A DNA stretch of 62,940 bases from Longimicrobiales bacterium (GTDB lineage Bacteria > Gemmatimonadota > Gemmatimonadetes > Longimicrobiales > RSA9): positions 1 to 62,940 of the forward strand of contig DASTYK010000021.1 of the NCBI GenBank assembly GCA_035764935.1, in the 5' to 3' direction. The notes under the pieces were generated by a model that worked only from the letters and a program-made list of their open reading frames with translations, was not told where the DNA came from and did not search any database. Numbering within the stretch: the stretch's first letter is position 1; each line of letters begins with the position of its first letter. Made by a program: the position numbers and the translations under genes. Of the stretch, positions 1-62,940 are shown in pieces.

Positions 1-1
1 G

Positions 2-73
2 CCTGGCGCGTTACAGGGTGCCGCGCAACTGCGCGAGGCGACGGCGCTCGCCGAAACCGTCCTGCCGCCGTAA
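2..73 (+). CDS. C-terminal end of an upstream gene (partial)
   Basis: An open frame runs from the window edge to a TAA at 71-73 and gives a 23-residue tail rich in Ala, Leu and Glu, ending LAETVLPP. Codon third positions are strongly G/C, as in the neighbours, so it is probably the end of a real gene. Function cannot be told. It ends 39 bp before the M20 peptidase and may belong to the same transcript. Confidence 0.55.
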   Translation, partial: PGALQGAAQLREATALAETVLPP

Positions 74-112
74 GATCCCCCGAAACGCACAAGAACCCTG
101 ACCTGCACCGCC

Positions 113-1426
113 ATGCATCCGCTTCGCACGATTACCGGAGCGGCGGCCATCGCCGCGCTCGTAACGGCCACGCCGCTGCACGCCCAGCTCGACGCGACCG
201 AGCAGCGCATCGTCCAGGCGGTCGGCGCGAACCAGCCGCAGGCGATCGCGCTGCTCGAGCAGATCGTCAACATCAACAGCGGCACCCTGAACGCTGCCGG
301 GCAGCGTCGTGTATACGACGTCCTGGCTCCGCGCTTCGAGGCGCTCGGCTTCGAGGTTCGCTACGTCCAGCCCGCGGTTCCGAACCGCGGCGGGCACCTG
401 GTCGCGACGCGCGCGGGCACGCGTGGTCCTCATCTGCTCCTGATCGGCCATCTCGACACGGTGTTCGAGGAGGACAGCCCGTTCCAGGCGTGGACACTGG
501 TGAACGACAGCGTCGCGAAGGGTCCGGGCGCGAGCGACATGAAGGGCGGCGACATCGTAATCTGGTCGGCGCTGGAGGCGCTGCACGCCGCGGGCGCACT
601 CGACGGCGCTGCCATCACCGTGGTGATGACCGGGGACGAGGAGCGGCCGGGCGAGCCGCTGGAGGAGGCGCGGCGGGCGCTGGTCGAGGCGGGCGTCGCG
701 GCGGATATCGCGCTCGGCTTCGAGGGCGGCACACAGGGCTACGGCGTGATCGCGCGCCGCAGCTCGACGGACTGGCGGGTCGACATCGAGGCGCGGACGG
801 CACACTCGTCGGGTGTCTTCTCGGATGGCGTCGGTGCGGGCGCGATCTACGAGGCCGGCCGCATCCTGGAGGACTTCTACTCCGAGATCCGCGGCGAGGA
901 GTACCTGACGTTCAACGCGGCGACGATCGTCGGCGGGACGAAAGCCAGCTGGGACGACGAGACGGCCCGCGGCAGCGCGTTCGGCAAGACCAACGTCGTG
1001 CCGCCGGCGGTCGTGATCACGGGCGACATCCGCACGATCACGGACGAGCAGCTGGAGCGCACGCGGCAGAAGATGCGCGAGATCGTCGCGCGGCCGCTGC
1101 CGGGTGCGACGTCGCGCATCACCTTCGGCGACGGCTACCCCTCCATGCCGCCGACCGACGCGAACCGCGCACTCCTGGCCGAGCTCGACGGTGTGAGCCA
1201 GGCGCTCGGCATGGGGCCGGTCGTGGCCTTCGACCCGGGGCGTCGCGGCGCGGCGGACATCTCGTTCGTGGCGTCCGTGGTGGACGCCGGGATCGACGGG
1301 CTGGGTCCGGAGGGAAGCGGCTCGCACACGGTCGAGGAGACCGTGAACCTGAGCTCGATCGAGCGCGCGGCGAAGCGGGCCGCGCTGCTGATGTACCGGT
1401 TGACGCAGTCGGCAGAACAGGAGTGA
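113..1426 (+). CDS. Secreted M20-family zinc peptidase (glutamate carboxypeptidase-like)
   Basis: The 437-residue protein is a metallo-exopeptidase or amidohydrolase of family M20, which cleaves short peptides or N-acyl amino acids with a two-zinc site. Residues 1-25 are a Sec signal peptide ending TPLHAQ, so it acts in the periplasm or outside. Zinc-site motifs are visible in order: GHLDTVFEED, GPGASDMKGG and DEERPGEP (metal-binding or catalytic acids). A dimerisation insert follows, including the segment RTAHSSG, and the C-terminal part carries SGSHTVEE with the last His ligand. Length is normal for the family. It lies 5 bp upstream of the DUF305 gene and probably shares its transcript. The natural substrate is unknown. 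Confidence 0.88.
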   Translation: MHPLRTITGAAAIAALVTATPLHAQLDATEQRIVQAVGANQPQAIALLEQIVNINSGTLNAAGQRRVYDVLAPRFEALGFEVRYVQPAVPNRGGHLVATRAGTRGPHLLLIGHLDTVFEEDSPFQAWTLVNDSVAKGPGASDMKGGDIVIWSALEALHAAGALDGAAITVVMTGDEERPGEPLEEARRALVEAGVAADIALGFEGGTQGYGVIARRSSTDWRVDIEARTAHSSGVFSDGVGAGAIYEAGRILEDFYSEIRGEEYLTFNAATIVGGTKASWDDETARGSAFGKTNVVPPAVVITGDIRTITDEQLERTRQKMREIVARPLPGATSRITFGDGYPSMPPTDANRALLAELDGVSQALGMGPVVAFDPGRRGAADISFVASVVDAGIDGLGPEGSGSHTVEETVNLSSIERAAKRAALLMYRLTQSAEQE

Positions 1427-1431
1427 AGCAC

Positions 1432-2340
1432 ATGAGGTTCATCCCCGGTCGGGGCGGTGCGGCCGCCACACTCGCGCTCGCACTGGGTGCGGCGTGCAGC
1501 AGCGGCACCACGGCGGGAGGGCCGGCAAATCACAGGGACGCGGCGGCAGCGCAGGCGGACACGCACGCGGCACACGCCGGTGACACGGCAGCGCAGGCGG
1601 CGGCCACGCATGCGGCACATGCCGGTGACGCGACTGCGCAGGCGGCGGACACGCACGCGGCACACGCCGGTGACACGGCTGCGCAGGCGGCGCCCACGCA
1701 CGCGGCACACGCCGGTGACGCGGCAGCGTCGCACGCCCATGATGCGGCGATGCACGCTGCGCACATGGCTGACCCGGCGCACGCGGCGCGCCACGCGGCG
1801 ATGCACGGGCAGCAGCAGCACGGCGCGCACGCGATCCCGGCCACTGCAGGTCCCGGCTACACGGTTGCCGACGTGCAGTTCATGCAGCACATGATCGGGC
1901 ACCATGCGCAGGCGGTCACCATGACGGACATGGTGCCCACGCACGGCGCGGGTCCGGCCATGCGGCAGCTTGCGGAGAAGATCGACATCTCGCAGCAGGA
2001 CGAGATCGGCTTCATGAAGCAGTGGCTGCGCGAGCGCGGCCAGGTCGTGCCGGAGCCGGAGGCCATGCACGGCATGGACATGCCGGGCATGCTGAGCGAC
2101 GAGGAGATGGCGCGGCTCGACGGGGCGCGCGGCGCCGAGTTCGAGCGGCTGTTCCTGGAGTTCATGATCCGGCACCACGAGGGGGCGCTGCTGATGGTGG
2201 AAGAGCTGTTCGCCGCGCCGGGTGCGGGGCAGGAGCCCGACCTCTTCCGCTTCGCGACGGACGTCGACGCGGACCAGCGCGACGAGATCTACGTCATGCA
2301 GGGCATGCTGAACACGCTGACCAACACGGGAGGAAACTGA
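1432..2340 (+). CDS. DUF305 lipoprotein with His-rich tandem repeats
   Basis: This 302-residue protein starts at ATG 1432, just after the previous stop; an open frame extends further upstream but overlaps the peptidase. The N-terminus (LALALGAACSSG) is a lipoprotein signal with a lipobox Cys at about residue 21. Residues 43-102 are four 15-residue repeats of type THAAHAGDTAAQAA, followed by more His-rich sequence. The C-terminal half is a DUF305 ferritin-like helical domain with the two usual motifs, FMQHMIGHHAQAV and FMIRHHEGALLM. DUF305 proteins are often found near metal-handling or LVIVD-repeat genes, and the next gene here is one. Metal binding by the His tract is inference. Confidence 0.88.
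   Translation: MRFIPGRGGAAATLALALGAACSSGTTAGGPANHRDAAAAQADTHAAHAGDTAAQAAATHAAHAGDATAQAADTHAAHAGDTAAQAAPTHAAHAGDAAASHAHDAAMHAAHMADPAHAARHAAMHGQQQHGAHAIPATAGPGYTVADVQFMQHMIGHHAQAVTMTDMVPTHGAGPAMRQLAEKIDISQQDEIGFMKQWLRERGQVVPEPEAMHGMDMPGMLSDEEMARLDGARGAEFERLFLEFMIRHHEGALLMVEELFAAPGAGQEPDLFRFATDVDADQRDEIYVMQGMLNTLTNTGGN
1558..1737 (+). repeat. Four 45-bp in-frame tandem repeats (His/Ala-rich)
   Basis: Four consecutive 45-bp units each encode 15 residues with core THAAHAGD. Units 1 and 3 encode identical peptides; units 2 and 4 differ at a few positions. The repeats lie between the lipoprotein signal and the DUF305 domain. Confidence 0.9.
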
Positions 2341-2344
2341 GCTG

Positions 2345-4120
2345 ATGGGAATGCATCCGGAACGTGCGCGGTCGCGCCGCGCGATCACTGCAGCAGCGGC
2401 GCTGGCAATGGTGGTTGCCGTTGCGCCGGCCGCGGCGCAGCAGGACACCGTCGCAACGACGGACGACCCGCGCGTCGGCCTGAGCGCGGGCACCGGCAAC
2501 ACGGCGGGCATCTCCGCGGAGAACATGCGGCTCGTCTCCTGGTCGCCCAAGCCCGAGGCGTTCGACTCCACGCGTGGACTGGCGTACGTCAACTCGGACC
2601 TCGCGTTCCGCGGTGACGTCCTCTACCAGGGCAACTTCAGCGGCTTCTCGGTCTGGGACATCAGCAACCCTGCCGACCCGGAGCTGCTGAGCACCGTGCC
2701 GTGTGCGACCGACCAGGGCGACCCGTCGATCTACGGCAACCTGCTCTTCGTGTCGGCCGAGTCGCCGCGCTCGCGCATCGATTGCGGGATGCAGGGCGTG
2801 GAGGACGGCGCGGACCGCATGCGCGGGGTGCGCATCTTCGACGTCAGCAACCCGCGCGCGCCGAAGCTGATCAAGAACGTGCAGACGTGCCGTGGCTCGC
2901 ACACGCACACGATCGTGCCGGATCCGAACGATTCGAAGACGATCTACATCTACGTGGGTGGCTCTTCGAGCGTGCGTGACTCGACGGAGATGCCCGGGTG
3001 CTCCGACGGCTCGCTCGACGAGAACCCGAACACGGCGCAGTACCGCGTCGACATCATCCGCGTGTCGCTGGACGCGCCCGAGCAGGCGTCGGTCGTGGGC
3101 TTCACGCGCATCTTCGAGGGGCTGCCACGCGCGCCCGGGCGTGCCGGCGTTGCGATCAGCGACACCGCCACGGGCCGTTTCGCGCAGGGGCCGCGCGGCT
3201 GCCACGACCTGACGTCGTACCCCGAGTTCAACCTGGTGGCGGGCTCATGCGGCACGTTCGGCATCCTGCTGGATGCGTCGAACCCGGAGAAGCCGGTGCG
3301 CCTCGATGCAAAGTCGGACCTTAACTTCTCGCTCTGGCATACGGCCGTCTTCAGCAACGACGCGCAGACGGTGGTGTTCACGGACGAGTGGGGTGGCGGC
3401 ACGCAGCCTCGCTGCCGCGTCGGTGACCCCGTGCGGCTGGGCGGCAACACGATCCTGACGATCGACCGCGGCCGCATGACGCAGCACGGCTACGTGAAGA
3501 TGCTCGCTGCACAGACGGAGACGGAGAACTGCGTCTCGCACAATGGCGGGCTGATCCCGGTGCCCGGTCGCGACATCATGGTGCAGGGCTGGTACCAGGG
3601 CGGCGTCAACGTGGTCGACTTCACGGATCCGAAGAACCCGGTCGAGATCGCCTGGTTCGACCGCGGTCCGCTGAGCGACAGCACGCTGATCATCGGCGGT
3701 TCGTGGGGCGCATACTGGTACAATGGCCACATCTACTCGTCCGAGATGGCACGCGGCCTGGACGTGCTCGAGCTGGTGCCGAGCGAGCACATCTCGCAGA
3801 ACGAGATCGACGCCGCGAAGCTCGTGATCATGGACGAGTACAACCCGCAGGCGCAGCCGCAGATCACGTGGCCGGCGGCGTTCCCCGTCGTGCGCTCATA
3901 CCTCGACCAGCTCGTGCGTGGTAACGGGCTGCCGGCTGCACGCACGCGTGAGATCGCAGCGGCGATCGATGCGGCGGAGCAGGCGACGGGCTCGGCGCGC
4001 GCGGAGCGGCTGAATCAGCTCGCGACGGCGCTGGACAGGGATGCTGCGGGTGCGTCCGACGCAGAGCGGGTACGGGCGATGGCGGCGGCGGTGCGGGAGC
4101 TGGCGAACGCCAGCCGGTAG
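2345..4120 (+). CDS. Secreted LVIVD-repeat protein
   Basis: The 591-residue product has a signal peptide ending VAVAPAAAQ at about residue 35. The body contains beta-propeller style LVIVD repeats, for example FSVWDISNPADPELL, VRIFDVSNPRAPKLI, GILLDASNPEKPVRL and VNVVDFTDPKNPVEI, each with the D-x-(S/T)-x-P turn. Several Cys residues suggest an oxidised, exported protein. The last 100 residues are Ala-rich and helical. The start is chosen at 2345 because GGAGG at 2330-2334 lies at proper distance and the signal peptide begins there. It follows the DUF305 gene by 4 bp, so the two are surely co-transcribed. Biochemical role is unknown; a surface or periplasmic binding role is likely. Confidence 0.85.
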   Translation: MGMHPERARSRRAITAAAALAMVVAVAPAAAQQDTVATTDDPRVGLSAGTGNTAGISAENMRLVSWSPKPEAFDSTRGLAYVNSDLAFRGDVLYQGNFSGFSVWDISNPADPELLSTVPCATDQGDPSIYGNLLFVSAESPRSRIDCGMQGVEDGADRMRGVRIFDVSNPRAPKLIKNVQTCRGSHTHTIVPDPNDSKTIYIYVGGSSSVRDSTEMPGCSDGSLDENPNTAQYRVDIIRVSLDAPEQASVVGFTRIFEGLPRAPGRAGVAISDTATGRFAQGPRGCHDLTSYPEFNLVAGSCGTFGILLDASNPEKPVRLDAKSDLNFSLWHTAVFSNDAQTVVFTDEWGGGTQPRCRVGDPVRLGGNTILTIDRGRMTQHGYVKMLAAQTETENCVSHNGGLIPVPGRDIMVQGWYQGGVNVVDFTDPKNPVEIAWFDRGPLSDSTLIIGGSWGAYWYNGHIYSSEMARGLDVLELVPSEHISQNEIDAAKLVIMDEYNPQAQPQITWPAAFPVVRSYLDQLVRGNGLPAARTREIAAAIDAAEQATGSARAERLNQLATALDRDAAGASDAERVRAMAAAVRELANASR

Positions 4121-4167
4121 CGCCGCGTCCGACGTTCACCGTCGTACCGTGTATCGCGAACGGGACA

Positions 4168-4197
4168 GGGCTCGGGCGGTTTGTCCGGGCCCTTTCT
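4168..4197 (+). terminator. Hairpin terminator after the LVIVD gene
   Basis: An 8-bp stem (GGGCTCGG pairing with CCGGGCCC, one wobble) with a 9-nt loop is followed by TTTCT. It lies 48 bp after the stop and fits a Rho-independent terminator for the plus-strand operon. Confidence 0.65.
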
Positions 4198-4237
4198 CCA
4201 TCTGCTGCGAGCCTCGGAAATACTCGTGCATGACAGC

Positions 4238-4270
4238 AGAAAGGCCCGGGCTTGCGCCCGGGCCTTTCTT
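4238..4270. terminator. Bidirectional terminator between convergent genes
   Basis: A perfect 14-bp inverted repeat, AGAAAGGCCCGGGC at 4238-4251 and its complement at 4256-4269, encloses a TTGC loop. Both strands end with a short T-rich run, so it can stop the LVIVD operon and the minus-strand SusD gene that ends at 4296. Confidence 0.88.
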
Positions 4271-4295
4271 CGTGCTGGAACCTGCTGCGAGCTCG

Positions 4296-5609
4296 TCAGC
4301 AGGGGTAGTTCGGGTTCACGTCGCACTCGCGCTTCGGTGTCGGCAGGAAGTCCATCTTTGCCTGCTCACCGGAGTACTGGCCGAGCCGCCGCAGGTCCTC
4401 CCAGCGCAGTCCCGTGAGGAACAGCTCGTAGCGCCGCTCGTAGGCGATCTGCGCCAGCACGTCCTCGGCGGTCGGCAGGTCCACGAGCGTGAGTGCGGGC
4501 AGGCAGGGCGCCGGATCCTCGATTCCGGCGTCGCACTGGGTGCGCACCTCGTTGATCTCGTCGATGGCCGCCAGCAGGTTGCCGTTGCGGGCATGGACCT
4601 CTGCGCGGATCAGGCGCATCTCGTCCGGTCGATAGAGCGGCCAGGGCGAGTCACGCTCCATGAACGCGACAGGCGCCGCGAGCACCGGATCGACCGTTTC
4701 GTCGAGGTTCAGCGTGTCTGTCCACATGGCCACGCGCTGATCGCCGGCTTCGGCCTCCCGCGCGAAGCTGAGCAGCGGCCACGTGTAGTCCAGCTGCTCG
4801 GGAGAGGAGTACTGGTAGATCGTGTTCATCTCCGTGCCGCTGAACGTGTAGTAGGACGCGTTCTCGTCGTCGGCGCGGTTCGCAGCCTCGAGCGCCGCGT
4901 CGTACTGCCCGTCGATCAGGTAGTAGCGCGCGAGCACCGCGTCGATCGAGCTGCGCAGATCGATGCCCGGGTCGAGCACGCGCTGCCGGAAGCCGGCCAG
5001 GTCGGCGTCGCTCACGCCGGCCAGGTCGCTGCGGGCGCTCTCGAGCAGCGACAGCACGGTGTCGAGCACCGCGTCGCGCGACGCGGGTGGCGCTCCCTCG
5101 AGCGCGAGCGCGACGGGATACTCCTCGTAGATCTGGATCGCGCGGCCCATCGCCATGGCCTTGTGCAGCTTCGCGGTGGCGAGCACACCACTGAGCAGCG
5201 CGGGTCCGAGCCCGACGTTGGGCGCGTTCTGGACGATGTTGTCCGCCGTGCGCATGATCTGGAACGTCTGCGCGAACGGGTTCGCCACGATACCGAACTC
5301 CGGATCGGGCGTGCCCTCGAACATTGCCTTGTCGGCGGGCAGCGCGCGGCTGCGCGGTCCCCACTCGTCGGTCACGAGTGCCGAGGGCAGCGCGTAGTGG
5401 CGCGCCGCTCCTGCAAACTGCTCCTGGATGCCGACCGTCAGGCCGAGAATGCCGTCGTCGTCGGTCAGCACCGTCGCCTCGGTGGGCGAGTTCGGGTTGA
5501 CGAGGTCGAGGTCGCAGCCGGCCGTCATGATGCCCATGACGAGCAGGGCTGCGCCGAGTCGTGTATGCATGCTGGTCACTCCGCGCATGATCTTGGAATG
5601 TCTGTTCAT
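4296..5609 (-). CDS. RagB/SusD family outer-membrane lipoprotein
   Basis: The 437-residue SusD-like protein is the surface lipoprotein that binds a nutrient and caps a SusC porin. The start ATG at 5609 is preceded at 7 nt by GGAGG; a GTG directly before it is also possible. The signal has a lipobox GIMTAGC followed by DLDLVNPNSPTE, the usual SusD entry. Helical TPR-like sequence follows, and the C-terminus keeps the typical end: YERRYELFLTGLRWEDLRRL and then PTPKRECDVNPNYPC. It is 14 bp downstream of its SusC partner, in one operon. The ligand cannot be told from sequence; no enzymes for glycan use sit beside it. Confidence 0.9.
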   Translation of the reverse strand: MNRHSKIMRGVTSMHTRLGAALLVMGIMTAGCDLDLVNPNSPTEATVLTDDDGILGLTVGIQEQFAGAARHYALPSALVTDEWGPRSRALPADKAMFEGTPDPEFGIVANPFAQTFQIMRTADNIVQNAPNVGLGPALLSGVLATAKLHKAMAMGRAIQIYEEYPVALALEGAPPASRDAVLDTVLSLLESARSDLAGVSDADLAGFRQRVLDPGIDLRSSIDAVLARYYLIDGQYDAALEAANRADDENASYYTFSGTEMNTIYQYSSPEQLDYTWPLLSFAREAEAGDQRVAMWTDTLNLDETVDPVLAAPVAFMERDSPWPLYRPDEMRLIRAEVHARNGNLLAAIDEINEVRTQCDAGIEDPAPCLPALTLVDLPTAEDVLAQIAYERRYELFLTGLRWEDLRRLGQYSGEQAKMDFLPTPKRECDVNPNYPC

Positions 5610-5623
5610 CACCTTGCCTCCGC

Positions 5624-8600
5624 TCAGAACGTCAGGGTGAAGCCGGCCGCGAACGTGCGCGGAATGGGGCTCGTCGCGAAGTCGACGCCGCGCGCCACGG
5701 TGTTGGCGGAGAACAGGTTGATTTCAGGGTCGATACCCTTGTAGTCGGTCCACGTGTGCAGGTTGCGCCCGGCGAGCGTGATCGTCGCTGCAGATGCGCC
5801 GATCCGGTTCGCCCACGACTGCGGCACGTTGTAGCGCAGTGCGATCTCGCGCAGCTTCACGTAGCTGGCATCCTCGACGAACTCCTCGTACAGCAGGTGC
5901 CGCTCGAGATTGAGGAAGTGGTACGTGCGGACGACCGCGCCGGTCGTCGGGTTCCGGAGCACCGGCAGCTCGCCCGAGATCTCGCCCTCGATGGCCGAGC
6001 TGACGCCGAAGTAGTCGGAGATGCGGCGCGAGAAATTCGCGACGTCGTTGCCGAAGCGGCCGTCGAGCAGGACGCTCAGCTCGACGTTGTTGCCGAACTG
6101 GAAGTCGTTGCCCCAGGACAGCGTGAAGTCCGGGTTCGGATCGCCCAGCTTCTTGGTGAGCACGCGTCCACTCTCGTCGCGCGCGCGGGTCGGCAGGCAG
6201 CCGAGCTCCACGTTCAGCTCGGTGCCGCAGATCGACGCATCGTAGATCGGCGTGTTGCTGGTCCCCACGCGCGGGAAGTAGATGATGTTGCCCTGCTCGT
6301 CGCGCGGGTAGTACGCGCCGTAGAACACGCCGATCGGCTCGCCCTCGACCACGTAGTTCAGGTAGGCGTAGTTGACGGAGTCCGTTGCCGCACCGAGATC
6401 GACGACCTTGTTGCGGTTGTGCGAGTAGATGACGCGCGAGCTCCAGCTGAAGTTGTCGCTCTCGATCGCGAGCGCGTTCAGCGTCAGCTCCACGCCCTTG
6501 TTGGAGACCTCACCGATGTTCTGGTACTGCGACGTGAAGCCCGAGCTGTACGGCAGCGGGACGGACAGCACGAGGTCGTTCGTGACCTGGTCGTAGTACG
6601 TGAACTCCAGGCCGAGCCGATCCTCGAACAGCCCCATCTCGAAGCCACCCTCCCACTCGCGCTGGCGTTCCGGCTTCAGGTCCGGGTTGCCCGCCAGTGT
6701 GCTGGGCACGAAGCCCACGCGGTCGGCGTGCGCGATGTTGCCGTAGTTCGAGAAGCGGAAATACGCACCCGGCGGCTGGCCACCCGTCTGGCCGTATGCC
6801 GCGCGCAGGCGGAGCGTGCTGAAGAGGTTGCCCAGGCTCGACTCCTGGAAGAACGGCTCGTCGCTCAGGACGTACGATCCGCTGACGCGCGGGAACATCT
6901 GCCAGCGCTCGTCCTCACCGAACGCCGAGGAAGCCTCGATGTTCAGGCCGCCCGTCAGGTACAGCCGGTCGCCGATCGAAACGCGCTCCTGCAGGAAGCC
7001 GCCCAGCGTCGTGATCTCCGCAATCGACTGCGATGCCGACGGCGTCGCGCCGCCGCCGCCGATCGTGCCCTGGCCGGGGTTGAGGCCGAGAGCCGCTGCA
7101 CGCACCGTGTTCGTCCGGTCGAACGTGTGACGGAAGCCCGCCGTGCTCGTGAGGCTGACCGATTCCGTCAGGTCGGCATCGTGGCTGGCAGTGATGTCCG
7201 TGTTGTAGCGGCGGATCGAGCGGATCGGGTTCTGCAGCGACCCGGCATACGATGCGCCGAGCGAGAACGGGGGCTGCAGGTACACGAACTCCTCGCGGGA
7301 GTCGTCGAGCCCGAAGAGCATCGTGAAGCGCAGGTTCGACAGCGGCGTGACGTTCGCCTCGATGTTGCCCAGGAAGCGGTTCACGTCGCCTTCGGCCTTC
7401 CAGTTCTCGATCACGTCGAACGGGTTCGTGCTGATGATCGGACTGTAGGGGTAGCGGCCGAGATTTTCGTCGAAGAAGGGGTTGAAGGTGGTCGGCGTAA
7501 AGATCAGCGTCGTCGTCACGCCCTGCGTCTGCTCACCCTCGGGCACGAAGTTCGACTCGGTCTGGAGGAAGTTCGCGCTCGCGCCGACCTCCAGCCAGTT
7601 GTTGATGCGCTGCGTGAGTCGCGCCCGCGCACCCACACGGCCGAAGTCCGTGCCGCGGATGGCACCCGAATTCTCCATCCACGAGCCCGACAGGTAGTAC
7701 TGCGTGCCCTCGGTTCCACCCGACAGCGCCACCTGGTTGTTCGTGCCGAACCCGGTGCGGAACAGCTGGTCCTGGTACAGGTAACGCGTGACCGGCTCAC
7801 CGATGTCGTCCGCTGGGCCGAAGATCACGTCGCCCGGTCCCGCCAGCGGTGACTCCAGCAGGTCGTAGCGCTCCGGCACGCTGCTCCACGTGTTCTCACT
7901 GCTCAACGTGATTACCGGCTCGCCCGTGCGACCACGGCGCGTGAAAATCTGGATCACGCCGTTGTTCGCGCGCGAACCGTAGAGTGCCGCTGCTGCCGCA
8001 CCCTTCAGCACCACGATGCGCTCGATGTCCGACGGCGGGATGTCGGCGAGGCGGTTGCCCATCGCGGCGCCGCCGTACGATGCGTTCGCGCCCAGACCGA
8101 CGAGCGCGCTCGAGTTGTTCTCGACGATCACACCGTCGATTACGATCAGCGGCTCTGCACCGCCCAGGATCGAGCTCGTGCCGCGCAGGCGGATGCTCAC
8201 ACCACCGCCCGGCTGGCCGTTGTTCTGCGTGATCACCGCACCGGCGATCTTGCCCTGCAGCGCCCTGTCGATCGACGTCGCCGCGGGCGCCTCGTTCACC
8301 TCGTCGCCGCTGATCGACGCAACCGTGTTGCCGACCGCACGCCGCTCCGCCTGGACACCCGTACCGGTGACCACGATCTCGTCGAGCTGAACCGCACTTT
8401 CCCGCATGCCCACCTCCGGCACCTGGATCGTGCGCTCGTCGCCAAGCTCGACCTGCCGCGTCGCGTCCGCGTGACCGATCAGAATGAACCGGAGCGTGTA
8501 CGTTCCCGGCCGGACCGCAGCCTCCAGGGAGTAGCGACCCGCCGCATCGGTCAGCGTACCGATCGACGTGCCCTGCAACAGCACCTGAACGCTGGGCAGC

Positions 8601-8740
8601 GGTTCCGCCGTCCCCTCGTTCACCACTGTGCCCTGGATCTGGTAGGGTTCCTGAGCCCAGGCCTGTGACCATGTGCCCAACAGACACAGGCCGGACAGTG
8701 CGACGCCCAGAAGCAGGCGTCGCGGAGCTGCGTGTGGCAT
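5624..8740 (-). CDS. SusC/RagA family TonB-linked outer-membrane transporter
   Basis: The 1038-residue protein imports a nutrient with TonB energy together with the SusD protein downstream. The chosen ATG at 8740 has a GAGGAGAGGAG ribosome site and begins a signal peptide ending QAWAQ. Residues 30-110 are a carboxypeptidase-regulatory-like domain (GTVVNEGTAEPLPSVQVLLQ). A plug domain follows with the family signatures GKIAGAVITQNNGQPGGG, LIVIDGVIVE and ERIVVLKGAAAAALYGSRA. The remainder is a beta-barrel that ends in the aromatic-terminated strand AAGFTLTF. An open frame continues upstream but lacks a signal. It is transcribed away from a second SusC gene across 594 bp. Confidence 0.93.
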   Translation of the reverse strand: MPHAAPRRLLLGVALSGLCLLGTWSQAWAQEPYQIQGTVVNEGTAEPLPSVQVLLQGTSIGTLTDAAGRYSLEAAVRPGTYTLRFILIGHADATRQVELGDERTIQVPEVGMRESAVQLDEIVVTGTGVQAERRAVGNTVASISGDEVNEAPAATSIDRALQGKIAGAVITQNNGQPGGGVSIRLRGTSSILGGAEPLIVIDGVIVENNSSALVGLGANASYGGAAMGNRLADIPPSDIERIVVLKGAAAAALYGSRANNGVIQIFTRRGRTGEPVITLSSENTWSSVPERYDLLESPLAGPGDVIFGPADDIGEPVTRYLYQDQLFRTGFGTNNQVALSGGTEGTQYYLSGSWMENSGAIRGTDFGRVGARARLTQRINNWLEVGASANFLQTESNFVPEGEQTQGVTTTLIFTPTTFNPFFDENLGRYPYSPIISTNPFDVIENWKAEGDVNRFLGNIEANVTPLSNLRFTMLFGLDDSREEFVYLQPPFSLGASYAGSLQNPIRSIRRYNTDITASHDADLTESVSLTSTAGFRHTFDRTNTVRAAALGLNPGQGTIGGGGATPSASQSIAEITTLGGFLQERVSIGDRLYLTGGLNIEASSAFGEDERWQMFPRVSGSYVLSDEPFFQESSLGNLFSTLRLRAAYGQTGGQPPGAYFRFSNYGNIAHADRVGFVPSTLAGNPDLKPERQREWEGGFEMGLFEDRLGLEFTYYDQVTNDLVLSVPLPYSSGFTSQYQNIGEVSNKGVELTLNALAIESDNFSWSSRVIYSHNRNKVVDLGAATDSVNYAYLNYVVEGEPIGVFYGAYYPRDEQGNIIYFPRVGTSNTPIYDASICGTELNVELGCLPTRARDESGRVLTKKLGDPNPDFTLSWGNDFQFGNNVELSVLLDGRFGNDVANFSRRISDYFGVSSAIEGEISGELPVLRNPTTGAVVRTYHFLNLERHLLYEEFVEDASYVKLREIALRYNVPQSWANRIGASAATITLAGRNLHTWTDYKGIDPEINLFSANTVARGVDFATSPIPRTFAAGFTLTF

Positions 8741-9334
8741 GTAGTTCTCCTCTCCTCGTTGGCGGGCCCGCCAGCCGCGAAGGCAGGGTGAGCGGGCATT
8801 ACTTCCCATCATCCGCACCCCGGTCAGGGGCCGCGCTACCATGCACGCGCCGGCGCCGCGGTGCAACCGCACCCGTCACCGGATCCGGTGCACCCGGGGC
8901 AAAGTGTTGGTGGGATCATGGGTTTGTATGCACTTCCATGTGCTGCTCCCCGGCGCTTCCAACGGCAGTCGGGGCAACCCACGGGCGCATTGCGGTTCCT
9001 TGACATGCGTCCGTTCGGGGCGTACGATGCCCAGATCTGCATACAACGTACGGTTCCAGCCCCGGCGCTTGCGCAAGGCGCCGGTGGCGTATTTCGCGGA
9101 CGGGCGCGCAATCCCGGCCGCGGGGGCGACAAGCCCCGTAGACGCTCCAAACACTGAATAAAAATTCATCCGTGGGCTGAGGCCCGCGGACGAGACGTCG
9201 GCCCGAACGAGCCGAGCTCCGAAGGAACGCTGTCAAGGGTTGTTCGCCCGAGTGCGCCGGAGTGCGCATGTGGGTGCACGTGCGGGATGGCGCGCGGCCG
9301 TCCCGGTTTGATCGCCACCAGGAGGAGAAGGACG
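8741..9334. other. 594-bp intergenic region between two divergent SusC genes
   Basis: No convincing gene lies here. It holds one good plus-strand promoter (9000-9028), and a leader of about 300 nt with several short GC-rich inverted repeats, for example near 9070-9085 and 9176-9189, and an A/T-rich patch at 9157-9171 that stands out from the surroundings. No clear promoter was found for the minus-strand SusC gene. No known riboswitch motif was recognised. Confidence 0.6.
9000..9028 (+). promoter_or_regulatory. Sigma70-type promoter for the second SusCD operon
   Basis: TTGACA at 9000-9005 is a full consensus -35 box. It is separated by exactly 17 bp from TACGAT at 9023-9028, a good -10 box. 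Transcription from about 9035 would give a leader of roughly 300 nt before the SusC start at 9335. Confidence 0.6.
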
Positions 9335-12300
9335 ATGTCTCCAAACCGCGTCCGGAGACTGGGACTCGCGGCAGGGCTGCTGGGCTTCGTGCTCATGCCA
9401 GTTCTACCCGCAGCGGCCCAGTCAACCGGCACAGTCACGGGGCGCGTGGTCGATGCCGCGACGCAACAGCCGCTGGTCGGCGCGCAGGTCCTGATCGAAG
9501 GCACGGGTCTCGGGGCCCTGGCGAACGATGACGGCACCTACCTGATCCTGAATGTTCCGGCGGGTGCACGGATCGTGCGCGCGCAGATGATCGGCTACTC
9601 GGCAGCGGAGGCCACGACCACGGTGGAGGCCGGGCAGTCGGTGACCGTGAACCTGACACTGTCGCAGTCCGCAATCAGTCTTGACCAGATCGTGGTCACC
9701 GGTACGGCGGGCACGGGGCAGGCGAAGCGTACGCTGGGCAACAGCGTGGCGACGGTGTCTGCGTCCGACATCACCGAGAAGATGCCAGTAGCCGATGCGC
9801 GCCAGCTGCTGCAGGGGCGTGCTCCGGGTGTCACGATGCTGCAGTCGACGGGCATCGTGGGTGGCGGCTCGCGCATGCGGATCCGCGGCTCGGGATCGCT
9901 GAACGCCGGCAATGAACCCGTGGTGTTCGTGGACGGTGTGCGGGTGCAGTCGGGGCAGACGCGCACGCAGGGCAACACCGCGCAGCCGATCAACCTGCTG
10001 GACTCGTTCAACCCGAACGACATCGAGTCGATCGAGGTGATCAAGGGCCCGGCGGCGGCGACGCTGTACGGTGCGGAAGCGGCGTCCGGCGTGATCCAGA
10101 TCGTCACGAAGAAGGGGCGCAAGGCCGAGGGGCTGCAGTGGACGGCCAACTTCGAGTACGGCGAGACGGAGTGGGCGGCGGATCAGATCACGAACTACTG
10201 GCTGTGCACGGACGCACGGATGGCGGATCTGGAGGACAATCCGGGGTGCGGCGTGTTCACGGGTTCGGAGCCACTGGAGGAGCGCCTGCTGATCGACCGG
10301 CCGCTCGACCCGAACCGCCGCTCGGCGGGTGTGATTCACCAGTATCAGCAGAACGGCTGGACGGAGGACTATCCGTGCCTGTTCCCGCAGCAGGCGGGCT
10401 GCCAGCCGAATCCGCTGCGGACGGGTGTCACGCAGAATGTGAACCTGGCGGTACGCGGTGGTGGCGACTCGTACAACTTCTACCTCTCGGGTGAGAAGAG
10501 CGACCAGGACGGCAGCTTCTACAACAACTACAGCGACCGGATGGGCGCGCGTGCGAACTTCGGCTTCGTCCCGACGGACAAGGCGAACTTCAACGTGAAC
10601 GTGGGCTACGTGCGGCAGGACCAGCAGCTTCCGCTGTCTGACAACTCGTCGAACAGCATCCTGCGCAACGCGTACCGCGGCGAAGCGGGCGGGTTGTCGG
10701 GCCGCTATCTGCCGGGCTTCAAGAGCTACCATCCGGAGTTCAGCAACCACTACGACCGCCACCTGGAGCAGGAGCGCTTCACGATGGGTGTCACGGCGCA
10801 GTACACGCCGTGGGAGTGGTGGCAGAACAAGGTGACGGTCGGCGTGGATCGCCGTGAGCAGCAGAACATCAACGGCAACGACATCGACCAGACAGGCGGT
10901 CGGTTGTACGACGGAAATGAAGCTGGCGGATACTCGTTCATCGGCACGGACAAGATCTGGCTGTGGACGGCGGATGTCGGCTCGACGCTGTCGTTCGACG
11001 TCAACGACGACTGGACGTCGGCGTCGAGCTTCGGGATGCAGCTGACGAAGCGGACGGCGGAGGGGTACGACGTCGAGGGCTGGGGGTTCGTCGCCAACTC
11101 GCTGAACCTGATCGGTGACGCATCGCTGCGGGATGCGAGCCAGTCGTTCTCGGAGCAGACGTCGCTCGGCTTCTACCTGCAGGAGCAGGTCGGCTATCAG
11201 AACCGGCTCTTCCTGACCGGCGCGGTGCGGGTGGACGACAACTCGGCATTCGGCCGTGACTTCTCGCTGGTCGTCTACCCCAAGGCGTCGGTGTCGTGGG
11301 TGGTTTCGGAGGAGAGCTTCTTCGAGGTGCCGTGGGTCGACGACCTCAAGCTGCGCGCTGCGTGGGGTCGCGCGGGCAACTCGCCTGCGCCGTTCTCGGC
11401 GGACCGGACCTACCAGGCCACGGTTGGCGTGATCGGCGATCAGGCGGTCAACGCGATCACCACCGACGACTACGGCAATCCGGACCTGAAGGCAGAGACG
11501 GGAGATGAGATCGAGCTCGGCTTCGACGCATCGCTGCTGACCGGCCGCGTGGGGCTCGACTTCACGTTCTACAACAAGACGACGAAGGACGCGCTTCTCT
11601 CCGTTGACGATCCGCCGTCGAGCGGCTGGACCGGCTCGCACCTGGTCAACATCGGCGAGATCAACAACAAGGGGATCGAGCTGGCGGTCAACGCGACTCC
11701 GATCGTGAGCGACAAGGTGCGCTGGGATGCGATCGTCTCCTTCAGCACGGCGCACAACAAGCTGGTCTCGTTCGGCACGGACGCGCAGGGCAACCCGATC
11801 ATGCACGAGGACCGCTTCGGTCCGTTCATCGCGACGCAGCGTCATCGCGAAGGCTACCCGCTGGGCGGCTACTGGTCGATCGACGTGCAGCGTGACGCGA
11901 ACGGCCTGCCGATTCTCGGCTCCAACGGAGTTGCGCTGCTGCAGGAGTGCGTGAGCTGGGCGCCTGACCAGCGCGCGGACTGCGAGGAGGAGTTCGTCGG
12001 CTCGCCGTTCCCGACGCGTCTGCTCGGTCTGACGAACACGCTGGTACTGTTCGACAACCTGCAGCTGTACGCGTTTCTGGACTACCAGGGTGGTCACTAC
12101 CAGTGGTGCGCCATCTGCTCGGTACGCACGCGCAGTGATCGCAACTCGAGGGAGATCAACGATCCGCGGCTGGATCCCAGCCATCCCGAGTACGACACGT
12201 GGGGCCGGTACGAGCGGGGCATCCTGCTCAGCCAGCAGTCGAAGCGCTACATCATGCCCGCGGACTTCATGAAGCTGCGTGAGCTGTCGGCCACGTACAC

Positions 12301-12505
12301 CTTCCCGGGCTCCTGGGTCGATCGGATCGGCATGTCACGCGCTTCCGTGACGCTCGCCGGGCGCAATCTCTGGATGTGGACGAAGTACGAGGGCACGGCG
12401 GATCCGGAGGTCGCCTTCACCGGCGACGCCAACTTCGAGACCGCCGACTACGGCTCGGTCCCGATGCAGCGCCGCTTGTCCGTCTCGTTCAACCTGAACT
12501 TCTAA
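9335..12505 (+). CDS. SusC/RagA family TonB-linked outer-membrane transporter (second pair)
   Basis: The 1056-residue protein is a second SusC-type transporter. The start at 9335 is set by GGAGGAG upstream and a signal peptide ending VLPAAAQ. A carboxypeptidase-regulatory-like domain (GRVVDAATQQPLVGAQVLIE) fills about residues 30-110. The plug has LLQGRAPGVTML, VVFVDGVRV and ESIEVIKGPAAATLYGAEAA. The barrel follows and ends in RRLSVSFNLNF with the C-terminal Phe used for outer-membrane insertion. Its SusD partner starts 26 bp downstream. It is similar in layout to, but clearly diverged from, the minus-strand SusC at 5624-8740, so the two pairs probably import different ligands. Confidence 0.93.
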   Translation: MSPNRVRRLGLAAGLLGFVLMPVLPAAAQSTGTVTGRVVDAATQQPLVGAQVLIEGTGLGALANDDGTYLILNVPAGARIVRAQMIGYSAAEATTTVEAGQSVTVNLTLSQSAISLDQIVVTGTAGTGQAKRTLGNSVATVSASDITEKMPVADARQLLQGRAPGVTMLQSTGIVGGGSRMRIRGSGSLNAGNEPVVFVDGVRVQSGQTRTQGNTAQPINLLDSFNPNDIESIEVIKGPAAATLYGAEAASGVIQIVTKKGRKAEGLQWTANFEYGETEWAADQITNYWLCTDARMADLEDNPGCGVFTGSEPLEERLLIDRPLDPNRRSAGVIHQYQQNGWTEDYPCLFPQQAGCQPNPLRTGVTQNVNLAVRGGGDSYNFYLSGEKSDQDGSFYNNYSDRMGARANFGFVPTDKANFNVNVGYVRQDQQLPLSDNSSNSILRNAYRGEAGGLSGRYLPGFKSYHPEFSNHYDRHLEQERFTMGVTAQYTPWEWWQNKVTVGVDRREQQNINGNDIDQTGGRLYDGNEAGGYSFIGTDKIWLWTADVGSTLSFDVNDDWTSASSFGMQLTKRTAEGYDVEGWGFVANSLNLIGDASLRDASQSFSEQTSLGFYLQEQVGYQNRLFLTGAVRVDDNSAFGRDFSLVVYPKASVSWVVSEESFFEVPWVDDLKLRAAWGRAGNSPAPFSADRTYQATVGVIGDQAVNAITTDDYGNPDLKAETGDEIELGFDASLLTGRVGLDFTFYNKTTKDALLSVDDPPSSGWTGSHLVNIGEINNKGIELAVNATPIVSDKVRWDAIVSFSTAHNKLVSFGTDAQGNPIMHEDRFGPFIATQRHREGYPLGGYWSIDVQRDANGLPILGSNGVALLQECVSWAPDQRADCEEEFVGSPFPTRLLGLTNTLVLFDNLQLYAFLDYQGGHYQWCAICSVRTRSDRNSREINDPRLDPSHPEYDTWGRYERGILLSQQSKRYIMPADFMKLRELSATYTFPGSWVDRIGMSRASVTLAGRNLWMWTKYEGTADPEVAFTGDANFETADYGSVPMQRRLSVSFNLNF

Positions 12506-12531
12506 CGGCGGCGACAAGGAGAATGGGAATC

Positions 12532-13884
12532 ATGTTCCGAATTCGTGAATTGCGCCGCGGTCAGATCGCGCTTGCTGCACTCGCCGCCTTCGGGCTGGCC
12601 GCGTGCAGCCAGGTCGACGAGCTGATGGAGGCGAACAATCCGGCGGCGATCCAGGAGGACCAGCTCGATGACGAGACACTGGTCACCGTGCTGGCGAACA
12701 GCGTGGTTGCGCGGTTCGCCGCGGAGTACGGTGAGCCCGTGATCTGGCTCGCGAGCCACATCACGGACGAGCAGGTGTCCGGTATCAACTGGCCGACGAC
12801 GCAGGAGCTCGGTGCACGGCGGCTCACCTTCGATGCGGGCCCGGCCAACGACATGTTCCGTGCGCTCAGTCGCTCGCGGTTCATGGCGGACAGCGTGGCT
12901 ACACGACTGAGCACGCTGCTCGAGGATCCTGGCTCCGATCGCCGCATGGCCATGGTCCTCGCATATGGCGGGTACGCCTACACGCTGATGGCGGAGACGA
13001 TGTGCGACGCGACGATCAACGTCGGGGCCGAGCGCTACACCCCCGCACAGCTCGCCGACATGGCCATCGCGAAGTTCCAGGCGGCCATTCCGGTCGCGCA
13101 GGCCGCGGGCGCCGATGACGTGCTCAACCTGGCGTACACGGGTCTGGCGCGTGCGGCTATGGCCGCCGATGATCCGACGCTCGCGATGCAGGCGGCGTCG
13201 AACGTCGATTCGGATTTCATCTGGTGGGTCGAGTACAAAGAGGGCGCGCTCAGCTTCGAGCTGGACGACAACGTGACCGGCAATAACCACACGATCGGCG
13301 TGCATCCGCGCCTGGTCAAAGAGTGGGGCACATTCGGTGAGACCGTGCCGGTCGAGGACCAGACGGATCCTCGGGTGCAGTTCAATCCGCAGCCGCGGAC
13401 GGGTCACGATGCCCGCACGATCCTGTACACGCCGTACCAGCCGCTGTCGTACAGCGGGTACACCGGCACGCTGCAGACCGACGCTGATGCGCCGGTGCTG
13501 TTCAACAACGACACGGACATCCGCCTCGGGTCGTACCTCGACGCGATGCACAATTACTACGAGGCGGCCGGTCCCACGGGCACCGGGCCCGAGGGCACGA
13601 CGCTCCAGTTCGTGAACGCCCGTCGGGCAGTGGGCGGCCAGGCACCCGTCGTCCTCGTGGGCGACGAGCTCATGGCAGAATTGCGCGAGCAGCGGGCGCG
13701 TGACCTGTTCCTGGGCGGCTTCCGCCTGGGTGACCTGCGTCGCTGGAAGCGGCAGGGCATCGATGATCCGGACAGCCAGTTCCCGACCGGGAATCACATC
13801 AACGTCACGCTGGGCGTGTACGGCGACGTGGAGTGCTTCCCGATCCCGATCGCGGAGTACGTGGGCAACCCGAACATCAACTGA
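12532..13884 (+). CDS. RagB/SusD family lipoprotein (second pair)
   Basis: This is the 450-residue surface lipoprotein partner of the SusC at 9335-12505. ATG 12532 is preferred over ATG 12523 because AAGGAGA lies 9 nt upstream of it but overlaps the earlier one. The signal has a lipobox GLAACS, followed by helical SusD-like sequence with motifs such as RALSRSRFMADSVATR and LAYGGYAYTLMAETMCD. The C-terminal part has the usual end LREQRARDLFLGGFRLGDLRRW and a final Cys segment. It is more diverged from classical SusD than the other copy. The ligand is unknown. Confidence 0.85.
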   Translation: MFRIRELRRGQIALAALAAFGLAACSQVDELMEANNPAAIQEDQLDDETLVTVLANSVVARFAAEYGEPVIWLASHITDEQVSGINWPTTQELGARRLTFDAGPANDMFRALSRSRFMADSVATRLSTLLEDPGSDRRMAMVLAYGGYAYTLMAETMCDATINVGAERYTPAQLADMAIAKFQAAIPVAQAAGADDVLNLAYTGLARAAMAADDPTLAMQAASNVDSDFIWWVEYKEGALSFELDDNVTGNNHTIGVHPRLVKEWGTFGETVPVEDQTDPRVQFNPQPRTGHDARTILYTPYQPLSYSGYTGTLQTDADAPVLFNNDTDIRLGSYLDAMHNYYEAAGPTGTGPEGTTLQFVNARRAVGGQAPVVLVGDELMAELREQRARDLFLGGFRLGDLRRWKRQGIDDPDSQFPTGNHINVTLGVYGDVECFPIPIAEYVGNPNIN

Positions 13885-13905
13885 TCGGGGCGTCTACTGC
13901 AGTGA

Positions 13906-13941
13906 ACGAAGGGCGCGGCGAGCAATCGTCGCGCCCTTCGT
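13906..13941. terminator. Bidirectional hairpin terminator with GCAA tetraloop
   Basis: A 16-bp stem (13906-13921 with 13926-13941, one G-T wobble) closes a GCAA loop of the stable GNRA type. It sits between the convergent SusD and di-haem oxidoreductase genes. No long T-run follows, so it may act as a transcript-end protector as well as a terminator. Confidence 0.75.
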
Positions 13942-13961
13942 CGTTAGCAGGAGGGTGTTTC

Positions 13962-13990
13962 TACCACAGAGCGCACGGAGAGCACGGAGT
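13962..13990. repeat. 9-bp CACRGAG-type intergenic repeat, copy 1
   Basis: After TAC come three units of about 9 bp: CACAGAGCG, CACGGAGAG, CACGGAGTC. The same motif recurs at 18471-18510. It ends exactly at the stop of the minus-strand gene. Confidence 0.65.
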
Positions 13991-15231
13991 CAGAGACTCT
14001 GCAGGAAACGGATCAGGCCGTGGCGGTCGAGCTCGGGCAGCGCGCGGAAGCGCTCGCGCACCAGCGTCGCCTCGCCGCCGTGCATCAGGATGGCCTCGGT
14101 CAGGTCATTGGTGCGGCTGTCGTGGAGGTAGCTGCTGCGGCTGCCGAGACCCATGAGCGGCTCGGTACGGCGCTCGGTGCGGGACGCGGCCGGTGTGCAG
14201 GCGCCGCTCAGGTCGGGTCCCATGTCGTGCAGCAGCAGGTCGGAGTAGAGCGCGATCGTGCGGCGGTCCAGCGCCGCGATGTCCTGTCTGCCGGTGCGCA
14301 TCGTCGGCACGTGGCATGAACTGCAGCCGACCTCCGCGAACAGCGCTTCGCCGCGGGTGATCATTGCGCGCTGCGTCTCGTCATCCGGCAGTCTGCGCGG
14401 CGGCGGTGCGAGAAAGCGCATGAAGTCGAGCAGCAGGGCCACGTCGGCTTCGCTCAGCTCGGGGTCGGCGGCGGGGTCAGTGATGAGGGCTGCTGCACCG
14501 TCGGTGGCGAAAGCGACGTCCGTGGAGCGACTGTCCGCCTGCAGCAGCGCCTCGGCAAGCGCCTCCGCGATCGTGTCACGCGGCCGCGAGGGTGTCGTCA
14601 GGCCCATCTCCATGAGCGCGGCGTGCTCGATGAAGTCGCGCAGGGTTGGCTGGTCCGCCAGGCGACCGAAGCGGGCGAAGCGGCCGTCCCCGGCGACGCC
14701 CGGGCGCCCGGAAATGCCATCGCCGTCGCTGTCGTCCGGATCGACGCGGGAGCGGATCTCCGACTCCGGGATCGCCTCGATCAGGCCCATGCCGAAAACG
14801 AACGGCACGTTGAAGTGGACGGTGTCCGTCGCGTCTGCCGGGGCGCTCTGGCGCTGCACGCCGAGAGCCCGCAGCGCGGGGGTGGAGCGCAACCGTACGT
14901 TCTCGCCGCCCTCTGCGATGAGAGGATCGCACGTGCCGTCCGGCAGGGTGCGACTCATCCGCGTCACGAACTGGTCGCCCGTGCCGCCGGTTGCCGGGCT
15001 GGTGTGGCAGGCGCTGCACTGGTTGTCGTTGAAGAGAGGCCCCAGGCCTTCTTCGGGTGTGAAGACCCGGTTGAAGAGCAGCAGCCCCTCGTCGAAGTGT
15101 GCGCGCTGTTCCGCGGTGAGGCCCGGCAGCGGGTCGCCGATCATGGCGACCGTCACGGGCTCGCCCCCGCCGCAGGCTGCTGCGACGAGGGCGAGGCTCA
15201 GAGATGAACGGATGGTGAGGCGCTGCTTCAT
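13990..15231 (-). CDS. Di-haem cytochrome c oxidoreductase family lipoprotein (thiol-oxidoreductase-like)
   Basis: The 413-residue protein has a lipoprotein signal (SLALVAAACGGG) and two haem c motifs: CSACH at residues 72-76 and CSSCH near residue 302. Between them are family segments such as NVRLRSTPALRALG and FNVPFVFGMGLIEAIPE, typical of the di-haem oxidoreductase family related to MauG-type peroxidases. It would act in the periplasm, anchored to a membrane, in electron transfer or peroxide handling. It starts 5 bp after the stop of a small membrane-protein gene, so it is the second gene of a two-gene operon and may depend on coupling, since no strong ribosome site is visible. The redox partner is unknown. 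Confidence 0.85.
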   Translation of the reverse strand: MKQRLTIRSSLSLALVAAACGGGEPVTVAMIGDPLPGLTAEQRAHFDEGLLLFNRVFTPEEGLGPLFNDNQCSACHTSPATGGTGDQFVTRMSRTLPDGTCDPLIAEGGENVRLRSTPALRALGVQRQSAPADATDTVHFNVPFVFGMGLIEAIPESEIRSRVDPDDSDGDGISGRPGVAGDGRFARFGRLADQPTLRDFIEHAALMEMGLTTPSRPRDTIAEALAEALLQADSRSTDVAFATDGAAALITDPAADPELSEADVALLLDFMRFLAPPPRRLPDDETQRAMITRGEALFAEVGCSSCHVPTMRTGRQDIAALDRRTIALYSDLLLHDMGPDLSGACTPAASRTERRTEPLMGLGSRSSYLHDSRTNDLTEAILMHGGEATLVRERFRALPELDRHGLIRFLQSL

Positions 15232-15236
15232 CAGGT

Positions 15237-15596
15237 TCAGACTCGGTCGGCCTGCGCGTCGTAGAGTTTCCAGGCGATCCAGAACGTGTAGAGCGCGATT
15301 GCCGTCCCGACCGGGAAATGGGTCAGGTTGAAGATGCCCAGGATCACGGCCAGCACGATCACCCAGCCGCCCCAGTTGCGCAGCAGCCCGAGGCCGCAGA
15401 CCAGGTTCGGCAGCGCCATCAGCAGCATCATGGCGCCGGCGAAGCTGCCGATCAGCGACAGCGTGCCGAACGCGTGGACGTCGCCCGACAGCACTCCGAT
15501 GCCCGAGAGAAGGCCGAACGCCGCCATGCCGATCAGCAGGTCGATCACGCCCAGTGCGATGTGCAGCCAGCCGAGGATCCTGACGTGCTTGCCCAA
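15237..15596 (-). CDS. Small four-helix membrane protein
   Basis: The start is a TTG at 15596 with AGGAGG six bases upstream; longer ATG starts lack a ribosome site and would add a non-membrane head. The 119-residue product LGKHVRILGWLHIALGV... has four hydrophobic stretches, at about residues 6-28, 38-62, 66-84 and 88-108, and a short charged tail. No domain family was recognised. It precedes the di-haem oxidoreductase gene by 5 bp, so a supporting membrane role for that protein is possible but unproven. Confidence 0.75.
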   Translation of the reverse strand: MGKHVRILGWLHIALGVIDLLIGMAAFGLLSGIGVLSGDVHAFGTLSLIGSFAGAMMLLMALPNLVCGLGLLRNWGGWVIVLAVILGIFNLTHFPVGTAIALYTFWIAWKLYDAQADRV

Positions 15597-15810
15597 TTTC
15601 GCCTCCTGTAAGGATTTAGTATGCCTTACGGGCGGGACGTGCGGCGAGTTTCCGGGGGCGCACTGAATCTGCCATACCTGCGGCCGCATTTCCAGTGTCC
15701 CGTGCGAACGTTCGGGGGCGCTGTGGCAGCTCAGCACTTCGGCGATGCGCGCGGGGTACATGGATTGCACGCCTGGACACCGCAACGCAAACCGTCCGGA
15801 GGTCTTCACA

Positions 15811-16245
15811 ATGCGCGTCAGGGAGCTGCTGGGGCGAGGCCGCTCGCCCGTCATCACGATTGATTCAGAGGCACGGGTCGATGCAGCGGTACGGCTGATG
15901 ATCGAGCACCGGATCGGCGCCCTGCCGGTCATGAGCGGTGGCAGGGTCGTCGGCATCGTCAATGAGCGCGATGTCGTCGAGCTGCTCGGCAATCAGTACG
16001 GCGACATCCGCGGGATCAATCTTTCGCGGATCATGCGACGGGCACCCACGTGCAATATCGACGACGACGTGCGGACCCTGATGGCGCGGATGACGGGCGA
16101 GAGGCTGCGTCACTTCATCGTCATGGACGGGGAGAAGCTCAGCGGCATCGTCTCCGTCGGCGACATCGTCAAGCGCCGGCTCGACGACCTGGAGCTCGAG
16201 ACCGGCGTCCTGCGCGACTACGTGGCGGGTCAGCGGGTCAGCTAG
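15811..16245 (+). CDS. CBS-domain pair protein
   Basis: The 144-residue protein consists of two CBS domains (about residues 7-60 and 72-130), with motifs AVRLMIEHRIGALPVM, GIVNERDVVELL, RHFIVMDGEKLSGIVS and GDIVKRRLDDLE. Such stand-alone pairs bind adenine nucleotides and act as energy sensors. The start at 15811 is chosen because GGAGG lies 8 nt upstream; a longer frame from 15745 has no ribosome site. No partner domain is attached and the target is unknown. Confidence 0.88.
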   Translation: MRVRELLGRGRSPVITIDSEARVDAAVRLMIEHRIGALPVMSGGRVVGIVNERDVVELLGNQYGDIRGINLSRIMRRAPTCNIDDDVRTLMARMTGERLRHFIVMDGEKLSGIVSVGDIVKRRLDDLELETGVLRDYVAGQRVS

Positions 16246-16266
16246 GACCCTTCGGGCAGCGGATGA

Positions 16267-16293
16267 CACGGGCGGCGGGTTGCGTCGCCCGTG
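16267..16293. terminator. Hairpin after the CBS gene
   Basis: CACGGGCG at 16267-16274 pairs perfectly with CGCCCGTG at 16286-16293, and inner bases can extend the stem. It lies 21 bp after the CBS stop. No T-run follows, so termination is likely but not certain. Confidence 0.5.
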
Positions 16294-16344
16294 CGCGCGT
16301 CGCACAATTTCCGGCGGTTCCCCCCTCTACAACCCGGAAGGATC

Positions 16345-18462
16345 ATGGCGATGAAGCGCATGCTGCTCCCCCTGATCGCGCTCCTGTGTGTGGCACTGCC
16401 GGCCGCGGCCCAGTCGTCGTACACGATGGAGCAGGTCAGGAGCTATCCGTTCCCCAACGAGCTTGCCGCTGCGGCGGAGGTCGCGCGCATCGCGTGGGCG
16501 TTCAACGAGGAAGGCCGCCGCAACATCTACGTGGCCGAGGCCCCCGACTGGCGCGCGCGGAAGCTGACCTCGTACGACACGGACGATGGCCAGGTGCTGA
16601 CGCGTGTGCAGCTCTCGCCCGACGGCCGCTGGGTCGTGTACCGACGCGGCGGCGACGACGCGAACTGGGACCAGGACAACTGGGGCCTCGCGGCCGTCAA
16701 CGCGGCATCGATGCCCGTGCAGCCGAAGATCGAGCTGTGGGCCGTGCCGTTCGACGGCGGCGAGGCGCGCGTGCTGGCGGAGGGGGGCGATGGGCCGGTG
16801 ATCGCGCCGTCGGGGGACGCGGTGCTCTTCGAGCGCAACCGCCAGGTCTGGTCGGTGCCGATCGACGGGTCTGCACCGGCGAAGCAGCTCTTCTTCGCGC
16901 GCGGCGTGAACGGCAGCATCGAGTTCTCCCCGGACGGCGAGCGCCTCGCCTTCGTGTCCAACCGTGGCACGCACTCGATGATCGGGATCTTCCAGGACAG
17001 CGTCACGCCGATCACGTGGATCTCGCCCAGCACCCACCGCGACGGCTCGCCGCGCTGGTCGCCGGACGGAACGTCGCTCGCATTCGTGCGCCGGGGCGGG
17101 AGCGGCGGACCGCCGCAGCCGATCCTGGAGCGGCGCCACCAGCCATGGTCGATCCGTGTCGCCGACGCACGCACGGGCGAATCGCGCGAGGTGTGGCGGG
17201 CGCCGGAGACGCTGGAGGGCTCGCCACCCTCGACACAGGGCTGGACCAACCTGCACTGGGCGGCGGGCAACCGCCTGGTGTTCCAGTCCTACCACGACGG
17301 TTGGCCGCACCTCTACTCGATCGATGCGGTGCGCGGCGGTGAGCCACTGCTGCTGACGCCCGGCGACTACCAGGTCGAGTTCGCCTCGATGTCGCCGGAT
17401 GGCCGGTATGTCGTCTTCGCGGGCAATGCAGGTGACACACCAGGCGACATCGACCGCCGCCACATCGTGAAGGCACCGATCGATCGCAGCGCACCGCAGG
17501 TGCTGACACCGGGCACAGGGCTCGAGTGGACGCCCGTCGTGACCGGCGATGGTGCGACGATCGCGCTGATCAGTGCGACTGCCCAGCGCCCACCACTGCC
17601 GGCCGTGATGCCCGTGAACGGGGGACCGGTGCGGCTGATCGCGGAGGACCGCATCCCGGACGATTTCCCCACGCGCTCGCTCGTGATTCCGAAAAGCGTG
17701 ACGTTCCGGGCGGACGACGGCGTCACGGTGCACGCGCAGGTGTTCGAGAAGGAGGGCGGCCCCGCACGCAAGCCGGCCGTCATCTTCATTCACGGAGGAC
17801 CGCCGCGGCAGATGCTCGCGGGCTGGCACTACTCGGACTACTACGCGAATGCGTACGCGGCGCAGCAGTACTTCGCGGAGCTCGGTTTCGTCGCACTCTC
17901 GGTGAACTACCGGCTGGGCATCGGCTACGGCTTCGATTTCCACCGGCCGCCGAATGCCGGCGCGCAGGGTGCGGCTGAGTATCGCGACATCGTCGCCGCA
18001 GGTGAGTACCTGCGCTCGCTGCCCCAGGTAGATGCGGATCGCATCGGTGTGTGGGGCGGTTCGTACGGCGGCTACCTCACCGCAATGGCGCTCGCACGCG
18101 ACTCGGACATGTTCGCTGCCGGCGTCGACATCCACGGGGTGCACAACTTCGCGGATCGTTTCACGGGACCCTCGAACCGCTACGAGCCGACGGACCGCGA
18201 GCAGGCTGCGGAGATCGGCTGGCGCTCCTCGCCGATCGCGTACATGGACACGTGGACGTCGCCGGTGCTGCTCATCCACGGCGACGACGACCGTAACGTG
18301 CGGTTCTCCGAGACGGTGGACCTCGCGCGGCGGCTCGAGCTGCAGGGTGTGCCGTTCGAGGAGCTGATCATACCGGACGACACGCATCACTTCCTGCGGC
18401 ATGCGAACTGGATCCGGGTGAACGAGGCGACGGCGGAGTTCCTGGAAAAGCATCTTCGTTAG
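16345..18462 (+). CDS. S9-family prolyl oligopeptidase-type serine peptidase, secreted
   Basis: The 705-residue enzyme has a signal peptide ending ALPAAAQ and the two-domain layout of S9 peptidases. An N-terminal beta-propeller with WD40/PD40-like repeats (VQLSPDGRWVVY, IEFSPDGERLAFVSN, PRWSPDGTSLAFVR, ASMSPDGRYVVFAG) runs to about residue 440. A C-terminal alpha/beta-hydrolase domain carries nucleophile Ser573 in GGSYGGY, Asp649 in HGDDDRNV and His681 in DDTHHFL. The oxyanion segment IFIHGGPPRQML is present. It should cleave short peptides in the periplasm. The start at 16345 has GGAAGG upstream; an earlier in-frame start lacks a signal. It seems to be a single-gene unit. Confidence 0.93.
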   Translation: MAMKRMLLPLIALLCVALPAAAQSSYTMEQVRSYPFPNELAAAAEVARIAWAFNEEGRRNIYVAEAPDWRARKLTSYDTDDGQVLTRVQLSPDGRWVVYRRGGDDANWDQDNWGLAAVNAASMPVQPKIELWAVPFDGGEARVLAEGGDGPVIAPSGDAVLFERNRQVWSVPIDGSAPAKQLFFARGVNGSIEFSPDGERLAFVSNRGTHSMIGIFQDSVTPITWISPSTHRDGSPRWSPDGTSLAFVRRGGSGGPPQPILERRHQPWSIRVADARTGESREVWRAPETLEGSPPSTQGWTNLHWAAGNRLVFQSYHDGWPHLYSIDAVRGGEPLLLTPGDYQVEFASMSPDGRYVVFAGNAGDTPGDIDRRHIVKAPIDRSAPQVLTPGTGLEWTPVVTGDGATIALISATAQRPPLPAVMPVNGGPVRLIAEDRIPDDFPTRSLVIPKSVTFRADDGVTVHAQVFEKEGGPARKPAVIFIHGGPPRQMLAGWHYSDYYANAYAAQQYFAELGFVALSVNYRLGIGYGFDFHRPPNAGAQGAAEYRDIVAAGEYLRSLPQVDADRIGVWGGSYGGYLTAMALARDSDMFAAGVDIHGVHNFADRFTGPSNRYEPTDREQAAEIGWRSSPIAYMDTWTSPVLLIHGDDDRNVRFSETVDLARRLELQGVPFEELIIPDDTHHFLRHANWIRVNEATAEFLEKHLR

Positions 18463-18470
18463 GGTTTTTG

Positions 18471-18510
18471 TACCACGGATCTACCACGGAGAGCACAGAG
18501 GGCACAGAGA
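18471..18510. repeat. 9-bp CACRGAG-type intergenic repeat, copy 2
   Basis: TACCACGGATC is followed by TACCACGGAGAG, CACAGAGGG and CACAGAGAA. This is the same 9-bp rhythm as at 13962-13990. It begins 8 bp after the S9 peptidase stop. Confidence 0.65.
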
Positions 18511-18560
18511 ATTTCGCTGAGGCCCTCGGCTGTCTGATGTCCCGGGTTTCTCCCGGCTGA

Positions 18561-18640
18561 CGTGATGCACGGCGTTACAGGAGCTGTTTTCTCGCTGGAG
18601 GCGTGATGCGTGGTGTGATCAGAGCTGTTTTCTGTGCTGT
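18561..18640 (+). repeat. Imperfect 41-bp duplication of a gene start, with a 13-codon leader ORF
   Basis: CGTGATGC...GAGCTGTTTTCT occurs at 18561 and again at 18602, offset 41 bp. The second copy contains the start of the serine hydrolase gene. The first copy holds its own ATG at 18565, which opens a 13-residue frame, MHGVTGAVFSLEA, that resembles the real N-terminus MRGVIRAVFCAVG. This frame ends in a TGA at 18604-18606 that overlaps the real ATG by one base. Confidence 0.7.
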
Positions 18641-19610
18641 CGGCTTCGCCGCCTTTGCGGCGGGGCCGGGGGGGCGGGGTGTGGCTGCGGGTGGTGCTGG
18701 CGATTCCGATGTCGCTTCATTCTCGCTGCCGTCAAACGCGACTGCTCCTGCCGCCGCCGATACGGCGGCGCTGCGCCGGGCGCTGGAGCGGGCGACGCAG
18801 GGGTATCATGGGGTGGTCGGGATCAGTGTTCGGAACCTGGCTTCGGGTGAGTCTGTGTCGCTGCGGGGCGGGGAGAAGTTTTCCTCTGCGTCGCTGATCA
18901 AGGTGCCGATCCTGGTGACGCTGCTGGACGAGGTGAACGAGGGGCGGATGCGCCTCGATGAGAGGGTGTCGCTCACGATGCGCGATCGCGTGGGCGGGTC
19001 GGGGGTGCTCAAGCACATGGGCTCCGGGCTCGCACCAACCCTGGAGGACCTCGCCTGGCTGATGATCGTGCTGTCGGACAATACCGCGACGAACCTGCTG
19101 CTCGACCGGCTCGACATCGGGACGGTCTGGCAGAAGACGGAGGCGCTCGGGCTGCCGCAGAGCAAGGTGCACTCCAAGACGTTCCGGCGGCAGACGTCGA
19201 TCGCGCCGGACTCGTCGGTGAAGTACGGGTTCGGTGTGGCGGTGCCGGACGAGATCACACAGCTGTTCGCGCTGCTGCACCAGGGGCGAGCGGTGTCGCC
19301 TGCGATGGATTCGCTCGCGCTCGACATGCTGCATGCCAACCAGGACGGCACGATGCTGGTGCGCTGGCTGCCGTCGGACACGCGCGTGGCGCACAAGAGC
19401 GGGCAGGTGAACGAGGCGCGCAACGACTGCGGCATCATGTACACGCCGGCGGCGCCAATCGCGATCTGCGTGATGACGCGCGAGAACGAGGACACGTCGT
19501 ACGGCGTGGATGCGGAGCCGCACCTGCTGGTGGCGCGCGTCGCGCGCGAGGTGTTCCGGCACTACAACCCGGACGTCGAGCTGCCGGCGCTGCCCGAGGT
19601 CCGGGACTGA
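18606..19610 (+). CDS. Class A beta-lactamase-like serine hydrolase, exported
   Basis: The 334-residue protein has a hydrophobic signal of about 27 residues and the class A serine hydrolase motifs: Ser96-x-x-Lys99 (SLIK), Ser157-Asp158-Asn159 (SDN) and Lys264-Ser265-Gly266 (KSG). The fold segment NTATNLLLDRL after SDN is typical. The omega-loop Glu-x-x-x-Asn that true class A enzymes use for deacylation is not visible after SDN, where the sequence reads EALGLPQSKVHSKTF. It may therefore be a penicillin-binding or peptidase relative and not an efficient beta-lactamase. ATG 18606 is taken, with GGAGG upstream; GTG 18603 is also possible. The start region is duplicated. Confidence 0.85.
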   Translation: MRGVIRAVFCAVGFAAFAAGPGGRGVAAGGAGDSDVASFSLPSNATAPAAADTAALRRALERATQGYHGVVGISVRNLASGESVSLRGGEKFSSASLIKVPILVTLLDEVNEGRMRLDERVSLTMRDRVGGSGVLKHMGSGLAPTLEDLAWLMIVLSDNTATNLLLDRLDIGTVWQKTEALGLPQSKVHSKTFRRQTSIAPDSSVKYGFGVAVPDEITQLFALLHQGRAVSPAMDSLALDMLHANQDGTMLVRWLPSDTRVAHKSGQVNEARNDCGIMYTPAAPIAICVMTRENEDTSYGVDAEPHLLVARVAREVFRHYNPDVELPALPEVRD

Positions 19611-19794
19611 GGCAGCGGCGGGCGTCGCAATCCGTTGGTCCACGGATGCGCCCCGGGCCCCGTCCGTGCGCGGCGGCGCCCGGGGGATCACGTGGTCGTG
19701 TCCTGCCCGATGAAGTGTCGGACGGGGGCGAGCGTACTCGCACTGGCAGACTAGTTGCCCTCCAGCCGGGGAGTCACTCAACAGGGGAGCAGCA

Positions 19795-20049
19795 ATGCCA
19801 GCGAGAATCGTGACCGACGCCAGCGGGCTGCGCTGGGACGTCGTGCAGGAGCAGGGCAGCGACAGCGTCGTGTTCCGCCACCAGTCCGGGCGCGAGGTGC
19901 GCACGCAGCTCGGTGCGCCGCTCGACTCGCAGTCGACGGAGGACCTGCTCGATGCGCTGGACCGGGCGCAGCGGGAGCGGGGCGGGCAGGAGACCGGACA
20001 CGAAGGGGAAGACGTGACGCGCGGCGAGGGGTATGTTGCCGGGTCCTGA
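19795..20049 (+). CDS. Small hypothetical protein (84 residues)
   Basis: An ATG with AGGGGAGCAG upstream opens an 84-residue frame with the local codon bias. The product is soluble and acidic, with a short beta-rich first half (GLRWDVVQEQGSDSVVFRHQ) and a charged, helical second half (STEDLLDALDRAQRERG). No family was recognised. It ends 32 bp before the UbiD-type gene and may be its leader gene. Confidence 0.65.
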   Translation: MPARIVTDASGLRWDVVQEQGSDSVVFRHQSGREVRTQLGAPLDSQSTEDLLDALDRAQRERGGQETGHEGEDVTRGEGYVAGS

Positions 20050-20081
20050 GTAGTGTCGTCGCGAGCTGAGTCACGGAGCGA

Positions 20082-21917
20082 ATGGGATACCGGAGTCTGG
20101 AGGAGTGCGTCACCGACCTGGAGGCGCACGGCCACCTTGTGCGGGTCAGGGAGGACGTCGATCCGCACCTCGAGATGGCGGCGGTCCACGAGCGGGTGTT
20201 CGCGGCGGGCGGCCCGGCGATCCTGTTCGAGAATGTGCGCGGCACGCCCTTCCGCGCGGTGTCCAACCTGTTCGGCACGATCGAGCGTGCGCGCTTTCTC
20301 TTCCGTGACACACTCGCGCGCGTGCAGACGCTGGTCGGGCTGAAGTACGATCCGGTCCAGGCGCTTCGTCATCCATTCCGCCACTTCTCGTCAGCCACCC
20401 TCGCCCCGTCCGCGCTGCCGCGGCGTGTGCGCAGCGCGCCCGTGCTCCAAGGTCAGACGCGCATGGGTGCCCTGCCGCAGATCGTGAACTGGCCGGACGA
20501 CGGCGGACCGTTCGTGACGTTGCCGCAGGTCTATACCGAGGACGTGACGAAGCCGGGTGTCATGGGTGCAAACCTCGGGATGTACCGCATCCAGATGGCC
20601 GGCAACGACTACGTCCAGGACCGCGAGATCGGGCTGCACTACCAGATCCACAGGGGCATCGGCGTTCACCAGGCGCGCGCCAATGCGGCGGGGCAGCCGC
20701 TGCAGGTCAGCATCTTCGTCGGCGGGCCGCCCGCACACACGCTCGCCGCCGTGATGCCGCTGCCGGAAGGACTGCCGGAGGTGGTGTTCGCAGGCGTGCT
20801 CGGCAACCGTGCGTTCCGCTACCTGCGCGACGACGCCGGCCGCTGCATCTCGGCGGACGCGGACTTCGTGATCACCGGCACCGTGCATCCGCACGAGACG
20901 AAGCCGGAAGGACCGTTCGGCGATCACCTCGGCTACTACAGCCTGGTGCACGACTTCCCCGTGATGCGCGTGGAGCGCGTGTACCACCGAAGGGGCGCGA
21001 TCTGGCCATTCACGGTGGTGGGACGCCCGCCGCAGGAGGACACCGCGTTCGGCGCGCTGATCCACGAGCTGACCGGCGACGCGATCCCGCAGGAGATTCC
21101 GGGGCTCCATGCAGTGCACGCGGTCGACGCAGCGGGCGTGCACCCGCTGCTGCTCGCGATCGGCAGCGAGCGCTACACGCCCTTCATGCGTGAGCGTCGG
21201 CCGCAGGAGATCCTGACCATCGCGAATCACATCTTCGGCAAGAACCAGCTCAGCCTGGCGAAATACCTGTTCATCACCGCACACGAGGACGACCCGTCAC
21301 TCGACATCCACGACGTGGGCGCATTCCTGCGCCACGTGCTGGAGCGCATCGACCTCACGCGCGACCTGCACTTTCAGACCCGCACGACGATCGACACGCT
21401 CGACTACAGCGGTACCGGACTCAACGAGGGCTCCAAGGTCGCAATTGCGGCGGCGGGTGAGCGACGACGCGAGCTCTGGTCAGCGCTGCCGGAGGGCGTG
21501 CGGCTGCCGCGGCCGTTCGATGCGCACGCCATGGTGATGCCGGGCGTCGTTGCAGTAGAGGGACCTGCGTTCAGAAGTCACGAGGCCGCGGCAGGTGAGA
21601 TCGCGGCGTTCGCCCGCGAGCTGGAGTCGTACGACCTCGCCGGCGTTCCGCTCATTGTGCTGTGCGACGACGCCACGTTCTGCGCCGCGTCCATCGCGAA
21701 CTTCGTGTGGGTCACCTTCACACGCAGCAACCCGTCGCACGACGTGCACGGCGTCGGCGCGTTCATCGAGCACAAGCACTGGGGCTGCCGCGGCCCACTG
21801 ATCATCGACGCGCGCGCGAAACCGCATCACGCCCCGCCGCTGGTGCCGGATCCCGCGGTGGAGAAGCGGGTGGACCGGCTGGGGGCGAGGGGAGCGTCAC
21901 TGCACGGGATCATCTAG
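20082..21917 (+). CDS. UbiD-family decarboxylase (menaquinone-pathway type)
   Basis: The 611-residue protein belongs to the prenylated-FMN UbiD decarboxylases, which remove a carboxylate from aromatic or unsaturated acids. The conserved active-site region reads KPEGPFGDHLGYYS, including the catalytic Glu, and NRAFRYLRDD and HDVHGVGAFIEHKHWGCRGP are further family blocks. At over 600 residues it is longer than E. coli UbiD and resembles the long form common in menaquinone-using phyla. A role in quinone synthesis is therefore likely but not proven by neighbours; no UbiX or other quinone gene is in the window. GGAG stands 4 nt before the ATG. Confidence 0.88.
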   Translation: MGYRSLEECVTDLEAHGHLVRVREDVDPHLEMAAVHERVFAAGGPAILFENVRGTPFRAVSNLFGTIERARFLFRDTLARVQTLVGLKYDPVQALRHPFRHFSSATLAPSALPRRVRSAPVLQGQTRMGALPQIVNWPDDGGPFVTLPQVYTEDVTKPGVMGANLGMYRIQMAGNDYVQDREIGLHYQIHRGIGVHQARANAAGQPLQVSIFVGGPPAHTLAAVMPLPEGLPEVVFAGVLGNRAFRYLRDDAGRCISADADFVITGTVHPHETKPEGPFGDHLGYYSLVHDFPVMRVERVYHRRGAIWPFTVVGRPPQEDTAFGALIHELTGDAIPQEIPGLHAVHAVDAAGVHPLLLAIGSERYTPFMRERRPQEILTIANHIFGKNQLSLAKYLFITAHEDDPSLDIHDVGAFLRHVLERIDLTRDLHFQTRTTIDTLDYSGTGLNEGSKVAIAAAGERRRELWSALPEGVRLPRPFDAHAMVMPGVVAVEGPAFRSHEAAAGEIAAFARELESYDLAGVPLIVLCDDATFCAASIANFVWVTFTRSNPSHDVHGVGAFIEHKHWGCRGPLIIDARAKPHHAPPLVPDPAVEKRVDRLGARGASLHGII

Positions 21918-22030
21918 GGGGTGCGGGCGAGGGTGCTGCTTCTCGCGTGGGGTTGGGGCCGTCGTGGGGCACTGCGGGGCGTGGGAGCTGCGGAGCCCGG
22001 GGCCGGGGGCCTGGGCCGGGGAGGGCAGGC

Positions 22031-22335
22031 ATCGTTGCACGCGTTCGAGTCTGGCGGAATGCGCTCAACGTTTCGCCGGGATGGTCGCAGCCAACGTTGC
22101 GCGCGATCGAGTCTGACGGAATGCGCGCAACGTTTCCCTGGGATGGTCGCAGCCAACGTTGCACGCGTTCGGGTCTGGCGGAATGCGCGCAACGTTTCCT
22201 TTGATTATCGCAGCTAACGTTGCACGCGTTCAGGCTTGGCGGCATGTGCGCAACGTTGCCTTTGATAATCAGAGCCAACGTTGCACGCGTTCGGTTCCAG
22301 CGGAATGCGCGCAACGTTTCCTTTGATCGCAGCCC
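22031..22335. repeat. Array A: five tandem 61-62 bp hairpin repeats
   Basis: Units begin at 22033, 22095, 22157, 22218 and 22279 (steps 62, 62, 61, 61). Each has a 14-nt left arm (mostly CGTTGCACGCGTTC), a constant 10-nt loop, and a 14-nt right arm (mostly GAATGCGCGCAACG). Units 2-5 extend the stem by a further AA/TT pair on the outside. Linkers of about 23 nt end in GCAGCC or GCAGCT in most units. Arms vary at a few positions and most changes keep G-T or Watson-Crick pairing. It is not coding and not a CRISPR array, since the linkers are conserved too. Confidence 0.9.
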
Positions 22336-22392
22336 GCCCGAACTGTCACGGCGCCGCGCCACCTCGCGACACCAGCAAGCCGGTTTGCCGCC

Positions 22393-22424
22393 TCCGCCCC
22401 TCCGCCCCTCCGCCCCTCCGCCCC
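22393..22424. repeat. Four TCCGCCCC tandem repeats
   Basis: Four exact 8-bp units, followed by a partial fifth, form a C-rich, strand-asymmetric stretch 60 bp after array A. It is a likely slippage microsatellite. Confidence 0.85.
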
Positions 22425-22543
22425 TCCGGGCCGGCCGTGCCTCGGTGCACTGCTGCTGCTGGCCGGCGTCGGAGCAACGGTGGCGGCGCTCCGTTGTGCG
22501 GCGGGCGCGCGTGCTGAACTGAGCTGACGGCTCGCCGCCGCGG

Positions 22544-23503
22544 TTACGCCTCGGGCAACGAATCCACCAGCTCGACCATCCGTTGCCGCGTCGCATCGTC
22601 CGGCAACTCACCCGTGGCGGCGCCCAGGTTGTCGAGCATGTGGCGCGGCTGGCTGGTGGCCGGGGTGATCACGGTCACGGCGGGGTGTGCGGCGATGAAC
22701 TTGAGGAAGAACTGGGCCCAGCTCGCCGCGCCGAACTCTGCGGCCCAGTCGGGCAGCTCGCGTCCTTCGACGCGACTCCAGAGGCGCGTCCGACCGAAGG
22801 GCAGGTAGACCATGACCCCGATCTTCCGCTCCTGCGCGAGCGGCAGGATCGTTTCCTCGACGCCGCGGTTGTCGATGGCATAATCGACGCCGATGAAGTC
22901 GAGCGGCTCGTTGCGCATGATCGACTCGAGCTCGTCGTACTGCCGCTCGCTGGTCGAGGTCACGCCGATATAGCGGACGCGCTTCTGCTGCTTGAGCTCC
23001 TTCAGAATCGCGAGCTGCGTCGGCACGTCGCCCAGGTTGTGCACCTGGATGAGATCGATCACGGATGTGTGCAGTCGGCGGAACGACTGCTCGATCTGTG
23101 CGCGGGCGGCGGCCGGGTCCGCGCTGCCACCGTCGCGGCCGGCGACGTTGACCTTGGTTGCCCAGAAGATCCGGTCGGTGATGCCCAGCTCGTGGGCGAG
23201 CTGCCCTGCGACCTCTTCGGACGCGCCGTAACCCGGTGCCGTGTCGAAGACCGTGCCGCCGTTGTCGACGAGCGTGCGCAGCACCTCCCGCAGTGCGCTC
23301 ACGTCTTCCGAGCGGGCGACCCGCGAGAAGGTGGCCGAGCTGCCGAGGCCGACCAGCGGGAGCTCCTCGCCCGTCGAGGGGATCGGCCGCGTGATCAGCT
23401 TCAGCTTGCGCGGAGCACGCGCGGCGCGCAGGAGGCGCGGGTCCAGTGCGAGGGCGGCGCCCGCGCCGAGCGCGAGGCCCAGCCATTCCCGTCGATTGAT
23501 CAT
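22544..23503 (-). CDS. Tat-exported aldo/keto reductase
   Basis: The 319-residue protein begins INRREWLGLALGAGAALAL, a twin-arginine signal, so the folded enzyme is probably exported. The body is an aldo/keto reductase barrel with the catalytic set visible: Asp and Tyr in VFDTAPGYG, Lys in FWATKVNV and His in LIQVHNLGD. The NADP-binding C-terminal part has TVITPATSQPRHMLDNL. It reduces aldehydes or ketones of unknown identity. ATG 23503 has GGAG seven bases upstream and starts exactly at the Tat signal; longer frames are not supported. Confidence 0.88.
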   Translation of the reverse strand: MINRREWLGLALGAGAALALDPRLLRAARAPRKLKLITRPIPSTGEELPLVGLGSSATFSRVARSEDVSALREVLRTLVDNGGTVFDTAPGYGASEEVAGQLAHELGITDRIFWATKVNVAGRDGGSADPAAARAQIEQSFRRLHTSVIDLIQVHNLGDVPTQLAILKELKQQKRVRYIGVTSTSERQYDELESIMRNEPLDFIGVDYAIDNRGVEETILPLAQERKIGVMVYLPFGRTRLWSRVEGRELPDWAAEFGAASWAQFFLKFIAAHPAVTVITPATSQPRHMLDNLGAATGELPDDATRQRMVELVDSLPEA

Positions 23504-23609
23504 GTGAGTCTCCGGTCCGGTGGTCGTTGGGCCGTTCTTCCGCAAGATGTCACACCGCCACCCAGGCGGCAAAAGCAGCGGGACAGGACGCGCTGCCCTT
23601 GTGATACGG

Positions 23610-24101
23610 ATGGCGCGCCCGCAGGATACGCGCGTGAATCCGGCATTTGCATGGGCCGTTGCCGGCCTCGTACTCCTCCTGGGCAGTGCGGTGTTCCGCC
23701 TGGGCGGACGCGGTATCGAAGTGATCGCGGGTGGGCTCACCCCGGTGGAATGGCTGGCGCTGCTGCTGCTGACCGTGGTGTTCGTGGTGGGTGAGGGCTA
23801 CTTCGCGCTCGCGCGGAAGTGGGTCCCACGAACGCTGGGTCGGGCGGCTGCCCTGCGTGCCGAGCCGCGACTGCTGCCGCGCCTGCTAGCCCCCTTCCAT
23901 GCCATGGGCCTCGTGTTCGTGCCGTGGCGCACCGCGCTGCGACACTGGGCGGGCGTCGTGGCAATCGTTGCCGCAGTCCTGATCGTGCGCGCATTTCCGG
24001 ATCCCTGGCGCGGCATCGTCGACTTCGCTGTTGCCGCAGCGCTCGCAGTCGGCGTGATCGCGCTGCTCGCCCGTGCGGGCCGCCATCCGGACCCGTCCTA
24101 G
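23610..24101 (+). CDS. Integral membrane protein, unknown function
   Basis: About 163 residues with four to five hydrophobic helices (near residues 10-30, 40-62, 95-110, 115-132 and 138-155) and a basic central loop. No family was recognised. The start is uncertain: ATG 23610 is chosen, but GTG 23601 and earlier codons are in frame and no good ribosome site is visible. Its TAG stop at 24099-24101 interlocks with the TAG of the convergent Na/Pi transporter gene through a shared CTAG. Confidence 0.6.
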   Translation: MARPQDTRVNPAFAWAVAGLVLLLGSAVFRLGGRGIEVIAGGLTPVEWLALLLLTVVFVVGEGYFALARKWVPRTLGRAAALRAEPRLLPRLLAPFHAMGLVFVPWRTALRHWAGVVAIVAAVLIVRAFPDPWRGIVDFAVAAALAVGVIALLARAGRHPDPS

Positions 24102-25819
24102 ACCAGCTCCAGCGTTTTCTTCCCTGTCGCGGCCTGGTGGATGTTGGTCGTGTGCGCGCGGATGCGACGGTACTCCGTCAACAGCGTCGTGAACACCAGG
24201 CTCAGGTTGGCGTCCACGTACCCTTCGGTCATGCGCTGCAGGTGCTCCTCGCGCAGCGCACGCACGCGGTTGGCGATCGCGTCGTTGGCAGCGCGCGCAT
24301 CGGCGTCGGGAATCGTGGTCCGCTCGGCATAGGCCTCGCTCACGCGCCGCAGGTAGGATGCGACGTCGTCGTGCAGCGCCAGCAGCTCCTCGCGCGGGCC
24401 GTCCGGCAGCGGGATGTTCATGTCCCGCAGCCGGAGGAAATTCTTCAGGACGCTCGCCAGCCGGTCGCTGATCGACTCGTACTCGTGTGCGATGCGGAAC
24501 TGCTGCCGTCCCTCCTCCGCCACGGAGTACGGGACGTTGGCGTCCAGCACTTCCGTCAGGAACTGCACGATCTCGCGCTGCACGTTGTCGAGGATCTCCT
24601 CGCGGTGGAATGCCTTCTGGATCAGCTCCTCGTTCTGCGGGTCCTCGAACGCGATGGTCCGTACCCAGTCCATCATCCGGAGCGGGCCCTGCGCCATCTG
24701 CACGACCTCGCCGCGACTCTGCTCGACACCCAGCACGGGTGAGTCCACGCCGCGCGCATCCAGGTGCAGCAGGCGCGTGACTTCGCGATGCTCCGGCTCC
24801 GGCACGATCCGCTCGAGCAGCCGGGAGTAGCGGGGCAGGAAGGGCAGGAACAGCAGGGTGTTCAGTACGTTGAAGCCCGTATGCGTCAGGGCGATGCCGG
24901 CCGTTACCACCGTGGCAAAGACCAGCGGCGCGGTCGTATCGAGCGAGACCAGCATCGGGTTCAGGCCGTGGATCGACTCGATCAGCCCGGAGACGATGCG
25001 GATGTACCACTGGAAGATGGCCGTGATCCAGAGTACGCCGAACACGTTGAAGAGCACGTGACCGTATGCTGCGCGCTTCGCCTCGGTGTTTGCGCCCAGC
25101 GACGCGAGCACGGCCGTGATCGTGGTGCCGATGTTCTCGCCGAGCACCAGTGCGGCGGCCGTCGTGAACGGGATGACGCCGGTGGAGGCGAGCCCGATCG
25201 TGATGCCCAGCGTCGCCGAGCTGCTCTGTACGATCAGGGTCAGGATGCAGCCGACCAGGACCGCGCGCAGCACCCCGAAGTAGCTGTCGGCCCGGAACCA
25301 GGCGAAGGCGTCGATGAACGCCTGGTTCTCGGCCAGGGGGGCAAAGCCGTCCTTCATCAGCTCGAGGCCGAAGAAGATCATGCCCAGCCCCATCACGGCC
25401 ATGGCGATGAAGCGCGGCCGGTCCTTGCGCGTGAACAGGTAGACCAGCGCACCGACGCCGAGCAGGGGCAGGCCGTAGTCGCCGATGTTCAGCACCAGGA
25501 TCCAGCCGGTGATCGTCGTGCCGATGTTCGCGCCGACGATCACGCCGATCGCCTGGTGGAGCTGCATCAGCCCCGCGTTGACCAGCCCGACGACGATCAC
25601 GGTCGTCACGGACGAGGACTGGACCAGCATCGTAACCAGCGTACCGGCGCCGACCGCGAGCACGCGGTTGTCGGTGACCAGGCTGATCAGCCGGCGCAGG
25701 GAATTGCCGGCCACGGCCTGCATTCCCTCCGACATGTACTTCATGCCGAGCATGAAGATGCCCAGGCCGCCGATCACTGCCATGACGATGGGAAGGGCGG
25801 TGGCGAGAACTGCAGTCAC
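24098..25819 (-). CDS. Na+/phosphate cotransporter family protein with PhoU-like tail
   Basis: The 573-residue membrane protein has the duplicated NptA/SLC34-type repeats with QSSS motifs: TMLVQSSSVTTVIVVGLV and TLIVQSSSATLGITIGLA, each followed by GANIGTTIT or GENIGTTITA. Residues 1-330 are the transport domain. From about residue 350 the protein is helical and hydrophilic, like the PhoU-related tail of many bacterial members (EEILDNVQREIVQFL). It should move phosphate (or another anion) with sodium across the inner membrane. A perfect inverted repeat lies 75-100 bp upstream of the start and may be its operator. Confidence 0.9.
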   Translation of the reverse strand: MTAVLATALPIVMAVIGGLGIFMLGMKYMSEGMQAVAGNSLRRLISLVTDNRVLAVGAGTLVTMLVQSSSVTTVIVVGLVNAGLMQLHQAIGVIVGANIGTTITGWILVLNIGDYGLPLLGVGALVYLFTRKDRPRFIAMAVMGLGMIFFGLELMKDGFAPLAENQAFIDAFAWFRADSYFGVLRAVLVGCILTLIVQSSSATLGITIGLASTGVIPFTTAAALVLGENIGTTITAVLASLGANTEAKRAAYGHVLFNVFGVLWITAIFQWYIRIVSGLIESIHGLNPMLVSLDTTAPLVFATVVTAGIALTHTGFNVLNTLLFLPFLPRYSRLLERIVPEPEHREVTRLLHLDARGVDSPVLGVEQSRGEVVQMAQGPLRMMDWVRTIAFEDPQNEELIQKAFHREEILDNVQREIVQFLTEVLDANVPYSVAEEGRQQFRIAHEYESISDRLASVLKNFLRLRDMNIPLPDGPREELLALHDDVASYLRRVSEAYAERTTIPDADARAANDAIANRVRALREEHLQRMTEGYVDANLSLVFTTLLTEYRRIRAHTTNIHQAATGKKTLELV

Positions 25820-25892
25820 GAATGGTCTCTGATACGGGTCAGCAGGGTCGCACGCCGGCGGCAGACCGGCCCGGAAAGCTGCGTGACGTGGC

Positions 25893-25919
25893 CGTTACAA
25901 TCAAGCATCGATTGTAACG
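25893..25919. promoter_or_regulatory. Perfect 10-bp inverted repeat (operator or terminator)
   Basis: CGTTACAATC at 25893-25902 and GATTGTAACG at 25910-25919 are perfect complements with a 7-nt gap. It stands between the end of the HerA-like gene and the start of the Na/Pi transporter gene, both on the minus strand. No T-run follows on that strand, so an operator for the transporter is as likely as a terminator. The GTTACAAT arm also appears in array B. Confidence 0.6.
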
Positions 25920-25942
25920 ACCGTTGTCTGCGGGCTCAGCGG

Positions 25943-28393
25943 TCAGGTCGGAATCCAGAGCAGGACGACCTGGTCCACGCGGATGTCGGTGCGGTCCAGC
26001 GGGATCCGGTGGCTGGTCACCCGCTCCGCGGCCTCATTCCAGCGATCGGCGATCGCCTGCAGCTCGTCGGCGAGGTCCTGCTCGAGGTCTGCGATCCCGG
26101 CCTCGACGTCCTGCGCCTTGCCCCTGGCACTTTCCAGCCGCTCCTTCGTGCGGACCGTCGTGGAGCGGCGGGAGGCGAAGCCGGACAGGCTGCGGGTGCT
26201 CCGGCGGCCGCCCAGGAACATGGAGAGCAGCGCCCCGGCCCCGGCGACCAGCTCCTGCTGCGAGCGGGACCGCGTGTCCACGTCCAGCTCCTGGACCCGC
26301 CGCTCCGCGTCGCGCAGCCGCTGCTGCAGGCGTGCGACCTTCTGCTCGTACCGGTCGCGCAGCTTTGCGGCTTCCGCGTCCGCCTGCTCGTCGGCAGCAG
26401 CGCGGCAGCGCTCGACGAACGCGCGTTCGTCCTCCCCCACGCGCGCGTACAGCTTCAGCTCTTCGTTGCGCAGGATCTCGATGCTGCGCTCGCGGTAGAG
26501 CCACTCCTCGAGGTCGCGCTGCAGGTCGCGGTAGAACGACGCCTCGCGCACGCCGGCGTCGGGGATCACGTACACGACGTCCTGCGGCGGCTCCGTCCGC
26601 AAGTCACGGTCGTCGTAGTCGACGCTGCGGGCGTCGGCGGCCCGCATGTGGGGTGAGAGCGGATACCACACGCACTCCCACGTCTCCGTGTGGTCGATGC
26701 CCGACGCGCGGTCGTCGAAGCGGAGGTGCACGCGCGCCGCGACTGCGGCCTCCATGCGTCGGCCATTCGCGCGCGCACCCAGCTCCGCGGCCCACGGAGC
26801 GGCCGGATCCAGGTAGCGCACGGGCACCGATGCCGGCGGCGCCGGTGCGACCACGGCGGCGTCGTGATGGTCCTCGCGCGCGGCAGGCGTTGCGCCGGAA
26901 GGTGCGGCACGCGACGCGGCCGGCGCGCGCACGTCGCCTGAGGCAGACCCTGCTGCCGGCGCCGGGACGTCGCCTGCGGCCGCCGCCACGCCGCCCGGCC
27001 GCGCCGGCATGGCCTTGTTCGTTCCGGCGGCGATGCCCTGCATCAGCCGTTCGATCTCGACGCGCGTGAGCGGGCCACGGAGGTACGACATCGCCCAGCG
27101 CGTGGTGAACCGGCGCGGCGCGCCGCCGCGGGTGGTGTGCAGCAGGAACTGCCGCTTGCCGAGTCCGCCGATCGCCGTTGCGAGCGCACCGAGGTCCGTG
27201 TCGCCTGCCGCCGCACGCATGCCCTCGACGATGCGGTCCTTGTCCCGCTCGGTCTGCAGCCGACCGATCATCCAGGTGCCCGCGTTGGACATCGCCTTGT
27301 AGTCGAGATCGACGGGGTTCTGCGTGGAAAGCACCAGTCCGACGCCGTGCGCGCGGGCCTGCTTCAGGATCGTGAGGATCGGCTTTTTCGACGGCGGCTC
27401 CGCTGTCGGCGGCGCGAAGCCGAACACCTCGTCCATGTAGACGAGCGCCCGCAGCTCGCTCGTGCCGGGCTGACGTCGCATCCAGCTCACCAGCTTCGAC
27501 AGCAGCAGCGTCACGACGAACTGCCGCTCGGCGTCCGACAGGTGCGCCAGTGTCACGATCGCGCCGCGCGGCCTGCCATCGGCCGTGAACAGCATGCGCT
27601 GGATGTCCAGCGGAGCGCCCTCGAGCCACGTTGCGAACGCGGGCGAGGCGAGCAGGGCGTTGAGCTGTATGGCGAGTGCCATCCGCTGGTCGGCGGGGAA
27701 GAACGTGTCGAGGTCGAAGACGCCGAGCTTGCGGATCGGCGGACTGGCGACCTGCGCGACCAGCGTGGCGAGGTCGATCGGCTCGCCGGCCTCCCACGCA
27801 CGCGCGACCAGGTTGGACAGCAGGATGTGCTCGCGGCCGGCCACCGGGTCCGCCGGCCGATCGATCAGCGTGAGCACACCGGATACGAACGCCTCGATCT
27901 CGTCGGCGCGCGCTTCCGCGTCCGCGTCGGGGGAGGGTTCCAGCGCGCCCAGCACGTTGAGCGGCACGCCGCTGGTCGAGCCGGGCGTGTAGATCGCGAG
28001 ATCTGCCGCGTCCTTGAGCGTCTGCATGCGTGCGCCGTCGATGCCCCACGACGCGAGGCCGTCGCGCCAGGTGCCGGCGGCCTTCGTTGCAGCGTCGGCG
28101 CCCGGCGTCCCCGCGGTGTCGACCCACGGCTGGAAGTCGGAGGCCTGCAGGCCGGGGAAGTTGAGCAGCAGGTTGCCCATGTCGCCCTTGGGGTCGATGA
28201 CGAGCACGGGGACCTGCTGCAGCAGTGCTTCCTCGAGCAGCACGACGCCCAGGCCGGTCTTGCCGGACCCGGTCATCCCGACGATCACGCCGTGGGTGGT
28301 CAGGTCGGCGGGATCGATCTCGATGCGCGTGTCAGTGCGCTGTGCGGCGTCGTCCAGCGCCGCACCGAGCCACAGCACTCGTTGTGAGCTCAA
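25943..28393 (-). CDS. HerA/FtsK-like ATPase with coiled-coil tail
   Basis: The 816-residue protein begins at a TTG (28393) with AGGAGA upstream, 12 bp after the nrfA stop. Walker A is GMTGSGKTG at residues 39-47, and the Walker B region is ALVYMDEVFGFAPP, followed by GLVLSTQNPVDLDYKA, the layout of HerA/VirB4-type P-loop ATPases. The N-terminal third also has VLVIDPKGDMGNLL. Residues about 480-560 are an Ala/Pro-rich linker, and residues 640-800 are charged helices that probably form a coiled coil. These enzymes pump DNA or act on large complexes. Why it is joined to nitrite reductase genes is not clear. Confidence 0.82.
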   Translation of the reverse strand: MSSQRVLWLGAALDDAAQRTDTRIEIDPADLTTHGVIVGMTGSGKTGLGVVLLEEALLQQVPVLVIDPKGDMGNLLLNFPGLQASDFQPWVDTAGTPGADAATKAAGTWRDGLASWGIDGARMQTLKDAADLAIYTPGSTSGVPLNVLGALEPSPDADAEARADEIEAFVSGVLTLIDRPADPVAGREHILLSNLVARAWEAGEPIDLATLVAQVASPPIRKLGVFDLDTFFPADQRMALAIQLNALLASPAFATWLEGAPLDIQRMLFTADGRPRGAIVTLAHLSDAERQFVVTLLLSKLVSWMRRQPGTSELRALVYMDEVFGFAPPTAEPPSKKPILTILKQARAHGVGLVLSTQNPVDLDYKAMSNAGTWMIGRLQTERDKDRIVEGMRAAAGDTDLGALATAIGGLGKRQFLLHTTRGGAPRRFTTRWAMSYLRGPLTRVEIERLMQGIAAGTNKAMPARPGGVAAAAGDVPAPAAGSASGDVRAPAASRAAPSGATPAAREDHHDAAVVAPAPPASVPVRYLDPAAPWAAELGARANGRRMEAAVAARVHLRFDDRASGIDHTETWECVWYPLSPHMRAADARSVDYDDRDLRTEPPQDVVYVIPDAGVREASFYRDLQRDLEEWLYRERSIEILRNEELKLYARVGEDERAFVERCRAAADEQADAEAAKLRDRYEQKVARLQQRLRDAERRVQELDVDTRSRSQQELVAGAGALLSMFLGGRRSTRSLSGFASRRSTTVRTKERLESARGKAQDVEAGIADLEQDLADELQAIADRWNEAAERVTSHRIPLDRTDIRVDQVVLLWIPT

Positions 28394-28405
28394 CGCGTTC
28401 GTCTC

Positions 28406-29974
28406 CTACCGGTTGCGGTTCGTGGGGCGCTGTGCACCGTTCTGCACCGGCTCGACCGCGGTCCCGGCGCGCTCGCCCGGCCGCGCCATGTCCAGCTCCG
28501 TCCGGAACCGGATCGCATCGCCCGCCTGGCCCGTCGCCGGTGCGACGGTCTGCGGCGGGGCGTCGAGCAGCGGCAGCTCGCCCGACGGGATCTCGTCACC
28601 ATAGAGCGCGAGCGAGCCGAGACGCGCGTAGTTGATCGCCAGGCCGAGCACGCGCACGGCTTCCTGGTCGGCGTGGAAGCCCATCGAGTTCTCGGCTTCG
28701 ATGAAGTCGGTCAGGAACTGCGCGCGCTTGTGGTATGTGCGGGCCGCAGTCAGCCGCTGCGCGTCCAGGTTGTTCGCGGCCTCGGCGCGGATCGACTTCG
28801 CAAGATCCAGCACCGCGTCGATCGCGACGTTGCGCATCTGGTACGTGCGATCCTGGATCGTGTGCACGCGCGCGGACAGCTCCTCCTCCGTCCAGCGGTG
28901 GCACGTCTGGCAGGCGTTGTTGATGTTGAGCAGAGGGCTGCGCACCCAGTGGTCGCTCACCTTCATTGCGCCCGTGCGCTCGTACGGCATGTGGCAGTCG
29001 GCGCACATCACGCCGCTGCGGGCGTGCACGCCCTGCATGTACATCTCGAACTCGGGGTGCTGCGCCTTGAGCACACGCGCCTCGCTGATCGCGTGCGTCC
29101 AGTCGGTGAAACCGACCTCCTCGTAATAGGCCAGGATCTCGTCGGCACGCAGGCCGTTGGCCCATGGATAGGTGAGGCGCTTCTCGTCGCCCTGGAAGTA
29201 GTACTCCACGTGGCACTGTGCGCACACGAACGTGCGCATCTCCTGGCGTGTCGCGTCCGTGTTCACGTCGAAATCGTCCCGGCCGCGCGACGCCATGAAC
29301 GTGCGGATGCCTTCCATGAAGCCCGGGCGTGTGACGCGCAACTCCATTGTCGCCGGATCGTGGCAGTCGATGCAGGCGACCGGATGCTCGGCGAGCGCCG
29401 CGGCTTCCTGGTAGGGCATCTGGTTGACCGCCTCGAACCCGGCGATCAGGTCGCCGTTGCCGGCATCGCGGTAGACCGTGTAGACCGAGGCATGACAGTG
29501 CAGGCAGGTGCCGGGCTGCTGCACCACGTTCTGCCGCTCCGTGAAGACCTGGTCGATGAACATGTAGGCGTGACCGCGCTCCTCGCGGAAATCCGTCGCG
29601 AACGCGTAGCCCGCCCAGAACTCGCGCAGGCGCGGGTCCTCCACGAGCCGGGAGGTCGAGACCGTGTCACGCGGATCGCTCGTCGTAGGGTGCTGCACCA
29701 TGGCTTCACTGCCGCCGTAGCGCGTGCGCGTCATGTCCACGGTGCGCCGGTACGAGTCGTACTGCTGCGGGAAGTTCTGCCCCCAGATCGCGGGGTCCAC
29801 GATCGAATCGTTCAGCTCGACGACGCGGTAGAACGGATTGCGCGCCTCCTGCTGCCGCTCGAAGATGTTCGTCAGCAGCGCCGCGAGCCCGAGCGTAACG
29901 ACCGCCGCGATGACCGCCGCACCCACGATCCACCACGCCGGGACCCTGCGTCCACGTTCCTCGCGCTCAGCCAT
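28406..29974 (-). CDS. nrfA: Cytochrome c nitrite reductase, catalytic subunit
   Basis: The 522-residue pentahaem protein reduces nitrite to ammonium with six electrons in the periplasm. One N-terminal membrane helix (residues 13-35) acts as an uncleaved anchor or signal. Five haem motifs are seen: CLHCH at 157-161, CIDCH at 201-205, CAQCH at 251-255, CADCH at 324-328 and CQTCH at 355-359. The first, active-site haem has the CxxCH form and not the CxxCK of E. coli. Family blocks HPEFEMYMQGVHARSGV and the His ligands that follow support NrfA. Start ATG 29974 has GAGGAG upstream. nrfH precedes it by 60 bp and an ATPase gene follows by 12 bp. Confidence 0.93.
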   Translation of the reverse strand: MAEREERGRRVPAWWIVGAAVIAAVVTLGLAALLTNIFERQQEARNPFYRVVELNDSIVDPAIWGQNFPQQYDSYRRTVDMTRTRYGGSEAMVQHPTTSDPRDTVSTSRLVEDPRLREFWAGYAFATDFREERGHAYMFIDQVFTERQNVVQQPGTCLHCHASVYTVYRDAGNGDLIAGFEAVNQMPYQEAAALAEHPVACIDCHDPATMELRVTRPGFMEGIRTFMASRGRDDFDVNTDATRQEMRTFVCAQCHVEYYFQGDEKRLTYPWANGLRADEILAYYEEVGFTDWTHAISEARVLKAQHPEFEMYMQGVHARSGVMCADCHMPYERTGAMKVSDHWVRSPLLNINNACQTCHRWTEEELSARVHTIQDRTYQMRNVAIDAVLDLAKSIRAEAANNLDAQRLTAARTYHKRAQFLTDFIEAENSMGFHADQEAVRVLGLAINYARLGSLALYGDEIPSGELPLLDAPPQTVAPATGQAGDAIRFRTELDMARPGERAGTAVEPVQNGAQRPTNRNR

Positions 29975-30034
29975 GTCCGCTCCTCGTTCGATGCATGTTC
30001 ATCCTGAAATCCTCCGACGCCCGGGCTGCGCTCC

Positions 30035-30520
30035 TCAGCGGACCCGGTGCCCCACGTAGCGGTGGCAGCGTGTGCATTCGACGCCGTCCGCGCTGGTGAC
30101 GTGCCGTACCTCGTCCGGCGGATCGTCGTCCCCCGCCTGCATGCCTGCGGCGATCGACTCGTGGCAGTAGCGGCACGCGCCCTCGGTGACGTCGTGGTTC
30201 GCCGGCGTGATGCGCAGCGGGTACGGGAAGTTGCCCGTCGTGAAGTAGAAGCTGTGCCAGAAGCCGTTGCGCGCCTTGACGACGTACTTGGGGATCGTGC
30301 TGTGCGGCGTGTGGCAGTCGTTGCAGGTCGCGACCGCCCGGTGGCTCGACTTGAGCCACGCGCTGTAATGCTCGTCCATGATGTGGCAGTTTGCGCAGGC
30401 GGCGGGATCGGTGCCCAGATACGAGTAGCCCTTTGCATACACGAACGTGAAGCCGCCGAGGCCGATCGCGATGCCGATCAGCACCGCTGCCAGGATGATC
30501 AGCCAGCGTCCCGTTCGCAC
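30035..30520 (-). CDS. nrfH: Cytochrome c nitrite reductase, membrane subunit
   Basis: The 161-residue NapC/NirT-type protein takes electrons from menaquinol and passes them to NrfA. A single N-terminal membrane helix (residues 7-28) is followed by four haem motifs: CANCH at 42-46, CNDCH at 66-70, CRYCH at 116-120 and CTRCH at 149-153. The first haem region CANCHIMDEHYSAW is typical of NrfH. The start is a GTG at 30520 with GGGGAG upstream; a GTG at 30529 is the alternative. It is first in the nrfHA-ATPase unit, 123 bp after a Mur ligase gene. Confidence 0.92.
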   Translation of the reverse strand: MRTGRWLIILAAVLIGIAIGLGGFTFVYAKGYSYLGTDPAACANCHIMDEHYSAWLKSSHRAVATCNDCHTPHSTIPKYVVKARNGFWHSFYFTTGNFPYPLRITPANHDVTEGACRYCHESIAAGMQAGDDDPPDEVRHVTSADGVECTRCHRYVGHRVR

Positions 30521-30643
30521 CAGGTCCACTCCCCGTTGTCGTCGATGCCTCTGCGCGCGTCGGCGTCGCGTTCCCGCGGGCGGGTGCTGCCGCCCACGCA
30601 ACAATCGTACACGGGCCGGCCGCGTCCGGCGAGAGCGTGCGCG

Positions 30644-32137
30644 CTACCGCAGCCACTCCTGCGCGATCGCTGCACCCTGGTTCATGCCCTGCGCGCCGAG
30701 CAGCAGCACCAGATCGTCCGGCCGCGCAGCGGCCAGGACCTGTTGCACCGCGGGCCGGAGCTCGGCGGATTCCCGGAACCGAACACGTGCACGGCGGAGC
30801 GGGCGCAGAAAGGCGTCGTACTCCTCGTCGCTCACGCGATTGAGATGGTCCGCGACATCGCTGCTGCGGGTGACGACGAGCGATGCGTGCGGCATCCGGC
30901 GCAGCCAGATGGCGAGGGCCTCGGCGTTGTAGCGGTTGATGCGCGGGCCGCGTCGGCCGCGCACGGCCCACACGACGTGGACGTGCCCGGGCCGCAGCCG
31001 CTCCACGGTTTCGAACACCACGTTGACGCTTTCCGGGTGCCCCGCGGTATCGTCAAGGATCAGGGGGGCAGTTTTCAGGAGCTGCATCCGGCGACGCGGC
31101 GCCGTGAGGTCGGGCAGGACCGCTGCTGCCGCGTCCGCGCTCGCTCCTGCACTGAGCGCGAGCGTCGTTGCCAGCGCGACATTGATCAGGTTGGAGCGGC
31201 CGAGCAGTGACAGCTCGAGCGGCAGGCGAAACGGAGCGTGCTCCGCGCCGTCGATGCGCGGCACGGGACGGCGTGCATTCAGCACGAAGCGCGTGCCGGC
31301 GTGCGAGACGTGCACGTCCTCGATCCGCATCGCGGCGGTGCGCACGGCGCCGCAGGCGACGCCCGCCACGTCACGCTCCCGCACGATGCGTGAGACCGCG
31401 CGGTCCTCCGCATTGAACGCCAGGGGTGCGCCGGCTGCCAGGTGGTCGAAGAATCGCGTCTTGGACTCCACGTACGTGCGGAAGTTTCGGTGGAACTCCG
31501 CGTGCTCGAGCGGCACCAGGTTCGTGAACGCCCCTGCCTCGTAGCGAAGGCCGGCCACGCGCTGCTGCACGAGGGCGTGCGACGTCACCTCCATCAGCGC
31601 GACGTCACATTCTGCGTCCGCCGCACGCTGCAGCCACCGGTGCAGCAGCAGCGGCTCGGGCACGGTGTAGCGGCTCTCCTCCGCTGTCTCCGTACCGATC
31701 CGCAATCCGAGTGAGCCGATCGACGCGACCCGCACACCGCTGGCGTGCAGCAGCGCTTCCGCAATGGACAGCACGGACGTCTTGCCGACGGTGCCGGTGA
31801 TGCCGAGCAGCCGCATCCGGCGTGCGGGGTGGCCATACCACGCGCCTGCCAGGCGGGCCGCGGCAGCGCGCGCATCGGGAACGTGGATGAGCGGAACCGG
31901 CGCGCGCTGATCCGACGTGCCGGGACCCTGAGCAACGATTGCGGCTGCACCCGCCGCCACCGCGTCTGCAATGAACGTTGCGCCGTCCACCTGTGTGCCC
32001 GGTATGGCGATGAAGAGCGCGCCGGGTGTCACCTGTCGCGAGTCCGTGACCACAGCCCGGATCATTGCGTCGGGTGCGGTCCCGGCCCGGATGCCGGCGT
32101 CGGCAAGAAGGCTGTGGAGCGGTCGCTGGTCGGTCAT
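30644..32137 (-). CDS. Mur ligase family protein, MurE-like
   Basis: The 497-residue protein has the three Mur ligase domains. The N-terminal UDP-binding part has DSRQVTPGALFIAIPG; the P-loop is GITGTVGKT at 112-120; and the C-terminal part has ILDDTAGHPESV. Overall it is closest to MurE, which adds the third residue (DAP or Lys) to the peptidoglycan precursor. The meso-DAP specificity motif DNPR is absent, and the spot instead reads TRSSDVADHLNRVSDEE. The P-loop has Val where MurE normally has Asn. It is also away from any division cluster. It may be a paralogue with another substrate. The start at 32137 is preferred over longer frames because the family N-terminus begins there. Confidence 0.78.
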   Translation of the reverse strand: MTDQRPLHSLLADAGIRAGTAPDAMIRAVVTDSRQVTPGALFIAIPGTQVDGATFIADAVAAGAAAIVAQGPGTSDQRAPVPLIHVPDARAAAARLAGAWYGHPARRMRLLGITGTVGKTSVLSIAEALLHASGVRVASIGSLGLRIGTETAEESRYTVPEPLLLHRWLQRAADAECDVALMEVTSHALVQQRVAGLRYEAGAFTNLVPLEHAEFHRNFRTYVESKTRFFDHLAAGAPLAFNAEDRAVSRIVRERDVAGVACGAVRTAAMRIEDVHVSHAGTRFVLNARRPVPRIDGAEHAPFRLPLELSLLGRSNLINVALATTLALSAGASADAAAAVLPDLTAPRRRMQLLKTAPLILDDTAGHPESVNVVFETVERLRPGHVHVVWAVRGRRGPRINRYNAEALAIWLRRMPHASLVVTRSSDVADHLNRVSDEEYDAFLRPLRRARVRFRESAELRPAVQQVLAAARPDDLVLLLGAQGMNQGAAIAQEWLR

Positions 32138-32343
32138 CGTCAACGGGTTGTGGGGGCGTCGGTGGCAGTCGGTCGCAGTCCGCGCGAGGTGAACCCCCCG
32201 AACTGCGTCGGCGCCGTATGGCAATGCCTGTTCCGCCGGTGTGCAAGCCCGGCCGCTTCCGACGTCCTCCCAGCAGAAGCACCCGTTCGGTGCCCGCGCG
32301 GAATCTCCGCCCGCGGCACCCAGGCCTCAGCAGGGAGGTTCCC

Positions 32344-34278
32344 GTGAAAGCCCTCGTACTGGTTCCGCTGTGCGCACTGCTCGCTGTCGCGGCAATCGGT
32401 CAGCGGACGATCGTGGTCACCGGCGTCGTGAGCGACGCATCCAGCGGCGTGCCGCTGGCCGGTGCCCAGGTGACGACCATGGAGACCGGGCATGGCACAC
32501 TGGCCGGGCGCGACGGCGCGTACCGGCTCGAGCTGCCGGAGCGCCTGCGCGGCCAGTCGGTCACGGTGCAGGCGCACGCCATCGGCTTCGAGCCGGTACG
32601 TCGCAGTGTCATGCTGGCGGGCGACAGCATGCGCGTGGACCTGTCCGCGCAGCCCTCGGCTGAGGTGGTCGAAGCGATGCCGCTGCGCGAGGACGTCGCA
32701 GGCAAGGAGCTGCGCCAGGAGTCGCGTGCGCGGCACGCCGGCGATGCCGCTGCCGCCGCGGTACTCGCATCGCCGCAGGCCAGCGCCACGCCCGGCCCGC
32801 CACCCGCGCCGCCGTACCGCATGCCGCGCGAGCCGTGGAACACCGAATCGTACGCCGCAATCGACGAGAACGCGTTCCTTTCGGTCGGCGCCAACCCGCT
32901 GTCCACGTTCTCGATCGACGTCGACCGCGCCTCGTACAGCAACATCCGGCGCTTCCTGAAGGATGGACAGCTTCCGCCGAAGGATGCAGTACGCATCGAG
33001 GAGATGGTCAACTACTTCCCCTACAGCAATCCCGAGCCGCAAGGCGAGCATCCGCTGGAGGTGACCACCGAGGTGATGGCCGCGCCCTGGCAGCCGCGTC
33101 ACCACCTGGTGCGCATCGGACTGCAGGCGCCGCGACTCGACATGGAATCGCTGCCGCCCAACAACCTGGTGTTCCTGCTGGACGTTTCAGGGTCGATGCT
33201 GTCGCCCGACAAGCTGCCGCTGCTGAAGCAGGCGATGCGGCTGCTGGTGAACGAGCTGCGGGAGCAGGACCGGGTCGCGATCGTCGTGTACGCAGGGAGC
33301 GCAGGCCTCGTGCTGCCGTCCACGCCCGGCAGTGAGAAGGACGCGATCATGGATGCGATCGAGCGCCTCGAGGCGGGCGGCTCGACCGCCGGCGGCGCAG
33401 GCCTGCGCCTCGCCTACGACGTCGCACGCCGCAGTCACCTGCGCGATGGAAACAACCGGGTCATCCTGGCGACGGACGGCGACTTCAACATCGGTGTCTC
33501 CAGCGACGCGGAGATGGTCCGCCTCATCGAGGAGCGCCGCGGGCAGGGCACATTCCTCACGGTGCTCGGCTTCGGCACGGGCAACCTCAAGGATTCCAGG
33601 ATGGAGGCGCTCGCCGATCACGGGAACGGCAACTACGCGTACATCGACGGCCTCGACGAGGCCCGCAAGGTGCTCGTCGAAGAGCTGGGGGGTACGCTGC
33701 TCACGGTGGCCAGGGACGTGAAGCTCCAGGTGGAGTTCAATCCGGCCCACGTGCGTGCGTACCGGCTGATCGGCTACGAGAACCGACTGCTCGCGGCGGA
33801 GGACTTCGACGATGACCGGAAGGATGCGGGTGAGCTGGGGGCCGGCCACACGGTGACCGCGCTGTACGAGGTCGTGCCGGTCGGCGTGGACAACACGGTC
33901 GAGGTGCGCGAGCCGGCCGAGCTGCGCTACCAGCAGCGCCAGCGTGCAACGGACGGTGGTCCACGCGCGGGGTCATCTGAGCTGGCGTGGGTCAAGCTGC
34001 GCTACAAGCGACCCGCGGAGGAGGTCAGCCGGCTGCTCGAAGTGCCGGTGCGCGCGTCCACGTGGCGTGGCTCCGATGACATGCGCTTTGCCGCGGCGGT
34101 CGCCGCGTTCGGCATGCTGCTGCGCGATTCGGAGCACAGCGGCAGCGCAACGTACGCGGACGTGATCGCACTGGCTCGCGCTGCGCTCGGCACGGATCCG
34201 AACGGGTATCGTGCGGAGTTCGTGCGGATGGTGGAGCGCGCGCGGGAACTCGGGGCCGTTGCTGCGGATGGCTCGTAA
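32344..34278 (+). CDS. vWA-domain protein with N-terminal regulatory-like domain (YfbK type)
   Basis: The 644-residue exported protein starts at GTG 32344 behind GGGAGG. After a signal sequence (about 20 residues) comes a carboxypeptidase-regulatory-like beta domain (VVSDASSGVPLAGAQVTTM). The YfbK-type N-terminal segment follows (FSIDVDRASYSNIRRFL, VRIEEMVNYFPY), then a von Willebrand A domain with the metal site DVSGSM and TDGDFNIG. The C-terminal 170 residues match the DUF3520 tail of this family. vWA proteins bind protein partners through a metal ion. Function is not established; a cell-surface or periplasmic role is likely. Confidence 0.88.
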   Translation: MKALVLVPLCALLAVAAIGQRTIVVTGVVSDASSGVPLAGAQVTTMETGHGTLAGRDGAYRLELPERLRGQSVTVQAHAIGFEPVRRSVMLAGDSMRVDLSAQPSAEVVEAMPLREDVAGKELRQESRARHAGDAAAAAVLASPQASATPGPPPAPPYRMPREPWNTESYAAIDENAFLSVGANPLSTFSIDVDRASYSNIRRFLKDGQLPPKDAVRIEEMVNYFPYSNPEPQGEHPLEVTTEVMAAPWQPRHHLVRIGLQAPRLDMESLPPNNLVFLLDVSGSMLSPDKLPLLKQAMRLLVNELREQDRVAIVVYAGSAGLVLPSTPGSEKDAIMDAIERLEAGGSTAGGAGLRLAYDVARRSHLRDGNNRVILATDGDFNIGVSSDAEMVRLIEERRGQGTFLTVLGFGTGNLKDSRMEALADHGNGNYAYIDGLDEARKVLVEELGGTLLTVARDVKLQVEFNPAHVRAYRLIGYENRLLAAEDFDDDRKDAGELGAGHTVTALYEVVPVGVDNTVEVREPAELRYQQRQRATDGGPRAGSSELAWVKLRYKRPAEEVSRLLEVPVRASTWRGSDDMRFAAAVAAFGMLLRDSEHSGSATYADVIALARAALGTDPNGYRAEFVRMVERARELGAVAADGS

Positions 34279-34322
34279 CACGGGCGAACGTGACGGCGCG
34301 CTTCTTTCATCGCGCCGGGCGC

Positions 34323-35177
34323 ATGTCCTGTTTCCCTCACGCCGTCCCGCGCGGCGCGACCATCGCGCTGCTGATTGGCGCACTCTCCGGCTGCGACGGC
34401 AGCAGCGGCGGCGTCCCCGACGCGGGGGCGCCTGCCGCAGCGCCGGACACGGAGGACCCGGTCGCGGCGTTGCGGGCTGCCCATGATGCGGCCATTGCCC
34501 TTGCAGATTCCGTGGAGGCGCTGCTGCGCCCGGTGCCCCTGCTCACGCCCGGCGAGGAGGCGGCGCTGCGGACGTCGAATGCGGCGCAGCTCGCGCGGGC
34601 GCGTCGCCTCGGTGAGCACGTAGCCGACTCCGCCTCGCTGGAGCGGCTCATCGGTGCCGGTGCGCTGGTCCAGCTGCAGGACTCGACGCAGTGGTGGGTC
34701 GTGCGCGAGCTGGATCACTCCCTCCCGTACGTGACGCCGGACGTCGTTCTGCTGCTCGAGCAGATCGGCAGGCGATTCCAGGACGCGCTCGGGGCGATGG
34801 GGTTGCCGCGCTACCGGCTGGAGGTGACGTCCGTGCTGCGAACACCGGCAGGGCAGGCTGCACTGCGCGAAGGAAACGTGAATGCTGCAGCGGGCACGAG
34901 CACCCACGAGTACGGCACCACGCTCGACATTGCGTACGAGAGCTACGCGGCGCCGCTCGTCGATGCGGCTGCAGGTGCGGGAGAGGTCGAATGGCTGGCG
35001 GAGCGCATCCGCACGCTTGCGATGGAGCGCGTCGCGGCGGTGAAATCGCGCGAGCTGCAGAAGCTGCTGGGCGGGGTGTTGCGCGACATGCAGGCGGAAG
35101 GGCTGCTGCTGGTGACGCTGGAGCGGCAGCAGCCGGTCTACCACCTGACGGTCGCGCGCTCGCTCGCCGACGGCTGA
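34323..35177 (+). CDS. Lipoprotein with M15/VanY-like motif (DUF5715-like)
   Basis: The 284-residue protein has a lipoprotein signal (LLIGALSGCDGSS). The second half holds GTSTHEYGTTLDIAY, which resembles the Ser-x-His-x-x-Gly and Asp metal-binding motif of D-Ala-D-Ala carboxypeptidases such as VanY. A role in cell-wall peptide trimming or recognition is therefore plausible, but a full zinc site is not certain, since the expected downstream His is not obvious. ATG 34323 gives a well-sized signal; GTG 34290 is in frame, and neither has a strong ribosome site. It follows the vWA gene by 44 bp. Confidence 0.7.
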   Translation: MSCFPHAVPRGATIALLIGALSGCDGSSGGVPDAGAPAAAPDTEDPVAALRAAHDAAIALADSVEALLRPVPLLTPGEEAALRTSNAAQLARARRLGEHVADSASLERLIGAGALVQLQDSTQWWVVRELDHSLPYVTPDVVLLLEQIGRRFQDALGAMGLPRYRLEVTSVLRTPAGQAALREGNVNAAAGTSTHEYGTTLDIAYESYAAPLVDAAAGAGEVEWLAERIRTLAMERVAAVKSRELQKLLGGVLRDMQAEGLLLVTLERQQPVYHLTVARSLADG

Positions 35178-35308
35178 GCGGCGCGCCAGCAGCGCTGTGA
35201 TCACCCGGAGAACACGCTGCGCCAACCGCAGACAGATCGCCCGGCTGGTACGTTTTCTGCGCGTTTACATCGCAGGCATCGGCAGCAGAATCACCCGGGA
35301 AAGCAGTG

Positions 35309-35914
35309 ATGAGCACGACGGCGGTCGAAGGCGGCGGGCGGTGGAGCAACGGCGTCGGTGAGCGGACTCGCAGCACGCGGTTGCACCTCATACGAGGGGA
35401 TCGCCCCCGTGAGCAGGAGGAGGGCCGTCGTTTCCTGATCATCGCCAGTGCGAGCCGTTCCATCTCGCAGGCGACCTCGCTGTCGGAGGCGCTTGCTTCC
35501 ATCACTTCGGCGCTGGTGCCTGCGCTGGCCGATCGCTGCACCCTGCATGCGACGCCGCGACGCGGGGATCCGGGCGGAATTCCGGGTGCCCGGTCGCTGC
35601 GGACTTCGTCCCTGCCGGAAGGTCATCCGCTTCGTGAATGCGCGCGCCGCCGACAGTCGATGATCTTCTCGACGACGTCGACGGCGCTGTTGCGCAAGCT
35701 CGATCCCTGCCCGGCGGACGCGGCGCCGGCGCTGGGCGGGTGTGTGCACGCGCTGCTCACGCCGATCGTGCTGGATCGACGCGTCATCGTGCTGACGCTG
35801 CTGCGGGGTTTTGCGCGCGGCAGCTTCGACGCGGACGATCTGCTGGTGGCCGAGCTCGCCATGAGCCGGCTGCCCACGGTGCTTCGGCGCGAGGGCATGC
35901 GGTTCCACGGCTGA
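35309..35914 (+). CDS. GAF-like domain protein
   Basis: About 201 residues. The central and C-terminal part (ALASITSALVPALADRCTLH, HALLTPIVLDRRVIVLTLLRG, FDADDLLVAELAMS) follows the pattern of a GAF sensor domain, as in regulators that sense small molecules or light. No output domain is attached. The N-terminal 40 residues are charged and unstructured. ATG 35309 is used; GTG 35306 is adjacent. The ribosome site is weak (GGGAAAG). The partner is unknown. Confidence 0.6.
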   Translation: MSTTAVEGGGRWSNGVGERTRSTRLHLIRGDRPREQEEGRRFLIIASASRSISQATSLSEALASITSALVPALADRCTLHATPRRGDPGGIPGARSLRTSSLPEGHPLRECARRRQSMIFSTTSTALLRKLDPCPADAAPALGGCVHALLTPIVLDRRVIVLTLLRGFARGSFDADDLLVAELAMSRLPTVLRREGMRFHG

Positions 35915-36146
35915 AGCTGCGCCGGCCACTGCGTGCGGCGCCTGGTGCGCCGTGGTCTCCCGATTCGTCCATCCGGCCGCGCCGCGCCATCCAGGTCCCG
36001 TAGCTCGCCGGCAGGTATTCTCGCCTCTTTCTGTCCCGCCCCACCACACCCGGCCGCCCGCCCTGAAGGATTTTCGGGACGGCGGTCGTTGTGCATCGGC
36101 GACCGATTCTCGATACTGTGAGCGATTCGTACCGGCTCCACCGAGG

Positions 36147-37460
36147 ATGATGCCGAAACTGCACCGATGCGGGCGCTGCCTGCCCGCTTTCGTTCTTTTG
36201 CTGGTCGTGTGCGCCCCACCTGCCGCGGCGGGCGCCGTGGACTCGTCCGTGCTGCACGCGCGGCTCGAGGCCTCGACGCCTGCCCCCGACGACACGCTCG
36301 TCGCCCCGCTGGATTCGGTCCGCCTGGAGTTCAGCGCGGCTGTCTCGGCCGATCTGACGCGCCTGCTGCTCGTCGGGCCGCAGGGAGACACGACCGTGCT
36401 GTCGGCCGGACAGGCGGGTGATGGCAGCGTGATCCTGGCGCCGCTGCCTCTGCTCCCCCCCGGCGCACACGAACTGCACTGGCGCACCACGTCGGCCGAC
36501 GGCCACGTGCTCGAAGGCACGATCCCGTTCGTGGTCGGCCCGACTGCGGCCCGGGCGATGGAGGAGCCGGCGTCGGCCGCACCGGACAGCGCGCCCGTTG
36601 CAGCGACCGGCGGCAATGTACCCGGTGCCGCGCCGGAGGTGAGCGAGGCTGCGCCGGCGAATACCCCGGCGCTGCTGCCGCTGCTGCGCGCGCTGGGGAC
36701 CCTGCTGCTCCTGGCACTGGCGGGCGGGCTGCTGTTCGCGTCGCGCGCCGAGCAGGCTGCGGCGGCGCTGCTGCCCACGCTGCGCTGGCTGGCCATTGCG
36801 GCCCCGATCGCGATCGCGGCCGAGCTCGTCACGTGGACCACGCACGTGGCCGGCAGCCTCGACCTGGCCGGTTCTCTGCAGCTCGCCACCGGCCGCGCGC
36901 TGCTTGCGCGCATCGTATTCGCGCTCACGGCCGCGCTCGTGCTGCTGCTGCTGCGCTCGATGCGCGGCGCGGCGGTCGTCGCGCTCGTCGCTGTGCTGGC
37001 TGGCGGCTCACTCGGCCATGCCGGCGCGATTGCCCCCGCGGTCTCGGTCCCGCTGCGGGCTGTGCACATGGCCGCCGCGGCCGTGTGGCTCGGCGGACTG
37101 CTCGCGCTGGGCCTCACATTGCGAAACACCCCCGCGCAGCGCTCACTCCTGACTGCGGTTTCGACGGCAGCGCTCGCGTCATTCGTGGTGGTGGCGCTCA
37201 CCGGCGCCGGGCAGGCGCTGCTGCTGCTCGGCTCTCCCGCCGCACTGCTGCAGACGACGTACGGCCGCATCGTGCTCGTGAAGGCGACGGGGCTGCTGCT
37301 GCTTGCTGCGTTCGGATACCTGCATCGCCGCATGATCGCGGTCGTGCCAGAGGGTGGTGACGCAAGCGCGCTGCGTCGCTCGGTCACCGTGGAGACACTG
37401 GTCTTCATCGCGCTCATCCTGGTGTCAGGCGCGCTGTCGTTCGCGCAGCTACCCGAATGA
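36147..37460 (+). CDS. CopC-CopD fusion, copper uptake/handling membrane protein
   Basis: The 437-residue protein has a signal (FVLLLVVCAPPAAAG) and a CopC beta-domain (residues 32-150) that starts HARLEASTPAPDDTL and includes LPPGAHELHWRTTSADGHVL. A Pro/Ala linker follows, then a CopD domain of eight or so membrane helices (residues 175-435) with HAGAIAPAVSVPLRAVHMAA. Such fusions (like Bacillus YcnJ) bind copper outside and pass it into the cell. Copper-site His residues at the N-terminus and in the helices are visible. Start ATG 36147 or 36150. Its stop overlaps the next start by 4 bp (ATGA), so three transport genes form one operon. Confidence 0.85.
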   Translation: MMPKLHRCGRCLPAFVLLLVVCAPPAAAGAVDSSVLHARLEASTPAPDDTLVAPLDSVRLEFSAAVSADLTRLLLVGPQGDTTVLSAGQAGDGSVILAPLPLLPPGAHELHWRTTSADGHVLEGTIPFVVGPTAARAMEEPASAAPDSAPVAATGGNVPGAAPEVSEAAPANTPALLPLLRALGTLLLLALAGGLLFASRAEQAAAALLPTLRWLAIAAPIAIAAELVTWTTHVAGSLDLAGSLQLATGRALLARIVFALTAALVLLLLRSMRGAAVVALVAVLAGGSLGHAGAIAPAVSVPLRAVHMAAAAVWLGGLLALGLTLRNTPAQRSLLTAVSTAALASFVVVALTGAGQALLLLGSPAALLQTTYGRIVLVKATGLLLLAAFGYLHRRMIAVVPEGGDASALRRSVTVETLVFIALILVSGALSFAQLPE

Positions 37461-38251
37461 CAGAGACCGTCGATCACAGGCGTGTTGCGCTGACATCATT
37501 CTTCATCGGCATCGCGGCGGGCATGTTCGGCGGACTGCTCGGCGTGGGCGGCGGCGTGATCATGGTGCCGCTGCTGACCGGAGTGGCGGGACTGACGCAG
37601 CACGAAGCGCACGCGGCGAGCCTTGCGGGTGTCGTGGTCACCGGGCTGGGCGGCGCGTTCACGTACGCGGCCGACAACGCGTTGGATCTGCGTGTCGCAG
37701 TGGTGCTTGCGTCCGTCGCAGTGCTCGCGACCTTTGCGGCCGCATCCTACGCCTCGCGCGTTCCAGCCATGCGGCTGCGTGCCGTGTTCGGCGGATTCCT
37801 CATCTTCGCCGCCGCGCTGCTGATCGCGAAGGACGAGCTGCTCGGGCTCCGCGCGCCGCAGGGCTCGCTGAGCACGGTCTTCCTGATCGGCACCGGTCTG
37901 TTCGTCGGTGTCGCATCCGGCCTGCTCGGCATCGGCGGTGGTGCCCTCATGGTCCCGCTGCTGGTGATCGGTCTCGGCATGACCCAGCACGTGGCGCAGG
38001 GCACTTCGCTCGCCGCCATGATCCCCTCGGGCGTGAGCGGCACGATCGCGCATCTGCGCACCGGTGCGCTGCGACGTGATGCGGTGCTCGGGCTCGCGCC
38101 GGGCATCATCCTCGGCTCCTGGGCAGGCGGGCGGCTCGCCCTCGGAATGGCCTCCGGCACCCTGCAGCTCGTGTTCGCCGTTGCACTCACACTCCTCGGC
38201 ATCCAGTACCTTCTCGGCCTGCGCCGTGCGCGCAGGGCCCGGCTCTCATGA
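37457..38251 (+). CDS. TauE/SafE-family sulfite/anion exporter
   Basis: The 264-residue inner-membrane protein has eight predicted helices in two related halves, with the family motifs GMFGGLLGVGGGVIMVPLL and GVASGLLGIGGGALMVPLL. Members move sulfite, sulfoacetate or other small organosulfur anions. It is coupled by 4-bp overlaps to the CopCD gene before it and the antiporter after it. The substrate in this organism is unknown. Confidence 0.9.
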   Translation: MTETVDHRRVALTSFFIGIAAGMFGGLLGVGGGVIMVPLLTGVAGLTQHEAHAASLAGVVVTGLGGAFTYAADNALDLRVAVVLASVAVLATFAAASYASRVPAMRLRAVFGGFLIFAAALLIAKDELLGLRAPQGSLSTVFLIGTGLFVGVASGLLGIGGGALMVPLLVIGLGMTQHVAQGTSLAAMIPSGVSGTIAHLRTGALRRDAVLGLAPGIILGSWAGGRLALGMASGTLQLVFAVALTLLGIQYLLGLRRARRARLS

Positions 38252-39351
38252 CGACGTCCACACTCGTGCAGCTCATCGGCGGTGCCACCCTGCTCATCGT
38301 GGGAGCCGAGCTGCTGGTCCGCGGCGCAAGCCGCCTGGCACGCATGCTCGGCATCACGCCGCTGATCATCGGTCTCACGGTCGTTGCATTCGGAACCAGC
38401 GCGCCGGAGCTCGCGGTATCGGTCAATGCCGCGTTCAAGGGCCAGGCGGACATCACCGTAGGCAACGTGGTCGGCAGCAACATCTTCAACATCCTGGTGG
38501 TGCTGGGCCTCGCGGCGTCGATCGCGCCGCTCACCGTTGCGCAGCAGCTCGTGCGGGTGGACGTGCCGCTCATGATCGCCGCATCGTTCGTGCTGCTGCT
38601 CCTCGCACTGGACGGCCACCTGACCCGCTTCGACGGGTTCGTGCTCGTCAGCGGGATGGCAGGCTACCTCTGGCTGATGCTGCGCCAGGGAAAGAAGGAG
38701 TCCGCCGCCGTCAAGGAGGAGTACGAGCGGCAGATCGCGACGGGCGAGGTGGAACGCATCAGCGCGCCCATGAGCATGCTGCTGGTCGCCATCGGTCTCG
38801 CCATGCTGGTCGTCGGCGCGAACTGGCTGGTGGACGCAGCAGTGGACATCGCGGCCGCACTCGGTGTGAGCTCCCTGGTCATCGGCCTCACGATCGTCGC
38901 GGGCGGTACATCACTTCCCGAAGTCGCGACGTCCGCGATCGCGAGCATCCGGGGCGAGCGCGATATCGCCGTCGGCAATGCGATCGGCAGCAACCTCTTC
39001 AATATCCTGGCTGTCCTCGGGATCACGACGATCATCGCACCGGGAGGGATCAGCGTTGCGCCCGCAGCCGTGAATTTCGATATCCCGTTCATGATCGCGG
39101 TCGCGATCGCATGCCTGCCGATCTTCGTGCATGGGCATGCTCTGCTGCGGTTCGAGGGGCTGATCTTCCTGCTGTACTACGTGGCCTACACGGTCTACCT
39201 CGTGCTCAAGGCCTCCGAGCACGATGCTCTGCCGGAGTTCAGCCTCGTCATGCGCTTCTTCGTGGTTCCGCTCACACTTCTTACGCTGGTCATCATCACC
39301 ATCCGGGTCATCCGACAGGGACGGCGGGAACGGCGGGAGCTGAGCGCGTAA
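38248..39351 (+). CDS. CaCA-family calcium/sodium antiporter (YrbG-like)
   Basis: The 367-residue membrane protein has the two alpha-repeats of Na/Ca exchangers: VAFGTSAPELAVSVNAAF with VGNVVGSNIFNILVVLG, and VAGGTSLPEVATSAIASI with VGNAIGSNLFNILAVLG. The Asn/Asp/Glu residues that bind cation are in place. It should exchange Ca2+ for Na+ or H+ at the inner membrane. It ends the copper/anion/calcium operon and is followed by a strong bidirectional terminator. Confidence 0.92.
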   Translation: MTTSTLVQLIGGATLLIVGAELLVRGASRLARMLGITPLIIGLTVVAFGTSAPELAVSVNAAFKGQADITVGNVVGSNIFNILVVLGLAASIAPLTVAQQLVRVDVPLMIAASFVLLLLALDGHLTRFDGFVLVSGMAGYLWLMLRQGKKESAAVKEEYERQIATGEVERISAPMSMLLVAIGLAMLVVGANWLVDAAVDIAAALGVSSLVIGLTIVAGGTSLPEVATSAIASIRGERDIAVGNAIGSNLFNILAVLGITTIIAPGGISVAPAAVNFDIPFMIAVAIACLPIFVHGHALLRFEGLIFLLYYVAYTVYLVLKASEHDALPEFSLVMRFFVVPLTLLTLVIITIRVIRQGRRERRELSA

Positions 39352-39451
39352 CGCGGCTGCCTGATCCGACACGGTGAATGGGGGTCGAACGAGCAGCGAT
39401 CCCGCACGGTGACGGGAGCTGAACGTGCAGCCGGCTCGAGAATCGAAGGGA

Positions 39452-39480
39452 AACGGCCGGGTCGCATGGACCCGGCCGTT
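39452..39480. terminator. Bidirectional terminator between convergent genes
   Basis: AACGGCCGGGTC at 39452-39463 and GACCCGGCCGTT at 39469-39480 form a perfect 12-bp stem with a 5-nt loop. It lies between the ends of the antiporter and the Hsp20 gene, and the outer A/T pairs give short U-runs on both strands. Confidence 0.85.
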
Positions 39481-39525
39481 GTTCCGTTCACTGCACGACG
39501 TTGCTCAGCGTGCGTGCGGACGCCG

Positions 39526-40005
39526 CTACTTCTGCGCCTGCTCTGCCGCACGCCGGTTCACGTCCACGCGGATGCGACGCGGCTTTGCCTCTTCGCGCTT
39601 CGGCAGCACGATGTGAAGCACGCCGTCATCGAACGTGGCGCGGATGTTCTCGACGTCCACGGCACGGGCCAGCGTGAAGCTGCGCTCGAAGCGACCGTAC
39701 CGGCGCTCCACCACGTGCCAGTTCTCTTCCTTCTTCTCCTGCTCGGCACGCTTCTCGCCCGAAATGGTGAGCATGCCGTTCTCCACGCTGATGTCCACGT
39801 CATCGGGGCGCACACCGGGCAGCTCCGCCTCGACGATCACCTGCTCGTCGTTCTCGCGAACGTTGATGGGCGGTGCCCAGACGAGGTTCTCGCCCGTGCC
39901 GCGCGGCCAGTTCACGGATTCCAGCAGGTCCTGCATTTCGCGGCGGAGGTTGAACACATCCGGTACCGAACCCCAGCCATTGGCACGACGTGTGGTTGGC
40001 AGCAT
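39526..40005 (-). CDS. Hsp20/alpha-crystallin small heat-shock protein
   Basis: The 159-residue chaperone has a central alpha-crystallin domain (about residues 45-140) with VIVEAELPGVRPDDVDISV, LTISGEKRAEQE, YGRFERSFTL and GVLHIVLPKREEAKPRRI. It holds unfolding proteins in large oligomers in the cytoplasm. The start at 40005 has GAGGAGG upstream. No CIRCE or other known heat-shock operator was seen in front of it. It is a single gene, divergent from the DUF1460 lipoprotein. Confidence 0.92.
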   Translation of the reverse strand: MLPTTRRANGWGSVPDVFNLRREMQDLLESVNWPRGTGENLVWAPPINVRENDEQVIVEAELPGVRPDDVDISVENGMLTISGEKRAEQEKKEENWHVVERRYGRFERSFTLARAVDVENIRATFDDGVLHIVLPKREEAKPRRIRVDVNRRAAEQAQK

Positions 40006-40181
40006 AGGTTCCTCCTCTGAAGCGACTGATGTCATATGCGAGCGCGGCCGACAGCGCCGCTCCGCACCCGTGAAGGCCTGCAGTCAGCGTGCCGCAAGTG
40101 GTTGTCAGTCAGGCATATGAAGCTGCCATGAAAGCAGTGGGGGCGGCACCGGACAGCGCAGTTCTGACAGGAGGCTCAGGT

Positions 40182-41123
40182 ATGGTACAGTCCCGCGGTA
40201 TTCTGCTGATCCTGGCGCTCGTGGCGGCAGGTGCGTGCGCAGAACCCGATCAGGCAACACAGACTCCGGCAGGCACGCCGACAGCGGAGCAGGCGACGCC
40301 CGAAGGCGCGCCGGCCGCCGTCAGCGAGACGCCGGAGGACTCCGCCATCTTCGAGCGAACGGTGGCGTGGGTGCGCGAGAGCGGATCGGACACGCTCGGG
40401 ATCGGGGAGCTGACCGCCGCAATCGGCCAGCGCTTCGTCGGGGCGCCGTACACCCCGGGGCTGCTCGAGGTACCGCAGACGGAACAGCTGGTCGTCAACC
40501 TGCGGGAATTCGACTGCGTGACGTACGTCGAGCAGATGCTGGCGATCGCGAGGTCCGTGGCTGCGGGGGAGCCGACGTATGCGCGCTTCAAGGACGAGTT
40601 GCGACACATCCGCTACCGGGGCGGCGAGCTCACGGGGTATCCGAGCCGGCTGCACTACTTCAGCGAGTGGATCAGCGACAACGACGCCAAGGGCGTCGTC
40701 GAGAACATCACCCGGTCGCTCGGCGGCGTGCGCGATACGACCGGCATCGACTTCATGACGCAGCACACGGAGTCGTACCGGCAGCTGGCCGATTCGGTGA
40801 ACCTGCAGGCGATCCGCGAGAAGGAGGCGGAGCTCTCGGCATTCCCGCGCTTTGCGGTGCCCGAGGCAGCCATCGGCAACGTTGCCGAGGGTATCCGCAA
40901 CGGCGACGTGATCGCCGCGACCAGCACACTGCCCGGGCTCGACATCGCGCACACCGGCCTGGCCCTGTGGGTCGACGGCCGGCTGCACCTGATGCATGCG
41001 CCGCTGGTGGGGAGCGTGGTCGAGATCAGCGAGGTGCCGCTGGCGCAGCGCATCCAGCGCATCGAGGCGCAGGACGGCATCATGGTCGCGCGGCCGCAGG
41101 CGCCGGAGGGCGCGGCGCGCTAG
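40182..41123 (+). CDS. DUF1460 lipoprotein, NlpC/P60-like amidase
   Basis: The 313-residue protein has a lipoprotein signal (LALVAAGACAEP) and a Thr/Pro/Ala-rich linker. The DUF1460 domain follows, with the catalytic Cys in REFDCVTYVEQML and the His in GLDIAHTGLALWV. Characterised DUF1460 proteins are cysteine amidases acting on peptidoglycan fragments. It would act in the periplasm, attached to a membrane. The start is set by AGGAGG eight bases before ATG 40182; an earlier in-frame start has no signal. It ends 10 bp from the convergent zinc-ribbon gene. Confidence 0.88.
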   Translation: MVQSRGILLILALVAAGACAEPDQATQTPAGTPTAEQATPEGAPAAVSETPEDSAIFERTVAWVRESGSDTLGIGELTAAIGQRFVGAPYTPGLLEVPQTEQLVVNLREFDCVTYVEQMLAIARSVAAGEPTYARFKDELRHIRYRGGELTGYPSRLHYFSEWISDNDAKGVVENITRSLGGVRDTTGIDFMTQHTESYRQLADSVNLQAIREKEAELSAFPRFAVPEAAIGNVAEGIRNGDVIAATSTLPGLDIAHTGLALWVDGRLHLMHAPLVGSVVEISEVPLAQRIQRIEAQDGIMVARPQAPEGAAR

Positions 41124-41133
41124 CGGGAGCCGG

Positions 41134-41967
41134 TCAGGACGACTGCGGCGGCCGCCCCGGGACGTCCACCGCCGCAGTGCGGCGGCAGCCGGTGCACAGC
41201 ACCCATGTGCGCCGGCGCACGTACGGCACGCCGCGCGCGGGCCGCACTTCCGACGTGGTGAGGGGTGCCTGGCAGACGGGGCACGCGATCACGAACCCCT
41301 TCGCGATGGAATCCGCGATCCGGCGGCGCTGCTCGGCGTCAAAGGTGCCGCCGGCCGAAGGTGACTTCTCCATCCCCTGAACGTAGGTGCTCGCGAGCGC
41401 GTCGGGTACACCGTCGTCGCCGAGCAGCGCATGCACGCGCCGGGTCCACCGGCGTGCGGCGCGGTGCGCGCCGTCGGCGAGCGCGAGGGTGGCGAGCTGC
41501 GCTGCGACGCGTGCGGCAGGGCGTCGCCTGCGCTGGAGCCTCGCCACCTCGTACGCCCAGCGCAGCAGCGTGTACGCGCCGCCCGTGTGGCCGGCGGCTC
41601 GCGCGGCGAGGCCGGCATCGGCGAGGGCACGGTACAGCGCGGCAGGTGGAAGCGGCCGGCGGCGCAGCAGCCGGCGCAGCGCCCGTGCGTCCCCGATCGG
41701 TATCGCGTCGAGGTACATGCGTGCTGCACGTCGCGCGAGCCGGAGGGAGTGCGGATGGCCGGCCGCTGTTTCCACGAGCACGCGAAGCGTGGCGTGTCGC
41801 GCGAGCACGGTGATGGTATCGTCTGCCGGTGCGGTCTCCAGGTCCCGCAGGGCCAGCTCGCCGGGGTAGATCTCACCCTGAACGTCCCAGAGCTCCTGTG
41901 GCCGCCGGCGCCAGTGCGGCGCCTGCGCATCCCGGCGTGCCTTTCCGGCGCGCGCGTCATCGATCAT
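41134..41967 (-). CDS. Helical protein with C-terminal zinc ribbon, unknown function
   Basis: The 277-residue protein is rich in Arg and Ala, with long helices in residues 40-190 that look TPR-like (LYRALADAGLAARAAGHTGG, YTLLRWAYEVARLQRRRR). The last 60 residues hold CPVC and, 28 residues later, CTGC, a likely zinc ribbon. The start at 41967 has GGAGGG upstream; a longer frame is not supported. Family and function were not recognised. Very high Arg content may partly reflect GC pressure. Confidence 0.65.
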   Translation of the reverse strand: MIDDARAGKARRDAQAPHWRRRPQELWDVQGEIYPGELALRDLETAPADDTITVLARHATLRVLVETAAGHPHSLRLARRAARMYLDAIPIGDARALRRLLRRRPLPPAALYRALADAGLAARAAGHTGGAYTLLRWAYEVARLQRRRRPAARVAAQLATLALADGAHRAARRWTRRVHALLGDDGVPDALASTYVQGMEKSPSAGGTFDAEQRRRIADSIAKGFVIACPVCQAPLTTSEVRPARGVPYVRRRTWVLCTGCRRTAAVDVPGRPPQSS

Positions 41968-42232
41968 GGTGCCCTCCAGTTGGCAGGTAGGGCAAAGATG
42001 TCCGGTGCGTGCGGCGCAGCCCATGGCTGGATCGGCCAATCCGCGGGTGCGCGGCGGGACGCGTCGGGAATGGCGCACAGCCGTCCGAAATCAGGCGAAG
42101 CAGGGTGGCGCAATGGGTGAACGCGCCGATCGGAGCGGCAGCGCAGCGGAACCCGGTCGTGATTGCCGCCGGCGGCAGCGCGCATAGGTTCCCGTCCGCA
42201 ACGCGCACATCAACGGAGGCCGGCCGCAGGGG

Positions 42233-43450
42233 ATGAAGAAGTCAGAGGGTGTGCTGTTCGCGGCCGTCCTGATCGACATGCTCGGCTTCGGCATCGTGAT
42301 GCCGGTGCTGCCGTTCTATGCGACGGCGCTGGACGCGTCGCCGCTCGAGGTCACCCTGATCATCGCGTCGTTCAGTGCGACGCAGCTTGCGGCCGCGCCA
42401 CTGTGGGGGCGCGTCTCCGATCGGCGCGGGCGCCGGCCGCTGATCATTGCGGGGTTGTTCGCCTCGGCGGTCTCCTACCTGATCTTCGGCCTCGCACACT
42501 CGGTTGCGGTGCTGCTCCTGTCACGCATGGCGGCGGGCGCGGCAGGGGGCACGGTTTCGGTCGCGCAGGCCTACGTCGCGGATACGACGGCGGCGGAGGA
42601 CCGGGCGCGGGGTCTCGGGCTGCTCGGCGCGGCGTCCGGGCTGGGCGTGATGCTCGGCCCCGCGCTCGGCGGGATGGTGAGCGGCTGGGGCGGGTACTCC
42701 GCGCCCGGCTTCGTCGCCGCGGGGCTGTGTGCAGCCAACGGCGTCGCCGCGATGGTGCTGCTGCCGGAGACGCGCGTGCGGCCGCAGTCGGAGGCGCACG
42801 AGACCGCGACGCTGCGAGGCTGGCTGCGCACGATGACGCGCATGCCGCTGCGGCTGCTGCTCTCGGTGTACTTCCTGGGGATCGCGTCGTTTACCGGGCT
42901 CACCTCGCTGCTGGCGCTGTATGCGGATGCGCGCTTCGGGCTGGACGCGCGCGACGTCGGCCTGCTGTTCACACTGTCGGGCGCGACGACGGTGATCGTG
43001 CGGGGCGTGCTGCTCGGCCGGCTGGTGCGGCGCTTTGGCGAGCCGTTCACCGTGCGCGTGGGACTGGTCGGGCTGATGGCTTCGCTGCTGGCGATGGCGC
43101 TGATCCCGCACGAGGCGTGGCTGTGGGGCGTCGCGCCGATGTACGCGTTCGGTGCGGGGACCCTGTTCCCTGCGCTCGCCAGCCTGGTCTCGCGCGCCAC
43201 CGACGAGCACTCGCAGGGCTCCGTGCTGGGGGGCAGCCAGGTGGTCGGTGGCAGCGGGCGCGTGATCGGGCCACTCTGGGGCGGGTTCCTGTTCCAGCAG
43301 GTCGGCATCCGCAGCCCCTTTTTCTTCGGTGCGGCGGTGACCGCAGCGGCGTTGATCCTCGCGGCGCGGATCCAGCGGCCGGTCGGGCGGAAGGCCGTGC
43401 CGGAAGCGGAGCCGTCCGTGGAGGTGGATCCGGTGCGGGGGGACGACTGA
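42233..43450 (+). CDS. MFS drug-type exporter (TetA/DHA1-like)
   Basis: The 405-residue inner-membrane protein has twelve predicted helices. The loop 2-3 signature is WGRVSDRRGRRPLI, and the helix 5 region reads GAASGLGVMLGPALGGMV, the usual motif of DHA1 antiporters. The N-terminus VLIDMLGFGIVMPVLPFY matches the TetA-type family, which exports drugs with protons. Sequence alone does not prove tetracycline export, and no TetR-type repressor is adjacent. The 265-bp region before it, shared with the divergent zinc-ribbon gene, shows nothing else. Confidence 0.88.
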   Translation: MKKSEGVLFAAVLIDMLGFGIVMPVLPFYATALDASPLEVTLIIASFSATQLAAAPLWGRVSDRRGRRPLIIAGLFASAVSYLIFGLAHSVAVLLLSRMAAGAAGGTVSVAQAYVADTTAAEDRARGLGLLGAASGLGVMLGPALGGMVSGWGGYSAPGFVAAGLCAANGVAAMVLLPETRVRPQSEAHETATLRGWLRTMTRMPLRLLLSVYFLGIASFTGLTSLLALYADARFGLDARDVGLLFTLSGATTVIVRGVLLGRLVRRFGEPFTVRVGLVGLMASLLAMALIPHEAWLWGVAPMYAFGAGTLFPALASLVSRATDEHSQGSVLGGSQVVGGSGRVIGPLWGGFLFQQVGIRSPFFFGAAVTAAALILAARIQRPVGRKAVPEAEPSVEVDPVRGDD

Positions 43451-43534
43451 GGGCTGGACCCCGGTGCCACTTGCGAGGAGCAGGTCGTGCGGATAACGTC
43501 CGCGCGCCCGCGTAAGTCCCTGTCGGAGGTCGAA

Positions 43535-43804
43535 ATGGAGTTCGTTCCCGGGTTCATGGTCTGGATCGCGTTCGGTCTGGTTGCGCCGTTCCTCGTCCGC
43601 ACGCTGTATCGCGCGGAAGGGACGACGAAATTCCTGACCTTCACGTTCGGCGTTTTCGGTGCATTCATCGGCGGCATGCTCGGCACGTCCGGCTACATCT
43701 TCCACGATCCGAATCCGCTGCGGCTCGGTGGAATGCTGGGCGCACTGCTCGGGGCGTCGTTCTTTTCGTTCCTGTATCACTTCATGGCACGGCACGCAGT
43801 CTGA
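43535..43804 (+). CDS. Small membrane protein (GlsB/YeaQ-like)
   Basis: The 89-residue protein has three hydrophobic stretches and a Gly-rich pattern (FGVFGAFIGGMLGTSGYIF, GMLGALLGASFFSFLYHF) similar to the GlsB/YeaQ/YmgE family. ATG 43535 is chosen because GGAGG lies six bases upstream; an in-frame start at 43487 lacks one. Its stop overlaps a CTG start of another small gene by 4 bp. Function is unknown; stress-related in some relatives. Confidence 0.72.
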   Translation: MEFVPGFMVWIAFGLVAPFLVRTLYRAEGTTKFLTFTFGVFGAFIGGMLGTSGYIFHDPNPLRLGGMLGALLGASFFSFLYHFMARHAV

Positions 43805-44001
43805 GCAGCTCGCAGGGCCCGGACACACCAGGCGGCGCGGCGCCCGGCCCGTCGTTCGACTCGAACGACGACGAGGCCTGGGACCGCGCCGGCTGTTTCT
43901 GGTCGCTGCTTCGCTTCTCGATCGGCTGGACCATCCTGTACGCGATCATGGCGCTCGCCATCCTGCTCGTCGCGCTGCTGTCCCTCGCCCTCTTCAACTG
44001 A
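43801..44001 (+). CDS. Small single-helix membrane protein, CTG start
   Basis: A 66-residue frame from CTG 43801 to TGA 44001 was found by reading the gap; it has no ATG, GTG or TTG start. The product has an acidic, disordered head (FDSNDDEAWDRAG) and a strong hydrophobic helix (TILYAIMALAILLVALLSL). Codon third positions are almost all G or C, as in neighbours. The CTG overlaps the TGA of the preceding gene (CTGA), which fits coupled translation. The quinone oxidoreductase starts 7 bp later. Confidence 0.6.
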   Translation: MSSSQGPDTPGGAAPGPSFDSNDDEAWDRAGCFWSLLRFSIGWTILYAIMALAILLVALLSLALFN

Positions 44002-44008
44002 CGCGAAC

Positions 44009-44989
44009 ATGCGTGCAGTGGTAATCACGCGCCCGGGCGGCCCCGAGGTGCTGGAGATCCACGACGTCCCCGACCCGCACCCCGGATCGGGGGACCTGCT
44101 CGTGCGTGTGCATGCGACGGCGCTCAACCGCGCCGACCTGATGCAGCGACGCGGCCGCTACCCCGCGCCGGAAGGGGCGCTGCAGCACGTGCCCGGGCTG
44201 GAGTATGCCGGCGTCGTCGAGGCGGTCGGCGGGGACGTCGAGGGCTGGTCGGCCGGGGAGCGCGTGATGGGGCTGGTCGGCGGCGGCGGTTACGCCGAGT
44301 ACGTGACGGTCCCGGCGTCGCATGCGCTCCGGGTGCCGGCCTCGCTCTCACTCGAGCAGGCCGCGGCCATTCCGGAGGCGTACCTCACCGCGCACGACGC
44401 GCTGTTCACGCAGGGCAGGGCGACGGCACCGGAATGGGTGCTGGTGCACGCGGTCGCGAGTGGCGTCGGCGTGGCTGCGCTGCAGCTCGGCAACGCATTC
44501 GGCCTGCGCGTCGTCGGCACGTCGCGCTCCGCGTGGAAGCTCGAGCGAGTGCGCGCGCTCGGGCTCGAGCATGCGGTCGATGCGTCGCGGGGCGACGTCG
44601 CGGATATGGTGCGTGCTGCGACGCACGGTGCAGGCGTGGACGTCGTGATCGATCTCGTCGGCGGAGAATACCTCCGCGCCAATGTTGCGCTGGCGCGGCC
44701 GCGCGGGCGGATCGTGATCGTCGGACTGGTGGCCGGACGTGAAGCCGTGCTGGACATGGGTGCGGTGCTGTCGAAGCGGCTGCATGTCGTGGGCACTGCA
44801 ATGCGATCGCGCAGCATGGAGGAGAAGGCGGAGGTCACGCGACTGTTCGCGTCCCGGGCGCTGGAACTGTTCGATCGCGGGCTGCTGTCGCCGGTGGTGG
44901 ACGAGGTCTTCCCCGTGAGTCGGGTGAGGGAGGCGCACGAGAGGATGGAGACGAACGCCAACGTGGGGAAGATCGTGCTGGCCTGGTGA
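44009..44989 (+). CDS. NAD(P)H:quinone oxidoreductase, zinc-independent MDR family (PIG3-like)
   Basis: The 326-residue cytoplasmic enzyme belongs to the medium-chain dehydrogenase family. The N-terminal GroES-like domain has ALNRADLMQRRGRYP and LEYAGVVEAVG, close to PIG3/quinone reductases. The Rossmann domain has VASGVGVAALQLGNAFG. The zinc ligands of alcohol dehydrogenases are missing. It should reduce quinones or enals with NADPH. It starts 7 bp after a small membrane-protein gene and probably shares its transcript. Confidence 0.9.
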   Translation: MRAVVITRPGGPEVLEIHDVPDPHPGSGDLLVRVHATALNRADLMQRRGRYPAPEGALQHVPGLEYAGVVEAVGGDVEGWSAGERVMGLVGGGGYAEYVTVPASHALRVPASLSLEQAAAIPEAYLTAHDALFTQGRATAPEWVLVHAVASGVGVAALQLGNAFGLRVVGTSRSAWKLERVRALGLEHAVDASRGDVADMVRAATHGAGVDVVIDLVGGEYLRANVALARPRGRIVIVGLVAGREAVLDMGAVLSKRLHVVGTAMRSRSMEEKAEVTRLFASRALELFDRGLLSPVVDEVFPVSRVREAHERMETNANVGKIVLAW

Positions 44990-45006
44990 CTGCGGGACCC
45001 GGCGTG

Positions 45007-47982
45007 CTACACCAGCATTGTCCGGGCGCACGCGGCGAGAGCCTCGCGTGATTCTACGCCCAGCTTGCGGTAGATGTTGTTCAGGTGGGTGCCGGCGGTG
45101 CGGGCCGAGATGCCGAGTCGCGCGCCAATCGCCTTGTTCGAAATCTGACTGTTGGCCACCACGAGCCGGACCACTGCCAGCTCACGCTCTGTGAGGTTGC
45201 CGGCACCGCGGATGCTGGTGCGCGGCTGCGGGCGGGCGTCGACTTCGCGGAACTGCCCGCGCACTTTTTCGAGCTCACGTCTTGCGCCGAGCCTCGTGAG
45301 TACGTCGTGGACGCGCCGCAGCTCCCGGATCGCGCCGTCGCGATCCCCGGCATCGGCCAGCCGGCCGGCGAACTGCCGCCGGACCCGCGCGGCGTCGTAC
45401 ACGTAGGGAACTGCCTCGAGTCGTTCCGCTGCGTTCTGCATCAGCACGGCGCCACGCGCTGCATCGCCGTTCAGCCACTGCATGAGTCCGTCGGCGGCGT
45501 CCGCCCATGCGAGTCCGAGCTCGTGGTGGAGTGCACCGGCCTCGCGGCGCAGACGCTCGGCGAAGGGGCGGCACTCCTCGACGCGGTGCATCTGCAGGTA
45601 CGCTTCTGCAATGAAGGGCAGCAGCCGGTGCACGGCCCAGGCGCGGAACGCCGTATGGTCGACGACTGCGAGTCCCCGCTTTCCCGCTTCGATCGCCTGC
45701 TCGTACTCGCCGCGTGCCAGGTGCAGGCAGGCACGACCGATGGCCACGGGCACGAGGCTGTGTATGTCCCGTGCTGACGAGTGGTCGTCCGCGCGCGCCA
45801 CTCGTGCGGCCTCCGCAATGTACGCCGCGGCAGTGTCGAGCTCGTCGCGGCCGGTGTAGATGAGTGCGGTCCACACCAGCACGCGCGGCAGGAGCGCGCG
45901 CAGCTGCAGGTTGCGGGCGAGCCCGATCGCGCGCTCGCCGACGGCGAGTCCCCTGTCCCATTCACCGCTGCCGTAGCAGTACTCGATCAGCAGCTCGAGC
46001 GCCGCAACACGAAGAAAGGGCGATCCGACGTTCTCGGCGAGGCGGCCGGCGTCGTGAATGGCGCGCAGGGTGCCCGGGGCGTTGCCGGTCATGCCGTGCA
46101 GCACACCGAGCGCCCAGTGCACCGTGCATTCGAGGTACTCGTCACCACTGGCGTGCGCCAGCGCCAGTGCACGTTCACCGTGCTCGCGTGCGCGCTCGGG
46201 CGAGCCTGTCCAGATGTTGAGCTGCAGCAATGCCCGGTCGACGCGCGCCTGCAGCACGGGATCGCCGGGTCGTGCGACACGTTCGGTCGCGTCCTCCAGC
46301 GCATCCTCCGCATCACGCACCCGGCCGAGTGCATGCAGTGCGATCGCGCGTGCGACCTGGATCCGCGCCGCCAGGGGTGCTGCCTCGGGCGTGATGCTGG
46401 CCAGCCCGGCGTCGTACGATTCGATGGCCGTGTCCTCAGCACCCGACCAGAACTGAGCGAGTCCCGTGCGCCACCAGAGCCGCGCAACTGCAGCGTCGTC
46501 GCCGCGGGCGCGGGCCGCGCTGCGCGCACGTGCGAGCAGCTCCAGCGCCGACTCGAGTCCTCCCTGGCGCAGCCGGGCGCGCGCGAGATCCTCGAGCAGC
46601 ACCGTGCGGAGTGCGTTGTCCGGGTCGACCGCTTCGACGGCAGCCTCGAGGTAGGACACCGCAGCGTCGTACGCATGACGGCGCAGGGCCGAACGGCCGG
46701 CCACGTGCAGGTAGCGGATGGTCCGCGCATCGCGTCGTATGCCGCCGCGCAGGAAATGCCTGGCCAGCTCGCTGGCGTACTCGTCCGCACGGCTGCCGTA
46801 CGCCTGCTCGAGGGTTTCCGCGATGCGCGCATGCAGCAGGCGACGCCGGGCGAGGCCGACATCGTCGTAGAGCACGTCGCGTACGAGCGGGTGCTGCACG
46901 TCGTACACGGGCTCCAGCTCGATTACGGTCTGTTCGACCAGCGTCAACCGGCACAGCTCATCCAGCGCTGCGGCGAGGGACTCCTCTCCCAGTCTCGAGA
47001 GTGGAAGCAGCGTCGTGTAGCGCACCCGTGTGCCGAAAACGGCGATCAGCTCTGCCGTCTCCTGTGCCGGTGCGGAGAACGCGCTGCAGCGCACGCGCAC
47101 CGCGTCCCGTACCGTGGCAGGTGGGTAGAGACGCAGGGTGTCCCAACCGGTCCATGCGCCGCCGCGCTGCGAAAGAGCACCGCTCATCACCAGCGTCTTC
47201 AGGATCTCGTCGATGAAAAATGCATTGCCGCGCGTGCGCGCGTGCAGGTCCGCCGCGAAGCTGCCTGACACGCTGCGGTCGACACGGAATGCGGCGCACA
47301 CGACTTCGCGCGTGTCCGCTTCCGAAAACGGATCGAGATGTACTACCTCCAGCATGCCGCCGCGCCCGAGCGACTGCTCCAGACCGGCGAGCAGCGCCGC
47401 AGCGTCAGGCTCGGTCTCATTCACCGTCAGCACGACAGCGACACGGCGGTCCGCCGTGTGGCGGACCAGGAAGTGAAGCAGCTCACGCGACGCCACGTCT
47501 GCCCATTGCAGGTCGTCGATGGCGACGATGAGCGGACGCTCCGATGCCAGACGGCTGGCCAGCTCGACCATTGCCCAGAGAAGCTGCGCCGATGATTCGA
47601 CCCGGCTGTGCACGGCGGAGCGCGGGGAAGGAAGGGACATCGGGAAGAGGTGCTCGACCTCGCGCTCGAGGCCGCGTACCAGGTGGTGCCGCTGCTCATC
47701 CGACAGCGAGCGCAGCAGGGGAACGAACGCGTCGCTGACCGGCGCGAACGGAACGTCGCGCTCCGCCGCGTACGCCTGCCCCTTCGCGACCGCACAGCCG
47801 CGCAGGCGGGCTTCCTCCAGGAAGGCATGCACGAGGCGGCTCTTGCCGACTCCCCCCGGGCCGGCAACGGTGAGCGCGCCACCGGCACCGCTCGACAGCC
47901 GCTGCAGGAGTGCCTGCCAGCGGGCGAGTTCCCGGGATCTGCCGACGAGTGGGAGACGCTCGAGCGTGGGCTGGATCGCCAT
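45007..47982 (-). CDS. Large LuxR-type regulator with AAA ATPase domain
   Basis: The 991-residue protein has a STAND-type ATPase domain (Walker A GPGGVGKS at 41-48, Walker B LIVAIDDLQWAD), a long helical repeat region (residues 400-880), and a C-terminal LuxR helix-turn-helix. The last part reads LTERELAVVRLVV and SARTAGTHLNNIYRKLGV, the usual DNA-binding helix. Such proteins (MalT/LAL type) switch on genes when ATP and an inducer bind. The effector and targets are unknown; it is 191 bp downstream of the thiI-like gene and 18 bp from the convergent oxidoreductase gene. Confidence 0.9.
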   Translation of the reverse strand: MAIQPTLERLPLVGRSRELARWQALLQRLSSGAGGALTVAGPGGVGKSRLVHAFLEEARLRGCAVAKGQAYAAERDVPFAPVSDAFVPLLRSLSDEQRHHLVRGLEREVEHLFPMSLPSPRSAVHSRVESSAQLLWAMVELASRLASERPLIVAIDDLQWADVASRELLHFLVRHTADRRVAVVLTVNETEPDAAALLAGLEQSLGRGGMLEVVHLDPFSEADTREVVCAAFRVDRSVSGSFAADLHARTRGNAFFIDEILKTLVMSGALSQRGGAWTGWDTLRLYPPATVRDAVRVRCSAFSAPAQETAELIAVFGTRVRYTTLLPLSRLGEESLAAALDELCRLTLVEQTVIELEPVYDVQHPLVRDVLYDDVGLARRRLLHARIAETLEQAYGSRADEYASELARHFLRGGIRRDARTIRYLHVAGRSALRRHAYDAAVSYLEAAVEAVDPDNALRTVLLEDLARARLRQGGLESALELLARARSAARARGDDAAVARLWWRTGLAQFWSGAEDTAIESYDAGLASITPEAAPLAARIQVARAIALHALGRVRDAEDALEDATERVARPGDPVLQARVDRALLQLNIWTGSPERAREHGERALALAHASGDEYLECTVHWALGVLHGMTGNAPGTLRAIHDAGRLAENVGSPFLRVAALELLIEYCYGSGEWDRGLAVGERAIGLARNLQLRALLPRVLVWTALIYTGRDELDTAAAYIAEAARVARADDHSSARDIHSLVPVAIGRACLHLARGEYEQAIEAGKRGLAVVDHTAFRAWAVHRLLPFIAEAYLQMHRVEECRPFAERLRREAGALHHELGLAWADAADGLMQWLNGDAARGAVLMQNAAERLEAVPYVYDAARVRRQFAGRLADAGDRDGAIRELRRVHDVLTRLGARRELEKVRGQFREVDARPQPRTSIRGAGNLTERELAVVRLVVANSQISNKAIGARLGISARTAGTHLNNIYRKLGVESREALAACARTMLV

Positions 47983-48173
47983 GCGCGCTGCGGGCCGGAG
48001 GGATCTGCCTGCCCCGCAGTATTCGCCCGCGCCGCCGGTTGCACAAGGAAGACGACTACGTCATCCGGGCGCCATGCCTGCGTCGCGCGCGGGGTGACCC
48101 CGGATTCCGGCAGATCGCGGGATGCGCTCCGCCGGGCACGTGACTACACCCGCACCGGTGCGGCCCTCGTCGT

Positions 48174-49658
48174 TCAGCGGAGCAGGTCGACGTTCATGCC
48201 CTGGTTCTCGCCGTAGCGCATGACGCCGCGCAGCCCGCCGCGGAACGAGTAGGCCTCGTAGCCGGCGCGCTGCATCTTCTCGGCGAGGTAGGCGGTCTGG
48301 ATGCCGTGAGCGCAGTAGAGGACGTAGGTCCTGTCCCTGTCGAGGCGGCGGAAGTCGCGGAGCAATTCCCACTCGTCGCGCTGCTGGGCGCCGCGGAGGT
48401 GCCAGGTGCGGTACTGGGCAGCGGGGCGGCAGTCGATCACGACGGCGTCGTCGGGGATCTCCTCCGTGAACAGGTACGACGCGGCGAGGTCCGACGCCGA
48501 GACGGCGCGTGGCTCGATGATGCGGCGCTCCGCGAGGGCCTTTTCCAGGACGGACGGATCGAGCTTGTCGTCTTCGGCGTCGACGCGCTCGACGCTCGCC
48601 GCGGTCACCGGCTTTCCCGGTGCGATCGCGCAGTATTCCTTGACCTGCTCGGACAGCGCGGCGGTGCCGATCGCGCGTGCGCGGTCGATGATCTCACCCT
48701 TGTCGAAGCCGATCAGCGGGCGGAACACCGGGAGGTCCGCGGCCGGCTCCAGCGCCCTGAGGTTGGTCAGCGTCTGCGAAGACACCTGCCCCACGGCCTC
48801 GCCCGTGACGATCGCCTGCGCGTTGAGCTCCGCGCCAACGCGAGACGCGGCGCGGTACATCAGCCGCTTGAGCACGACCTGCCAGTAGCTCGGCCGTGTC
48901 TTCTCACGCAGGTCGTTCACGACGTCGCCGAAATCGATCACGTGCAGCCGCGGCTGCGTGCCGTAGCTCCACTCGTCGCCGAGGAGCTTGGCGACCTGCA
49001 CGACGGCGCGCTCGTAGGCGTCGCCGCCGAGGTTGCAGAATACGTAGTCGAGTGCGACGCCTCGCTTCAGCAGCAGCCATGCGGAAACGGCGGAGTCGTA
49101 GCCGCCGGACAGCAGCGCGACCGCATTGCCTTCGACGCCGATCGGCAGGCCGCCGGGACCGTCCACGCGCTCGCTGAAGAGGTACGCCTGCTCGTCGCGC
49201 ACCTCGATCGAGACCGTGACCTCCGGGTTCCGCAGGCGGACGCCTGCGGCGCCCGGCCGCAGCGCGGCGCCGAGCTGCACCTCGATGTCACTGGATGAGA
49301 ATTCGTGCGTGCCGGCGCGGTGCGCGCGCACCGCGTAGTGCCTGCCGGCGACACGATCGGCGAACAGCTCGGTACCTGCGGCCACGATGTCGTCGAGGCG
49401 TGCGGGGACGACGCGGTCTACGATCGACAGTGAGCTGATGCCGAAAACCCGGCTGAGCGGCATCAGCGCGGCGGGCGAGCTGGCGCGGACGTAGATGCGA
49501 CCCCACACCGGGTCGACGGTTGCCTCGATGCCTGCAGTGCGCAGCGCGTCGCGCATGTTGCGGACGAGGCGCCGGATGAAGGCGGTGCGCGTACGGCGCG
49601 ACTTGATCGTGAGCTCCGCCGCGAGGCGGACCAGAATGAGCGTCTGCTGTTCTGCCAT
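48174..49658 (-). CDS. thiI: tRNA sulfurtransferase with C-terminal rhodanese domain
   Basis: The 494-residue protein makes 4-thiouridine in tRNA and can pass sulfur to thiamine synthesis. In order: a ferredoxin-like N-terminus (VRLAAELTIKSRRTRTAF), a THUMP domain (to about residue 170), a PP-loop ATPase domain (LLSGGYDSAVSAWLLL), and a rhodanese domain (about 395-490) with the sulfur-carrying Cys in VLYCAHGIQTAYL. The E. coli-type arrangement is complete. ATG 49658 fits the family start; GTG 49682 is in frame. It sits 47 bp after an alkyltransferase-like gene. Confidence 0.92.
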   Translation of the reverse strand: MAEQQTLILVRLAAELTIKSRRTRTAFIRRLVRNMRDALRTAGIEATVDPVWGRIYVRASSPAALMPLSRVFGISSLSIVDRVVPARLDDIVAAGTELFADRVAGRHYAVRAHRAGTHEFSSSDIEVQLGAALRPGAAGVRLRNPEVTVSIEVRDEQAYLFSERVDGPGGLPIGVEGNAVALLSGGYDSAVSAWLLLKRGVALDYVFCNLGGDAYERAVVQVAKLLGDEWSYGTQPRLHVIDFGDVVNDLREKTRPSYWQVVLKRLMYRAASRVGAELNAQAIVTGEAVGQVSSQTLTNLRALEPAADLPVFRPLIGFDKGEIIDRARAIGTAALSEQVKEYCAIAPGKPVTAASVERVDAEDDKLDPSVLEKALAERRIIEPRAVSASDLAASYLFTEEIPDDAVVIDCRPAAQYRTWHLRGAQQRDEWELLRDFRRLDRDRTYVLYCAHGIQTAYLAEKMQRAGYEAYSFRGGLRGVMRYGENQGMNVDLLR

Positions 49659-49705
49659 GGTGACCCAACGATAACGGATCACCAGGGGCGGGTCACGGCT
49701 GCGCG

Positions 49706-50029
49706 CTAGTCCGGTTCGTCCGGCATCTTCCAGCCGAATCGGGCCAGGTCGATCCGTCCCGCGCGGTCGAACTTCACGCGCTCGCGCTCGAGCAGCTCAC
49801 GCTGGAGCCGGTCACGGTGGATGCTGCCGCCCGGGCTGATCCCGCCACGACCGTTGACGACGCGCCACCAGGGGACCTCCATGTCGTCAGGCAGGGAGCG
49901 GAGCGCGGCGCCGACCGCGCGTGCTGCGCGGGGTCGCCCGACCAGGGTGGCTACTCCTGCGTAGCTGGTCACGCGGCCGCGCGGGATGCGTCGCACCGCG
50001 TGGAAGACTGCTGTTGCGAACGGCGTCAT
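49706..50029 (-). CDS. Alkyltransferase-like protein (MGMT homologue without Cys)
   Basis: The 107-residue protein matches the C-terminal DNA-binding part of O6-alkylguanine alkyltransferases (VFHAVRRIPRGRVTSYAGVA, GRPRAARAVGAAL). The reactive-Cys motif PCHR is replaced by PWWR, with Trp54 at the Cys position. This is the mark of alkyltransferase-like proteins, which bind alkylated guanine and hand it to nucleotide excision repair. ATG 50029 overlaps the stop of the preceding gene by 4 bp (ATGA). Confidence 0.88.
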   Translation of the reverse strand: MTPFATAVFHAVRRIPRGRVTSYAGVATLVGRPRAARAVGAALRSLPDDMEVPWWRVVNGRGGISPGGSIHRDRLQRELLERERVKFDRAGRIDLARFGWKMPDEPD

Positions 50030-51096
50030 GCCGGGATCACCGCGCTCACGCACAGGATCTTCGGCAGGTAGCCGAACAGAACGTTCCAGCTCGCACCGCC
50101 GTCGCTGCTCGCGAAGAGCTGCCCGTTCGACGTGCCGAAGTAGATGCCCAGGGGATCGTGCGTGTCGTTCGACATCGCATCGCGCAGGATGGAGACGTAA
50201 GCGTGCGCCTGCGGCAGGCCATGGGTGAGCGCGCGCCAGGTGGAGCCGCCATCGTCGGTGCGGAACACGCGCAGCCTGCCATCGACGGTCGCGCGCATGT
50301 GGCTGGATTCTTCGGGGATCGTGAACAGCACGTCCGGGTCGCGGGGATCGGTGGCCAGCGCGTAGCCGAAGTCGCTGGGCAGACCTCCGGTGATTTCGGT
50401 CCACGAATCGCCGCGATCATCGCTGCGGTACACGCCGCAGTGGTTCTGCTGGTAGAGACGGTCCGGATCGGCAGGGTGCACGATCAGCTTGTGCACGCAC
50501 TGGCCGAACGGCGGATAGCGGTCGGGCAGGAAGTCGGCGCGCGTGCCCTCGTTCTTCGGCGACCAGGTCGCGCCGCCATCGTCGCTGCGGTAGACGCCGC
50601 CCGCCGAGAGCGCGCAGTAGATGCGCTGCGCGTCGCGCGGGTCGTGCTGGATCGCATGCAGCGCCAGGCCGCCCCCGGCCGGCTGCCAGGACGTATTCGA
50701 CTCGTGCTCGTTCAGCGAGTCGACGCCGCGCCAGGTCCCGCCCGCATCATCGCTCACGAACAGGCCCGCCGGCTCGATGCCGGCGTAGAGGCGCCGCGGT
50801 GTATCGGAGGTACCGGGCGCGAGAAACCAGATCGCCTGGAGGCCGCGCTCGTCCTGGTAGTGCGGTGCGCTCTCGAGCAGCGTCCATGTCTCGCCGAGAT
50901 CATCGCTGCGATGCACGTGCGCGCCCCACACCTTGTGCGCGCTGGCGGCCCACAGCGTGCCCGTGCGCGGGTCGTGGATGGCGTGATAGATCTCGCGGCC
51001 TGCCAGCAGTGGCGGTGACAGCGTCCAGGTCTGGCGGTCAGGCGATCGGGCGATGAAGAGGCCGCGACGTGTGCCGATCAGGAGGAGGGTCTGCAT
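50026..51096 (-). CDS. BNR/sialidase-like beta-propeller protein
   Basis: The 356-residue protein has repeated BNR-type Asp-box motifs: SDDLGETWTLL, SDDAGGTWRGV, SDDGGATWSPK, SDDRGDSWTEI, TDDGGSTWRAL and SSDGGASWNVL, six in all, as in sialidase or VPS10-like propellers. No signal peptide is present, so it is probably cytoplasmic, and the sialidase catalytic Arg/Tyr set is not obvious. ATG 51096 has GGAGGAGGG upstream. It is coupled to the alkyltransferase-like gene. Function unknown. Confidence 0.82.
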   Translation of the reverse strand: MQTLLLIGTRRGLFIARSPDRQTWTLSPPLLAGREIYHAIHDPRTGTLWAASAHKVWGAHVHRSDDLGETWTLLESAPHYQDERGLQAIWFLAPGTSDTPRRLYAGIEPAGLFVSDDAGGTWRGVDSLNEHESNTSWQPAGGGLALHAIQHDPRDAQRIYCALSAGGVYRSDDGGATWSPKNEGTRADFLPDRYPPFGQCVHKLIVHPADPDRLYQQNHCGVYRSDDRGDSWTEITGGLPSDFGYALATDPRDPDVLFTIPEESSHMRATVDGRLRVFRTDDGGSTWRALTHGLPQAHAYVSILRDAMSNDTHDPLGIYFGTSNGQLFASSDGGASWNVLFGYLPKILCVSAVIPA

Positions 51097-51502
51097 CCGG
51101 GATGATTGGTGGTCACTCGTTACATGCCTGAGGTCGCTGCCGGGTCCCGGCTCCATCGGCGCCGATAACGTTACAATTCACGGATGGCTTTCGCGGAGCT
51201 GTGACGTTTCCGGCGTATAGCGACGGAAAGGTTACAACCAGGGGTGCAGATCGGCGAGTTGTGTAGCGAAACCGGCGCCGGAGGCCGGAAAGGTCACAAC
51301 CCGTTTCAAGACCGGCGCCAATTGTAACATTGCCGGCGTCGTCGGGTGTTGATCCGAGGCGGAAGGGAGTTTCACGGCCTCGAGCGACGGCGCGGGCGCA
51401 CTGCGCACCCGCAACACCATTGACGACGTCAACCCAGCCGGATCCACTGCTCCCCGCACAGTCCGCCCCGCCCGCGCTCCGCATCCACGCGCATGACCCG
51501 GC
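51097..51502. other. 406-bp intergenic region with hairpin array B
   Basis: The region between the amino-acid dehydrogenase stop and the propeller gene start (both minus strand) holds three diverged hairpin repeats (51167-51330). From 51331 to 51502 nothing else is recognised apart from G/C-rich sequence. The propeller gene promoter should lie near the array. Confidence 0.65.
51167..51330. repeat. Array B: three diverged 61-62 bp hairpin repeats
   Basis: Units begin with GTTACAA at 51170, GTTACAA at 51231 and GTCACAA at 51293 (steps 61 and 62). Right arms are CTGTGAC (unit 1, ending 51205), TTGTGTAGC (unit 2, ending 51267) and TTGTAAC (unit 3, ending 51328). Units 1 and 3 span exactly 36 nt from first G to last C, the same as array A. 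Units 1 and 2 carry a second small inverted repeat in the linker, for example TTTCCG...CGGAAA at 51207-51229. The stem sequence differs from array A but geometry is the same. Confidence 0.8.
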
Positions 51503-52867
51503 TCACACGTCCCGATGATACGCGGACGCAGCGCCGCTTCCGGAATCCCCGGGCGTGCCCACCCGGTCCAGCACCATCCCGAGCGTCGCGGCGAGCAACC
51601 CGCCGTCCGCGCGGCCGGCGCGCTCCACCACCTCGTCCACGCTGTCGGTGATCGTGCGCGATACTGCATCGAAGACGGCGTCGGCAGAAGCGGACGCATC
51701 GCGCTCCATCAGGTAGCTGAACGTGCGGGCCATGCCGCAGTTGGAAAGGATGTCGGCCAGGACGGCGAAGCGGAGGTCGGCAGAGCGGGCGACCCGTGTC
51801 GAGCCGAGCTTGCCCTCGCGGAACGGCTGGTTGGCGCCGCATGCAATCGCGCGCACGCCAGCGCGCTCGAGCCGGTCGAGCAGCGGCGGTGTCAGCGACT
51901 CCGAAATGGCGGCGCACACGAACACGTCGGCGGGCGTGTCGTGGAAGCGCGTGCACGACGCGTTCGGCTCGCAGCGCACGTCGTGCGCAGGCAGCAGCTT
52001 GTGCTCGCGCGTTTCCAGCAGCGCAGCGAAGCCCTCGGCATCGAGGCCCTCTGCGTCGATCAGCGTGCGTGTCGCATCACGGATCGCGACGACGCGCGCA
52101 CCGGCCCGCGTGAGGTACAGCCCGCATGCGGCGCCGACATTGCCGAAGCCTTCGAGCACGACGCGCACACCCTCCAGCGACGCCCCCTGCGCTTCATGCC
52201 AGCGGCGGATCGCGGTTGCGACGCCGTAGCCGGTGACCAGGTCTGCGACGGTCATGGCGCGGCCGGCGTCGCCTGGCACGCCTGCAACGGCCGCGGAGAC
52301 GCCGCGCTCCAGGCGCTCGTGGATGCGCGCGTACTCGGTGTCGTCCGGCTTCAGGTGGCCGCGCACGACGCCGTCCTGCGGATGGCCGAGGCCGATGCGG
52401 TGAAAGGCGGGGATGACGTCGAGCACCTCGTCGACATTCAGGTCGCCGCCGGTGCCGTAGCGTTCGCGCAGCACGGGCGCGATCGCGCGGTACCAGCGTT
52501 CGAGCACGTCGCCCTTGCGCGGATCGTTCGGATCGAAGTCGATACCGCTCTTGGCACCGCCGATCGGCGGGCCGGAGATGGAGAACTTGAGCTCCATCGC
52601 CTTGGCGAGGTACGTGACCTCGCGCGCAGTCACGCCGGCCCGCATGCGCGTGCCGCCGCCGGCAGCGCCGCCGCGCAGCGAGTTGATCACGAGCCAGGCA
52701 CGCGCGCCGGTCTCCGCATCGTTCCAGGTGATCGTCAGCTCGGGTGGGGTGCGCAGCCAGGCGGCGTAGCGTTGCCAGGGGGAGAGATGCGGGCGGGCGA
52801 CGGCACGGTGCGCCGCCGCCCGGGTATACGCGCCGTCCGCACCACGGGGCGTGAGCGCGCTGCTCAT
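51503..52867 (-). CDS. Glu/Leu/Phe/Val dehydrogenase family enzyme
   Basis: The 454-residue enzyme oxidatively deaminates an amino acid with NAD(P). The catalytic Lys106 lies in SGPPIGGAKSGIDFD, the dimerisation part has GGAAGGGTRMRAGVTAREV, and the Rossmann motif is VLEGFGNVGAACGLYL. Size is between leucine and glutamate dehydrogenases; the substrate is not certain. Its ATG overlaps the stop of the XdhC-like gene by 4 bp, so it is the last gene of the mocA-xdhC operon. The C-terminal 80 residues are Ala-rich. Confidence 0.87.
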   Translation of the reverse strand: MSSALTPRGADGAYTRAAAHRAVARPHLSPWQRYAAWLRTPPELTITWNDAETGARAWLVINSLRGGAAGGGTRMRAGVTAREVTYLAKAMELKFSISGPPIGGAKSGIDFDPNDPRKGDVLERWYRAIAPVLRERYGTGGDLNVDEVLDVIPAFHRIGLGHPQDGVVRGHLKPDDTEYARIHERLERGVSAAVAGVPGDAGRAMTVADLVTGYGVATAIRRWHEAQGASLEGVRVVLEGFGNVGAACGLYLTRAGARVVAIRDATRTLIDAEGLDAEGFAALLETREHKLLPAHDVRCEPNASCTRFHDTPADVFVCAAISESLTPPLLDRLERAGVRAIACGANQPFREGKLGSTRVARSADLRFAVLADILSNCGMARTFSYLMERDASASADAVFDAVSRTITDSVDEVVERAGRADGGLLAATLGMVLDRVGTPGDSGSGAASAYHRDV

Positions 52868-53190
52868 GCACGCACCCTGACCGCTTCGACGAACACGTCC
52901 ATCACGCCGCCGCATACGGCCTGGCTCCACGTGTCGATCGCGTCCAGCAGCTCGACGCGCACCAGGCGCGGCTGCCCGTGCTCCACGACTTCCCGCGCCA
53001 CCTCGATCACGTCCGCCTCACCACAACCACCGCCAATGGTCCCGACGAGTCCGTGCTCCGGGTCGATCAGCATGCGACTGCCTGCGTGACGCGGCACGGA
53101 GCCCCTGGTGCGAACGACAGTCGCGAGTGCGACGCAGCGTCCCTCGCGCGCGGCGCGCAGCGCGGCCTCATAGACCTTCCCATCAGGCAT
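52864..53190 (-). CDS. XdhC/CoxI N-terminal domain protein (small)
   Basis: The 108-residue protein has the XdhC/CoxI signature RTRGSVPRHAGSRMLI and GTIGGGCGEADVIEVAREV. XdhC proteins help insert sulfurated molybdenum cofactor into hydroxylases. It lacks the Rossmann domain of full XdhC. That domain is encoded by the preceding gene, which it overlaps by 8 bp, so the two may form one split factor. The start is ATG 53190; a longer frame is only Arg-rich shadow sequence. Confidence 0.82.
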   Translation of the reverse strand: MPDGKVYEAALRAAREGRCVALATVVRTRGSVPRHAGSRMLIDPEHGLVGTIGGGCGEADVIEVAREVVEHGQPRLVRVELLDAIDTWSQAVCGGVMDVFVEAVRVRA

Positions 53191-54025
53191 GTGCTTCTCC
53201 GGGGTGTGCTTCTTCGGCGCTGAGGAGTCGATCGAGTACGCGCTCGCGCGCCGCCAGCGCCGGCGCATGCGTCGCCTGGTGCCGCACCGCGACGAGCTCC
53301 GCCGCGATGCTGACGGCAATCTCCGCCGGCGTCTCGGCGTGGATGTCGAGGCCGATCGGCGCGTGCAGTGACGCGAGCTCCTCGCGCGGGATGCCTGCAT
53401 CGACGAGTGCCTGGAACGCTGCGCGGATGCGGCGGCGACTGCCGATCATCCCGATATAGCGGGGCCGCACCGGCTGCGCCAGCAGCAGCCGCAGGCAGTC
53501 GAAATCCCAGCGGTGGCCGCGCGTCACGAGCGCGACATACGTGCGGTCATCGATCCGGACGCCGGCAAACGGGTCTGCTGCAAAATCGGCGCGCCGTACG
53601 GTGACGTCCGGTGTGAAACGCTCCTCGGTCGCGAACGCCTCGCGGTCGTCCAGCACCAGCACGCGAAAGCCGAGCTCAACGCCGATCAGTGCAAGCGGCA
53701 CGGAGATGTGTCCCGCACCGACCACGATCAGCCGCTCGGGTGCGCGATGCGCCTCGAAGAAGAGCTGCGCATCACCGTTGGCTCCGCCCACCGTCTCGTA
53801 TGCGACACCCCCACGCGCGAGCAGTGCGCGCGCAAGCTCCGTCGCACGCGCATCGATCGATGCGTCGCCGAGAGTGCCGCGGATGCCGCCGTCCGCATCC
53901 AGCAGCAGCCGCTCACCCGGCATGCCCACACCGCCGATGTTGGTCACGACGACGACCGCGGGCCCGCCGTCCAGCGCCCGCGCAATCGCTTCCAGCGCTT
54001 CGGTGATCGGCAGCGGTGCATTCAT
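53183..54025 (-). CDS. XdhC family protein with Rossmann domain
   Basis: The 280-residue protein has a degenerate CoxI-like N-terminus (residues 1-85) and an XdhC Rossmann domain with RLIVVGAGHISVPLALIGVE and YIGMIGSRRRIRAAFQALVD. It is a maturation factor for molybdenum hydroxylases, working in the cytoplasm with the neighbouring MocA. The canonical GTIGGGxxEA signature is missing here and present in the small gene that follows, which suggests shared labour. Starts and stops overlap on both sides. Confidence 0.87.
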   Translation of the reverse strand: MNAPLPITEALEAIARALDGGPAVVVVTNIGGVGMPGERLLLDADGGIRGTLGDASIDARATELARALLARGGVAYETVGGANGDAQLFFEAHRAPERLIVVGAGHISVPLALIGVELGFRVLVLDDREAFATEERFTPDVTVRRADFAADPFAGVRIDDRTYVALVTRGHRWDFDCLRLLLAQPVRPRYIGMIGSRRRIRAAFQALVDAGIPREELASLHAPIGLDIHAETPAEIAVSIAAELVAVRHQATHAPALAARERVLDRLLSAEEAHPGEAHA

Positions 54026-54657
54026 GCGGTTTCGCGGTCGGATGCGCGCGGCTGGCCACCACTGCCACGCAGGCGCTGGTACTCCTCGGGCGTGTCGATG
54101 TCGACCAGGATGCCGGGATCGGTGACGGACACAAGCTCGACGTGATGGCCATGTTGCAGGATGATGCCGCTGAGACCCTCCGGGTGCTGCGTCTCGAGCA
54201 CGGCGTCGTAGAAGGGGCGTCGCAGGATCACGGGATGTCCCCCGATGCCGTTGTACATGGGGAGCACGACCGGCAGCGTGGTGTGCGCCGCGGCCGCCGC
54301 CAGGGACTGCACCGTCGCCGACGAGACGAGCGGGCAGTCAACGGGCAGGACGGCGGCCGCGGTCGAGTCGTCCGGCAGCGCACGCAGGCCGAGTCGTACA
54401 GAATCGATCTGCTCGGAGGCGGGATCCGCATTGCGAACGAGCACGGCGCCAAGCGCCGCAACCGCCTCGTGCAGCTCGGGCAGCTCTGCCGCGACCACGT
54501 ACACCTCGCGGCAGCCGCCCTCGCGCAGCACGCGGACCGTGCGGTCGATGAACCGCTCGCCCTCCACCTCCAGCAGCGCCTTGGGCTGCCCCATCCGGCG
54601 CGCCGCACCCGCGGCGAGGACCAGGCCATCGGGAGCCCCGGCGTTCTGAAGCGTCAT
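54022..54657 (-). CDS. Molybdenum cofactor cytidylyltransferase (MocA-like)
   Basis: The 211-residue nucleotidyltransferase has the N-terminal NTP-binding motif LVLAAGAARRMGQPKALL and the acidic metal site VLPVDCPLVSS. It would attach CMP (or GMP) to molybdopterin for hydroxylases of the CoxL/XDH type, which matches the hydroxylase genes across the divergent promoter region. The start at 54657 has AGGAG upstream. It is the first gene of the four-gene minus-strand operon. Confidence 0.87.
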   Translation of the reverse strand: MTLQNAGAPDGLVLAAGAARRMGQPKALLEVEGERFIDRTVRVLREGGCREVYVVAAELPELHEAVAALGAVLVRNADPASEQIDSVRLGLRALPDDSTAAAVLPVDCPLVSSATVQSLAAAAAHTTLPVVLPMYNGIGGHPVILRRPFYDAVLETQHPEGLSGIILQHGHHVELVSVTDPGILVDIDTPEEYQRLRGSGGQPRASDRETA

Positions 54658-54796
54658 CCTCTCTCCTTCGGCACGACGTCGTGCCATCCATCATCGTAGC
54701 CCGGGAAGCCGGCCCGTTCAACGCCGTGCAACGCCCGCGCCGCAATCCTCGTTGCCCTGCACGAGCGCTCCACGTTACGTTTAGCCGCGGCAGATC

Positions 54797-55303
54797 ATGC
54801 AAGAAATCATCGCCCTCGACATCAACGGCGAACGCCGCGAGGCGGCCGTTCCGACCCACTTCACCCTGCTCGAAGCCCTCCGCTACGTGTTCGGCATGAC
54901 CGGATCGAAGCAGGGTTGTGACAAGGGCGACTGTGGTGCGTGCACCGTACTGCTCGACGGCCAGCCGGTGCTCTCCTGCATCACTCCCGTGTTCGAGGCC
55001 GTGGACCGCAAGGTCCTCACCGTCGAGGGTCTCGCCGAGGCCGGCGGCCTGAACCCGCTCCAGGATGCGTTCGAAGTGACGGGCGGCGCCCAGTGCGGCT
55101 TCTGCACACCGGGCGTGCTCATGAGCGCCTGGGCCCTGCTCCAGCAGAACGACGCCCCTACCCGCCAGGAGATCCGCGACGCCCTCGCCGGCAACCTGTG
55201 CCGGTGCACGGGCTATACGAAGATCTATGAGGCGGTGGAGATGGCGGGGCAGCGGATGAGGGAGGGTGGGCCGTCGGGGCCGTTGGGGCCGTCGGGGCCG
55301 TAG
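54797..55303 (+). CDS. Molybdenum hydroxylase 2Fe-2S subunit (CoxS/XdhC-small type)
   Basis: The 168-residue protein carries two [2Fe-2S] clusters. The plant-ferredoxin type has Cys41, 46, 49 and 61 (GCDKGDCGACT, LSC), and the helical type has Cys100, 103, 135 and 137 (CGFC, CRC). It passes electrons from the molybdenum centre. The last 12 residues, GGPSGPLGPSGP, are low-complexity and come from a GGGCCGT-like DNA repeat that continues after the stop. It begins 139 bp from the divergent mocA-like gene. Confidence 0.9.
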   Translation: MQEIIALDINGERREAAVPTHFTLLEALRYVFGMTGSKQGCDKGDCGACTVLLDGQPVLSCITPVFEAVDRKVLTVEGLAEAGGLNPLQDAFEVTGGAQCGFCTPGVLMSAWALLQQNDAPTRQEIRDALAGNLCRCTGYTKIYEAVEMAGQRMREGGPSGPLGPSGP

Positions 55304-55330
55304 GGGCCGTCCAGGGCCGTCTGGGCCGTC
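55261..55330 (+). repeat. GGGCCGT-type low-complexity repeat at a gene end
   Basis: Imperfect copies of GGGCCGT with short spacers, about eight in 70 bp, run from the last codons of the 2Fe-2S gene into the non-coding sequence. The repeat supplies the Gly-Pro-Ser tail of the protein. Confidence 0.75.
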
Positions 55331-55430
55331 AGGGAGCGCGGCCCTGAAGGAAAATGCTCGTTTTTTCACCAATTCGTGATCCATCGTAGGGCACGATTGC
55401 CCGAATCAAACCATATCGCGGAGGACATGT

Positions 55431-56636
55431 ATGCGGCGCGTGGTCATTGCGGCCGTGCTTGGGTTCCTGCTGGTGATGCCGGCAGATGCGAGTGCGCAGC
55501 TGGGTGGGCTGGGACGACGGCTGAAGCAGAAGGCGCAGGAGAAGGTGGAGGACCGGATCGAGCAGCGGGCGGACCAGGCGATGGAGCGGGCGCTGAACTC
55601 GGTGGAGTGTGCGGCGACGGACCAGGCGTGCATCGATGCGGCGGCGGCGGAGGGGAAGCAGCCGGTGGATCCGGAGGGGAACCGTCTGTCGACGGGCAAG
55701 CCGGGGCAGGGTGCGTGGACGAACTACGATTTCAAGCCGGGCGAGCGGATCCTGTACGCGGATGATTTCCGCGGTGACAACGTCGGCGACTTTCCGCGCC
55801 GGCTGGAGTTCAACGGCGGGCAGGTCGAGATCGTGGAGTGGAACAACGGTCGCTGGCTGAGCAGTGGCAACGACGGCAAGTTCTTCATCAACCTGCCGGA
55901 GCCGCTGCCGGAGCGGTTCACGATGGAGTTCGACCTGGCGGGTGGCGGCAACGGCATGACGCTGGTATTCGACGGCAACGACTACTACAACTCGACGGCG
56001 AACATCGACATCAACGCGCACAGCGGCTACCTGAAGGCGGACCCGATCCGGGCGGAGGGTACGCTGGGCGTGGACACCAACGAGCAGCCGGTCCACATCG
56101 CGATCCAGGTGGACGGCCAGCACGTGAAGATGTACGCGGACGAGAAGCGCGTGTTCAACGCGCCCAACGTGAACATCGGCCGTGGCAGCCGCATCCACGT
56201 CAACCTGAACGGCTGGAGCGACGAGAGCCCGCGCATGATCGCGAACCTGCGGATCGCGGCGGGTGGTCGTGAGCTGTATGACGCGCTGTCGGCGGAGGGC
56301 CGGGTGGCGACGCAGGGCATCCTGTTCGACACCGGCTCGGACCGGATCCGTCCCGAGTCGACGCCCACGCTGAAGGAGATCGGCGAGATGCTGAAGGCGC
56401 ACGCGGATCTCACGCTGCTGATCGAGGGGCACACCGACAACGTCGGCAGTGCGGATGCGAACCAGTCGCTGAGCGAGAAGCGGGCGGCGGCGGTGCGGCA
56501 GTACCTGATCGACAGCCACGGCATCGATGCTGCGCGGCTGACGTCGCAGGGATTCGGCGCGAGCAGGCCGGCGGCGTCCAACGACACGGTCGAGGGTCGT
56601 CAGCAGAACCGTCGCGTGGAGCTGGTCAAGCAGTAG
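55431..56636 (+). CDS. OmpA-family outer-membrane protein
   Basis: The 401-residue protein has a signal peptide ending ADASAQ, a short basic helix, and a beta-sandwich middle (about residues 100-275; lectin/glycosidase-like fold judging by FTMEFDLAGGGNGMTLVF). The C-terminal OmpA peptidoglycan-binding domain has GILFDTGSDRIRPES, IEGHTDNVGSADANQSLSEK and GFGASRPAASNDTVEGR. It links outer membrane and cell wall. It lies between the two hydroxylase genes, 16 bp before the large subunit gene, which is unusual. Confidence 0.88.
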   Translation: MRRVVIAAVLGFLLVMPADASAQLGGLGRRLKQKAQEKVEDRIEQRADQAMERALNSVECAATDQACIDAAAAEGKQPVDPEGNRLSTGKPGQGAWTNYDFKPGERILYADDFRGDNVGDFPRRLEFNGGQVEIVEWNNGRWLSSGNDGKFFINLPEPLPERFTMEFDLAGGGNGMTLVFDGNDYYNSTANIDINAHSGYLKADPIRAEGTLGVDTNEQPVHIAIQVDGQHVKMYADEKRVFNAPNVNIGRGSRIHVNLNGWSDESPRMIANLRIAAGGRELYDALSAEGRVATQGILFDTGSDRIRPESTPTLKEIGEMLKAHADLTLLIEGHTDNVGSADANQSLSEKRAAAVRQYLIDSHGIDAARLTSQGFGASRPAASNDTVEGRQQNRRVELVKQ

Positions 56637-56652
56637 GAGCAGGAGGAGGTCC

Positions 56653-59217
56653 ATGAGGCCGGAGGATCTTCGCGGGCGGCAGGCGTCGAGCGCACTGACT
56701 GATGAGCAAGTGCGCGCGCTGCTGGAGTCACGGCGCGCTGCAGGCGACGTCGAGCGTGGCGCGTCCGTGGCGTCGCCGCAGGGTGGCGGCGTCATCGGTG
56801 CGCGCATGCGCAAGGTCGATGGCGCGGGCAAGGTGACGGGCACGACCGTCTACACGGACGACATCGTGCTGCCCGGCATGCTGCACGCGAAGATCCTCCG
56901 CTCCCCCCATCCGCACGCGCGCATCGTCTCGATCGACACCACTGCTGCCGAAGCGCTGCCCGGCGTGCATGCGGTGGTGACCGGTGCCGAGATGCCGACG
57001 CCGTACGGCATCATCCCGTGGACGCGCGACGAGACGGCGCTGTGCGTGGATCGCGTGCGCTACATCGGCGACGGCGTCGCGGCGGTCGCGGCAGTCAACG
57101 AGGAGACGGCGAACGCGGCGCTGCGGAAGATCCGCGTCGAGTACGAGCTGCTGGAGCCGGTGCTCGAGCCCGAGGACGCGCTGAAGCCGGGTGCGCCGCA
57201 GATCCACGAGGCGTCAAAACCCGGCCGCAACGGCAACATCACCAAGATGGTGAAGCTCGAGTTCGGCGCGGTGGACGACGCGCTCGCCTCGAGCGACGTC
57301 GTGATCGAGGGTGACTACTTCTTCGAGGGCACGACGCACACGCCGATCGAGCCGCACTGCGCGGTCGGCTGGTACGACGCCACCGGCAAGTTGACCGTGT
57401 GGAGCGCGACGCAGGTGCCGCACTACCTGCAGCGCGAGCTGGCGCGCGTGCTGGAGCTGGACGTCGCGCGCATCCGCGTGGTGCAGCCCGCGGTGGGGGG
57501 CGCGTTCGGCGGCAAGAGCGAGCCGTTCGACCTCGAGTTCGTCGTCGCGAAGCTGAGCATGAAGACCGGCCGTCCGGTCAAGCTGCTGTACACGCGCGAG
57601 GAAGTGTTCTACGCGCACCGGGGCCGCCACCCGATGAAGATGCGCTACCGCGTCGGCGCTTCGCAGGACGGCAGGATCGAGGCGGTGGACGGCAGGCTGC
57701 TGCTGGACGGCGGCGCGTACGCGTCGTTCGGCCTGGTGACCGCGTACTACGCGGGCCAGCTCCTGACCGCGCCATACCGGTTCGGCACGTACCGCTTCGA
57801 CGCAACGCGCGTCTACACCAACAAGCCAGCCTGCGGCCCCAAGCGCGGGCATGGCAGTGTTCAGCCGCGCTTCGCGTTCGAGGTGCAGCTCGACAAGGTC
57901 GCGGAAGCGATCGGCCTGGACCCGATCGAGCTGCGCAGGCGCAACTTCATCGGCGAGCACACGCGCACGATCAACGAGCTGCGCGTCACGTCCAACGGCT
58001 TCCTGCAGTGCCTGGAAGCGGTGGAGCGTGCGAGCGACTGGCGGGCCAAGCATCGCCGCATGCCGTACGGTCGCGGCGTCGGCGTCGCGGGCTCGTGCTA
58101 CATCAGCGGCACCAACTACCCGATCTACCCGAACGACATGCCGCAGGCGGCCGTGCAGATGCAGGTCGAGCGCTCCGGTCGTGTCACCGTGTTGACCGGT
58201 GCCAGTGAGATCGGCCAGGGCAGCAACTCCATGGTCGCATACATCGCGGCGGAGGAGCTGGGTGTGCCGCTGGAGTACGTGCGTGTCTACGCAACGGATA
58301 GCGACCTCACTCCCGTCGATCTCGGCGCCTACAGCTCGCGCGAAACGTTCATGGTCGGCAATGCTGCACTGCAGGCGGCGCAGCGGCTGCGCGCACTGGT
58401 CGTCGACGCCGTTGCCACCGCGTGGGAGATCGATCCGCGGCGCGTACTCCTCGCCGGCGGCTGGGCGCTGGACACCGGCAGTGAATGGAGTGCGTCGTCA
58501 GATGGCGATGTACGCGCAGCTGCGAACGCATCGAACGGTGGTGGTGGCGCCAGCGCTGACGGAGTGCGTCGCATGCCGATCTCCGAGGCGTTCAACCTGG
58601 CCGAGGCGAGGCACGGCACGCTTGCGAGCGTCGGTCATTACAACACGCCCAAGGACGTGCACGGCAGCTACCGCGGCGGCACGATCGGCGCTTCACCCGC
58701 GTACTCGTTCACGGCGCACGTGGCCGAGGTCGAGGTCGATCCCGAGACCGGCTTCGTGAACGTGCAACGCATCTGGATCGCGCACGACTGCGGCCGAGCG
58801 CTCAACCCCGTGCTGGTCGAAGGGCAGATCGAGGGCTCGGCGTACATGGGCTTCGCGGAAGCGCTCATGGAGCAGCAGATCTTCAAGGACGCGGAACACG
58901 GTCGTGCCGGTCTGCACAATGCGCCGTCGCTGCTCGACTACCGCATCCCGACCTCGCTCGACACGCCGGAGCTGACCGCGCTGATCGTGGAGTCGCTCGA
59001 TCCCGAGGGTCCGTACGGCGCCAAGGAGGCAGGCGAGGGGCCATTGCACCCGAGCATCCCGGCGATCGCGAATGCGATCTACGACGCGGTCGGCGTCCGG
59101 ATGGACACCATGCCGTTCTCGCCGCCGCGGGTGTGGCGTGCGCTCAACACGAGTAGCGCGCGTGATACCTGGCAGCGCGCCCGCAGCACACCGGCACTGG
59201 CGAGAGCGGCGACTTAG
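56653..59217 (+). CDS. Molybdenum hydroxylase large subunit (CoxL/XdhB, HcrA-like)
   Basis: The 854-residue protein binds molybdopterin cytosine dinucleotide and hydroxylates a heterocycle or aryl-CoA. It starts with a 45-residue head, then GARMRKVDGAGKVTGTTVYT, typical of the 4-hydroxybenzoyl-CoA reductase/xanthine dehydrogenase family. Cofactor motifs are AVGGAFGGKSEPFDLE and GASEIGQGSNSMVAYIA. The catalytic Glu lies in the C-terminal segment GPYGAKEAGEGPLHPSI. The CO-dehydrogenase active-site Cys loop is not seen. The ribosome site is GGAGGAGG. No FAD subunit gene follows. Confidence 0.9.
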   Translation: MRPEDLRGRQASSALTDEQVRALLESRRAAGDVERGASVASPQGGGVIGARMRKVDGAGKVTGTTVYTDDIVLPGMLHAKILRSPHPHARIVSIDTTAAEALPGVHAVVTGAEMPTPYGIIPWTRDETALCVDRVRYIGDGVAAVAAVNEETANAALRKIRVEYELLEPVLEPEDALKPGAPQIHEASKPGRNGNITKMVKLEFGAVDDALASSDVVIEGDYFFEGTTHTPIEPHCAVGWYDATGKLTVWSATQVPHYLQRELARVLELDVARIRVVQPAVGGAFGGKSEPFDLEFVVAKLSMKTGRPVKLLYTREEVFYAHRGRHPMKMRYRVGASQDGRIEAVDGRLLLDGGAYASFGLVTAYYAGQLLTAPYRFGTYRFDATRVYTNKPACGPKRGHGSVQPRFAFEVQLDKVAEAIGLDPIELRRRNFIGEHTRTINELRVTSNGFLQCLEAVERASDWRAKHRRMPYGRGVGVAGSCYISGTNYPIYPNDMPQAAVQMQVERSGRVTVLTGASEIGQGSNSMVAYIAAEELGVPLEYVRVYATDSDLTPVDLGAYSSRETFMVGNAALQAAQRLRALVVDAVATAWEIDPRRVLLAGGWALDTGSEWSASSDGDVRAAANASNGGGGASADGVRRMPISEAFNLAEARHGTLASVGHYNTPKDVHGSYRGGTIGASPAYSFTAHVAEVEVDPETGFVNVQRIWIAHDCGRALNPVLVEGQIEGSAYMGFAEALMEQQIFKDAEHGRAGLHNAPSLLDYRIPTSLDTPELTALIVESLDPEGPYGAKEAGEGPLHPSIPAIANAIYDAVGVRMDTMPFSPPRVWRALNTSSARDTWQRARSTPALARAAT

Positions 59218-59495
59218 GATTCGGCTGCGACCGATTCCCGGCGCAACGGGCCGATCCGGTGGCCGCATGCGGCTTCGGGAACATTGACCTCATTCGTCCG
59301 CCGGTGACAGCTTCGACCGGTGCGGCGTCCCTGCCGTAAGTCATTTCCCCACACGACACAGCATCCCAGCAGCGAATCAGCCGGGCGATCGACTCACCGG
59401 CGAATGCGTGTCGTCCCGTCAGAACTGCTGCACGGCATCCCCTTCAGACCGCCAGTCAGCGCAGTGCCCCTCTCCCACCTCGACAGGAGGCGGCC

Positions 59496-61088
59496 ATGAT
59501 CATCACTGCACTGGGCCATGCCGGACTCGACGTGCGGACGTCGAATGCCAGGGTCCTGATCGACCCGTGGCTCTCGCCCGAGGGTGCGTTCCAGGCGGCG
59601 TGGTTTCAGTACCCGGACAATTCGCACCTGCTGACGGATTCGCTGTTGCGACCCACGGCGATCGTGATCTCGCACGAGCATCTCGACCATGTCGATCCCT
59701 GGTTCCTTTCACATGTGCCGCGCGACATCCCCGCGATCATTCCGCGTTACCCTGCGCCGGCGCTCCGTCAGAAGATCGAGCTCGGCGGCAGGCGTCCCAT
59801 CGTTGAGGTCGAGCAGTGGCAGCTCGTGGAGATTGCGCCCGGCATGAGTGTGTTCTTCGTTTCCGAGCCGCCCATGAACCACGACTCGGCGATCATGATC
59901 CAGGGAGACGACGCCGTTCTGCTCGACATGAACGACGCGCGGCTGTTTCCCGTCCAGCTGCGTGAGATCCGGCAGAAGCTCGGTGGGCACATCGACGCGT
60001 TTGCCTTCCAGGGTGCCGGTGCGTCGTGGTACCCCATGTGTTACGCGTATCCGGCAGGGAAGCGTGCGGAGCTGTCGAAGCGGAAGCGCCTGGCAAAGCT
60101 CGCATACTGCAGGAAGTGCATCCAGATCGTGGAGCCGACCGTCGCGCTTCCCTTTGCAGGGCCGCCTGCCTTCCTGGATCCCGAGCTGTTCCAGTTCAAC
60201 AGCGAGATGGACGACGGCATCTTTCCGGATCAGCAGCAGGTCGCGGACTGGCTGCGCGGCAAGGGGGTAGAGCAGTCGCTCGTTCTGCTTCCCGGAGATG
60301 CGTGGGACACGCGCATGCGTGAGAAGCGAGGCGATCCGCACTGGCGCGGATTCTCGTTTGACAGTCGCGGGGACTACCTGGCCGAGTACCGGTCCCGTCG
60401 CGCGACGCAGATCGACACCGTGAGGAAGCGGCATCCGCATCCGACGACGTCGCTGCGACCCGCCTTTGTTCGTTACTTCACCGACCTCCTCGACATGAGT
60501 CCCTACTTCAACGCACGCATCGCAATGCGCGTGGGATTCGAGGTTACCGGTCCCGGCGGCGGAACATGGCATGTCGACTTCCGCCCCGGACGGGAAGGAG
60601 TCGGTGATGGCATCGAGGAGTGCGGCTACATCTACCGCTTCGAGTCGCGCTGGCTGCCGCCCCTGCTGAACGGCACGGTTCCGTGGGAGGACTTCTTCCT
60701 GTCGCTGCGCTTCTCCGCGCGGCGTGATCCCGACCGGTACAACGACCACCTGCTGGGCCTGCTGAAGTTCGCCGAGCCCGCCGCCCTGGCGGAGGTGGAG
60801 GCGTTCGAGACGGCCGCGCGCGGTGACGAGCGGATCACGGTGCATTCCGAGGGGCAGGTGTACTCCGTTTCGCGCTACTGCCCGCACGCCGGCAATGACC
60901 TCCTGCACACGGGCGAAGTCCTGCCCGGCGGGATCCTCCGTTGCCTGGCCCATCACTACGAGTTCGACCTGGAGACCGGACGCTGTATCAGTGGCAACTG
61001 TGAGCCGCTCCAGACGAGTCGGGTCACAGGTGCGCTGGAGGGCGCAGACCGCCAGGAGGCAGAGCCCGAGGCGGATATGGCGAGTTGA
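59496..61088 (+). CDS. Metallo-beta-lactamase fold/Rieske fusion protein
   Basis: The 530-residue protein starts with an UlaG-type MBL-fold domain with SHEHLDHVD (His60, His62, Asp64, His65), the metal-binding core, and LIDPWLSP. A middle part of about 200 residues is unlike known domains. At the C-terminus is a Rieske [2Fe-2S] domain with Cys462-x-His464 (CPHAG) and Cys483-x-x-His486 (CLAHH). The vertebrate enzyme CMAH has a related pair of domains in the opposite order. A sialic-acid link is speculative. AGGAGG precedes the ATG. No signal peptide, so cytoplasmic. Confidence 0.83.
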   Translation: MIITALGHAGLDVRTSNARVLIDPWLSPEGAFQAAWFQYPDNSHLLTDSLLRPTAIVISHEHLDHVDPWFLSHVPRDIPAIIPRYPAPALRQKIELGGRRPIVEVEQWQLVEIAPGMSVFFVSEPPMNHDSAIMIQGDDAVLLDMNDARLFPVQLREIRQKLGGHIDAFAFQGAGASWYPMCYAYPAGKRAELSKRKRLAKLAYCRKCIQIVEPTVALPFAGPPAFLDPELFQFNSEMDDGIFPDQQQVADWLRGKGVEQSLVLLPGDAWDTRMREKRGDPHWRGFSFDSRGDYLAEYRSRRATQIDTVRKRHPHPTTSLRPAFVRYFTDLLDMSPYFNARIAMRVGFEVTGPGGGTWHVDFRPGREGVGDGIEECGYIYRFESRWLPPLLNGTVPWEDFFLSLRFSARRDPDRYNDHLLGLLKFAEPAALAEVEAFETAARGDERITVHSEGQVYSVSRYCPHAGNDLLHTGEVLPGGILRCLAHHYEFDLETGRCISGNCEPLQTSRVTGALEGADRQEAEPEADMAS

Positions 61089-61205
61089 GGATGGAGTTCA
61101 GCCGGGCCCAGGCATCGGGGAAGCCCCCCCGCTCGCGCTGAGCCCGATTCCTGCTGCCTGGCCGCCCACTGCAGTCCGCCGTCCCACTTCCATCAGGAGG
61201 CTCGA

Positions 61206-61613
61206 ATGCGAAGCACCGCGCAAACAGGAGCACTGGTCTTCGGTATCGTATTCCTGCTCGTCGGGATCCTCGGGCTGTTCGTGGATGACGGCATGAGCAT
61301 GAACGCGGACATGGAGACGGCCGGGCGGCTGTTCGGCCTGTTCCCGGTCAACCTGCTCCACAACATCGTGCATCTCGCGTTCGGTGTCTGGGGGCTCGCG
61401 GCGTCGCGCAGTCACGACGCGTCGCGCTCGTACGGCAAGATCGGCGCGGTAGTCTACGGGGCCCTGGTCGTGCTCGCCCTGGTGTCACCCACGATGTTCG
61501 GCCTGGTGCCGATCGGTGGCAACGACATCTGGCTGCACGCGCTGCTGGCGCTCGGGCTGGCGTTCATCGGCTTTGCGGGCAGTGCTGCTCGCGAGCCCTC
61601 ACGCGTAACCTGA
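61206..61613 (+). CDS. DUF4383 membrane protein
   Basis: The 135-residue protein has four membrane helices (about residues 7-27, 45-65, 78-98 and 105-125). The DUF4383 signature is GLFPVNLLHNIVHLAFGVWGL. Function of the family is unknown. AGGAGG stands 5 bp before the ATG. It follows the Rieske fusion gene by 117 bp. Confidence 0.87.
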   Translation: MRSTAQTGALVFGIVFLLVGILGLFVDDGMSMNADMETAGRLFGLFPVNLLHNIVHLAFGVWGLAASRSHDASRSYGKIGAVVYGALVVLALVSPTMFGLVPIGGNDIWLHALLALGLAFIGFAGSAAREPSRVT

Positions 61614-61703
61614 GCCGGCGGCAGCGCAGCCCGGCTGTTCGGGTGAGCGGCCGGTGGCCGAGGCGCCGCCGGCCGCATCCCCATCCAGCCGGGGTCGCCC
61701 CCA

Positions 61704-61738
61704 CGACTACGTAATCCTGCCCGCCCGACTACGTAACC
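61704..61738. promoter_or_regulatory. Two direct repeats CGACTACGTAAYC, 22 bp apart
   Basis: CGACTACGTAATC at 61704-61716 and CGACTACGTAACC at 61726-61738 are near-identical 13-mers with a palindromic TACGTA core. They start 22 bp apart, two turns of DNA. They lie 94-128 bp before the enoyl-reductase-like gene and look like a paired operator. Confidence 0.55.
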
Positions 61739-61831
61739 GACAGCGTTCCGACGCCCGATCTATGCGGCCAGCGTGGTGGCGGACGCTGCGCCCACCACGC
61801 AGGCGTCACCTCACTGACCACCGAAACATCC

Positions 61832-62608
61832 ATGGTTTCGACTCTTGCCTCAGTGCAGCAGCGCGGCGCTCTCGACCTGTCGGGCCGACGCGTCCTGGTG
61901 ACGGGCGCAACCGGCGGGATCGGTCGCGCGGTGTGCACCCGCTTCAGCGAGTGTGGTGCGCGGATCGCCGTTCACTACCTGCGCGATGCAGATGGTGCGC
62001 ACGCGATCTCCGAGGCGCTGCAGCCGGATGACTGCCTGGTAGCGCAGGCGAACCTCGCGGACGAAGGCGAAGCGCTGGCGCTGCTCGGCACCATCGAGCG
62101 TGCGTGGGGCGGGCTCGACACCATCGTGCACTGTGCGTCGATGGGCACGTTCCGGCCCCTGCTCGACACGCGTGCGTCACACTGGGACCTGACACACGCC
62201 GTGCACACGCGCGCCCTGTGGCTGCTCGCCCGCGGCGCGGCGCCGGCCATGCCGCCGGGCAGCGCGATCATCGCCCTGTCCAGCCTGGGCGGCCGGCGCG
62301 CCATGCCTGCATACGGCGCGGTCGGCGTGGCCAAGGCCGCGCTCGAGTCGCTCGTCCGCTACCTCGCCGCGGAGCTCGCGGTGCGGGACGTCCGGGTGAA
62401 CGCGATTGCGGGTGGTCCGGTGGAAGGAGAGCGGCTGCGCGGCTCCCCCGTGCACGGTGCACTGCGTGCCGAGGCGACGCAGCGTGCGGGTGGTCGTTTT
62501 GCCACGCCGTTCGAGATCGCCGATGTCGCACTGTTCCTCGCCTCGCCCCTCGCGCGCTGGGTGCAGGGGCAGACCATCGTCGTCGATGGCGGCTTCAGCC
62601 TCTGGTGA
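61832..62608 (+). CDS. FabL-like enoyl-ACP reductase (SDR family)
   Basis: The 258-residue protein has a Rossmann motif VLVTGATGGIGRAV. The active site reads AYGAVGVAKAALESLVRYLA, giving Tyr161-x6-Lys168, the spacing of enoyl-ACP reductases (FabI/FabL); ketoreductases have Y-x3-K. The sequence is closest to FabL (B. subtilis type: similar VGVSKAALEALTRYLA block, and here GQTIVVDGGFSLW). It should reduce the enoyl-ACP double bond with NADPH in fatty acid synthesis. It is 3 bp before a FabZ-like gene, which performs the preceding step. Confidence 0.82.
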   Translation: MVSTLASVQQRGALDLSGRRVLVTGATGGIGRAVCTRFSECGARIAVHYLRDADGAHAISEALQPDDCLVAQANLADEGEALALLGTIERAWGGLDTIVHCASMGTFRPLLDTRASHWDLTHAVHTRALWLLARGAAPAMPPGSAIIALSSLGGRRAMPAYGAVGVAKAALESLVRYLAAELAVRDVRVNAIAGGPVEGERLRGSPVHGALRAEATQRAGGRFATPFEIADVALFLASPLARWVQGQTIVVDGGFSLW

Positions 62609-62611
62609 ACC

Positions 62612-62940
62612 ATGCGATTCCTGCTGATCGACCGACTCACCGAGCTCCGCCCGCGCGAGTCTGCACGGGCCGTCAAAGCCGTCAGTGGCAGCGAGGATTT
62701 CTTCGCGGACCATTTCCCCGGCAATCCGGTCATGCCGGGCGTGCTGATCACGGAGGCCATGGCGCAGACCGGCGGTGCGCTGATCACGCTGAGCACGGAC
62801 ATGGAGTCGTTCGGCGTGATGTCGCTGATCCAGGGCGCGAAGTTCCGCACGCCGGTTCGTCCCGGCAGCGTGCTGGACCTGCAGGTCACGATGGAAGCGA
62901 TGGACGACGCGAGCGCACGCGTGCATGCGCGGGCCCATGC
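62612..62940 (+). CDS. FabZ-like 3-hydroxyacyl-ACP dehydratase (partial)
   Basis: The frame runs off the window after 109 residues. It has the hot-dog fold catalytic pair: His34 in HFPGNPVMPGV and Glu48 in EAMAQTGG, spaced 14 residues, as in FabZ. It would remove water from 3-hydroxyacyl-ACP, the step before the enoyl reductase encoded 3 bp upstream. Confidence 0.87.
   Translation, partial: MRFLLIDRLTELRPRESARAVKAVSGSEDFFADHFPGNPVMPGVLITEAMAQTGGALITLSTDMESFGVMSLIQGAKFRTPVRPGSVLDLQVTMEAMDDASARVHARAH

Follow-up and report, generated by a model that had tools for sequence, protein, structure and literature searches.

Among the intergenic repeats of bacteria, REP elements and BIMEs have been studied best, and RAYT transposases are linked to their spread. 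MITEs are short elements with terminal inverted repeats, and the attC sites of integrons are imperfect palindromes whose outer ends are conserved around AAC/GTT (core boxes RYYYAAC ... GTTRRRY) and which have a variable middle and strand polarity. BIMEs, REPs and REPINs have been described as palindromic intergenic repeats specific to a lineage, alternating and clustered, that go together with RAYT (TnpA-REP) transposases (PMC2817692, PMC3116915, PMC8266576). The CGTC-tagged repeats have stems of 8-9 bp, loops of 4-5 bases and a CGTC tag, and clusters of them are rare (PMC3733652). For repeats such as those reported here, a literature search of partial coverage returned no description in Gemmatimonadota.

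The window, i.e. the whole stretch of 62,940 nucleotides from a Longimicrobiales bacterium that was analysed, contains five inverted-repeat units of about 60 bp at steps of 61-62 bp, placed between a ubiD-like gene (+) and an aldo/keto reductase gene (-) that converge on them. The features are as follows.

22022..22327, no strand assigned: whole array of five units, in the 'T' orientation as judged by the -1 linker asymmetry
22022..22081, no strand assigned: unit 1, the most degenerate of the five, with its 42-bp core at 22031-22072
22084..22143, no strand assigned: unit 2, core at 22093-22134
22146..22205, no strand assigned: unit 3, core at 22155-22196
22207..22266, no strand assigned: unit 4, core at 22216-22257
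22268..22327, no strand assigned: unit 5, core at 22277-22318
22258..22276, no strand assigned: linker between units 4 and 5, gcctttgataatcagagcc, near the palindromic family consensus GCCTTTGATNATCAAAGGC
20082..21917, + strand: left neighbour, ubiD-like decarboxylase gene, named from its sequence and relatives; the stop lies about 105 bp before the array
22544..23503, - strand: right neighbour, aldo/keto reductase gene (PF00248), with its 3' end towards the array and 217 bp away from it

The preliminary description, made from the letters alone, had reported five tandem hairpins at 61-62 bp steps between convergent genes, and the present coordinates agree with it on both points: the cores start at 22031, 22093, 22155, 22216 and 22277 (spacing 62, 62, 61 and 61). 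AACGTT, said to flank most units at both ends, is present at the left end of four units out of five and at the right end of all five. The proposed arms of 14 nt around an unvarying 10-nt loop had to be amended in part, in that the middle is indeed constant at 10 nt and the arms are 16 nt long in each 42-bp core, the 14+10+14 pattern being its inner part. Tandem Repeats Finder gave the array scores of 347-390. Its RNA folding was stronger than that of 100 out of 100 shuffled sequences (z -7.5 for the + strand and -4.9 for the - strand), which only restates its palindromic nature, and no Rfam family matched the window at gathering score. Among named homologues, the one nearest to the ubiD-like protein is encoded in a Gemmatimonadetes MAG (76%), and the genome was accordingly read as Gemmatimonadota. 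Two other repeats were observed in the window: a perfect 8-bp repeat, CCTCCGCC, at 22391-22428, immediately to the right of the array, and a 45-bp tandem repeat of 3.9 copies at 1554-1728, possibly coding since its period is a multiple of three.

When the source genome (3.83 Mb in 195 contigs, 96% complete) was searched, 19 further places were found. The total comes to about 19 arrays and 60 units, all intergenic, with a density of one array per roughly 200 kb. The count is given as about 19 loci because the arrays at the ends of contigs C104 (L027) and C74 (L020), which have 111 bp in common at 91% identity, including sequence beyond the array, are probably one locus present as two strain variants in the assembly. 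Steps from unit to unit were 61 bp (37 times), 62 bp (twice) and 121 bp (once), the last spanning a unit that carries a one-base deletion. Model R1, to which each array contributed one unit, found no solitary units in this genome, its matches being confined to arrays of at least two units with the exception of one array at a contig end; a single 10-base half-site core lay outside arrays in the 129 kb examined (window plus array surroundings).

In the window array the 42-bp palindrome has the layout AACGTTGC-N26-GCAACGTT and alternates with linkers of 19-20 bp. The family consensus of the linker is palindromic as well, a feature that had not been mentioned before; the unit is therefore about 60 bp long, and along the array inverted half-sites, ATCNNAGGCAAYGTTGC and its mirror image, alternate as in a chain, AAC and GTT being 39 apart over the loop and 22 apart over the linker. 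Array borders fall mostly at unit ends (ATC... and ...GAT) rather than inside units. Between arrays, identity was 93% in the half-site core AACGTTGC, in part owing to the search itself as units were gathered through a match to the core, 67% in the outer ends, 60% in the inner stem and 33% in the loop, the last value being taken as near random for the base composition. Within arrays the core was again at 93% and the loop at 66%. Units have thus been amplified and homogenised inside each array, whereas the half-site core is retained throughout the genome. The units also exhibit polarity: position 9/34 reads T.T, A.A, T.C or G.A in 45 of 60 units, and it pairs in only 9 units compared with 22 expected.

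The exact motif was absent from the other family and order genomes searched, model R1 matched the source genome only among 394 genomes of the class, and the exact patterns were found neither in genome contigs or viral contigs nor in plasmids or phages. According to the preliminary description, a lack of any copy in related genomes together with a lack of covariation would speak against it; for the exact sequence this is literally what was found, whereas related genera carry similar arrays with changed half-sites. Thus, in G010, a genome of the same family, the half-sites GGCNAACTTCC/GGAAGTTNGCC gave 40 matches, against 4 for the reversed pattern, and about 15 arrays with start distances of 39-41 and 22 and a period of about 62. 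A detector based on geometry only, with scores of at least 85 never occurring in 1.5 Mb of shuffled sequence and once in a smaller shuffle, revealed an array with half-site CTCAATCCGCCA and period 61 in G004 (same family), where CTCAAKCCGCCA has 15 matches compared with 0-2 in the 11 other family genomes. G002, also of this family, has an array with CACGATCCGCCA and a period of about 62. Four genera of one family consequently present near-identical array geometry with different half-sites, and it is only through this geometry that a common ancestry of the arrays may be inferred. When wider spacing was allowed, arrays of TTGTCSGCCA/TGGCSGACAA with a period of 51 (19 motif matches against 3) were found in G012, a single-contig genome from another family; its hairpins TTGTCSGCCACTA/TAGTGGCSGACAA occur in arrays at 51-bp steps and as single pairs (L264:9100-9185, L273:20-131, L264:10565-10598 and L265:13263-13296). 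With detector matches in low-complexity GC-rich sequence left out, samples of G007 (400 kb), G006 (229 kb) and G011 (304 kb) contained no convincing array.

Dispersal is evident in G004, where five loci with unrelated flanks contain the same sharp-ended block of three units, about 190 bp in length (L249, L250, L254, L255 and L256), from which we conclude that arrays disperse. The copies at L255 and L256 are situated about 2.5 kb apart on contig C209. Pairs of arrays from different places in G010 are 78-86% identical over 199-316 bp. The array neighbours differ between genera, one DUF559 gene excepted, and no half-site pair was present beside four G010 homologues of genes that surround source-genome arrays. 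Taken together, these blocks and differing neighbours favour dispersal and turnover over strict positional inheritance. The loops of the source genome are too diverged to reveal recent movement. Inspection by eye of 20 array borders in that genome revealed no target-site duplication, and no array-linked transposase or recombinase came to light. The mobile palindromic repeat that the preliminary description had listed among its options is supported both by the approximately 19 arrays and by the block dispersal in related genera.

Gene positions around the arrays were obtained with a simple codon-usage gene caller. Counting arrays with both neighbours known, gaps between convergent genes hold 7 out of 13 in the source genome and 5 out of 14 in G010. 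Such gaps make up 10-17% of the intergenic length, which corresponds to an enrichment with P values of 4e-6 to 8e-4 (P = 0.02 if 25% is expected). The neighbours (FtsK, LolA, HSP70, DNA polymerase I, IF-3, topoisomerase IB and others) have no functional theme, and a regulon was rejected. An AbiEi-like/DUF559 gene, for a predicted PD-(D/E)XK nuclease, lies about 0.5 kb from one source-genome array (L017:2600-3520), and in G010 a DUF559 gene sits between two arrays (L166:655-1455). As a general partner of the arrays it was dismissed, as only one of six DUF559 genes in the source genome and one of two in G010 are near arrays; it is retained as a weak lead. Another G010 gene flanked by two arrays encodes an ordinary PALP enzyme. 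Immediately to the left of the DUF559 gene of the source genome, a 90-bp direct repeat was observed (L017:2357-2679).

Since the units are palindromic and both strands fold strongly, it could be envisaged that they act as structured RNA, i.e. as transcript-end hairpins for termination or mRNA protection, as the preliminary description had suggested. The position of arrays at gene ends agrees with this, and so does an excess of G-U over A-C mismatches in one orientation (95 to 59; 13 arrays versus 3), which is the strongest indication left that single strands have a role but might instead stem from half-sites that already differed in the ancestor. On the other hand, when each array is represented by a single unit, the proportion of paired cells is 71.0% compared with 74.3% in shuffles, and only 8 double-sided changed cells were observed compared with 21. 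The deficit persists in either orientation and without position 18, and part of it may stem from unit polarity and from the procedure by which arrays were oriented. The family alignment, again with one unit per array, gives no sign of compensatory change and contains no covariation. The G-T wobbles reported earlier are present on the + strand of the window array, whereas in the family as a whole differences break pairs more often than chance. As pairs are broken above independence and covariation is lacking, the data do not support conservation as an RNA or as a single-strand hairpin, and agree better with a pair of inverted, directional half-sites in duplex DNA. Array orientation moreover varies irrespective of gene direction, and with no Rfam match either we regard the structured RNA as unlikely.

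As regards the described repeats, the arrays are like BIMEs and REPs in their regularly spaced, alternating elements, their intergenic and clustered occurrence, their lineage-specific sequence and their dispersal in the genome. In contrast to REP/BIME families, which usually exceed 100 copies per genome and include solitary copies or doublets, there are about 60 units and none is solitary; furthermore, the whole array seems to be the dispersing block, and the 11-bp half-sites of G010 and G004 are neither hairpins nor palindromes themselves. The GTAG tag is missing from the consensus (GTAG/CTAC occurs 7 times in the 4020 bases around the 60 units), and PF01797 had no match in the source genome, whereas the same search was positive in 5 of 14 control genomes. 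With neither tag nor Y1 transposase found, the arrays are not filed as REP/RAYT. A RAYT may have been missed, as the assembly reaches 96% completeness and draft genomes readily lose multi-copy genes, but true REP/BIMEs moved by such an enzyme appear very unlikely to us. The CGTC repeats (PMC3733652) are similarly palindromic, intergenic and devoid of a known dedicated transposase; here, by contrast, the units, which always come in clusters, measure about 60 bp and have a middle of 10 bases, and CGTC/GACG (29 times in the 4020 bases) has no fixed consensus position. Inverted ends, no coding capacity and many dispersed copies are traits of MITEs as well, from which the arrays differ in having 2-5 units head to tail and in that no target-site duplication was seen. 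As to a partner insertion sequence, no unit lies outside arrays in the source genome, and the array flanks have no insertion sequence in common. The absence of solitary copies speaks against simple transposition of single units, which would yield them. Conserved AAC/GTT outer ends, a variable middle and strand polarity recall attC, a candidate that was rejected since the consensus AGGCAAC / GTTGCCT does not fit the core boxes (GTTGCCT versus GTTRRRY), since 61-bp steps leave no room for cassettes, and since there are about 19 separate loci. CRISPR was rejected too, the would-be spacers being alike within an array (66% loop identity) and not unique, and no cas genes were present among the neighbour genes scanned.

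The explanation towards which we lean, with as much reserve as conviction, is that the arrays are lineage-specific, non-autonomous, BIME-like dispersed repeats recognised as duplex half-site pairs by a trans-acting protein. Each unit consists of inverted directional half-sites flanking a free loop, and units following head to tail, usually one base apart, place alternating half-sites at fixed distances. A putative trans-acting protein would bind the half-site pairs on duplex DNA and would also carry whole arrays as blocks to sites where they are tolerated, for the most part at gene ends, whereupon slippage or unequal exchange could add and homogenise units locally; arrays of the source genome may still be mobile today. 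From genus to genus the half-sites have changed together throughout the genome with the geometry nearly constant, as expected if the sites track a changing protein. Points that weigh against this explanation are that neither an array-linked transposase or recombinase nor a target-site duplication was seen, that solitary copies are absent, that the diverged loops of the source genome give no evidence of recent movement, and that samples of several genomes contained no array. The main rival is a host architectural array, in which a nucleoid, supercoiling or chromosome-organising protein would bind clusters of paired sites that are kept for this role at gene ends, and protein and sites would have drifted in step from genus to genus. 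Strict spacing, conserved half-sites, free loops and the lack of covariation would all be in line with it, as would the density of one array per roughly 200 kb with no solitary copy, the unrelated neighbour genes and the enrichment between convergent genes. It does not agree well with array positions that are not common to different genera, with blocks recurring at unrelated places in G004 and G010, or with samples of some close relatives that have no array, and we consider it possible but doubtful. The protein-binding array of the preliminary description is thus compatible with the conserved half-sites, free loops and fixed geometry, and overlaps in these data with the mobile repeat. Turnover of chance palindromes as ordinary tandem repeats, without the action of a protein, would explain the loops homogenised within arrays, but not a half-site core held over about 19 separate loci, nor near-identical geometry with other sequences in other genera; already disfavoured by the conservation between arrays, it is highly improbable.

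Under the dispersed-repeat explanation, the source genome harbours a BIME-like family with no RAYT-type transposase found. A more tentative proposal is that the arrays form a new class in Gemmatimonadota, with a near-fixed layout, a half-site rewritten genome-wide in each lineage and a putative site-specific protein outside RAYT/Y1, which would either move the arrays as a recombinase or organise the chromosome. Layout lasts longer than sequence here, since the four array-bearing genera of the family have nearly equal spacing and different half-sites, and this offers a concrete route to the acting protein, which should be present in the array-bearing genera and have a DNA-contacting part that changes with the half-site. 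Genus-specific letters in a near-constant layout suggest small mobile repeats that answer to a protein.
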